DNA from: Rubritalea profundi
Lineage (GTDB): Bacteria > Verrucomicrobiota > Verrucomicrobiia > Verrucomicrobiales > Akkermansiaceae
Direction of reading: 5' to 3'
Assembly (NCBI RefSeq): GCF_002954445.1
Contig: NZ_MQWA01000001.1
Span: forward strand, 1,076,308 to 1,111,458
DNA length: 35,151 nt
The position numbers and the translations under genes were made by a program. Of this stretch, positions 1-35,151 are shown piece by piece; position 1 is the stretch's first letter; the number at the start of each line of letters is the position of its first letter. Under the pieces are notes generated by a model. It did not search any database and was not told the DNA's origin. It saw nothing but the letters and a program-made list of their open reading frames with translations.

Positions 1-20
1 TAGGTTAATATGCAGTTTTT

Positions 21-899
21 GTGGGTGATGAGCGTGCGGCATTAAGCATCGAAAAAGCAACAGAGTTTCTCACTTCTGTGGTGCATGATGAAGACTGCGC
101 CTATTCCACTCAGAAGCAGGCGCTCAACGCAGTAGCGTTCTTTTTCAAGCACGTTTGCGGTGTGGAAAATCCGATTTTTGGGGTGAAGCTGAAGCAGACC
201 GGGACCCGGATTCCAGTGGTGCTATCGAATAGCGAGACGCGGAGGCTTTTTGAGAAGCTCGATGAGCCAACGATAGTTCCGAAAAAGACAGACGGAAGGT
301 ATGGCTTGGCTGCACGGCTGCAGTATGGAGCTGGTTTGAGGCTCTCTGAGCTGGTGAGGTTACGGATCAAGGATATCGATGTGGATCGCGGCATGCTAAC
401 GGTGAGGGTGGGCAAGGGCGATAAGGATAGATGCACGGTACTTCCCAAAAGCTTGTGTAAAGAGATCGCGGAGCAGATAGAACGCGCGCGTGAAGTCTGG
501 ACGAGTGACCGAGAGGCGCAGCTGGCTGGTGTTTATATGCCGGGCGCACTGGCGCGGAAATTCCGTAAAGCCGCAGAAACGTTCGAGTGGTTTTGGTTGT
601 TTCCGGCGCGTCAGACGTCGGTGGATTCTGAGAGTGACATACGCAGAAGGCATCATCTGCATGGTCAAGTTTATAATAAGGCGATCAAGCGTGCAGCTGT
701 GGCGGCGAGCATTGAAAAGCGAGTGACGAGCCATGCTTTACGGCATTCGTTTGCTACGCATTTATTGGAAAACGGAGCTGATTTACGAACGATCCAAGTA
801 ATCCTAGGACATGAGGACATCACGACGACTGAGATTTATCTGCATGTCGCGATAGGCTCAAATGGGCTGGGGGTGGTGAGTCCGCTGGATGGGCTGTAA
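21..899 (+). CDS. intI: Integron integrase (IntI-type tyrosine recombinase), 5' end missing or disrupted
   Basis: Site-specific tyrosine recombinase that would insert or excise gene cassettes at attI/attC sites. The catalytic set is visible: Arg107 (in YGAGLRLSEL), Lys132 (GKGDKD), His238 and Arg241 (SHALRHSFATH), His264 (LGHEDITTT) and Tyr273. The integron-specific insertion before the third conserved patch is present around residues 170-222 (GVYMPGALARKF, FEWFWLFPA, RRRHHLHGQVYNKA), which separates it from XerC/D. The protein is 292 aa against about 320-340 usual; the first SAM-like helix is absent. The GTG at 21 is only the first usable start: an in-frame TAA lies at 6-8, and residues before the GTG (YAVF) already look like family sequence. 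So either the gene is broken near the window edge or its 5' part is shifted in frame. No attC-like cassette follows it. Confident about family, unsure whether it is functional. Confidence 0.85.
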   Translation: MGDERAALSIEKATEFLTSVVHDEDCAYSTQKQALNAVAFFFKHVCGVENPIFGVKLKQTGTRIPVVLSNSETRRLFEKLDEPTIVPKKTDGRYGLAARLQYGAGLRLSELVRLRIKDIDVDRGMLTVRVGKGDKDRCTVLPKSLCKEIAEQIERAREVWTSDREAQLAGVYMPGALARKFRKAAETFEWFWLFPARQTSVDSESDIRRRHHLHGQVYNKAIKRAAVAASIEKRVTSHALRHSFATHLLENGADLRTIQVILGHEDITTTEIYLHVAIGSNGLGVVSPLDGL

Positions 900-900
900 T

Positions 901-931
901 AGACTGACGCGCATTAAGAATGCGTGAGTCT
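901..931. repeat. Strong hairpin directly after intI
   Basis: Imperfect inverted repeat: left arm AGACTGACGCGCATT, loop AAG, right arm AATGCGTGAGTCT. It gives about 13 pairs with one G-T pair and a 2-nt bulge. It starts one base after the intI stop codon. No U-run follows, so it is not a classic intrinsic terminator. Its right arm runs into the first copy of the 203-bp repeat. Confidence 0.6.
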
Positions 932-1131
932 GACAGGCCTGGGAGAAAGAGGCTGGAAGCGCTCTTCTACGTGACTGATGCTGACCTATGAGACAGACTA
1001 AATGAGACTATAAGCACTGTGAATCAGCAGCTTCGCTGGATTATTTTGAGCGACCGAGACGGTCGCGCTACGTGCAGAGACCGTCACACTTCAGCCTTAC
1101 TATTCGTGCGATTAGTGAAATTCGTGGTAGA
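929..1131. repeat. 203-bp direct repeat, copy 1
   Basis: About 96% identical to 1193-1395, offset 264 bp. It opens with a module ending in GGAAGCGCTCTTCTACGTG, contains the perfect hairpin GCGACCG-AGA-CGGTCGC (1050-1066) followed by GCTACGTG, and ends with three 9-nt units ATTCGTGCG / ATTAGTGAA / ATTCGTGGT (1102-1128). Short open frames inside it are not conserved as proteins between the copies, so I read it as non-coding. The whole stretch 900-1549 holds only these repeats and related fragments. Confidence 0.85.
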
Positions 1132-1192
1132 GCAGTTTCATTGTGCTGGACCTTTAGCGCCTTTCGTCTTTTTCGCGGTAGAGATCGCTTCA

Positions 1193-1395
1193 TCTGATAG
1201 GCCTGGGAGAAAGAGGCTGGAAGCGCTCTTCTACGTGACTGATGCTGACCTATGAGACAGACTAAATGAGACTATAAGCACTGTGATTCAGCAGCTTCGA
1301 TGGATTATTTTGAGCGACCGAGACGGTCGCGCTACGTGCAGAGACCGTCACACTTCAGCCTTATCATTCGTGCGATTAGTGTGATTGGTGGTAGA
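1193..1395. repeat. 203-bp direct repeat, copy 2
   Basis: Second copy of the element at 929-1131, with the same module order: GCTCTTCTACGTG module, GCGACCG/CGGTCGC hairpin at 1314-1330, and 9-mer phrase at 1366-1392 (ATTCGTGCG / ATTAGTGTG / ATTGGTGGT). Differences from copy 1 concentrate in the 9-mer phrase. The 61 bp between the copies (1132-1192) include TTTCGCGGTAGA, a motif that recurs at 1465 and 1543. Confidence 0.85.
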
Positions 1396-1409
1396 AGTCG
1401 CTTTGCTCC

Positions 1410-1437
1410 AATTAGGAATTAGGAGTTACGAATTAGG
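1410..1437. repeat. Four tandem heptamers
   Basis: AATTAGG, AATTAGG, AGTTACG, AATTAGG in direct succession: a short low-complexity tandem array between the second 203-bp repeat and its third fragment. No coding signal. Confidence 0.6.
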
Positions 1438-1492
1438 AGGTTTTTCTTTCGTATTGTTCGCGTGTTTCGCGGTGGAAAGGATTCGCCTGGCT

Positions 1493-1530
1493 GGCCTGGA
1501 AGAAAGAGGCTGGAAGCGCTCTTCTACGTG
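1493..1530. repeat. Third, partial copy of the repeat's first module
   Basis: 38 bp matching 936-973 and 1200-1237 with one substitution, ending in GCTCTTCTACGTG. Only the 5' module is present, which suggests that the 203-bp element is built from separable modules. It lies 20 bp from the 3' end of waaA. Confidence 0.75.
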
Positions 1531-1549
1531 GGTCGCTCGTGTTTCGCGG

Positions 1550-2845
1550 TTAGGAAATGACTCGCAAGAACTCTACGGTCCTCTGGGTTGCGCCTTGGTG
1601 GAGATCTAACACTTGCTTAGCGGCATCTAATTGATCTGGGTTCTCGAAGTTCTTGTCTAAGGAGTCGACGATAGCAGCCTTGAGCTCTGAAGCATCTGTG
1701 AGTTTCTTTATTCCTTTAACCTCACAGAGCGTGGTGACCAGTGGTTCAAAGTTACTCATGTTAGGTCCGGTGATGACTGGAAGCCCGGCAGCGATCGCCT
1801 CGGTAGGGTTCTGCCCACCTTTTCCAAGAAAACTTTTTCCAACAATCGCGACGTCAGCGTGGGCGGTCCAGTCGCGCATTTCCCCGGTGTTATCGATGAC
1901 GAAGCATGCCCTAGTAGGTTCACTAGCCTGTTTGAATTGGCTGCGAAGGACGACCTCATAACCAAGTTTTTGAAGGTCGTCTCGGATTTCGTCCCTTCTC
2001 TCAGCGTGCCTAGGAACTATCACACAGAGAGCATCCACGTCGATCATCGTCTCAGCTATCAGCGCTTCCTCTCCAGCGTGCGTGCTCAGAGCCATGACAA
2101 TTTTTCGGTCTTCACCGAAAGAATCTAACATCGCCTTAAATCCATCTCTTTGCTGCGGCGCTGAGGCCCCGGCTTGGTCAAATTTAATACTGCCGGTCAC
2201 TTCTAACGAGTTGGCTGGCACGCCAATATTCTGCCAGCGTTGTTTATCGGCCAACTCAGGCACGCCGACTTTGGAGAACAAGCCGAAGACCGGCTGCACC
2301 AGCGATTTCAGTTTGAGATAGCGTCGCTCAGAACGGGCAGACAAGCGTGCATTCCCAACAGTGATCGGAATGCCTCGTTTGTCAGCCATTGCCAGTAAGT
2401 TCGGCCAAACCTCAGATTCAATCAAGACGATCTGCTTTGGCTCGAAGCGCTTGAGCATCCGCCCCACCACGATGGGTAAATCTATTGGGCTATACACCAC
2501 GCGCACCGAGATGGGAGCTTGCTTTACCGCCACCGCATGTCCAGTTGCCGTTGTCGGCGCTAGGACGATTTTATCCTGAGGGAAATTCTCCAGCCACGCT
2601 GCGATCAACTTGAGAGCAATCAACACCTCACCGACACTCACCGCATGGATGTACACCACCCCGCTCGGTTCAAAATCTAATTCATCCCTATATAAGCCGA
2701 CTCGCTCCAGCAAGCCTGAGCCAAAGCCTCCACGCTTGAGCATCTTGATCACCCACGGCCCCACGCCTATCAGCAAGACCAGCGGCAACAATAGATTGTA
2801 TACCAAGCGGATCCAAAAAATCCCATTTCCTTGTCCTCTCGCCAT
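1550..2845 (-). CDS. waaA: 3-deoxy-D-manno-octulosonic acid (Kdo) transferase
   Basis: Transfers Kdo from CMP-Kdo to lipid IVA, the first step of LPS inner-core assembly, at the cytoplasmic face of the inner membrane. The 431-aa length is typical. An N-terminal membrane anchor lies at about residues 12-32. The N-terminal GT-B domain carries the ERVG and HAVSVGE motifs (the catalytic base Glu lies in the latter) and IESEVWPN followed by NARLS. The C-terminal domain has the CMP-Kdo-binding FLGKGGQNPTEAIAAGLPVITGP stretch, the counterpart of the usual GGHNPLEPA. The stop codon of rsmD directly abuts its ATG, so the two are probably co-transcribed. Its presence implies an LPS-bearing outer membrane. 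Confidence 0.95.
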   Translation of the reverse strand: MARGQGNGIFWIRLVYNLLLPLVLLIGVGPWVIKMLKRGGFGSGLLERVGLYRDELDFEPSGVVYIHAVSVGEVLIALKLIAAWLENFPQDKIVLAPTTATGHAVAVKQAPISVRVVYSPIDLPIVVGRMLKRFEPKQIVLIESEVWPNLLAMADKRGIPITVGNARLSARSERRYLKLKSLVQPVFGLFSKVGVPELADKQRWQNIGVPANSLEVTGSIKFDQAGASAPQQRDGFKAMLDSFGEDRKIVMALSTHAGEEALIAETMIDVDALCVIVPRHAERRDEIRDDLQKLGYEVVLRSQFKQASEPTRACFVIDNTGEMRDWTAHADVAIVGKSFLGKGGQNPTEAIAAGLPVITGPNMSNFEPLVTTLCEVKGIKKLTDASELKAAIVDSLDKNFENPDQLDAAKQVLDLHQGATQRTVEFLRVIS

Positions 2846-3397
2846 CTATTTAGCCTTTCTGAGAAACAAGATCGCACAACCACCATAGCTACGTTGGTCC
2901 GCCACTTCCCATGTGGCTGGGACATTCGGTTTATGCCGAGCATCAATTTCTATGACTAACAATCCGTCATCAACCAAGATATGTAGGCCATTTTCCTCAG
3001 CTAACAGCTCGCTAGCAAAGTCGCGGTCGCCGGGGATTTTATAATAAGGTGGGTCAGCAAAGATCAAATCGTAGTTCCCTCTCGCACGTTTTAGAAAACT
3101 CAGGACATCCGCATTGATCACCGAACCACCCTTGAGATTTAGCGTGGTTAGGTTTTTATCTATCACGCTGGTGCAAGCGCGGTTCATGTCCACGAATTCA
3201 CAATTGGACGCTCCACGGCTCAGTGCTTCCAAGCCCAAAGAGCCGGCACCAGCAAATAGATCGAGCACCTTCGCACCATCGACATACGATTGAATGATCG
3301 AAAACATAGCCTCGCGGGTGCGGTCGGTCGTCGGACGCACCACCGCCTTTGGCACCTTGATTTCTCTTCGCTTCGCACTTCCCGCAATGATTCGCAT
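2846..3397 (-). CDS. rsmD: 16S rRNA (guanine966-N2)-methyltransferase
   Basis: SAM-dependent methyltransferase that modifies G966 of 16S rRNA in the 30S head. From the ATG at 3397 the protein is 183 aa and begins MRIIAGSAKRREIKVPK, the standard RsmD start; a longer frame back to 3490 adds 31 Cys-rich residues that are not part of the family, so I reject it. Key motifs are RPTTDRTREAMF, the SAM-binding DLFAGAGSLGLEALSRGA, and the catalytic FADPPYY. It is transcribed with waaA, with no spacer between them. Confidence 0.94.
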   Translation of the reverse strand: MRIIAGSAKRREIKVPKAVVRPTTDRTREAMFSIIQSYVDGAKVLDLFAGAGSLGLEALSRGASNCEFVDMNRACTSVIDKNLTTLNLKGGSVINADVLSFLKRARGNYDLIFADPPYYKIPGDRDFASELLAEENGLHILVDDGLLVIEIDARHKPNVPATWEVADQRSYGGCAILFLRKAK

Positions 3398-3669
3398 GAC
3401 CGACTGGTAGCAGAGGCTAGAGCCAATGAAAAAGCAAAAACAACATCGGCACGATACTCTTGTGAGGAGTTGCTGAGTCTCTATTTGCATCCATCCAATA
3501 CCTAGCTCACGGAAAACTATGCATTTTTTGTACTATTTTCTCTAGTCAGCACAGAAAACCTCCACGTCGGCAGTCAAAAAAATGCAACCTCCAGACATAA
3601 ACAACAGACTAACCTACACTAAACAAACAAGTTACATAACCTCCTAACAAAATGAGAAAACTCTTAAGC

Positions 3670-3699
3670 TTGACCCTAACAATCAAATTCGCATATATT
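3670..3699 (+). promoter_or_regulatory. Candidate sigma-70-type promoter of the cbb3 locus
   Basis: TTGACC at 3670-3675 and TATATT at 3694-3699, spacing 18, each one mismatch from consensus, about 80 nt before the first cbb3 gene. The region 3398-3782 is AT-rich and otherwise holds no gene I can support. I find no clear FNR box (TTGAT-N4-ATCAA) in it. This is a pattern match only. Confidence 0.4.
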
Positions 3700-3782
3700 G
3701 CACAATTTTGAACAAAATCGGCTGAGTGCATCTCCCCCAATTTTGTCACATTCCCGCTCTCTCAACTTAAGCATTCCTGACC

Positions 3783-3968
3783 ATGCCAGTCCTCCATCTC
3801 ACCATATTTATCTCCCTCTTATTAGCGGGAATATTTGTGGTGTGTTTTACAGCTGAAGCATGGCGAAGAAAGGGTAGCAGCACTGATCGATCAGCGCTGC
3901 TTCCTTTATTAGAGCATGACGAGCTTGAGCCTACCACCAAAGACAATACAAAATCTGATTCCATATGA
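3783..3968 (+). CDS. ccoS: CcoS-like small membrane protein, cbb3 oxidase assembly
   Basis: A 61-aa protein with one N-terminal transmembrane helix (about residues 5-24, HLTIFISLLLAGIFVVCFTA), then a charged tail with ALLPLLEHDE. Size, single helix and the short acidic motif after a Leu-rich stretch resemble CcoS, which is needed to insert haem/copper into cbb3 oxidase, though the canonical GQFDDL segment is poorly matched (GSSTDRSAL). Its TGA stop overlaps the ATG of ccoNO (ATGA at 3965-3968), which supports real translation and coupling. The name rests largely on context. Confidence 0.65.
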   Translation: MPVLHLTIFISLLLAGIFVVCFTAEAWRRKGSSTDRSALLPLLEHDELEPTTKDNTKSDSI

Positions 3969-6448
3969 ATCGCGCCACAATTACCTATAACGACAAGTGC
4001 GTTCGCTATTTCCTCTGGGCCTCCATTATTTGGGCGCTCGTGGCAATGCTCGCAGGGGTTCTAGCAGCCCTCCAAATGAATATCTCCATGGAGGTTATTC
4101 GCGAGTCCACAGTCCTCCGACCCATCGTCGAGTTCCTCTCAGGAGGAACTCTAGAAACTGAAGGCATCCCCTACATCACCTTCGGTCGACTTCGACCTGT
4201 GCACACCAACGCTGCGATCTTCGCCTTTGTTGGCAACATGATGTTTGCCGGCATTTACTACTCTACACAGCGTCTCTGTCGTTGTCGTGTTGCTTCGGAT
4301 AAGCTCACTTGGACGCATTTCTGGCTTTGGCAGCTCATCATCGTAGCTGCTGCCGTGACTCTCCCTCTCGGACTAACTCAAGGAAAAGAATACGCTGAGC
4401 TCATCTGGCCAATCGATTTGTTAGTAGCGATCACCTGGCTCATATTCGGTTACAACTTCTTCTGGACCTTGATCAAACGTAACGAGAAATCGCTCTACGT
4501 TTCACTCTGGTTCTATATCGCCACGATCATCACGATCACCATGCTGTATGTGGTGAATAACCTGCAGATACCAACCTCTCTCACGCACTCCTATCCGATC
4601 TTTGGCGGAGTGCAGGACGCTCTGGTTCAATGGTGGTATGGACACAATGCGGTGGCCTTCTTCCTCACGACGCCGATTCTTGGAATCATGTACTACTTCC
4701 TGCCAAAAGCAGCGAATCGTCCAGTTTACTCGTACCGGCTTTCTATCATTCACTTCTGGGCGCTCGTCTTCATTTACATTTGGGCCGGCCCTCACCACCT
4801 TCTCAACACTGCTCTTCCAGAGTGGTTGCAGATTCTCGGAATGCTCTTCTCAGTCATTCTTTGGGCTCCATCTTGGGGTGGAATGCTCAACGGATTGCTC
4901 ACTCTCCGCGGTGCATGGAACAAGCTTCAGACTGATCCGGTGATCAAGTTCTTCGCAGCGGCGCTCACCTTTTACGGTATGGCGACATTCGAAGGGCCAC
5001 TGCTCTCTATAAAAGCAGTCAACGCACTCTCCCACTACACCGACTGGACTGTCGGCCACGTGCACTCAGCCACACTCGGTTGGAACGGCTTCATGGCTGC
5101 TGGTATGTTTTACTGGCTCGCGCCACGACTTTGGAAGACTGAGCTCTACTCTAAAACGCTCGCCAATGCACACTTCTGGATCGGTTTCGTAGGTATTCTA
5201 CTCTACATCTCCGCTCTTTGGATTGCAGGCATCGGCCAATCACTCGCTCTGAACGAGACTGCTAACGGATACGTTGTAAAGCAGTTCGTTGAAACTCTCG
5301 ATAACATCCAGAGCATGCTCTTCATGCGCTCAATCGGTGGAGCTCTCTACCTGGTTGGCTTCCTCCTCCTCGCCTACAACATCTTCATGACTTGTAGAAA
5401 AGGAACCGCTGTAGACGCCACTGTTGAAGTGACAGTCCGTGAACGCGATGAAATCGACCGCGTCACTCTCGGCACGATCGTCAAACAGGATCCATTCGCT
5501 GCAGTGCTCGGACTCCTCATAGCTCTTGTGTTCTGGGTCACCAACCCATCAAACATCTTTAGCCTTGCAGGGATTATATTCTTCTCCGTTCTCGCCTTCG
5601 TGCGCTTCAAGAAGAACGTCAAAAAGTGGAACGATTGGCATGAGACAATCACTGCCAACTACCTTCCATTCACTATCGTCACCTTCTTCGCGGCTGCGAT
5701 TGGTGGAGCCGTGCAGATCATTCCAAACGCGCTCACAGCTAAAGCTGAAGTGATAGATGACCGACTCCAGGTGGTTTACACTCCACTTGAGTTAGAAGGC
5801 CGTGACATCTATGTCGCAGAAGGTTGTCACAACTGTCACTCGCAGATGATTCGTATGCTGGAGACTGACTACGTCCGCTATGGTGACTATTCACGTCTCG
5901 GTGAGTCTATCTACAACTACCCATTCCAGTGGGGTTCCAAGCGAACCGGTCCAGATCTAGCCCGCGAAGGTGGAGACATATCTCAAGGCAGCGAAGTCAT
6001 GCGCCAAGGCCTCCGTGATAACTTCTGGCACTTCCGCCACTTCATGAACCCACGTGACATCGATGCGCGCTCTAACATGCCGTCGTATTCATCTCTGGCA
6101 TCGTCAAAGACGAATTTCTCTGGCCTGCCTGAGAAGATCCGAGTGCAGTCGCTCATTGGAGTTCCATTCCCTGTGATGACTCCTCACGAGATCGAAGGAC
6201 ACGCCCAAGGGCAAGCTCTTGAAATTTCTAAATCAATCGTGGCGCAGAACCCATTCATTTCATGGGTAACGCCCGATATGAGCCGTCAGAAGATCGAGGC
6301 TGAACTCGCGCAAAAGGAGATCATCGCTCTGATCGCTTACATGCAGAAGATCGGCGTCTACGAAGTGCCGGTCGACGAAGATGGCAAGCCGAAAGCTGCC
6401 GCTCCAGCACCTTGGGAAAACCCGGATCAAGATAAAGCTAAGCACTAA
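3965..6448 (+). CDS. ccoNO: cbb3-type cytochrome c oxidase, fused subunits I and II (CcoN-CcoO)
   Basis: Terminal oxidase that reduces O2 to water with electrons from c-type cytochromes and pumps protons across the inner membrane; cbb3 enzymes have high O2 affinity. Residues 1 to about 480 are CcoN: a polytopic haem-copper core with haem b and CuB/b3 histidines visible at H80 (RPVHTNAA), H227 (WWYGHNAV), H277/H278 (GPHHLLNT) and H365/H367 (VGHVHSATLGWNG). Residues about 515-800 are CcoO: two membrane segments, then a periplasmic cytochrome c domain with CHNCH at 621-625 and a methionine ligand candidate in ARSNMPSYSS. Separate CcoN and CcoO are the norm in Proteobacteria; the 827-aa fusion is the notable point. 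It is followed at once by ccoQ-like and ccoP. Confidence 0.95.
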   Translation: MNRATITYNDKCVRYFLWASIIWALVAMLAGVLAALQMNISMEVIRESTVLRPIVEFLSGGTLETEGIPYITFGRLRPVHTNAAIFAFVGNMMFAGIYYSTQRLCRCRVASDKLTWTHFWLWQLIIVAAAVTLPLGLTQGKEYAELIWPIDLLVAITWLIFGYNFFWTLIKRNEKSLYVSLWFYIATIITITMLYVVNNLQIPTSLTHSYPIFGGVQDALVQWWYGHNAVAFFLTTPILGIMYYFLPKAANRPVYSYRLSIIHFWALVFIYIWAGPHHLLNTALPEWLQILGMLFSVILWAPSWGGMLNGLLTLRGAWNKLQTDPVIKFFAAALTFYGMATFEGPLLSIKAVNALSHYTDWTVGHVHSATLGWNGFMAAGMFYWLAPRLWKTELYSKTLANAHFWIGFVGILLYISALWIAGIGQSLALNETANGYVVKQFVETLDNIQSMLFMRSIGGALYLVGFLLLAYNIFMTCRKGTAVDATVEVTVRERDEIDRVTLGTIVKQDPFAAVLGLLIALVFWVTNPSNIFSLAGIIFFSVLAFVRFKKNVKKWNDWHETITANYLPFTIVTFFAAAIGGAVQIIPNALTAKAEVIDDRLQVVYTPLELEGRDIYVAEGCHNCHSQMIRMLETDYVRYGDYSRLGESIYNYPFQWGSKRTGPDLAREGGDISQGSEVMRQGLRDNFWHFRHFMNPRDIDARSNMPSYSSLASSKTNFSGLPEKIRVQSLIGVPFPVMTPHEIEGHAQGQALEISKSIVAQNPFISWVTPDMSRQKIEAELAQKEIIALIAYMQKIGVYEVPVDEDGKPKAAAPAPWENPDQDKAKH

Positions 6449-6459
6449 CACATAAAACC

Positions 6460-6621
6460 ATGATCAAACGCTATATTTTAGAAAACCCTGAGCAACTCGC
6501 TCAGATTGTATTCTCGCTCATCACGATCGGTCTCTTCACCTTCAACATGGTGTACGCCTTTTGCATGAAAAAAGAGAAAGCTCAGCAGATCGCGATGAGA
6601 GCGATCGAACTCGATGACTAA
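6460..6621 (+). CDS. ccoQ: CcoQ-like small membrane protein
   Basis: A 53-aa open frame (MIKRYILENPEQLAQ...) with one transmembrane helix (about residues 15-35, QIVFSLITIGLFTFNMVYAF) and a charged cytoplasmic tail (KKEKAQQ, IELDD). It sits 11 bp after ccoNO and 18 bp before ccoP, exactly where ccoQ lies in cbb3 operons; CcoQ stabilises the complex in other bacteria. Sequence similarity among CcoQ proteins is low, so size, topology and position are the main support. Confidence 0.75.
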   Translation: MIKRYILENPEQLAQIVFSLITIGLFTFNMVYAFCMKKEKAQQIAMRAIELDD

Positions 6622-6639
6622 TCCTCACTCACAGAACTA

Positions 6640-7275
6640 ATGGACAAAGATTCACAACAAGCTGACGCCGATATCAGACGCGCCGACTACGCCACCGAAA
6701 AAGGAGAAGTCATCCTGCGAAAGCACGAATACGATGGCATCCAAGAGTACGACCAAAAGCTCCCAAACTGGTGGCTCGTCGCACTCTGGGCCTCCATCGC
6801 AGCCTTTATCATTTACTACACAGTTTACTACACCTTCGACCTGATGCCATCCTTCTCGGATGAAATGGATGCTAAAGTAGAAGCTGTGCAGGAGATGCGT
6901 AAAAAGGCTCTGGCTGAGACCTTGCCAAAGCTCAATGACAATTCACTGGTTAATGTTTGGAGCACCGACGCTGAAATCGTCGCAGCCGGCCACAAGACTT
7001 ATACTGCTATGTGTGCAGCCTGTCATGGAGCTGACTACAAAGCTAACGGAGGCACCACAGGTCGCGCACTCGACGACGGCATTTGGGAATACGGCGGCAA
7101 GCCTATGGATGTCTTTAACGTCATCAACAATGGTTCTCCTGAAGGAAGTAAGGGTCTCAACGGCATGAAAATGGTAGCCTGGGGGGAAACTGCCCTCACT
7201 CCCAAGCAGGTGGCCGAAGTCACCGCCTTCATCATCAGTATCAATCCTGCTGACTTTGCTGATTTAAAAAATTAG
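6640..7275 (+). CDS. ccoP: cbb3-type cytochrome c oxidase subunit III, single-haem form
   Basis: Membrane-anchored cytochrome c that passes electrons to CcoO. 211 aa: an N-terminal segment with KHEYDGIQEYD, the CcoP hallmark, then PNWW and one transmembrane helix (about 45-66), a charged linker, and a cytochrome c domain with CAACH at 125-129 and methionine ligand candidates in LNGMKMV. Classical CcoP is about 300 aa with two CxxCH sites; only one exists here. A strong terminator follows, closing the structural part of the operon. Confidence 0.93.
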   Translation: MDKDSQQADADIRRADYATEKGEVILRKHEYDGIQEYDQKLPNWWLVALWASIAAFIIYYTVYYTFDLMPSFSDEMDAKVEAVQEMRKKALAETLPKLNDNSLVNVWSTDAEIVAAGHKTYTAMCAACHGADYKANGGTTGRALDDGIWEYGGKPMDVFNVINNGSPEGSKGLNGMKMVAWGETALTPKQVAEVTAFIISINPADFADLKN

Positions 7276-7286
7276 CCCCCCTACTC

Positions 7287-7334
7287 TGAGGTGCTGAGCT
7301 CAACACTAGGACTCAGCACCTCATTTCTTCTTTC
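7287..7334 (+). terminator. Intrinsic terminator after ccoP
   Basis: A perfect 12-bp stem, TGAGGTGCTGAG (7287-7298) with CTCAGCACCTCA (7312-7323), a 13-nt loop and a T-rich tail TTTCTTCTTTC. It separates the oxidase genes from the biogenesis genes starting with ccoG. Confidence 0.85.
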
Positions 7335-7361
7335 TGAAAGTAACACTCCAGATTCACCCAC

Positions 7362-8783
7362 GTGGCAATAGAACGCAAGATTCCGAACTTAGACACCGTC
7401 ACCACAATCAATGATGACGGATCGAAGTACAACATCCACCCAGCCGACGTAAAAGGCTCGTTTACCACGCGCCGGCGACTCACTGCTTGGTTTCTCATCG
7501 TCGTCTACGTTGCCCTACCATGGATTCAGATCAACGGCTATCCGGCTGTCTTTATCAACCTCGATGAACTACGGTTCCACTTCTTTGGATTCACCTTATT
7601 GACTCAGGATCTCTGGGTGTTTTTCTTTCTCATTTCAGGCCTAGCCTTCGGGCTCTTTGTGCTGGCGGCTCTTGTCGGACGCGTGTGGTGCGGATGGTTC
7701 TGCCCCTATACTGTCTTTCTTGAACACCTTTACCGCCGAATCGAGCGCTTCGTAGATGGTGACGCCACCAAACGCAAGAGGCTCGATGCCGCTGCGATGA
7801 GCAGCTCAAAGGCGATCAAGCGCAGCATCAAGTGGGGGCTCTACGTCCTAGCCTCTTTTATCCTCGCGCATATCTTCCTCTCTTACTTTATTTCCATTCC
7901 TGAAGTCTGGAAGAATGTCACTGATAACCCCACGGAAAACTTCTCACAGTTCCTTTTCATTCTCGCATTCACTGGCATTTTCACCTTTTGCTTTGGTTGG
8001 TTTCGCGAGCAATTTTGTATTATCCTCTGCCCCTACGGTCGCCTTCAATCGGCACTTACCGATGACCAGACGATCACCGTAACCTACGATTACAACCGAG
8101 GTGAACCGCGTGGCAAAAAACGCAAATTCTCCATCGAAGAAACTGGCGACTGCATCGACTGCCGCCGCTGCGTGAGTGTCTGCCCAACAGGCATCGACAT
8201 CCGCAACGGAATCCAACTGGAATGTACCGCTTGTTCGGCCTGTGTCGATGCTTGTAATGACATCATGAAGAAGGTGGATCGCCCAACGGGTCTCATCCGC
8301 TATGATTCCACTGCGGGAGTCAAAACTGGCAAGCGCAACATACTGCGCCCACGTATCTTCCTCTACTTGCTGCTTACAATATTTGGACTCGGCGCGCTGA
8401 CAGTCACTTTCCTAAACAAGGCAAAACCATTTTACGGAGGAGTCACTCGCATGCTTGGCTCACCCTTCGTCGCCTCTGCAGAAGGAGTGCGGAACACCTT
8501 CGTCATCAACCTAACGAATAAACGTAATCGCGATGCTAGCTTCACCATCAAACTCGAAGATAAGGAAGCACATCAGTTGCAGGCAGAAGACCGCACACTC
8601 ACTCTGACGCCTCTCGCTGAAGACTCCTTCACCCTCTCCATTCTTGCTCCGATTGATAGCTATAAAGGGACTTTAGATATCCACTTCATCATCACGGCGG
8701 ATGACGGCACCACGCAGTCATTGCCAGCTAGATTCCTGGGACCAGGAGTCCGCCTCTACAAAGAAAGCCAACAGAACAAATGA
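7362..8783 (+). CDS. ccoG: Cytochrome c oxidase accessory protein CcoG (FixG/RdxA family)
   Basis: Polytopic iron-sulfur protein that helps cbb3 assembly, in other bacteria by reducing Cu(II) for delivery to CuB. 473 aa with a GTG start. Membrane helices lie at about 41-60, 84-106, 158-178, 196-214 and 339-357. Motifs: RVWCGWFCPYTVFLEHLYR near residue 110 and LCPYGRLQS near 223, then two clusters of four cysteines at 264/267/270/274 and 288/291/294/298. The second cluster ends C-N rather than the usual C-P. The C-terminal 110 residues form the periplasmic Ig-like domain typical of CcoG. Its TGA overlaps the ATG of the next small gene. Confidence 0.94.
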   Translation: MAIERKIPNLDTVTTINDDGSKYNIHPADVKGSFTTRRRLTAWFLIVVYVALPWIQINGYPAVFINLDELRFHFFGFTLLTQDLWVFFFLISGLAFGLFVLAALVGRVWCGWFCPYTVFLEHLYRRIERFVDGDATKRKRLDAAAMSSSKAIKRSIKWGLYVLASFILAHIFLSYFISIPEVWKNVTDNPTENFSQFLFILAFTGIFTFCFGWFREQFCIILCPYGRLQSALTDDQTITVTYDYNRGEPRGKKRKFSIEETGDCIDCRRCVSVCPTGIDIRNGIQLECTACSACVDACNDIMKKVDRPTGLIRYDSTAGVKTGKRNILRPRIFLYLLLTIFGLGALTVTFLNKAKPFYGGVTRMLGSPFVASAEGVRNTFVINLTNKRNRDASFTIKLEDKEAHQLQAEDRTLTLTPLAEDSFTLSILAPIDSYKGTLDIHFIITADDGTTQSLPARFLGPGVRLYKESQQNK

Positions 8784-8884
8784 AAATTTTCTCACTCTTC
8801 TCCAGTCTCTGGTTCTGGGTCGCCTTGATGCACGTGATCCTACTTGGCGCTTGGTACACCATCATCACCATCGCTAACAAATAA
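8780..8884 (+). CDS. 34-aa single-helix membrane peptide of unknown function
   Basis: A short open frame starting MKIFSLFSSLWFWVALMHV and ending TIITIANK. It is almost entirely one hydrophobic helix with aromatic residues. The start is the ATGA overlap with the ccoG stop, the same coupling seen at ccoS/ccoNO and ccoI/araC, which argues that it is translated. It occupies the place where ccoH lies in many cbb3 loci, but it is far too short for CcoH and has no periplasmic domain. Possibly a small assembly or stability factor; function unknown. Confidence 0.55.
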   Translation: MKIFSLFSSLWFWVALMHVILLGAWYTIITIANK

Positions 8885-8901
8885 GGATCGGATTATTCGC
8901 T

Positions 8902-9636
8902 ATGACTGAAATGAGCTCCATCGCCGCGATCAGCGCAGGCCTCGCCACTAGCATCCACTGTGTTGGTATGTGTGGGCCTCTTGCGTGCTCGGTGACGAGC
9001 CGAAGTAAGAACCGTGATCATGCTCTGTTAGAAACTACAGCCTACCACCTTGGCCGAGTCACTAGCTACACGATCATTGGTATGTTAGCTGGGCTGATAG
9101 GCAAGCAACCACTGAGCTTCTTCTTCGACTCACCCGCTGTCATTCTACCATGGTTGATGATCCCCTTCCTAGTCCTCACTGCTTTACCTAACCTAGTTAA
9201 AGTCCCACGACTCAACTTCCTCACACGCCCCTATTACAAAGCAAAATTCTGGGCACAGAACAAACCACCGGGAATCGCGGGTGGTTTATTAGGAATCATT
9301 TCCCCCTGCCTCCCCTGCACACCACTCTATCTTATTTTTGGAGTCTCATTGCTCTCTGGATCGGCTCTCACCGGCGCCAAAATAGCGCTTTGCTTCAGCC
9401 TCGGCACCGTCCCGCTACTCTGGGCGGCCCAATCATCCACCCACCTTCTCACAAAGTGGATTCCCGGCCCCTGGAAAAACCGCCTCCGCAGCACCTTCCT
9501 CATCGCCGTGACCGTCATCCTCGCTATCCGCCTCCAAGGCACGTTACCATTCACTTCAAAAGCGCAAGCTGCGGAAAATATAGAAGCAAAGACAGCAGAA
9601 GAAACAACCAAAGACCTCCCGAGCTGCTGCCACTGA
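8902..9636 (+). CDS. TauE/SafE-like (DsbD_2-type) membrane protein of the cbb3 biogenesis cluster
   Basis: A 244-aa polytopic membrane protein of the sulfite-exporter/urease-accessory-like family that regularly lies beside ccoI and ccoG in cbb3 loci. The N-terminal AGLATSIHCVGMCGPLA is the family signature (conserved His and Cys in the first helix), and SPCLPCTPLYLIFG around residues 134-147 is the second half-repeat signature. Cysteines and histidines in both, plus a C-terminal CCH, suggest copper or thiol chemistry. The exact transported species is unknown. AAGG at about 8884 is a weak ribosome-binding site. Confidence 0.8.
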   Translation: MTEMSSIAAISAGLATSIHCVGMCGPLACSVTSRSKNRDHALLETTAYHLGRVTSYTIIGMLAGLIGKQPLSFFFDSPAVILPWLMIPFLVLTALPNLVKVPRLNFLTRPYYKAKFWAQNKPPGIAGGLLGIISPCLPCTPLYLIFGVSLLSGSALTGAKIALCFSLGTVPLLWAAQSSTHLLTKWIPGPWKNRLRSTFLIAVTVILAIRLQGTLPFTSKAQAAENIEAKTAEETTKDLPSCCH

Positions 9637-9649
9637 GCCTTTAAATGCC

Positions 9650-11977
9650 ATGAGTCTGTGTAAACATTGTTCTACTCCTGTGCGGAGCGCGTCTGAGGAT
9701 TTTTGCTGTCGTGGTTGCGAGAGTGTCTATCAGCTAATCCACGAAGATGGACTTGGCTTATTCTACGAGCTCAAGGCCGGTGATCCACTGACGCCCTTGC
9801 GCGAACGCCCTTTTCAACAGAAGGATTGGAGTTGGCTGTTAGAATCAGCTGAACAACAAAACGACAAGGCCGTCGCAAGCCTCACTTTGGGACTTAGTGG
9901 TATGTCATGCATGGCCTGCGTATGGCTCGTTGAGACCGTTGCAAAAAAACAAGCTGGTGTGATCGAAACCTGTGCGGACAACGCGCATGGATCGTTTGAG
10001 TTTAGCTACCAGGTAGATACATGTAATCTTACGGGGCTTGCGGACACGCTGCACAAACTTGGCTATGAACTCCTTCCAAAGAAACTAGGCAAGCAAGCTG
10101 GCACCACCGACTCGCTCGTTGTTAGACTCGGGATTTGTGGCGCATTGGCGATGAATACGATGGCATTCACCCTGCCTCGTTACAATGGAATGGAGACTTC
10201 AGACGAGTTATCTAGCCTACTCACCACAGTGGTCATAGCCTCATCGACACTCACTCTACTCATCGGGGGATCTTACTTTTTCAAGCGCGCATGGAGCGCG
10301 CTACGTCTCGGTGGAATTCACATGGACCTTCCCATTTCTTTGGGACTTATTCTGTCCTACTTTGGTTCACTCATTGGATGGTCAACGGGTCACGAAGACC
10401 TCTTCTATTTTGACTTTGTCGCCATTTTCACCTTCTTGATGTTATCGGGAAAGCAGCTACAAATATCCTCGCTCAACAAAGCTAACAGCCGCTTCCAAAC
10501 TGATTCTACCCTACCTGAATTTTACAAAACTTCTGATGGTGAAGAACTCGACACAGCAGCTATTCCTGCGGACACCTCCTTGATGATTCCTCCTGGCACC
10601 GTAGTGCCAGTAGACGCACGCCTATTGAGCGAAAGTGCGGACCTTTCGCTCGCGTGGATCACGGGTGAACCAAGCTCGCAGCTCTTTCAGCACACCGCAG
10701 CGATCCCCGCTGGAGCGGTGAATCAAAGTGCCCACAGCATTAAAGTTCAGACTAACACTGCGACCTGCGAAGACGATGCGATCACTCGCCTGCTCAACAC
10801 GCACATCAAACAATCGAGCAATAGCAACCGCCAAGCCCAACAAAAGGCGATTCAAATCTACTTGGCCGTCATCATCGTACTCGGATTCCTCGCTAGCCTC
10901 GGCTGGTGGTTCACTACCCACGACTGGGTCAAGTCACTCCAAGTCCTCATTTCAATCTATGTTGTCTCGTGCCCATGCGGGATCGGACTTGCGCTACCAT
11001 TGTTAGATAGTCGAAGCTCTAAGTTTTCGCACAGCTACGGGATCTTCCCACTCACCTCACGGTTTTGGGAACACCTCACGCGGATCGGTAAAGTAGTGTT
11101 CGATAAAACAGGAACGCTCACCCTCGATAAGCCAGAACTGATAGACAAAGAACAACTCAGCCAATTGAGCGACACGGACAAAGAGATTCTCTTCACCTTG
11201 ACTCGCAGCTCACTCCACCCCTTGAGTCGCTCGATTTTTTCAGAATTAATCAAATCTGGAACCACTAGCAGCTCCATTGAACAATCCCCAACCGAGACCC
11301 CTGGCGTGGGCAACTCCATCACTCTACCGGATGGCAATTCCTATAATCTCGGCCGCAGTGAGGCGGAGCAACAAACCGGTGAGTCGCTCAGCTGCTCCTT
11401 TGCTAAAAATAAAAAAACGATCGCTCACTTTTTATTCACTGAATCTCCACGTGAAGAAGCTGCCGATTCCATTGAAACTCTCAACTCAGTCCTAAAGAGC
11501 CCCTGCATGATTCTCTCAGGAGACGACACTGAACGCGTTTCAAAGGTGGCGAAGAAGCTCCATATCTCCGAACATTTTGGCAACTTATTGCCTGAGCAGA
11601 AACAAGCGAAGATCGAAGAGATCGAACAATCAATGCGAGTCTTGTATTTGGGTGACGGAGTCAACGACCTCCCCGCGTTGCAATCAGCCTCTCTCAGTGG
11701 AGCCCCGTTCGCCAACATCAACATGCTCACTGCGGATGTGGACTTCCTCTTTACCGATGAAACCATGGGCTTTTTGCCGAGGCTCATCCACATCGCCAAA
11801 CAACGGCGCCGCCGCAAGTTCAACCTCATACTCTATACCCTGCTCTACAATGCTATCGTCCTAGGCGTCTGCATCGCTGGGCTAATGTCACCGCTCTATG
11901 CAGCCATTATCATGCCATTAAGTTCCCTTATCAGCATTGGACTCGTCAGTAAACCTTTCAACGTCAAAGCCCCATGA
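9650..11977 (+). CDS. ccoI: Copper-translocating P-type ATPase for cbb3 oxidase (CcoI/FixI type)
   Basis: Exports Cu(I) across the inner membrane for cbb3 oxidase maturation (CopA2/CcoI role). 775 aa. The N-terminal Cys-rich metal-binding segment (CKHC at 4-7, CCRGC at 19-23) is diagnostic of the FixI subfamily, followed by an HMA domain with GMSCMAC (84-90). Membrane helices follow, then the actuator motif TGEPS, ion-binding CPC at 441-443 in SCPCGIGLALP, phosphorylation site DKTGTLT with Asp485, SSLHPLS (the HP motif) and GDGVNDLPAL from 668. All catalytic motifs are intact. The stop overlaps the ATG of the AraC gene. Confidence 0.93.
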   Translation: MSLCKHCSTPVRSASEDFCCRGCESVYQLIHEDGLGLFYELKAGDPLTPLRERPFQQKDWSWLLESAEQQNDKAVASLTLGLSGMSCMACVWLVETVAKKQAGVIETCADNAHGSFEFSYQVDTCNLTGLADTLHKLGYELLPKKLGKQAGTTDSLVVRLGICGALAMNTMAFTLPRYNGMETSDELSSLLTTVVIASSTLTLLIGGSYFFKRAWSALRLGGIHMDLPISLGLILSYFGSLIGWSTGHEDLFYFDFVAIFTFLMLSGKQLQISSLNKANSRFQTDSTLPEFYKTSDGEELDTAAIPADTSLMIPPGTVVPVDARLLSESADLSLAWITGEPSSQLFQHTAAIPAGAVNQSAHSIKVQTNTATCEDDAITRLLNTHIKQSSNSNRQAQQKAIQIYLAVIIVLGFLASLGWWFTTHDWVKSLQVLISIYVVSCPCGIGLALPLLDSRSSKFSHSYGIFPLTSRFWEHLTRIGKVVFDKTGTLTLDKPELIDKEQLSQLSDTDKEILFTLTRSSLHPLSRSIFSELIKSGTTSSSIEQSPTETPGVGNSITLPDGNSYNLGRSEAEQQTGESLSCSFAKNKKTIAHFLFTESPREEAADSIETLNSVLKSPCMILSGDDTERVSKVAKKLHISEHFGNLLPEQKQAKIEEIEQSMRVLYLGDGVNDLPALQSASLSGAPFANINMLTADVDFLFTDETMGFLPRLIHIAKQRRRRKFNLILYTLLYNAIVLGVCIAGLMSPLYAAIIMPLSSLISIGLVSKPFNVKAP

Positions 11978-12966
11978 GTTCACTCACCCTACACAGTTGC
12001 GATGGTCAGCCACTTATGCTAGTTTCCCCGCGTGGAGCGAGAAATCTCCCCTACTGGATGACTGAAACAAAGCACAATAGTATACCCAAAGAGGCTGATA
12101 GCATTTATAAAGAACTGCTAAATACAGACCTTTTCAGCATCTACCGTACAGCCTTCGAGAAGGTCACCGGCCAAACTCTCGCTCTCATTCATCCTGATAT
12201 TATGAGCACTCCTGAGGAGGAATCGGCTCGATGCATGAATGATTTTTGTTCCCTTATGCTTGATACTAAGGTGTGTGAAAGCCGTTGCACTGAGCACACT
12301 CTAGACCTTTCCAAAAGAATCGACCAACAGGCTTTCACTGCCTCTTGTGAAGCAAATGTCACGACTACTCTTATCCCAATCAATACCAAGGTTGGCATCG
12401 TCGCCTATATTCGATCAGGTCAGGTCCGGACTAATGAAAAGGAAATCGACCCAGACTTTTTCCTGAAAATATCCGAAGCCATGCCACCACACGTCAGTCG
12501 TGACGTGATCATGCTTTTTGATGCTGCAAGAGTCTATACCAAGGACGAATATAAATCACAACTCACCTTGTTAGGAGCCTTCGCGCTACAGCTCTCAGAC
12601 CTGGCTAACAACCTACTGATAAAGCCGGCTCCGGGATCCGGAGGCATCGTAGATATCACCAAGCACTACATCCACGTAAAGCTCACAGAGAAAATTAGTC
12701 TCGACGACCTCGCCGAGAATGCCAAGGTCACTAACAGCTACCTCTGTAAGCAATTTAAAAAAGGAACTGGACTTACGGTAGTAGAATACATCAATCGTCA
12801 CCGTATTGAACTCGCGAAAGAGCTTCTCACCAGCAAAAATGTACGCATAATCGAGATAGCCTACGAAACTGGCTTCCAGTCGCTCTCACAATTCAACCGG
12901 AGCTTCCACCGCTACACCGGTCAGTCTCCAACAGAATATAAATCAACAGCGGAACTATCCAGCTAA
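11974..12966 (+). CDS. AraC-family regulator with an N-terminal PocR-like sensor domain
   Basis: 330 aa. Residues about 85-160 resemble a PocR domain: FCSLML, CESRCTEHTLDL, then a Cys before a hydrophobic strand (TLIPINTKVGIVAYIRSGQV). The clustered cysteines (CMNDFC, CESRC, SCE) could bind a metal or sense redox state. Residues about 230-325 are the AraC double helix-turn-helix (SLDDLAENAKVTNSYLCKQFKK and IIEIAYETGFQSLSQFNRSF, ending GQSPTEY). It begins inside the ccoI stop (ATGA) and is followed 11 bp later by a cytochrome gene, so I infer control of the cbb3 locus or a response to O2, copper or haem. That role is inference; the domains are well supported. Confidence 0.82.
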   Translation: MSSLTLHSCDGQPLMLVSPRGARNLPYWMTETKHNSIPKEADSIYKELLNTDLFSIYRTAFEKVTGQTLALIHPDIMSTPEEESARCMNDFCSLMLDTKVCESRCTEHTLDLSKRIDQQAFTASCEANVTTTLIPINTKVGIVAYIRSGQVRTNEKEIDPDFFLKISEAMPPHVSRDVIMLFDAARVYTKDEYKSQLTLLGAFALQLSDLANNLLIKPAPGSGGIVDITKHYIHVKLTEKISLDDLAENAKVTNSYLCKQFKKGTGLTVVEYINRHRIELAKELLTSKNVRIIEIAYETGFQSLSQFNRSFHRYTGQSPTEYKSTAELSS

Positions 12967-12976
12967 CTATCCAACC

Positions 12977-13315
12977 ATGAAAACCTTCGCCCTTATTGCC
13001 TCAGCTATCGCACTGTCAGCTATCACAGCCTGCACAGTACAGCAATCAAATGACCCATTCGCCCCTACCCAGGCAATGGCTCAAGCATCTGGAAAACCTA
13101 TCGAAGACTTAGGTAAAGGGCACTCGATCTTCATGCGTCAGTGCACCCAGTGTCACGAAAAGCGTATTCCGAACGAAATCCCCAGCAAGGAATGGCGCCA
13201 CATCGTCCCCGGTATGGCCTGGAACGCTGGCCTATCAAAAGAAGAAGAACGTCTCGTTACAGAGTACGTCCTCGCCGCCAGCAAGGTGAAGCCCTCTGCG
13301 CCAGTAAACAACTAG
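12977..13315 (+). CDS. Lipoprotein monohaem cytochrome c
   Basis: A 112-aa secreted haem protein: a signal sequence with a lipobox (ITAC, Cys19), a short linker, CTQCH near residue 55, and methionine ligand candidate in VPGMAWNAGLS. It is probably anchored to a membrane facing the periplasm. It is the last gene of the cbb3-associated run and might donate electrons to the oxidase, perhaps compensating for the single-haem CcoP; that is inference. The pattern CxQCHE...W..IVPGM...AGLS..E...V..Y.L is seen in small cytochromes of several phyla. Confidence 0.82.
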   Translation: MKTFALIASAIALSAITACTVQQSNDPFAPTQAMAQASGKPIEDLGKGHSIFMRQCTQCHEKRIPNEIPSKEWRHIVPGMAWNAGLSKEEERLVTEYVLAASKVKPSAPVNN

Positions 13316-13677
13316 TTCCATCGGGGGCTTTCTACTTAAATTGGCGTGTTCATCGCTAGTATTTTTTTGAGCACAAATTAAGCTGATTATTTTTCGTGTG
13401 ATCGAACGAAGGAGAAGAAGCCGGTCAGTGTGAAGCGAGCCAAAGGCGTCGCTCTACGTTTCTAGCGAACTTCTCCAAAGGAGTATTTCACACTAAGCCC
13501 ATGGTGTAGGGCAGAGTTCAAACCATTGATCCAATGACCGTGTCTAAGACTTTGGACACTTGTTAGCCAAAATATGCGCTTATTTGCGGCAATTCTTGCG
13601 CAGCTTCGTGCGAGGGAAATAGCTAGCTTACTCATATCAGGGAGCACTTCGTTCGCTGAGAAAATGAGTAAGTAATT
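13316..13677. repeat. Gene-free stretch with a GCTCTACG-type hairpin
   Basis: No supportable gene in 362 bp. At 13435-13452 a short hairpin (GCGA-GCC, loop AAA, GGC-G-TCGC) is followed by GCTCTACG (13451-13458), the same arrangement as the GCGACCG/CGGTCGC hairpin plus GCTACG in the 203-bp repeats. A 61-aa minus-strand frame here has no family features. No clear promoter is seen for the next gene. Confidence 0.5.
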
Positions 13678-14601
13678 ATGAAAAACTATCTTTTATCTAC
13701 TGGCCTTCTCGCAGGCCTTTCTATCGCAGCACAGGCTGGCGTTCCATTAGCACCAGTGGCAACTCCAGACGCTTTCGCCAATGCTATCACACCGATCTCT
13801 AACCCGACGCTTCACGGCAACCCTCTCCCCAAGACAAACATCCACGCGATGTTGATGCACCAACAACTTTCTGACAAAATCAGTGTTGGAAATGGAGCAG
13901 CAAAGGCACCACTTGGTGGCGACCTCAACCTCGTGGCCGTCCAATTAGAATACGCCTTCAACGAGCGCTTCTCTTTGATTGCCACAAAAGACGGCTACAT
14001 CGACTTTAATCCTGACAACACTCTCACCGATGAGAACGGCTTTGCCAACATCGCAGCCGGTGTCAAATACGCATTCATTTACGACGAGCCGAGCCAGTTC
14101 GTCCTCAGTGGTTCAGCCGTTGTTGAGCTACCTACAGGTAACCGCGATGTGTTCCAAGGTTACGGCGATGGTGCAGTAAACCTCATCGGATCAGCTCTAA
14201 AGCTCTACGATGGCTGGCAGTTCTCAGGTGCCGCTGGTGTTCAACTACCATTCGACACCAAAGAGCAATCCGTCACAGGCTTCGCTAGTGCCCACGTCAG
14301 TTATCACGTAACCGAACGCTTTGTCCCGCTCGCCGAACTCAACTGGTTCCGCGTCATCAGTGAAGGAGAAGGAACTGGCCACGTAGCATCTAGCCTCGCA
14401 GACTTTGAAGGTGGTGACCTCATCAACCTAGGATCAGTCAATGCCTCAGCTAACAAAGACATTGTCACCGCCGCTATTGGCGCGCGCTACAAGCTCACGA
14501 ACAGGCTCAACATAGGTGCCGCCTACGAGATCCCGCTCACAGCCGAAGAAGACAACCTCATGAAGTCACGTGTCACCGTGGACCTAGTCTGGACGTTCTA
14601 A
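13678..14601 (+). CDS. Outer-membrane beta-barrel protein, function unknown
   Basis: 307 aa with a signal peptide (MKNYLLSTGLLAGLSIAAQA, cleavage after residue 20). The rest is alternating beta-strand sequence (FSLIATKDGYIDF, ANIAAGVKYAFIY, NLIGSALKLYDGWQFSGAAGVQLPF) and the chain ends in Trp-Thr-Phe, the terminal aromatic recognised by the BAM machinery. It looks like a transporter-like or general surface barrel with roughly 12 strands. Substrate and role cannot be read from the sequence. It stands alone, with its own terminator downstream. Confidence 0.75.
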   Translation: MKNYLLSTGLLAGLSIAAQAGVPLAPVATPDAFANAITPISNPTLHGNPLPKTNIHAMLMHQQLSDKISVGNGAAKAPLGGDLNLVAVQLEYAFNERFSLIATKDGYIDFNPDNTLTDENGFANIAAGVKYAFIYDEPSQFVLSGSAVVELPTGNRDVFQGYGDGAVNLIGSALKLYDGWQFSGAAGVQLPFDTKEQSVTGFASAHVSYHVTERFVPLAELNWFRVISEGEGTGHVASSLADFEGGDLINLGSVNASANKDIVTAAIGARYKLTNRLNIGAAYEIPLTAEEDNLMKSRVTVDLVWTF

Positions 14602-14646
14602 ACGATAGCTTCCCAATATTCCAACTGAGTAGTGTGTAAGAAAGTC

Positions 14647-14685
14647 GTTGCAGCCAAACCGCTGCAGCGGCTTTTTATATTTTTA
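14647..14685 (+). terminator. Intrinsic terminator after the beta-barrel gene
   Basis: GTTGCAGC (14647-14654) pairs with GCTGCAGC (14661-14668) across a 6-nt loop, followed by GGCTTTTTATATTTTT. An alternative fold pairs CCGCTG with CAGCGG within the same stretch. Confidence 0.75.
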
Positions 14686-14816
14686 GCTCACATCATCAAA
14701 CGTGTTACCTAAATAATGTGCCGATTGATATGCTGAAAATAAGAACTCTATGACAACTACTTTGAGCTCAACTCTTCCCCCTCGACAATCCCGCTAGATC
14801 GTTAGACTATCGCGTT

Positions 14817-15608
14817 GTGGAAGGCACGGACAATACGATAGGAATACTCGACTCAGGTGTCGGTGGACTTTCCGTGTTGTTGGAAATCCGTAAAAAACTG
14901 CCGGGCTCACCCATCCACTACATTGGCGATTCTGCTTGGTGCCCTTACGGCAACAAAGCTGCCGAGCTCATTCAAGCCCGCGCCAGCGCTGTCACTGAGC
15001 GACTGATTGAGATGGGAGCGCGTACAATCGTTGTCGCTTGTAACTCTGCCACCATCCACGCTGTGGAGGCCCTGCGAGCTCGCTACCCCATCCCCTTTGT
15101 CGGCATGGAACCCGCAGTCAAACCAGCCAGCAAACGCACCCAATCTGGTACCATCGGCGTGCTCGCCACCGAAGCGTCGATTGCTGGCGAAAAATTCCAC
15201 ACGCTTCTAAAGACCCACATTCACCCGAAAGGGCTCAAGGTTATCACCCAACCCTGCCCAGATTTTGTGACGTTAGTAGAAGACGGTATTCTTCGTGGAG
15301 CTAAAGTAGAGGCGGCTATCCGCGTATACGCCCTGCCTATGGTTGAGGCTGGTGCTGACACGCTGGTTCTCGGTTGCACCCACTATCCTTTCCTTAGAGA
15401 ATCGATCCAATCCGTGGTGGGACCAGACATCCAGCTCATCGACACTGCCGAAGCCGTAGCCCGCCGCACAGCCACTTTGGTCAAAGATAACGAAGGTCTT
15501 GCGCCAATTTCTGTGCACACAACTGGAAACCTTGCTTGCCTAGAGCGTCTTTTTCCGATTCTCTGCCCATCCCTCCCAGCCTCCCTTCACCAGATCACCA
15601 TTGCGTGA
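14817..15608 (+). CDS. murI: Glutamate racemase
   Basis: Interconverts L- and D-glutamate to supply D-Glu for peptidoglycan. 263 aa. IGILDSGVGGLSVL near the N-terminus carries the catalytic Asp12 environment; the two catalytic cysteines are in VVACNSATIHAVEALR (Cys75) and LVLGCTHYPFL (Cys187), with His189 beside the second. DTAEAVARRT near the end is the usual C-terminal motif. The start is taken as the GTG at 14817 because it is the nearest start before the conserved first strand. It lies 53 bp upstream of the helicase gene. Confidence 0.94.
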   Translation: MEGTDNTIGILDSGVGGLSVLLEIRKKLPGSPIHYIGDSAWCPYGNKAAELIQARASAVTERLIEMGARTIVVACNSATIHAVEALRARYPIPFVGMEPAVKPASKRTQSGTIGVLATEASIAGEKFHTLLKTHIHPKGLKVITQPCPDFVTLVEDGILRGAKVEAAIRVYALPMVEAGADTLVLGCTHYPFLRESIQSVVGPDIQLIDTAEAVARRTATLVKDNEGLAPISVHTTGNLACLERLFPILCPSLPASLHQITIA

Positions 15609-15661
15609 AGTGCTCAGACACTGTCTCATCACTTCCACCGCCCAACTCACACCTTTCAATC

Positions 15662-16987
15662 ATGTCCTTTCAAGAACTCCACGAGCGCATCCAAAAAGCC
15701 GTCACTGATACCGGCTACACTAAGGCAACCCCTATCCAGGAACGTGCTATCCCTAGAGTTCTCAAAGGAGCTGACGTCATTGGTATCGCCCAAACGGGCA
15801 CCGGCAAGACTGCCGCCTTTACTCTACCTCTACTGTCTAAACTCGCTGAATCCACTGAAGCCAATGAGACTCGCTGTACTCGCGTACTCATCATAGCACC
15901 CACTCGCGAGCTCGTGTCACAGATCCACGACAACGTCCGCACCTACGCTAAGTACACCAACCTTCGCACCGCGGCTATTCATGGCGGCATCACCGACAAA
16001 GGACAGATCGAAAAGCTCGACACTGGCGCCGACATCATTATTGCCACTCCTGGTCGATTGCTCGATCTCATCGAGCGAGGCCACGGCAAGTTCCAAGGGC
16101 TCAAAGCTCTGGTGCTAGATGAGGCTGACCGGATGCTCGATATGGGATTCATCTCCGACATCCGCACCATCTGCAAAAAGCTACCGAAATCGCGCCAGAC
16201 TCTCCTCTTCTCGGCTACGATGAATGCCCAGATCGAATCGATGACTAAGGAATTTCTCAATTCCCCTACCATCGTAGAAGTCGATCGCCGCGCAAACCCA
16301 GCCGAGACTGTCACTCAGTCGATCTATGAGGTTTTCGAGCATCAGAAAACAGACCTGCTCAATCACCTACTCGATAGCTCACACAACTTCTATGCAGTCA
16401 TCGTCTTCGTACGCACACGCGACGGTGCTGAGACCCTCATTCAGGCGCTCAAGCATGTTAAAGTCAGCGCTGAGGCCATTCACGGTGATAAGAAACAAGG
16501 GCAACGCCGCAAAGCTTTACGCGATTTCAAAGAAGGTAAGATCCGCGTACTGGTAGCCACAGACGTCGCGGCCCGCGGTATTGATATCAGTGGAGTGACA
16601 CACGTCATCAACTTCGATTTCCCGGAACACAGCGAAGACTACATCCACCGCATCGGTCGTACTGGCCGTGCCGAGGCTGAAGGTGAAGCCATCACATTCA
16701 CCACGCCTGACAACTCCATGGCTCTGAAGAAGCTTGAAAAGCTGATTCGTGTGACGCTCCCACGCAAAAGAGCTGAGGGATTCCAGTACGCTAAAGCTCC
16801 TTTGCCAGAAGATAAAGGCCGCCGCAAGGGACCAAAGAAAGAAGAGAAAAAGAGCCACTTCGATACTCCTTCCAAATTCTCTAATAAGAATAAGCCCAAT
16901 AGCCGTAGAAAGCCAGACACCAGTAAACCTAGTCGTAAGCCCAGTGCTAAGCCCGTGGGCAAAAAGCCCACACGCAAACGTAAATAG
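15662..16987 (+). CDS. DEAD-box ATP-dependent RNA helicase (RhlE-like)
   Basis: Unwinds RNA duplexes with ATP, with likely roles in RNA decay, ribosome assembly and cold response. From the ATG at 15662 it is 441 aa, beginning MSFQELHERIQKAV, the Q-motif region; the frame continues upstream over the end of murI, but those residues are not family sequence. Motifs in order: GYTKATPIQERAIP, Walker A AQTGTGKT (43-50), PTRELVSQ, TPGRLLDL, DEAD, SAT, VFVRTRDGAETL, TDVAARGIDISGV, HRIGRTGRAEAEG. The last 70 residues are a Lys/Arg-rich, disordered RNA-binding tail. RhlE-like is my best guess among the subfamilies. Confidence 0.92.
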   Translation: MSFQELHERIQKAVTDTGYTKATPIQERAIPRVLKGADVIGIAQTGTGKTAAFTLPLLSKLAESTEANETRCTRVLIIAPTRELVSQIHDNVRTYAKYTNLRTAAIHGGITDKGQIEKLDTGADIIIATPGRLLDLIERGHGKFQGLKALVLDEADRMLDMGFISDIRTICKKLPKSRQTLLFSATMNAQIESMTKEFLNSPTIVEVDRRANPAETVTQSIYEVFEHQKTDLLNHLLDSSHNFYAVIVFVRTRDGAETLIQALKHVKVSAEAIHGDKKQGQRRKALRDFKEGKIRVLVATDVAARGIDISGVTHVINFDFPEHSEDYIHRIGRTGRAEAEGEAITFTTPDNSMALKKLEKLIRVTLPRKRAEGFQYAKAPLPEDKGRRKGPKKEEKKSHFDTPSKFSNKNKPNSRRKPDTSKPSRKPSAKPVGKKPTRKRK

Positions 16988-17031
16988 TTTGTGAATTTCT
17001 ACTGGGCTAACAGCACTTATTCTTAATTCCT

Positions 17032-17508
17032 ATGGGCGACAGTAAATCAGATCTAATCAAACAAGTCATCGACGCTCTCAGCCTCGATCTTGCTGTCCTG
17101 CGTAAAGCGGCCTTGGAAACGCATACTAGCTCCACCGACTCACAAAGTAAGCAGGAAGGTAAATACGACACTCAAGGAATTGAGTCGGCTTATTTAGCTG
17201 GAGCTCAAGCGGAAAAAGTCATCGACCTAGAGGAACACATCAGCAAGCTCCAGCAAATCTCTGGACACGACCTTGCTGACAACGCCCCCGTCTGCCTGGG
17301 TGCGATGATCGTTGTGAGCACAGACGAAGACGACCTTAGCTATATGATGCTTCCTGCTGGTGGCGGCATGAGCCTCGCATCACAGGGGCTAGACTTCATC
17401 GTAGTCACTCCAGACTCCCCAATCGGCGCTGCCCTATTAGGCAAACACGTTGGCGACACCATTGAGCTCCCCAAACATGGGAAGTCCTTCATCTCTGACC
17501 TCTGGTAA
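17032..17508 (+). CDS. GreA/GreB-family transcription factor-like protein
   Basis: 158 aa. The C-terminal half has the FKBP-like Gre core ending with TPDSPIGAALLGKHVGDTIEL, the hallmark of Gre factors that rescue backtracked RNA polymerase. The N-terminal part includes KYDTQGIESAYLAGAQAEK and looks like a shortened coiled coil, so the acidic tip that enters the polymerase channel may be absent or altered. This matches the broad 'GreA/GreB family elongation factor' group rather than canonical GreA. Transcript cleavage activity is not assured. Confidence 0.8.
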   Translation: MGDSKSDLIKQVIDALSLDLAVLRKAALETHTSSTDSQSKQEGKYDTQGIESAYLAGAQAEKVIDLEEHISKLQQISGHDLADNAPVCLGAMIVVSTDEDDLSYMMLPAGGGMSLASQGLDFIVVTPDSPIGAALLGKHVGDTIELPKHGKSFISDLW

Positions 17509-17511
17509 GAC

Positions 17512-17530
17512 GCTCTCTAGAGCTTTTCTT
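17512..17530 (+). terminator. Weak terminator-like hairpin between convergent genes
   Basis: GCTC-TCTA-GAGC followed by TTTTCTT, just after the Gre-like gene and overlapping the stop of the minus-strand gene. The stem is only 4 bp. Confidence 0.35.
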
Positions 17531-18995
17531 CAAGTCGTTCATCTTTGATAAAAGACTGGAGCCTAATGATGGCTGGCCACAGGGGTTGCCAATCAGTTTT
17601 TTTATCTAGCATCATCATAGGTGAGAGAATGCTTCCGTCGACTTTGAGATCCATATAATAGAGGTCTTTGGTCTCAAATGGTTGCATCGCCGTCCCGCGT
17701 AAGCCATCGAAAAATCCACTGCCACTAGCTAGCTTGTTAATCCAACTACTCTTTTCAGGAAGCATAATCAAGCGAACCACACCATACCCATCACCATTCA
17801 TGCGTAACACGCCATTGCTCATCAATGTGACCTCTTCCCCTCTCAACTGGATGTTAGGTGATTGAACAACTCCTCGATCTAACAAAGATCGAAACAAAAA
17901 ACTATCAAAGTGAGCAGTCGTCCCCCGATGCCCTTCCTTCGCCTCAATGTTTAGGGCTCTCACATCTGCTATTCCTCGCCACGTAAACGGATGATTAACC
18001 AAGCCTGTCAGCAGCATCCGCCCTGCAATGTTATCGACAGAAAGACCAACGGTGAGATCTAGATGAGTGAACAGCTCCTCTACACGCTGCTCAGGAATCT
18101 GCATATCAATGTGGAACACGGGGCCTTGTGGAGCTTGACCTAGATAAATGTCAGGCTGAAGCTTGATACCAAAGAAATCTACTTCCGTTTCTTTCACACT
18201 CAAAATCGGGCCCTTTTTTTCAATTTTGATCGACCCGCCGCTTACCAGTTCTCGATCAAACATCGACAAACCATTCCAAGCTAGCCCACCTGTTAGATTC
18301 TTCCCTCCGACGGGAAGATCTGCCTCAACACCGTCTATGACAAGTATATCTCCATACTTGCTCACTATGTTAAACTTCGCCCCACGCACCCTTAGCCATG
18401 ATTCATAAAAATCTGTCGGATCGTGATTCCCTACTGGAGGCGAAGACTTGTTAGACTTCACCTCTATCTTCTTTACAGCCACAGTCGGCTCCGATCCAGC
18501 GCCACTATTATCAGCGACGGAGCCAGTCCCGCCTACTACTACTTCCCGATCAGGAGTTTTTTTTGTTTCGAGTGTCGCAACTATCGGCCCATCAATGGGG
18601 TCATGGACCTGAGCCTCTAATTTTTCTAATATCCATGCATCTGTGAGTGTGACCTCAGGCTGCTCAATGCAAACTTCAGAAAACCGTAACTGCCTATTCA
18701 AGGCCAATAGGTAGTTAGGTTTCACTGAAACATGTTTCACCAGTACCCCACCATCACCTAACTGGCTCTCTATGGCGTAGATATGCAGCACCCCATTCGC
18801 AGCCAAGGTGAGAGTTCCGACCTTCCAGACTTCTCCCGTTTTTTTCTCTAAAACATCAGTAAGGTAGCCCTTGGCCCAAGGGCTATTCAGAGCTATATTA
18901 CCCAAAGTAAATAGAAAGAAAACAGGCATCAGAACCCAATAAAATAGGCGCCGTAAAAGACGTCGCCTATTCCAAATTACTCTGATGATATTCAC
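17517..18995 (-). CDS. AsmA/TamB-like membrane-anchored periplasmic protein
   Basis: 492 aa. A basic N-terminus (NRRRLLRRLFY) precedes one membrane helix (about residues 19-36, YWVLMPVFFLFTLGNIAL), then NSPWAKGYLTDVLEKKTG, which resembles the AsmA-type opening where the protein leaves the membrane. The remainder is beta-rich, with a low-complexity linker around 150-195 (Gly/Ser/Lys/Pro). The 'GRMLLTGLVNHPFTWRGIADVRAL' region (residues near 330-352) is typical of AsmA/DUF748-like repeats. Such proteins are linked to outer-membrane biogenesis or lipid transport between membranes. Family level only; the role here is not demonstrated. Confidence 0.6.
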   Translation of the reverse strand: MNIIRVIWNRRRLLRRLFYWVLMPVFFLFTLGNIALNSPWAKGYLTDVLEKKTGEVWKVGTLTLAANGVLHIYAIESQLGDGGVLVKHVSVKPNYLLALNRQLRFSEVCIEQPEVTLTDAWILEKLEAQVHDPIDGPIVATLETKKTPDREVVVGGTGSVADNSGAGSEPTVAVKKIEVKSNKSSPPVGNHDPTDFYESWLRVRGAKFNIVSKYGDILVIDGVEADLPVGGKNLTGGLAWNGLSMFDRELVSGGSIKIEKKGPILSVKETEVDFFGIKLQPDIYLGQAPQGPVFHIDMQIPEQRVEELFTHLDLTVGLSVDNIAGRMLLTGLVNHPFTWRGIADVRALNIEAKEGHRGTTAHFDSFLFRSLLDRGVVQSPNIQLRGEEVTLMSNGVLRMNGDGYGVVRLIMLPEKSSWINKLASGSGFFDGLRGTAMQPFETKDLYYMDLKVDGSILSPMMMLDKKTDWQPLWPAIIRLQSFIKDERLEEKL

Positions 18996-19013
18996 GCTAT
19001 CAGAAATGCTGAG

Positions 19014-19724
19014 TTACTTCACTTTCTTTGCGGCGAAGCGGATTACCAAGCTTTTATCAAAAAGTGGCTTACCGCTAGATGTCAGTTCTTGAAGACGGTA
19101 GATGAGGAAGGAATATTTACCATCACTCGTTGTCCCCAGTGCGACATTTTCTTTAGACTTCGTCAATGAATTGTCTGCCTCAAAACGCCATTCTTTACCC
19201 TTCCAAGCTCCTAACAAACTACGTTCAGGTGTTGCAATATCAGCGATGGCTTCTAACTCTCCATTCGGTGATATAAAGGTATTCTTCTTAGGATCGTAAC
19301 GTAACAATGAGAGCGTAGCCGCTGGACCTGAAGCATTGAGTTTCCACTGACCATCACCCACTTCCGTAAGCATGAGTGATGTGTCTGCTAGCTTTTTAGC
19401 CGCACGACTTGCCCAGAGTTTCTCATAATTGTCATACTCTTCCTGGCTCATTCCAAGCTTTTCATCAAACAAAGGAAGCGGGCTTCCTGGTGACTTCTTT
19501 GAATGCTCAGCGAACCATTCTGGGTCCTTCTGAGCTGCTTCACTGAGCTTCTGAACACACCCTTCAAATTCCTTGGGTGGAACAATCGCAATTATTTGAG
19601 CCTTCACAGGCTTATCCTTATCAAAACACGCAGCCAATGCTTCTGGCACCTCTGCTGCTGAGGTTACCCACTGAAGAGCAATAAAGGCAATGATGCCAGA
19701 TGTCCAAGTCTTAGTCATTTTCAT
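19014..19724 (-). CDS. Secreted protein of unknown function
   Basis: 236 aa with a signal peptide (hydrophobic stretch about residues 9-23, cleavage probably after SAA). Two cysteines (ALAACFD, FEGCVQK) could form a disulfide in the mature protein. The middle is charged and helical (EEYDNYEKLWASRAAKKLAD); the C-terminal half looks beta-rich (GQWKLNASGPAATLSLLRYD, GKYSFLIYRLQEL). I do not recognise the family. It is 18 bp downstream-to-upstream from the AsmA-like gene in the same direction, so co-transcription is likely. Confidence 0.55.
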   Translation of the reverse strand: MKMTKTWTSGIIAFIALQWVTSAAEVPEALAACFDKDKPVKAQIIAIVPPKEFEGCVQKLSEAAQKDPEWFAEHSKKSPGSPLPLFDEKLGMSQEEYDNYEKLWASRAAKKLADTSLMLTEVGDGQWKLNASGPAATLSLLRYDPKKNTFISPNGELEAIADIATPERSLLGAWKGKEWRFEADNSLTKSKENVALGTTSDGKYSFLIYRLQELTSSGKPLFDKSLVIRFAAKKVK

Positions 19725-19805
19725 AAAAAATAAAGCACGTCGGCTTCGAATCCTCGGAATCTATCCCAGACATATGTAAAAACAAGAGTCAATAGCAGGC
19801 CTATC

Positions 19806-20825
19806 TCAATGTAGCCATCCAGCTTGGACCAAACGACTCAAATGCACACATCGTGCAGATTGACCATTTTCGGGATACCGCAGTTCTAACATCACTGGGA
19901 AAGCGCGTTTGGTATTGATATTCCTTCTCCCCCCTGCAGTGATCATACTCACCATTTTCATATCTTCCGCTGAGCCAATCTCAGTGTAGGCCCAAAGATA
20001 ATCGTCACTACCTGGAAGCGTGACCCTAAAGCAACGAAACCTGTTATACTCAGAAAATTCAAACCCATGAAAACCATCTAACTGAGCAATCTGCACCTTT
20101 GCTCTAAACTCGTGCGCCTCGGTACTTTTTGCCGCTTTAAATGCGTTCCAATCTGACGGTTGGTAAATAACATCGGTCTCCCAGTCTACCCGGGATGTTC
20201 CGTCCTCTTGGGTTTCAACTAGCAAATATTGAGACCCTTGAGAGCTCTTCTGTCTCGCGACCACCCGCCAAAGCACTCCCTCTTTACCCATTACAGGAGA
20301 CTCAACTATCGAGTTCCTCGCCTTTTCTGGCTCTAGAGGAAACTTCTTATAGTATGCATCCATCAGCGGGAGGACCCGCTCGCAATTACGCACGTAGAGA
20401 GCTTTTTCCTGTAATGTTCCAGCTCTTAGATACGCAACAATAGTTGCATTTCTAAGTTCTAATTTTTCGTTATAACTTAAAGCGGTACTTACCGGCGCTG
20501 GTTTAGCCTCTACCACCTCTTCGGCACTATTAACTAGCAGTAGAGCCCAAACGACACATCCTAAGAAGAACGCTGCTAGGACGAGCACACCAGCAAGGAG
20601 ATTACGCCGCCCGCTTTGGACTTCAGAAGCCTCTTTCCCCCACTCATTTTCGACGTGGTCTTCATTGGAAACTTGCTGCTGAAAATACTGAGCATTTACC
20701 GTCTTTGGTAAATTGCTCAACTCTTCGTGCTTTTGTGAACTCGAGGTATTCGACAAGACGATAGGTTGCTGCTTAGGCTCGATCCTATGCACCACTTTTT
20801 TCACCGAATCTTCCTGCTCTGACAT
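19806..20825 (-). CDS. Single-pass membrane protein, paralogue of the zinc-ribbon protein at 29932
   Basis: 339 aa: a disordered cytoplasmic N-terminus (1 to about 75), one membrane helix (about 76-98, LAGVLVLAAFFLGCVVWALLL), then an extracytoplasmic domain of about 240 residues. Within it, RVDWETDVIYQPSDWNAF (212-229) followed by EFRAKV (239-244) matches LDWEQHVRYAESGWSQF and EFRLYV in the protein at 29932-31047 with nearly the same spacing, and both have EKxxYV upstream and end with a conserved WL segment. No enzyme motifs. Function unknown. It is divergent from the glycosyltransferase gene, with only 19 bp between the assigned starts. Confidence 0.65.
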   Translation of the reverse strand: MSEQEDSVKKVVHRIEPKQQPIVLSNTSSSQKHEELSNLPKTVNAQYFQQQVSNEDHVENEWGKEASEVQSGRRNLLAGVLVLAAFFLGCVVWALLLVNSAEEVVEAKPAPVSTALSYNEKLELRNATIVAYLRAGTLQEKALYVRNCERVLPLMDAYYKKFPLEPEKARNSIVESPVMGKEGVLWRVVARQKSSQGSQYLLVETQEDGTSRVDWETDVIYQPSDWNAFKAAKSTEAHEFRAKVQIAQLDGFHGFEFSEYNRFRCFRVTLPGSDDYLWAYTEIGSAEDMKMVSMITAGGRRNINTKRAFPVMLELRYPENGQSARCVHLSRLVQAGWLH

Positions 20826-20844
20826 CTAGACTAGAAGTAATACA

Positions 20845-22059
20845 GTGAACAACATGTTGGCTAGGAAAATGCGACGTCTTGGCAATAGAAATCTCAATGG
20901 ACGCGAGCTTGAAACCTGCTATGGGTGTCGTGTGATCGAACAAGCGCCACCTCGAATTATTATCACCACTGCAGGTTTTGGCGAGGGCCATAACAGTGCG
21001 GCCAATCACCTTGCAGTCGCTCTGGAGCCCAATGCTGAGGTTGAAATTGTAGACCCGTGTGACAGAGGGGCTCCATGGGTAAACCAACAAATCCGCAACT
21101 TCTATCGCTTTGTCACCACCTACGCGCCAAAAACTTGGTCCAAGATCTATAAGTCCACCGAGCGCCATGACTTCTCGGAAGAGCGGCTCCCACTCATGAG
21201 GAAACCTGAGAATGCCCTGCATGAGTCGATTCTGAGTTTCGAACCAGATGCCGTTATCAGCACCTACCCGCTCTATCCTTATTTTTTAGAAAGATCCTTT
21301 CAGCGAGGTGCCAATCGAGTTCCTATTTTCACGGCAGTCACGGATTCGATTGAAATTAATTCTTCGTGGACCAATGCTCCAACCGACTACTGGTTGGTCA
21401 CTGATGCGCTGACCAAAGAAAAACTCATTCAGAAGGGACTCCCTTCTGAAAAAATTGTTGTCACAGGGTTTGCCGTGCACCCACGCTTTCAAAATCTCCC
21501 AACAATCCCGGTGGATAGCCCCTGTGATCCATTCAAGGTGCTTTACTTCCCCACATCAAAGAAACCCACTGTTCGTCGCTTTATGCGTGCTATCCTCAAC
21601 GCAACAGGCGCCAACACGGAGGTCACCGTCGTTCTTGGCCGGAATGTGAGGAAACTCTATGATCGCGCACGTGAAATCCAACTCGAGTACCCAGGACGAG
21701 TTCAAATCAAGGGCTGGACCCGGCGCGTTCCCGAACTACTCAGCGAGCATCATCTTGTAGTTGGAAAAGCCGGTGGGGCCACCGTCCACGAAGCGATTGC
21801 AGCGCAAACCCCGATGCTGATTCACCACCTAGTCCCGGGTCAAGAGGAAGGAAACTTGGCCTTGATCGAGCACATTGGAGCGGGCCAGTTGACGGAAACT
21901 TCGAAGCAGGTGCATACAGCGATCTCTGCAATGACTGCTGATAATGCAAAAATTTGGCGCTCGATGAAACAAAACTTACAAGACAAAGCGCTTCCATGTG
22001 GAGCGACCGCTGCAGCCAAGTTCATTTTAGACCATATTCAGAAATCTAAAAACTCATGA
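20845..22059 (+). CDS. Glycosyltransferase of the MGDG synthase/GT28 family
   Basis: Probably transfers a sugar from a UDP-sugar to a diacylglycerol or related lipid. 404 aa. The N-terminal domain starts IIITTAGFGEGHNSAANHLA, the MGDG-synthase signature, with FYRFVTTYAPKTWSKIY further on. The C-terminal GT-B half has the donor-binding VVGKAGGATVHEAIAAQTPML and HHLVPGQEEGNL. The first 35 residues are not family sequence. The GTG at 20845 is one option; a GTG at 20932 would give a protein starting just before the first strand and would leave room for a promoter. The next gene overlaps its stop by 4 bp. Confidence 0.85.
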   Translation: MNNMLARKMRRLGNRNLNGRELETCYGCRVIEQAPPRIIITTAGFGEGHNSAANHLAVALEPNAEVEIVDPCDRGAPWVNQQIRNFYRFVTTYAPKTWSKIYKSTERHDFSEERLPLMRKPENALHESILSFEPDAVISTYPLYPYFLERSFQRGANRVPIFTAVTDSIEINSSWTNAPTDYWLVTDALTKEKLIQKGLPSEKIVVTGFAVHPRFQNLPTIPVDSPCDPFKVLYFPTSKKPTVRRFMRAILNATGANTEVTVVLGRNVRKLYDRAREIQLEYPGRVQIKGWTRRVPELLSEHHLVVGKAGGATVHEAIAAQTPMLIHHLVPGQEEGNLALIEHIGAGQLTETSKQVHTAISAMTADNAKIWRSMKQNLQDKALPCGATAAAKFILDHIQKSKNS

Positions 22060-22640
22060 AAACTTACTTATTCGATATAGGAAATGTCTTACTTTCTTTC
22101 GATTTCACACCGGCGCTCAATTCCTTACTTGGTCCGAATTCTAAGCCCAATGCCCTGCTTCAGATCATCGACAGAAAGGACGAGTTTGAGTCCGGTCAGA
22201 TCGAGATCGACGACTTCATCAAATGGGCTTCTCAACTACTTAACTTCCAAGGAACTGACGAAGATTTCAAGCACGCATGGTGTCACATTTTCACTCCGAT
22301 CCAAGCGACGTGGGAGCTAGTTAGAAAGCTCAAAACCGATGGCCACAGACTGATCCTCTACTCCAATACCAACGCCATCCACGCCCCCCATTGTCTAGAA
22401 ACCTACCCAGTTTTCGAGCACTTTGACCATGCGGTTTTCTCCCACGAAATAGGGGCAATCAAACCACATCCTGAGTTTTTCCTTTGCTCATTTGAGAAAT
22501 TTAATATTGATCCGGCGCTGAGCTACTACATCGACGACTTGCCAGCGAACATCGAAGCGGGCCGCAGTCACGGCCTCAACTCCCACCTGTACTCAGCAGA
22601 CCGCCACCAAGACCTGCTTGACTGGGTAGCCACTCACTAG
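22056..22640 (+). CDS. HAD-superfamily phosphatase (YihX-like)
   Basis: 194 aa. Motif I is YLFDIGNVLL (Asp7 nucleophile, with Gly where many HADs have the second Asp, as in YihX). Motif II is LILYSNTNAIH, motif III AIKPHPEFF (Lys), motif IV YYIDDLPANIEAG. The helical cap lies between residues 15 and 85. YihX-type enzymes hydrolyse small phosphosugars such as glucose-1-phosphate. The ATGA overlap with the glycosyltransferase gene suggests a linked role in sugar or glycolipid metabolism, but the substrate cannot be read from sequence. Confidence 0.85.
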   Translation: MKTYLFDIGNVLLSFDFTPALNSLLGPNSKPNALLQIIDRKDEFESGQIEIDDFIKWASQLLNFQGTDEDFKHAWCHIFTPIQATWELVRKLKTDGHRLILYSNTNAIHAPHCLETYPVFEHFDHAVFSHEIGAIKPHPEFFLCSFEKFNIDPALSYYIDDLPANIEAGRSHGLNSHLYSADRHQDLLDWVATH

Positions 22641-22729
22641 ACGCCCAATCGGATTTAGAACGAGTCAGATCCCAGTCTAACGACTAAACGAAGTCTGATA
22701 CCTTTCTAAAAAATTCACCCCAATCCGCT

Positions 22730-23926
22730 ATGTATCCAGAAGCATTCCAATCCCACATCCAATCAACTCTCGGCGAAATCAAAGACGCAGGTCTCTTCAA
22801 AAGCGAGAGATTCATCAGCTCGTCGCAGAACTCCCTCGTCACTCTCGAGGGTGGACGCGAGGTGATCAACATGTGTGCCAACAACTACCTCGGCCTCGCT
22901 GACCATCCACGTGTGGTTGAAGCCGCTTCAAAAGCTGCCAAGCAATGGGGTTTCGGCATGGCTTCTGTTCGCTTCATCTGTGGAACTCAGACACTCCACC
23001 GCGAACTGGAAGAACGCATCACCTCTTTCCTCGGCACTGAAGACACTATCCTTTACCCATCTTGCTTCGATGCAAACGGCGGACTGTTTGAGGTCCTGCT
23101 CACAGCTGAAGATGCCATCATCTCTGACTCGCTCAACCACGCATCCATCATCGACGGAGTCCGCCTCTGTAAAGCAAAGCGCTTCCACTACACCAACAAC
23201 GACATGGACTCGCTCGAAGAGCAGCTCAAGGCTGCCGATGAAGCTGGTGCGCGCTTCAAACTCATCACCACTGACGGTGTGTTCTCCATGGACGGCATCA
23301 TCTGCTCGCTTGACGAAGTCCACGCACTCGCGGACAAGTACAATGCCATCGTGCACTTCGACGACTGCCACTCCACTGGTTTCCTAGGTGAGCGTGGCCG
23401 TGGAACCCACGAGCATTGTGGACTATTTGGAAAGATCGACATCACCACTGGCACACTAGGCAAAGCCCTCGGTGGAGCCTCTGGTGGCTACACATCTGGC
23501 AGAAAGGAAATCATCGACATCCTGCGCCAGCGCTCGCGCCCGTACCTATTCTCCAACTCCGTCGCACCAGTCATCGCTGCGGCATCACTGGAGGTCTTCG
23601 ACATGCTTGAAGAATCCACTGAGTACGCTGATCGCGTGAAAGAAAACACCAAGTACTTCCGCAACAATATGGCATCCACCGGCTTCACCATCGCCGGCGA
23701 CGATCACCCGATTTGCCCAGTCATGCTCGGCGACGCAGCGCTTTCTCAACAATTCTCAGACAAGCTTCTCGATTACGGCGTATTCGCCATCGGCTTCTTC
23801 TACCCAGTGGTCCCTCACGTCACAGCACGCATTCGCACGCAGATCTCTGCGGCCCACACGCGCGAGCAACTCGACCAAGGCATCGATGCCTTCATCAAAG
23901 CCGGCAAAGACCTCGGAGTCATCTAA
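22730..23926 (+). CDS. kbl: Glycine C-acetyltransferase (2-amino-3-ketobutyrate CoA ligase)
   Basis: PLP-dependent alpha-oxoamine synthase; splits 2-amino-3-oxobutyrate with CoA into glycine and acetyl-CoA in threonine breakdown. 398 aa, full length for Kbl. It has [14 protein letters not shown] near residue 50, [14 protein letters not shown] around 80, [12 protein letters not shown] with the PLP-contacting Asp and His at 209-220, and the PLP lysine at residue 245 in [13 protein letters not shown]. Kbl is favoured over BioF/HemA/SPT relatives because of the [14 protein letters not shown] and DDCHSTGF signatures. Threonine dehydrogenase (tdh), its usual neighbour, is not in the window. Confidence 0.92.
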
Positions 23927-24054
23927 AGATCACTTCAAAATCAGTATTTTCACTCAAGCTGCGTTCAGCAATAGTAGCGACTTTATTGTCGGATCACCCC
24001 ATCTCCGCACTTGCAGAGTACATTAGCAGGCGCCAAGTTCCCACTCAACTCACT

Positions 24055-24822
24055 ATGAATTCAGCCACACTCAAGCTCGCCGTCCTCAATGGCAAACCAG
24101 AGATTTTCCACACCCTCCAAGGTGAAGGTGTCAGCACAGGAGTGCCATCAATATTTGTGCGCTCATCCCTCTGTAATCTTCACTGTGCTTGGTGTGATAC
24201 GGACTACACATGGAACTGGGAAGGCACTCCTTGGACTCACGAGAATGATCAAGTAGCAGGCTACTCAAAATTTAAAAAGTCCGACTACATCCTCGAATGT
24301 GAAGTCGCGGAGGTTGCCAAGCTAGTCCAGCAATTTTGCTGCAAAAATCTCATCCTCACAGGTGGTGAACCTCTGCTTCAGCAAGCTGGATGGATCGCTC
24401 TCATTCAGATCCTTCTCGCTGCCGATCCAGACTACCGCTTTGAAGTAGAAACAAACGGCACCCAACTCCCTAACCCCAAAATGGCTGAAGCCATCGACCA
24501 ATTCAATGTCTCGGCTAAGCTCAGTAATTCTGGTAATGACGCCAAGCTCCGAGACAATCCTAAAGCGATGCAATGGTTCGCTAACTCACCCAAAGCATGG
24601 TTCAAATTTGTCATCCAAGACCCACAAGATCTCAGTGAGATGCAGCAACTCGAACAGAAGTATTCTATTCCACGCGAGCGCATCCTCCTGATGCCTGAGG
24701 GCCGCGATGAAGAAACCCTAAGACAACGCCGCCTCTGGTTAGCAGACCTCTGCCGCGACCACGGCTACCGGTTCTCTGACCGCCTCCACATCCAGCTTTG
24801 GGGCTCCAAACGAGGTGTTTAG
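24055..24822 (+). CDS. queE: 7-carboxy-7-deazaguanine synthase
   Basis: Radical-SAM enzyme that makes the 7-deazaguanine ring for queuosine. From the ATG at 24055 it is 255 aa; the frame runs further upstream through the end of kbl but those residues are Arg/His-rich non-family sequence. FHTLQGEG and the radical-SAM cysteines C40-x3-C44-x2-C47 (CNLHCAWCDTDYTWN) are diagnostic of QueE, followed by LTGGEPLLQ and FEVETNGT. The C-terminal QLWGSKRGV is typical. No queC, queD or queF is visible nearby. Confidence 0.94.
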   Translation: MNSATLKLAVLNGKPEIFHTLQGEGVSTGVPSIFVRSSLCNLHCAWCDTDYTWNWEGTPWTHENDQVAGYSKFKKSDYILECEVAEVAKLVQQFCCKNLILTGGEPLLQQAGWIALIQILLAADPDYRFEVETNGTQLPNPKMAEAIDQFNVSAKLSNSGNDAKLRDNPKAMQWFANSPKAWFKFVIQDPQDLSEMQQLEQKYSIPRERILLMPEGRDEETLRQRRLWLADLCRDHGYRFSDRLHIQLWGSKRGV

Positions 24823-24960
24823 CCAGTATTTTCAGTTTTTTGAAAAAAGAATGTAACTTTCCTGCAACATTTTCCAAGCTCCCGAGTTTCACTCAGTATC
24901 AATACGCTCTATTCAAACACGAGCGATTTTGTAACCTCTCAGCAGAAAGAAAAATAAGCG

Positions 24961-25362
24961 ATGAATAACACACCAGAAAACGACCCAGCTTGGGACCTTC
25001 TCGACAAGGCTTCTAAACAAGAAGCCAGCCCGATGTTTTCCCGTAATGTCCTTCGCGCTATCCGCCTAGAGGAACAAGAAGCCACTCCGTGGTGGAAACG
25101 CTTACTCACACCTGCACCCATCGTTGGCACACTTGCCACTGCCGCTGCCTGTGTCGCGCTCATTATCAGCACACCCAGCACCGCTCCTGAAACCGCCCCC
25201 AGTGTTGCAACTCACCAGCCCACAACCGCTGAAAACTTTGCTGAACTTGCCGAAGTCTACTTCAGCAATGACGAGCTAGATTCCGTGATCAGCCCGATCT
25301 CCCTCATAGCCACTTCCGACTCAGAATCATTCAGCGACCTCGAGCTCTTTTTAGAGCTTTAG
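24961..25362 (+). CDS. Small single-pass membrane protein, anti-sigma-like architecture
   Basis: 133 aa: a cytoplasmic N-terminus (DPAWDLLDKASKQEASPMFS), a helix with basic flank (WWKRLLT), one membrane segment (about 52-71) and an acidic C-terminal tail (SDSESFSDLELFLEL). The pattern resembles small proteins encoded after ECF sigma factors in Verrucomicrobia and Planctomycetes, but no sigma gene is adjacent here and there is no zinc-binding anti-sigma motif. Function unknown. Confidence 0.55.
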   Translation: MNNTPENDPAWDLLDKASKQEASPMFSRNVLRAIRLEEQEATPWWKRLLTPAPIVGTLATAAACVALIISTPSTAPETAPSVATHQPTTAENFAELAEVYFSNDELDSVISPISLIATSDSESFSDLELFLEL

Positions 25363-25421
25363 CTTGCTATTCTTTACAGGTTTTCTAGGAAACCCTAAAA
25401 AGGAAGCCCCTTTACCCGATT

Positions 25422-25629
25422 TTAATCTCTGGTGAAAAAAATCAACGAGGAAAGTACGCCTCCAACAACCCAGATCCAGAAGTCACCACTCACACAATAG
25501 GGGTAAACCATCATAGCTGCCCCCAACGCCTTTGGCTGCCGCCAATTCTTTCATCTTGCCGTAGCCCCAGTAAATCATCCTGAGACTACCGAAAAGAACC
25601 CAAGCATATATTGCGCTTTCTGTCGGCAT
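25422..25629 (-). pseudogene. Small two-helix membrane protein broken by a one-base frameshift
   Basis: From the ATG at 25629 the frame reads MPTESAIYAWVLFGSLRM, then IYWGYGKMKELAAAKGVG, and then soon stops at 25483. Skipping one base in the run of five G on this strand (plus-strand C5, 25520-25524) continues into AAMMVYPYCVSGDF and WIWVVGGVLSSLIFFTRD, stopping at 25422. The restored 68-aa protein has two membrane helices, a YGK basic motif and a PY turn, the layout of a widespread small membrane protein family in which YG+...+...G......PYF recurs. Either a real mutation, a slippage-switched gene, or a sequencing error in the homopolymer. The rest of 25363-25754 holds only the guaA terminator. 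Confidence 0.5.
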
Positions 25630-25674
25630 TAGATAGATAGAATGACTGAATTCTATGCCAGTACAAGGGCACAA

Positions 25675-25704
25675 AAAAGCGACTAGGTTTCCCCAGTCGC
25701 TTTT
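25675..25704 (-). terminator. Intrinsic terminator of guaA (bidirectional shape)
   Basis: AAAAGCGACT and AGTCGCTTTT form a perfect 10-bp stem around a 10-nt loop, with T-runs on both sides. It lies 51 bp past the guaA stop in the guaA direction. Confidence 0.88.
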
Positions 25705-25754
25705 GAAAATTGTTTCATCGTTCTAGCACATTGACTAGTGACAACCGGCAAGGG

Positions 25755-27278
25755 CTATTCCCACTCGATCGATGCCGGCGGCTTCGACGAGATATCGTAG
25801 AGCACACGGTTGATGCCATCGACCTCATTGAGGATTCGGCTAGAAACTTTGCGTAGAAGTGGTGTCGGGAGATCCACCCAGTCAGCAGTCATTGCATCTT
25901 CCGAGATCACAGCACGAAGGTTGGTAGCGAACTCGTAAGAGCGCTCGTCGCCTTTGACACCCACAGTCTTCACTGGGATCAGGCCAGCGTATGCTTGCCA
26001 AGTCTTCTTGTACCAACCGCTGAGCTTGAGCTCTTCGATGAAGATAGCGTCGCAGTCACGGATGATGTCGAGCTTCTCTTTAGTCAGAGCACCTGGGCAA
26101 CGCACTGCGAGGCCGGGTCCTGGGAACGGGTGGCGATCGAGGATGTCCTGCTGGATTCCCATCAGCGCACCGAGCTCACGGACTTCGTCTTTGAACAGTT
26201 CTGCGAGAGGCTCGAGCACTTTGCCTTCTTTCTGCATTTCAAGAATACGATCCACGCGGTTGTGGTGCGTCTTGATTGTGGATGCTTTGGAATTTTCGTT
26301 AGATGCTGACTCGATCACGTCTGGATAAAGTGTGCCCTGAGCTAGCATCTCAGCATTACCAACAGCATCCCAGAACACGTCGATGAACATGTTACCAATG
26401 ATCTTACGCTTTTTCTCTGGGTCACCCTCGCCAGCAAGCGCTGTGAGGAATCGCTCCGAGGCGTCAACCACTGTGATTGGCACGTTCATACGCTTGAAGT
26501 TTGCTTCTACTTCCTCGGTCTCATTCTTACGCATGAGGCCTTGGTCGACGTAAATTGCCTTCATGTTCACACCAGCTTCGTGAAGAAGCACTGCGAGAAC
26601 TGTGGAGTCAACACCACCGGAAACACCACAAACAACTAGCTTGTTACCAACCTTAGCACGGATGCCGTCGATCAGCTCTTGCTTGAAGTCTTCGATATGG
26701 AATGGAGCGAGATCGCCCGCTACATCGAGGAAGTTTTTGAGAATCTGCGTTCCTTCGTGTGAGTGCGTCACCTCTGGGTGGAACTGGATGCCGAAGAATG
26801 TCTCGCCCCATTGGAGAGAAACTGGAGTGCCGTGTTGGTTCTTAGCGATCACTTTGCAGTTTCCACCGAGCGAATCAACTGTGTCGGAGTGGCTCATCCA
26901 AACTTGGGATTCTTGAGAAATACCTGCGTAGAGACCAGTCTGTTCAACAGGGAAAAGTCCAGCTTGTCCGTATTCACGGTGCTTGGACTTCTTCACACAA
27001 CCACCCAACTTGATGTTGAGGAGCTGCATGCCGTAACAGACACCGAGAACTGGGACGTCGTAAGCTTTAAGAACATCGAAGTCGATATCTGGAGCGTCTG
27101 GATCGCTTGTACTTTTAGGGCCACCAGAAAGGATGACTGCGCCTGGTTTGCCGATCTCGCGGAGATTCTCCGGCATATAAAGCTTTGCAAAGTAGCCAAG
27201 CTCGCGCACGCGGCGAACGATAAGCTGAGTGTATTGAGAGCCGAAGTCGAGGACGGCTACGTGATTGATTTCTTCCAT
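25755..27278 (-). CDS. guaA: GMP synthase (glutamine-hydrolysing)
   Basis: Converts XMP to GMP using ATP and glutamine. 507 aa. The class I amidotransferase domain has the nucleophile in VLGVCYGMQLL and the His/Glu pair in GIQFHPEVTHS. The ATP-pyrophosphatase domain has the P-loop GVSGGVDSTVLAVLL, and the C-terminal dimerisation domain contains HPFPGPGLAVRCPG and ends SSKPPASIEWE, the normal GuaA terminus. It lies downstream of guaB on the same strand with 95 bp between them that contain a strong hairpin. Confidence 0.97.
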   Translation of the reverse strand: MEEINHVAVLDFGSQYTQLIVRRVRELGYFAKLYMPENLREIGKPGAVILSGGPKSTSDPDAPDIDFDVLKAYDVPVLGVCYGMQLLNIKLGGCVKKSKHREYGQAGLFPVEQTGLYAGISQESQVWMSHSDTVDSLGGNCKVIAKNQHGTPVSLQWGETFFGIQFHPEVTHSHEGTQILKNFLDVAGDLAPFHIEDFKQELIDGIRAKVGNKLVVCGVSGGVDSTVLAVLLHEAGVNMKAIYVDQGLMRKNETEEVEANFKRMNVPITVVDASERFLTALAGEGDPEKKRKIIGNMFIDVFWDAVGNAEMLAQGTLYPDVIESASNENSKASTIKTHHNRVDRILEMQKEGKVLEPLAELFKDEVRELGALMGIQQDILDRHPFPGPGLAVRCPGALTKEKLDIIRDCDAIFIEELKLSGWYKKTWQAYAGLIPVKTVGVKGDERSYEFATNLRAVISEDAMTADWVDLPTPLLRKVSSRILNEVDGINRVLYDISSKPPASIEWE

Positions 27279-27306
27279 GATAGAAAAGTGATAAGTTTGA
27301 AGTGAA

Positions 27307-27341
27307 AAGTAGTAAGCCCAAATAAATGGCGCTTACTACTT
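27307..27341 (-). repeat. Intercistronic hairpin between guaB and guaA
   Basis: AAGTAGTAAGC (27307-27317) and GCTTACTACTT (27331-27341) form a perfect 11-bp stem; CCA/TGG can add three more pairs past a bulge. In the direction of transcription no U-run follows (TTCACTTC), so it is more likely an mRNA-processing, stabilising or attenuating structure than a terminator. The flank 27281-27316 is a low-complexity AAGTGATAAG/AAGTGAAAAG stretch. Confidence 0.6.
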
Positions 27342-27373
27342 AGAAAATTCTGAATAATTTGTAGCTTAAAATA

Positions 27374-28825
27374 CTAGCCGAGTGGTTGATAGTTGGTTGG
27401 TTCTTCTGTGATTGTGATGTCGTGAGCGTGTGACTCACGGAGACCGCCAGCAGTGATCTGGGTGAACACTGCGCGCTCGCGAAGTGTTGTGAGATCCTTT
27501 GCCCCAATATATCCAAGACCTGAGCGAAGTCCGCCCATGAGCTGGAATACCACGTCTGCCACAGACCCTTTGTAAGGAACGCGACCTTCCACACCTTCTG
27601 CCACCATCTTACCTGAAGCATTCTGACTGTAGCGATCTTTAGATCCTTTGCGCATTGCACCGAGTGAGCCCATACCGCGGTACGTCTTAAAGCGACGACC
27701 TTGGAAATGCACCGTCTGGCCTGGAGATTCGCGAGTTCCTGCGAGGAGTGAACCCATCATCACGAGATCTGCACCAGCTGCCATTGCTTTCACAACGTCA
27801 CCCGAGTAGCGGATACCACCGTCAGCGATCACAGCCACGCCGCGATCGCGACAGACTGAAGCCACATTTTCGATAGCTGTGAACTGAGGCATACCGACAC
27901 CTGCCACAACGCGAGTTGTGCAGATAGAGCCAGGGCCTACGCCCACTTTGACAGCAGAGACACCTGCATCGCAGAGGTCTGTAGCGCCTTGAGCTGTCAC
28001 CACGTTACCCGCAATCACTGGAACGCCGAGAGTTATAAGATTTTTAACGACATCGATCACCACCTTGGTGTGACCAGTCGCAGCATCTATGAAGAGTGCG
28101 TCCACGCCAGCTTCTACAAGAGCTGTCGCGCGTTTCATGTGGTCTGGACCAGGCCCAACAGCAGCACCACAACGGAGCTGGCCATTTGCATCCTTCGCTG
28201 AATGCGTGAAAGTCATGCGCTTCTCGATGTCAGCACCGGTGATGAGGCCAGCAAGCTTGCCGAAACCATCGATCAGCGGAAGTTTCTCGATACGATTTTC
28301 GTAAAGAATACGCCGAGCGTCTTCGATGCATGTGTCAGCCGGAGCCACCACAAGGCGATCAATAGGAGTCATCACATCAGCCACTGAGCGATTATTATTC
28401 TCCACATAACCAATATCACGTCCAGTCACCATGCCTTCGAGCTGGTTGTCAGGACCCACCACTGGGAAGCCTGAAAACCCTTCAGTAGCAATGATGTCAC
28501 GCACGTCAGCGAGAGTCATCTCCTTAGTCACTGTCACGGGATCTTGGATCACAGCGTTTTCTGAGCGCTTTACCTTAGCCACCATTATCGCCTGCTCTTC
28601 AATCGTATTGTTGCGATGAATCACACCAATACCACCTTCACGAGCGAGCGCGATTGCTAATTCAGACTCAGAAACTGAGTCCATCGCTGCGGAAACCACA
28701 GGAATGTTTAGACCAATGTCTTTGGTCAACCACGAAGATATGTCCGTCTCGTTGGGAATCACAGCGCTGTGCTGTGGAACAAGAAGAACGTCGTCAAAAG
28801 AAAGTCCGAGAGAAATCTCTGCCAT
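27374..28825 (-). CDS. guaB: Inosine-5'-monophosphate dehydrogenase
   Basis: Oxidises IMP to XMP with NAD+, the committed step to GMP. From the ATG at 28825 it is 483 aa, starting [18 protein letters not shown], the typical IMPDH opening; a frame back to 28876 adds 17 non-family residues. Two CBS domains lie at about residues 90-205 ([28 protein letters not shown]). The catalytic loop is [15 protein letters not shown] (Cys nucleophile), and the flap has the expected [10 protein letters not shown] and [21 protein letters not shown]. Together with guaA it makes a two-gene guanine nucleotide operon. Confidence 0.97.
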
Positions 28826-28928
28826 GACGGAGACAATAGATTCCAACACCAATTTGCAAGACCAAATCCCGTTCATTTATGATTTGGGATTTTAGATTTA
28901 TAATCGCCAGCATAATTGAACGATTCCC

Positions 28929-29007
28929 CAGTCTTTAAGACTGAGCCAGAGATAGGATTGCTCCTACAAAAATAATCTGTCTAATCCGAGTGATCTGTGG
29001 TCAAAGA
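28929..29007. repeat. Hairpin plus phrase-like 9-mer repeat upstream of aroE and guaB
   Basis: CAGTCTT-T-AAGACTG (28929-28943), then GGATTGCTCCTAC (28955-28967), then near-9-nt units AATCTGTCT / AATCCGAGT / GATCTGTGG. The same order, a short inverted repeat, a GCTCxTAC tail, then a triple ATYxGTG phrase, is seen in the 203-bp repeats near 1050-1128. It lies in the 211-bp gap between the divergent guaB and aroE; no clear promoter is recognised there. GATTTGGGATTTTAGATTT at about 28880 is another low-complexity phrase. Confidence 0.5.
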
Positions 29008-29036
29008 ACTAGCAACTTCTGACCACCTATTCTCCA

Positions 29037-29930
29037 GTGAAACACGTCTACACACTCGCCGACCTTCGTGACCCAGCCTTTGCTGAGGAAATGCCGAACG
29101 CTAAACTCGCAGTCATCGGCTACCCGATTAAGCATTCTGCCTCACCGCAGATGCACCAGCCAGCGCTTGATGAAGCTGGCTTTGATCTCCAATACATCCG
29201 TGTCGAGGTTGAGCCTGGTGAAGTGGATTCATGCTTCAGCGAAATGGAGCGCATCGGCTTCATCGGCTGCAATGTCACCGTCCCTCACAAGCTCGAGGCG
29301 ATGGCGCTGTGTGATGAACTCACTGACGACGCCAAAGCTCTCGGCGCTACTAACACAATTCTTTTCAAACAAGGTAAACGTATCGGCCACAACTCTGATG
29401 GACCTGGGCTCGCTCGCGCAGTGCTAGAAGATTTTGGTAAGTCGCTCACCGAACTACGAGTTCTCATCCTCGGCGCAGGCGGCGGCGCTGGCCGTGCGAT
29501 CGCCACCCAATGCGCCCGTGAAGGTGCTCCAGCAATCTATCTATCGAACCGTACAGTCGAAAAGCTCGATCCGATTGCTAAGTCACTCACCGAAGAACAC
29601 GGGGCCAAGCTAGTTTACACGCTTTCTACAGATGAGGCTGATCTCGCCACTGCGGCGAGCAGAGTAGACCTCATTATCAACTCTACCTCACTCGGCCTCA
29701 AAGAAGACGATGCTCTGCCGCTCCCAGCAGCTTGCTTGTCAGCAAAACATATGGTCTACGATGCTGTCTATAATCCGCCCGTGACACCACTCCTAGCAGA
29801 AGCTAACAAGCTAGGTTCTAAAACCTCCAATGGCCTCTCTATGCTGCTCCACCAGGGAGCTATTTCCTTCGCCTTCTGGCTCGGCCAAGAGCCCTGCATC
29901 ACAACAATGCGTAGAGGACTAGGGAAATAA
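29037..29930 (+). CDS. aroE: Shikimate dehydrogenase
   Basis: Reduces 3-dehydroshikimate to shikimate with NADPH in aromatic amino acid synthesis. 297 aa from a GTG. The shikimate-binding IGYPIKHSASPQMHQPAL and catalytic Lys85 in CNVTVPHK are present, then GHNSDGPGL, the nucleotide-binding ILGAGGGAGRAIA, SNRT (the NADPH-preferring motif), INSTSLGL and the C-terminal NGLSMLLHQGA. A 20-residue N-terminal extension precedes the domain. It converges with the next minus-strand gene, with one base between the stops. Confidence 0.95.
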   Translation: MKHVYTLADLRDPAFAEEMPNAKLAVIGYPIKHSASPQMHQPALDEAGFDLQYIRVEVEPGEVDSCFSEMERIGFIGCNVTVPHKLEAMALCDELTDDAKALGATNTILFKQGKRIGHNSDGPGLARAVLEDFGKSLTELRVLILGAGGGAGRAIATQCAREGAPAIYLSNRTVEKLDPIAKSLTEEHGAKLVYTLSTDEADLATAASRVDLIINSTSLGLKEDDALPLPAACLSAKHMVYDAVYNPPVTPLLAEANKLGSKTSNGLSMLLHQGAISFAFWLGQEPCITTMRRGLGK

Positions 29931-29931
29931 A

Positions 29932-31047
29932 TCACTCATCAGTACCGGCCGAAGAATTCTTACCGGGATCTAGCTCAAGCCAGTGTGTAGCGGATAGCTC
30001 CTTTAGCACCATAACTGGATCCTCTTCAGCTCCCTGCTGCCAATCGAGAGTCGCCTTCACCCGCAAAAAACCAGCAGTATCCAACAAGCCCATGACACTA
30101 GGTCTAACTTCATCCTTCTTGCTAGACTGTGCGTCAAATGCCGCGCCTAGTTGAGCAAACTGAGCGCTGTCCTTCGGTACGTTTACCTGTGGAGATTCTT
30201 GCAAACGCTCACCCACCTGCATCTTCGGCTTATAAAAAATGAGCTGCAGCTTAGTGCGCTCTCGGCCAGCACCAACATGCCGACGTCGCACATACAGCCT
30301 AAATTCTTTTGGATTCCCAATCGTTTGATCAGCTAAGAACTGACTCCACCCACTTTCAGCATAACGCACATGTTGCTCCCAATCTAACTTCCACACTGAG
30401 TCCTTTTTCCACATCACGACTTCAAACCTTCGCTGACTTTTGTCTACCAGCAAAAATTCAAGCCGAGGCATCTCCCCCTCATCACTGTAACTATTGGCAA
30501 GAAGCCTTACCGGCGGACGAGGAACGATAAAGTCGAGGTCGCCTTGCTTTTGTTCGATGCTCAGGATTTTACGAACTCCTCCTAGCACATATTCAGACTT
30601 CTCATTCGCACTAGCCACGACCATGTATCGGTCGAACAAGCGCAATGCCTCTCTCGACTCTCGAGCGAGAGTGTCTTGGTATTCTTTCTCTTGTTTAACA
30701 AATTCGCTTGGCTCACTAGAGATTGGCTTTTCAAGCTCTCGGTTGTAGAAAACGACTCCACCACCCACTACAAGCAAGGACATCCATAGAACTAACGCCC
30801 ACTTTCCTTGACGCTTGCGTTTCACTTTCTGCATCGAAACAAAATCTGCTACATCCTGGCCAGGAACACCATGTGACTCATCGGAGTCCACAACTTTTTC
30901 CATCTGCACAATTGAATTGAACTCCTGCGAACTAAAAGGGGACTGCCCGCAATGCGTGCACAATCCACCACTTATAAATGGTACTGGGGCTTTAAAAACC
31001 GAGTTACACTTACTGCAATGGTAAAGTTGGGAGTTTGGCTCACTCAT
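29932..31047 (-). CDS. Zinc-ribbon, single-pass membrane protein of unknown function
   Basis: 371 aa from the ATG at 31047 (a start seven codons earlier is possible). The N-terminal zinc ribbon has four cysteines, C11-x2-C14 and C30-x2-C33 (YHCSKCNSVF ... LCTHCGQSPF). A cytoplasmic linker, a membrane helix at about 83-100 (WALVLWMSLLVVGGGVVF) and an extracytoplasmic domain follow. That domain has WKLDWEQHVRYAESGWSQF (219-237) and EFRLYV (248-253), matching the protein at 19806-20825. Cytoplasmic zinc ribbon plus external domain suggests a sensing or assembly role, but nothing in the sequence defines it. Confidence 0.65.
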   Translation of the reverse strand: MSEPNSQLYHCSKCNSVFKAPVPFISGGLCTHCGQSPFSSQEFNSIVQMEKVVDSDESHGVPGQDVADFVSMQKVKRKRQGKWALVLWMSLLVVGGGVVFYNRELEKPISSEPSEFVKQEKEYQDTLARESREALRLFDRYMVVASANEKSEYVLGGVRKILSIEQKQGDLDFIVPRPPVRLLANSYSDEGEMPRLEFLLVDKSQRRFEVVMWKKDSVWKLDWEQHVRYAESGWSQFLADQTIGNPKEFRLYVRRRHVGAGRERTKLQLIFYKPKMQVGERLQESPQVNVPKDSAQFAQLGAAFDAQSSKKDEVRPSVMGLLDTAGFLRVKATLDWQQGAEEDPVMVLKELSATHWLELDPGKNSSAGTDE

Positions 31048-31104
31048 GGATAATCTAGATATATGCAAATAACCTGTTTCCGTTTACTTAGGAAACTCAA
31101 AAAT

Positions 31105-31971
31105 CTATGACGTCACAAACCGTGACACGATTGGCCCCAATTTTTTGATCGTGTCGTCTGGCCAATACTCCTTGGAAGTGAGAATTGCGGTGTCGAGAGC
31201 CTTATGTTCTGGCCACTCCGCGTCGAGAGGGATTTGACTCACCGCCCGCTTTAGCACCTTTTGGGCGAGCTCAGCATTTGCCATCAAGTGACCAATCACC
31301 GTCTGCACATTCACTGCCTCTTCCTCTTCATGCCAGCAATCATAGTCGGTCACCATAGCCAAAGTTGCCAATGCAATTTCAGCTTCGCGAGCGAGCTTCG
31401 CCTCTGCCACATTAGTCATGCCTATGACATCAAATCCTAATTGCCTATTGGCGTGGCTCTCGGCCTTGGTCGAGAATGCAGGGCCATCCATATTCACATA
31501 AGTCCCGCCATCATGCACCATCGCACCCTCCGCCTGAGCTGACTCTAGTAAAATATTACGCAATTCGGCACTCACTGGCTCAGCAAAGCCGATGTGAGCG
31601 GCGATCCCTTCACCGAAGAAAGTATGCTGATCTCGTCGGCTAGTGCGGTCAAAATACTGATCAGGAAGCACAATATCACGCGGAGCGTATTCTTCTTTCA
31701 GACTGCCCACGGCTGCCACACAAATCACGAAGCGCACTCCAAGGCTCTTTAATGCCCAAAAATTGGCCCTGTGATTGATCTCATGTGGCAGCAACCGATG
31801 CCCACGGCCGTGGCGTGGGATAAACCAAACTTCCCTCCCCTCGATCTCACCACCAATCAATGCATCTGAGGGAGCACCAAAGGGAGTATCCACCACTCGT
31901 TCTTCAGTCTGGATAAATCCATCCATCGAATAGAGTCCACTTCCGCCAATGATTCCAATCGCTTTATTCAT
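31105..31971 (-). CDS. mtnP: S-methyl-5'-thioadenosine phosphorylase
   Basis: Phosphorolyses 5'-methylthioadenosine to adenine and methylthioribose-1-phosphate in methionine salvage. From the ATG at 31971 it is 288 aa, starting MNKAIGIIGGSGLYSMDGF; an upstream extension to 32058 adds 29 aromatic-rich residues and overlaps the divergent gene, so I reject it. Motifs: IPRHGRGHRLLPHEINHRAN, the MTNVAEAKLAREAEI substrate-binding segment, and TDYDCWHEEEE. These favour MTA phosphorylase over generic purine nucleoside phosphorylases. No other methionine-salvage gene is adjacent. Confidence 0.93.
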   Translation of the reverse strand: MNKAIGIIGGSGLYSMDGFIQTEERVVDTPFGAPSDALIGGEIEGREVWFIPRHGRGHRLLPHEINHRANFWALKSLGVRFVICVAAVGSLKEEYAPRDIVLPDQYFDRTSRRDQHTFFGEGIAAHIGFAEPVSAELRNILLESAQAEGAMVHDGGTYVNMDGPAFSTKAESHANRQLGFDVIGMTNVAEAKLAREAEIALATLAMVTDYDCWHEEEEAVNVQTVIGHLMANAELAQKVLKRAVSQIPLDAEWPEHKALDTAILTSKEYWPDDTIKKLGPIVSRFVTS

Positions 31972-32051
31972 GTGGGCGTAGCCTTGCATAGACAGCCAAT
32001 CTGACCAGTAAAAAGGTGACAGATCATTGATGAATTGGTAAAAGTTCCAGT

Positions 32052-32849
32052 ATGTCATGGACTAGCAAACCCAACCGAGCGTCTTGGCTTCGCATTTCAC
32101 TCATGCTCGGCATCCCCATCACTCTGTATTCACTTGTGAAATCCGAAACCCTATCCATCCCGACAACGGCCCGTAGATTGATTGATAAAAACTATGCTGA
32201 CGGCGCCAAACGTGCCGCGGCAGCAGCCGATCGAGTGACTCCCGAGCTCACTAACTCCCTACGAGAAAAAGACCTCAAAATTGGTTCTCCTATCTTCATC
32301 CGCATTTTCAAAGAAAGTAGAGAACTCGAACTGTGGATCGAATCCTCAAGCACCAAGCGGTTTAAATTTTTTAGGACTTACACTATCGCCGGCATGTCTG
32401 GTAACCTTGGGCCCAAACTCGCTGAAGGTGACCTGCAAGCTCCAGAGGGATTCTACGCTGTAAACAAGCGCTGGATGAACCCTCAGAGCAGTTACCATCT
32501 GGCTTTCAACATCGGTTACCCAAATGCTTATGACCGTGCCCACCAATACACAGGTTCAGCCATCATGGTTCACGGAAGTACGGTCTCAATAGGTTGCTTT
32601 GCCATGACCAATGAAAAAATAGAAGAAATCTACACGCTTTGTGATGCCGCGCTCAACAACGGTCAGCCATTCTTTCGCGTTCACAGTTTTCCATTCCGCC
32701 TAACTGATGAAAAATTAGCCACCGTGAGCAACCAGAAATGGCATATATTTTGGAAAGAACTACAAGCGGGTTACCTCCATTTTGAAGAACATCATCGCCC
32801 ACCAAATGTTACGGTGAACGCTGGTCGTTACGGCTTCGCTAAGGAATAA
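32052..32849 (+). CDS. YafK/ErfK-type L,D-transpeptidase-fold murein enzyme
   Basis: 265 aa. A basic start and hydrophobic segment (about 12-30) would export or anchor it in the periplasm. The YkuD-fold core has EGDLQAPEGFYAV (128-136), NIGYPNAYDRA, and the catalytic pair in MVHGSTVSIGCFAMTN (His174, Cys182). That arrangement resembles YafK/DpaA, which in E. coli acts on peptidoglycan-lipoprotein links rather than making 3-3 crosslinks. So the role may be hydrolytic; I cannot distinguish this from transpeptidation by sequence. It begins 80 bp from the divergent mtnP start. Confidence 0.82.
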   Translation: MSWTSKPNRASWLRISLMLGIPITLYSLVKSETLSIPTTARRLIDKNYADGAKRAAAAADRVTPELTNSLREKDLKIGSPIFIRIFKESRELELWIESSSTKRFKFFRTYTIAGMSGNLGPKLAEGDLQAPEGFYAVNKRWMNPQSSYHLAFNIGYPNAYDRAHQYTGSAIMVHGSTVSIGCFAMTNEKIEEIYTLCDAALNNGQPFFRVHSFPFRLTDEKLATVSNQKWHIFWKELQAGYLHFEEHHRPPNVTVNAGRYGFAKE

Positions 32850-32861
32850 GCTATCCAGCCT

Positions 32862-34112
32862 CTATCGGCGCTTGATGCTGCTAGGGTAATGCTCCCAGTG
32901 ATGAGGTTTGAGCCCCTGTTCCTCTTTCACATTCCTCGCCAAACGCATATAGCTCGCGATCATTGTTTCTTTAGTGCCCCCTCGGTGCATGTTAGATTTC
33001 AGTTCTTTGAGCTCACGCATACCTAGTGTGACCCACTCTAAACGAGTGAATGCCTTTAGCTTTTCATCCCACACACCAACGCCAAGCAATCGTCCTGAGT
33101 AGTCAGATTTATTCCACTGACTGTCTGCTGACATCGCCAACTCACCGCTGAACTTTAGAAACACCTGTGAGCCCTTCACCTTGCTAACTTCAACTTCAAG
33201 CTTCTGCTTTTGAATGTGCTCCTTCCACCAGGCCCCAAAACCTTCCATCGGCTGGCAATGCAACAACATCCTTTCTACTAAACTGTCCGCTAGATAGCAC
33301 CTCTCTCCCTTTTTATGTGTAGAAGGCAGCATGCTTTGCTGCTCGGATGGGCTCAGCCAGAATGCATCTAACTTCGCGTACTCTGGATGTCTTTGATCAA
33401 ACAACTCCATCTCGGGAAAAGCATAATGCCTAGCGGTGGTGCGCATCTTCAAAACACCAGCCTGAGCAAGCTCTTCAGCCTTCGCCATGCTCCTATCACT
33501 TTCCTTCATCACTCGACGCCCAATCCGCTCAGACTTCGGCATCTCCCTATATTTATCAACAGCCACGCGCAAATTACGTAAACTTCCCGCAGCGTCATAA
33601 GTCGGCCATCCCGTATCAATTTTACCTAAAAATCTGCCCGAGGGAGTCACGGCATAGACGCCTTGGTGAATATTATTTCCACCATCGCCCAAAGATGACT
33701 TCAAGAATTGATATTCCGCCTGCTGTTTTGCCTCTGAAGGAAGATTATTGTAGGCAACATCATCCGATGCCACACCTACGAAATTCTCTGAAAGATACGC
33801 TACAAACTTTGAATCATTGAAAAGCAACTGCCTCGTCTTGAATCCATTTTGTCAGCAATTGCCCAATGGCCCACCAAAATACAGCCATAGTAAGATCGGC
33901 TTGTCTTCAGTCATCGCGTCGACGACACCATCCAACACATTATCCTTCCAATCGACCTTAAAGTACTCGGGTTCAGCCGTATCTCCGATCACGTAATTGC
34001 GAATTTCTTTAAAATTTGAAAAGCTCAACTCCTCAGGGGCATTCTGAGCACTACTAGATAACATTGTCCCCAGCATAAATGTCATACTGCATGTCCATAA
34101 TTTCGTTTTCAT
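32862..34112 (-). pseudogene. Secreted thioredoxin-like protein interrupted by one in-frame TGA
   Basis: Two open frames on this strand, 34112-33852 (86 aa) and 33827-32862 (321 aa), lie in the same frame with a single TGA (33854-33852) between them; only eight further codons (QNGFKTRQ) join them. Read through, the protein is 416 aa: a signal peptide (to about SSSAQ, residue 23), a thioredoxin-like segment (FKVDWKDNVLDGVVDAM, EDKPILLWLYFGGPLGNC, then after the TGA LLFNDSKFVAYLSENFVGV), and a long C-terminal domain with FWLSPSEQQSMLP and a beta-rich end (RLLGVGVWDEKLKAFTRLEW). That C-terminal domain resembles one I associate with Planctomycetes and Verrucomicrobia secreted proteins. The stop follows Cys directly (GNC-stop). 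Nonsense mutation is the simplest reading; recoding is discussed under findings. Confidence 0.6.
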
Positions 34113-34232
34113 AGCTATTTATACATAAGGGCTTGCCTCGCAGAAGTTACGCATGTTTCAAGATTCAAACCACATAAGCGTAAACCCAGATTAGCTCTTC
34201 CCCCAAGCATCTTCATCCATTACCACTCCCTT

Positions 34233-34871
34233 ATGCAGCTCGTTGACAAATGGCTCGGATCAGACATCGCATACGCCGATGCCCTTCAAATCCAAGAAAC
34301 TAAACTACTGGAAGTCCTAGAAGGCATATCTCCGAACACTTTTTACCAGCTCGAGCACGCGCCAGTCTACACGATCGGTCGCACAAGAGATCAGTCTTCA
34401 TTGCGAAGCCTTGAACTCCTCCCCCATCCAGTGGTCGAAATCAACCGTGGAGGACAAGCAACCTACCACGGACCAGGCCAATTAGTCGGCTACCCTATCG
34501 TCGACCTCCGCCCACTCGGCAAAGACCTCCACACCTACATCCGCGCAATAGAGCAGGCTCTCATTGATACCTGCCAATCATTTGGAATCAATGCCCAACG
34601 ACGTGACGGCCTCACTGGAGTCTGGGTAGAAAACCGCAAACTAGCCGCTATCGGTGTCGGTGTTCGTAAATGGATTGGCATGCACGGCTTCGCCATCAAC
34701 ATCACCAAAGAAAGCCTAACAGGCTTCCTCTCCATCACCCCTTGTGGGCTCGATGGAGTTAAAATCACCTGCGTCACCCACGAAGCAAAGCGTGACATTT
34801 CAGTAGAAGAATTCTCCAAAGCAACCTCCCAATACATGCTAGCAGCCCTCAGCCAGCTCGTAGTAAACTAA
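34233..34871 (+). CDS. lipB: Lipoyl(octanoyl) transferase
   Basis: Transfers octanoyl groups from acyl carrier protein to lipoyl domains, the first step of lipoate synthesis. 212 aa, full length. Conserved motifs: EHAPVYTIGR, NRGGQATYHGPGQLVGYPI, TGVWVENRKLAAIGVGV with the catalytic lysine (Lys137), MHGFAINI, and ITPCGLDG with the acyl-accepting cysteine (Cys171). lipA is not in the window. Its 5' neighbour is the divergent thioredoxin-like gene, 120 bp away. Confidence 0.96.
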   Translation: MQLVDKWLGSDIAYADALQIQETKLLEVLEGISPNTFYQLEHAPVYTIGRTRDQSSLRSLELLPHPVVEINRGGQATYHGPGQLVGYPIVDLRPLGKDLHTYIRAIEQALIDTCQSFGINAQRRDGLTGVWVENRKLAAIGVGVRKWIGMHGFAINITKESLTGFLSITPCGLDGVKITCVTHEAKRDISVEEFSKATSQYMLAALSQLVVN

Positions 34872-34879
34872 AAAATGCC

Positions 34880-34905
34880 GAGACCCAGTCCACTTGTCAG
34901 GGCTC
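34880..34905. repeat. GCTCCTAC-type hairpin after lipB
   Basis: GAGACCC (34880-34886) pairs with GGGCTC (34900-34905) across a 13-nt loop with one bulge, followed by CTACA. It resembles the other hairpin-plus-GCTCxTAC elements in the window. The rest of 34872-35151 shows no gene or promoter I can support. Confidence 0.35.
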
Positions 34906-35151
34906 CTACACTATAGGGAGACTATCTAGGTTGATGCCTGCGGCGCTCGACTGAATTAACAGAATTTTTCGCAATTAACCAATGATGACCGATGCTCTTG
35001 CGATATTTCAGAGAGAATGAAAGGTTTCGTCTTTTTTTAGCCAAGTCTTTAGAGAAATTCTGTAGAATGCTTCAAAATCTTGTTAATTCTTTCTAAAAAT
35101 TCCCTAGTGTAGTGACCTAGGTCCACTTGCTCCTTTCCACTTCCACCTTTT

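What the first reader, a model, noticed from the sequence alone, without database searches (positions are those of the whole stretch)
33840..33866. One in-frame TGA, directly after a cysteine, splits an otherwise intact thioredoxin-like gene
The 86-codon and 321-codon frames share one reading frame, with only TGA plus eight codons between them, and the second half of a thioredoxin-like fold lies past the stop. TGA serves as an ordinary stop in this genome (ccoG, ccoI, murI), so the code is not reassigned. Two explanations: a nonsense mutation (TGG or CGA to TGA) in a gene whose long 3' part has not yet decayed, or recoding as selenocysteine in a Cys-Sec redox motif where thioredoxin-like proteins carry their active-site thiols. 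Only a weak hairpin with GG at +20/+21 in a loop can be drawn after the TGA (CAA-GA-C / GUUG), so SECIS support is poor.
Basis: partly seen in the sequence, partly recalled or inferred. Interest (0 to 1): 0.7.

Follow-up and report, generated by a model that had tools for sequence, protein, structure and literature searches.

The report
Uncatalogued selenocysteine thioredoxin-like protein family
The stop signal that seems to cut this bacterial gene in two is most likely read as selenocysteine, a selenium-containing amino acid; the gene belongs to a widespread protein family, absent from the catalogues checked, that has selenium at its active site where other bacteria would be expected to use cysteine.

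Summary
In detail: minus-strand frame 32862-34112, one in-frame TGA at 33852-33854, directly after a Cys codon. It is not a nonsense mutation. The TGA stands at the same residue in 42 of 42 homologous frames (the window's and 41 others). A pattern open to TGA, TGC and TGT found 81 TGA and no Cys codon in 80 named loci. The genome has selA, selB, a Sec-coding selD and tRNA-Sec. SECIS-like hairpins follow the TGA and covary. The family co-occurs with selA: 28 of 29 family genomes here, 89 of 97 in Planctomycetota. No NCBIfam or Pfam model reaches its cut-off; the 2026 catalogue does not list it. Sec sits at the thioredoxin nucleophile position; the partner Cys precedes it in 115 of 119. Eight full-length homologues without Sec have Ser, Asp or Pro, not Cys. 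One short, remote homologue in a genome without detected selA does have Cys, so 'Sec-only' is limited to full-length members seen. Unproven: selenium incorporation, function. selB looks frameshifted in this assembly.

The parts
32862..34112 (-). Selenoprotein gene, 416 residues with Sec at residue 87; stop TAG at 32862-32864
   Evidence: Translation with TGA read as a residue; homologues of similar length with TGA in the same place
33852..33854 (-). In-frame UGA, selenocysteine codon (residue 87)
   Evidence: TGA at the aligned position in 42 of 42 frames including the window's, 81 of 81 pattern matches and 30 of 30 loci of the best Planctomycetota-set matches (some of these lie in genomes already among the pattern loci)
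33855..33857 (-). TGC, partner cysteine (residue 86), directly before Sec
   Evidence: A Cys at -1, -2 or -4 in 115 of 119 distinct members
33821..33834 (-). SECIS core hairpin: stem GAGGC/GCUUU, loop AGUU starting 22 nt after UGA, G at the second loop position
   Evidence: p 0.023 against synonymous-codon shuffles; covariation in the nine close homologues, in a register one position off the window's own
33810..33846 (-). Extended stem-loop around the SECIS core
   Evidence: Minimum-energy fold of 33810-33852, -6.9 kcal/mol; not better than dinucleotide shuffles on its own, z -0.58
34044..34112 (-). Probable N-terminal signal peptide (about residues 1-23)
   Evidence: Basic start and hydrophobic stretch in the nine close homologues; weakest in the window protein; inference, no signal-peptide program was run
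33537..33977 (-). Thioredoxin-fold domain (residues 46-192), Sec 87 directly before helix 88-96
   Evidence: AlphaFold2 model pLDDT 84.1, pTM 0.83; VIA-align Z 14.1, rmsd 3.6, 133 residues, to 3f9u
32940..33500 (-). C-terminal beta-rich domain (residues 205-391), no clear relative
   Evidence: Model of this domain alone pLDDT 84.3, pTM 0.83; best Z 6.6, not above background

Best explanation
The gene encodes one full-length, probably exported selenoprotein. SelB with tRNA-Sec, guided by a SECIS hairpin just downstream, inserts selenocysteine at UGA 33852-33854 (inferred from sequence; incorporation is not shown). Sec 87 takes the place of the N-terminal (nucleophilic) cysteine of a thioredoxin-fold domain of the DsbD-gamma/DsbH type. 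The usual second CxxC cysteine is gone (UQNG here, UNNG in most members read), and the partner cysteine lies just before Sec (C-U here, C-x-U or C-x-x-x-U elsewhere). The most likely mechanism, inferred, is that the selenolate attacks an oxidised substrate (disulfide, peroxide or similar) outside the cytoplasm and the neighbouring cysteine resolves it as a selenenylsulfide, which another thiol system reduces; the C-terminal beta domain would bind the substrate or partner. Full-length members read so far have Sec, or Ser, Asp or Pro where Sec was lost, and not Cys; a short remote homologue with Cys exists.
For: (1) TGA at one and the same position in 42 of 42 frames, the window's included, 81 of 81 pattern matches in 80 named loci, 30 of 30 loci of the best Planctomycetota-set matches (partly the same genomes). 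(2) Sec machinery in the own genome: selA 496 bits, selB match 267.7 bits, selD with its own Sec, CGGUASK, tRNA-Sec with anticodon TCA. (3) Co-occurrence: 28 of 29 family genomes among 98 have selA, against 18 of the other 69 (Fisher 2e-11). In 392 genomes of the Planctomycetota set, 89 of 97 with a match at E<=1e-20 have selA, against 153 of 295 (Fisher 8e-14). selA over cut-off in 33 of 35 genomes behind 36 chosen pattern loci. The exceptions G063, G479 and G493 have tRNA-Sec over cut-off. These tests ignore kinship. (4) SECIS: hairpin fitting spacing, loop and G rules in 109 of 113 sequences, mean -5.5 against -2.6 kcal/mol for synonymous shuffles; 34 of 113 at p<=0.05, against 6 of 114 and 3 of 113 in control windows. 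Nine close homologues: 93.3% of stem cells paired against 78.4% shuffled, three of five pairs with changes on both sides. In 65 UNNG sequences of one loop type, one pair is CG in 29 and GC in 25, the next TA in 36 and CG in 17. (5) Model: Sec 87 directly before the first helix after strand 73-78. The Sec column aligns with the first Cys of CHWC in 3ira (weak, E 0.079) and with the first Cys of WCxxC in most of the remote thioredoxins brought in. (6) In 4 of 80 loci the gene lies beside a SelD-type fusion gene and selA, with selB next in three (selA named by profile in L064 and L142, selB in L142, fusion in L064, L142 and L122, the others by similarity).
Against: No protein or selenium data. 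selB appears frameshifted in this assembly: the GTPase part and the C-terminal part lie in different frames. That is either an assembly error or real decay, in which case this one strain could not decode the UGA. The window's hairpin is weak and its plain fold is not better than shuffles. One close homologue (L005) does not beat its synonymous shuffles (p 0.29), and 79 of 113 members do not reach 0.05 singly. Eight of the 97 Planctomycetota-set genomes show no selA: three (G587, G664, G784) list only a form without Sec and one (G572) only a match that starts past the Sec region, but four (G654, G704, G752, G768) have TGA forms and were not tested for other sel genes. Partner Cys is missing in 4 of 119. 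Against a strict Sec-only family: L259 (G503, 44.9 bits, no selA detected), a short single-domain homologue, has Cys (TGC) at the aligned site, and most of the 22 weak-match genomes were not read. Substrate and direction of the reaction are not supported by any data.
Confidence: 0.94

Rival explanations
1. Recent nonsense mutation in an ordinary thioredoxin-like gene whose 3' part has not yet decayed.
For: TGA is an ordinary stop in this lineage (several homologues end in TGA); selB looks broken in this assembly.
Against: The same TGA stands in 42 of 42 homologous frames, among them sequences only 16-24% identical to the window's, and in 81 of 81 pattern matches; covarying SECIS hairpins follow it; none of the homologues read has Trp or Arg there.
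Confidence: 0.02
2. Selenoprotein family that is functional in the relatives, but Sec decoding has recently been lost in this strain because selB is broken.
For: selB match split over two frames: C1:1020800-1021867 and C1:1022509-1022691.
Against: selA, selD (with its Sec codon) and tRNA-Sec are all present, and both halves of the window frame are intact; a single frame change in an environmental assembly is often an assembly error (general knowledge). Read data were not available.
Confidence: 0.08
3. UGA readthrough with an ordinary amino acid (Trp or Cys) rather than Sec.
For: None specific; near-cognate readthrough of UGA is known in general.
Against: Close match to the distribution of selA and tRNA-Sec; SECIS-like structure; no Cys codon in 81 pattern matches although it is one base away; selD in the same genome has a classical Sec codon.
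Confidence: 0.02
4. Two separate proteins: a short 86-residue peptide and a downstream protein started by re-initiation at TTG 33827.
For: the ORF listing gives both frames as open.
Against: The split would fall inside the thioredoxin fold, between strand 73-78 and the following helices, and the codons just after the TGA are conserved as protein (U-Q-N-G-x-K-x-R-Q in 9 of 9).
Confidence: 0.01

Closest known systems
VPGUxxT family thioredoxin-like (seleno)proteins (NCBIfam NF041382, NF041383)
   Same: Thioredoxin-like with a selenocysteine; the NCBIfam models with the most weak matches, up to 23.3 bits, E 4.3e-5 for L043.
   Different: Far below the cut-offs (275 and 350 bits); models of 287 and 349 positions against 416 residues; the motif here is GxPxxxxUNNG, not VPGUxxT.
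Thioredoxin_7 (PF13899) and Thioredox_DsbH (PF03190); DsbD C-terminal domain and DsbH folds
   Same: Thioredoxin fold; Z 14.1 to 3f9u, 11.1 to DsbH 2ju5, 8.9 to DsbD-gamma 2fwe; Thioredoxin_7 E down to 5.1e-5.
   Different: Below the Pfam gathering score in the members scanned; CxxC replaced by UxNG with the partner cysteine upstream; extra C-terminal domain.
Glycine reductase selenoprotein A (GrdA)
   Same: Selenoprotein family described in 2006 as having no known Cys homologues (PMC1794560, passages).
   Different: GrdA has a CxxU motif and works in glycine reduction (PMC13188914 section 7); no relationship was tested.
NEPxGxxU motif selenoprotein TsoC (NF045708)
   Same: The spacing PxGxxU resembles GHPxGxxU (table in PMC13188914).
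   Different: Not among the matches of 37 members at E<=10, though the tool's filters drop most very weak matches.
Trx7/PDZ domain selenoprotein (NF041199)
   Same: Thioredoxin_7-type domain with Sec.
   Different: CxxU motif in that family and a PDZ domain by name; matches here only 12.7-13.9 bits against a cut-off of 300.

Membership tests
Bacterial selenoprotein | In-frame UGA conserved at one position across homologues | tested here: met
   42 of 42 including the window, 81 of 81, 30 of 30
Bacterial selenoprotein | Sec machinery in the genome (selA, selB, selD, tRNA-Sec) | tested here: met
   selB matches over cut-off but appears frameshifted in the assembly
Bacterial selenoprotein | bSECIS hairpin: loop 3-9 nt, G in the first two loop positions, 16-37 nt from UGA, stem of 4 bp or more | tested here: met
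   109 of 113 sequences including the window; rules from PMC13188914 Fig 2 legend
Bacterial selenoprotein | bSECIS minimum free energy of -7.5 kcal/mol or lower (published guide value) | tested here: inconclusive
   Window: -6.9 for 43 nt, -10.2 for 55 nt
Bacterial selenoprotein | Cys-containing homologues at the Sec position (usual but not universal) | tested here: inconclusive
   0 Cys among 81 pattern matches and among 8 full-length homologues without Sec; Cys in one short remote homologue, L259, and in ordinary WCxxC thioredoxins aligned by profile
Bacterial selenoprotein | Selenium incorporated in the protein | not testable with these tools
   Needs 75Se labelling or mass spectrometry
Thioredoxin fold superfamily | Thioredoxin fold with the redox residue at the start of the first active-site helix | tested here: met
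Thioredoxin fold superfamily | CxxC (or UxxC) motif | tested here: not met
   UNNG 108, UQNG 9, other 2 of 119; no Cys three residues after Sec
VPGUxxT family (NF041382/NF041383) | Score above the NCBIfam cut-off | tested here: not met
   Best 23.3 bits against 275; only E-values of 0.0013 and weaker, best again 4.3e-5
VPGUxxT family (NF041382/NF041383) | VPGUxxT motif | tested here: not met
   Motifs listed
Trx7/PDZ selenoprotein (NF041199) | Score above the NCBIfam cut-off | tested here: not met
   Best 13.9 bits against 300
TsoC (NF045708) | Match to the NCBIfam model | tested here: not met
   Not among the families listed for 37 members at E<=10 nor for 54 members at E<=0.01
Thioredoxin_7 (PF13899) | Score above the Pfam gathering score | tested here: not met
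   Best 23.8 bits against 27; the best E-value is weaker (5.6e-4)

The most novel reading that the evidence does not exclude
A large, multi-phylum selenoprotein family for which selenium is obligatory in the full two-domain form: Sec is not swapped for Cys, and when Sec is lost the whole redox pair goes and the site becomes Ser, Asp or Pro. Such a family would be nearly invisible to discovery methods that look for Cys/UGA pairs, which would explain why it is uncatalogued although about a quarter of the Planctomycetota-set genomes (97 of 392) have a strong match, and it would be a natural test of what Sec can do that Cys cannot.
Probability: 0.45. Interest if true: 0.8.

Novelty: new variant of a known kind. 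Interest (0 to 1): 0.7.

Why it matters
The usual way to find bacterial selenoproteins is to look for UGA aligned with Cys in homologues (PMC12013277 passages; PMC13188914 passages). A family whose full-length members lack Cys forms tends to fall through that net, and its genes would be expected to be annotated as truncated or split (inference; no annotations were checked). [quoted passage not shown] A family named in records of about ten phyla that scarcely uses Cys gives that question a direct test: swap Sec for Cys and measure what is lost. In 89 of 97 genomes with a strong match it coincides with selA, so it may be one of the proteins that keep the Sec trait in Planctomycetota and Verrucomicrobiota (inference).

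Tried and rejected
Nonsense mutation, ordinary readthrough and two-gene readings: rejected, see rivals. A Cys homologue was looked for by a DNA pattern open to TGY, profile searches of 387 genomes of the window's phylum set and 392 of the Planctomycetota set and a close-relative peptide scan (no confirmed relative). Result: no full-length Cys member. The weak matches held as L183-L210 were aligned: ordinary WCxxC thioredoxins, remote relatives only.

The Foldseek search of the whole model gave no match at E<=0.001; the thioredoxin domain appeared in the second look. The C-terminal domain alone gave no fold above background. PDB sequence searches gave only weak hits; the viral fusion protein rows there are taken as chance. 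Neighbouring genes: no cluster recurs in more than 5 of 80 loci, so no operon-based function. PHROGs and Rfam gave nothing on the gene. Literature searches for the family found no description.

Rows dropped before counts: of 123 member sequences one near a locus end was left out and those with identical 60 nt after UGA merged (114); one with an N left out (113); near-identical proteins merged (119). Alignment A2 holds 37 of the 42 frames; A4 the window and 53 of the 64 distinct full-length pattern proteins; A5 one fewer. The genome sets overlap in part (for example L071 and L025; L220 and L117). The 36 loci given to one search were chosen by me from 80; two lie in one genome, hence 35.

Full report
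WHAT IS THERE. The gene lies on the minus strand, 32862-34112. Read with TGA as a residue it gives 416 residues with a single internal TGA at codon 87 (33852-33854), directly after TGC. Upstream is a divergent lipoyl-transferase-type gene (PF21948), downstream a convergent YkuD L,D-transpeptidase-type gene. A search of the own genome (G000, 4.17 Mb, 4 contigs) with the protein found one copy; a further 23.5-bit profile match at C1:3961937 was not read.

CONSERVED TGA. P0001 (TGA read as Cys) was searched in 98 genomes (own plus 97 relatives): 29 have a match at E<=0.001, with 43 matches, of which 42 hold one in-frame TGA; the 43rd is a C-terminal piece of the frame in L044. After fetching the remaining places, 42 of 42 frames, the window's included, have TGA at the same residue. 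Three motif types occur: N-C-U-Q-N-G (the window and 8 close homologues, 34-52% identical to it), mainly G-C-[TV]-U-N-N-G, and C-G-E-T-U-N-N-G; two odd ones come from G063. The record titles name Planctomycetota, Verrucomicrobiota, Kiritimatiellia, Armatimonadota, Poribacteria, Hydrogenedentota, Latescibacterota, Chloroflexota, Actinomycetota and Neomarinimicrobiota (mostly environmental assemblies, so single phyla could be binning errors). Thirty loci of the best matches in the Planctomycetota set all have Sec there; some of them lie in genomes already counted.

SEC MACHINERY. Own genome: selA 496 bits; selB 267.7 bits, over cut-off; selD 376.5 bits with its own in-frame TGA in CGGUASK; tRNA-Sec 49.6 bits (cut-off 47), anticodon TCA by ARAGORN. 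A point against: selB appears in two frames, GTPase part and C-terminal part, so it is either misassembled or decaying; an unbroken 640-aa selB stands near the family gene in L142. Co-occurrence: selA in 46 of 98 genomes, 28 of the 29 family genomes against 18 of 69 others. In the Planctomycetota set of 392 genomes (phylum of the genome of L117), 97 have a family match at E<=1e-20; 89 of these have selA at E<=1e-60, against 153 of 295 others. In 35 genomes behind 36 pattern loci chosen by me, selA is over cut-off in 33. The exceptions G063, G479 and G493 have tRNA-Sec over cut-off. Of the eight exceptions in the Planctomycetota set, G587, G664 and G784 show only a form without Sec among the listed matches, G572 only a match that starts past the Sec region, and G654, G704, G752 and G768 have TGA forms and remain unexplained. 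In L064, L074, L122 and L142 (4 of 80 loci; L064 and L074 are both titled Rhodopirellula) the gene lies beside a SelD-type fusion gene and selA, with selB next in three. The fusion proteins tested pass the selD cut-off and the N-terminal-domain cut-off, but not that of the model 'fusion_not_SelD'.

SECIS. The published rules are a loop of 3-9 nt, G in its first two positions, 16-37 nt from UGA, and a stem of 4-16 bp (PMC13188914 Fig 2 legend, section 5 read). A simple search for such hairpins finds one in 109 of 113 sequences. The mean core energy is -5.5 kcal/mol against -2.6 for shuffles that keep the protein, and 34 of 113 reach p<=0.05, against 6 of 114 and 3 of 113 in windows 63 nt downstream and 90 nt upstream. 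Of the nine close sequences, eight reach p<0.05 singly (window 0.023), L005 does not (0.29). In those nine, the stem in the common register is 93.3% paired (shuffled 78.4%), with three of five pairs changed on both sides; the window and L004 pair one position shifted. In 65 UNNG sequences picked for one loop type, the pair at nt 17/29 is CG in 29 and GC in 25, and that at 16/30 TA in 36 and CG in 17; a third type keeps a UCUGGUCA-centred hairpin at +31 in 24 of 24 (selected for that sequence, so no test). The plain fold of the window's own stretch is not better than dinucleotide shuffles.

PROTEIN. The AlphaFold2 model (54 sequences, allowed sources only) has pLDDT 84.1 and pTM 0.83. Residues 46-192 are a thioredoxin fold: Z 14.1, rmsd 3.6 A, 133 residues aligned to 3f9u; Z 11.1 to DsbH 2ju5; 8.9 to DsbD-gamma 2fwe. 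Sec 87 directly precedes helix 88-96 after strand 73-78, the place of the nucleophilic cysteine. A profile alignment to 3ira puts the column on the first Cys of CHWC (weak), and in most of the remote thioredoxins L183-L210 the column falls on the first Cys of WCxxC (in some on the second). Three residues after Sec stands Gly in 117 of 119, never Cys; a Cys at -2 (92), -4 (13) or -1 (10) gives 115 of 119 a possible partner. In alignment A4 no other column has Cys in 30% or more of 54 members. The C-terminal domain (205-391) is beta-rich without a clear relative. The N-termini of the nine close sequences look like signal peptides (by eye; weakest in the window).

LOSS OF SEC. Eight full-length homologues without Sec were read. 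By alignment the Sec site is Ser in six (L241 second copy, L242, L243, L244, L246, L247), Asp in one (L248 second copy) and a Pro-rich stretch in one (L245); in L241-L243 the loop has extra residues, so the exact place of the Ser depends on the alignment. None has Cys, and in the segments printed they also lack the partner Cys. On a quick tree of 79 proteins they need four changes and lie among Sec forms (L245 has a long branch, and the root is only a midpoint). The matches of most of the 22 weak-match genomes could not be read. So the Sec-only statement is limited to the full-length members seen.

NOVELTY. NCBIfam (June 2026): no member over cut-off, of 10, 54 and 37 scanned (in the last two the cut-off is judged from the E-values); the best weak match is to the VPGUxxT family. 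Pfam: none over the gathering score in 1, 10 and 54 (likewise). The catalogue of 119 families in PMC13188914 (abstract, sections 5 and 8, section 7 parts 1 and 2 of 3 read) describes no thioredoxin-fold family with U-N-N-G; general labels such as UxxG and CU occur there for other families. Passages read in PMC12013277, PMC9312934, PMC2398784, PMC4807772 and PMC1794560 do not describe it; the S9 Table of PMC4807772 could not be opened. PMC12013277 keeps a candidate only if it has a known Sec homologue or at least two Cys homologues among the top ten hits, so such a family would tend to be dropped. PMC1794560 names GrdA as a family without known Cys homologues, so the habit is rare but not unique.

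VERDICT. Selenoprotein gene of an uncatalogued family: very likely. Sec-only in full-length members: as far as seen, with one remote Cys homologue. Redox mechanism outside the cytoplasm: inferred. Selenium incorporation and substrate: untested.

Noticed in passing
G000:C1:1020800-1022691 (L258): selB of this genome appears split over two reading frames (GTPase part and C-terminal part), by error or decay.
   Followed up: partly
G000:C1:4054761-4055690 (L053): selD of this genome is itself a selenoprotein gene (CGGUASK).
   Followed up: yes
L259 (G503:C13:126300-127700): Short homologue without the C-terminal domain, Cys (TGC) at the aligned Sec site, in a genome without detected selA: a possible Cys branch or ancestor-like form.
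   Followed up: partly
L241, L248 and L080: Tandem family copies: a Sec copy beside a Ser copy (L241), a Sec copy beside an Asp copy (L248), two Sec copies (L080).
   Followed up: partly
L064, L074, L122, L142: Family gene next to genes for a pyridine nucleotide-disulfide oxidoreductase/SelD-type fusion and SelA, with SelB next in three, in Rhodopirellula-type planctomycetes.
   Followed up: partly
L257 (G473:C26:86400-88100): A selA gene with one in-frame TGA in its N-terminal part (LFPACVCVUEDLALS), in a genome that carries the family; error, decay or recoding not resolved.
   Followed up: no
L020, L027, L030-L033, L036 and others with UCUGGUCA at +31: The SECIS-like hairpin of this subgroup seems to fix the codons of its V/I-W-S-D stretch; Ser is TCA in the 24 sequences picked by that motif, which is partly by selection.
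   Followed up: partly
L260 (G697:C5:23100-25700): A family copy with TGA at the Sec site whose frame breaks soon after: a decaying copy or an assembly error.
   Followed up: no
L043, L044 (G063): Two divergent Sec members (LTCG-U-RT and VGVC-U-AS) on long branches; L043 is the member closest to the VPGUxxT model.
   Followed up: no
window 29932-31068, minus strand: A 378-aa frame whose start looks zinc-ribbon-like by eye (CSKC...CTHCG); no Pfam match.
   Followed up: no
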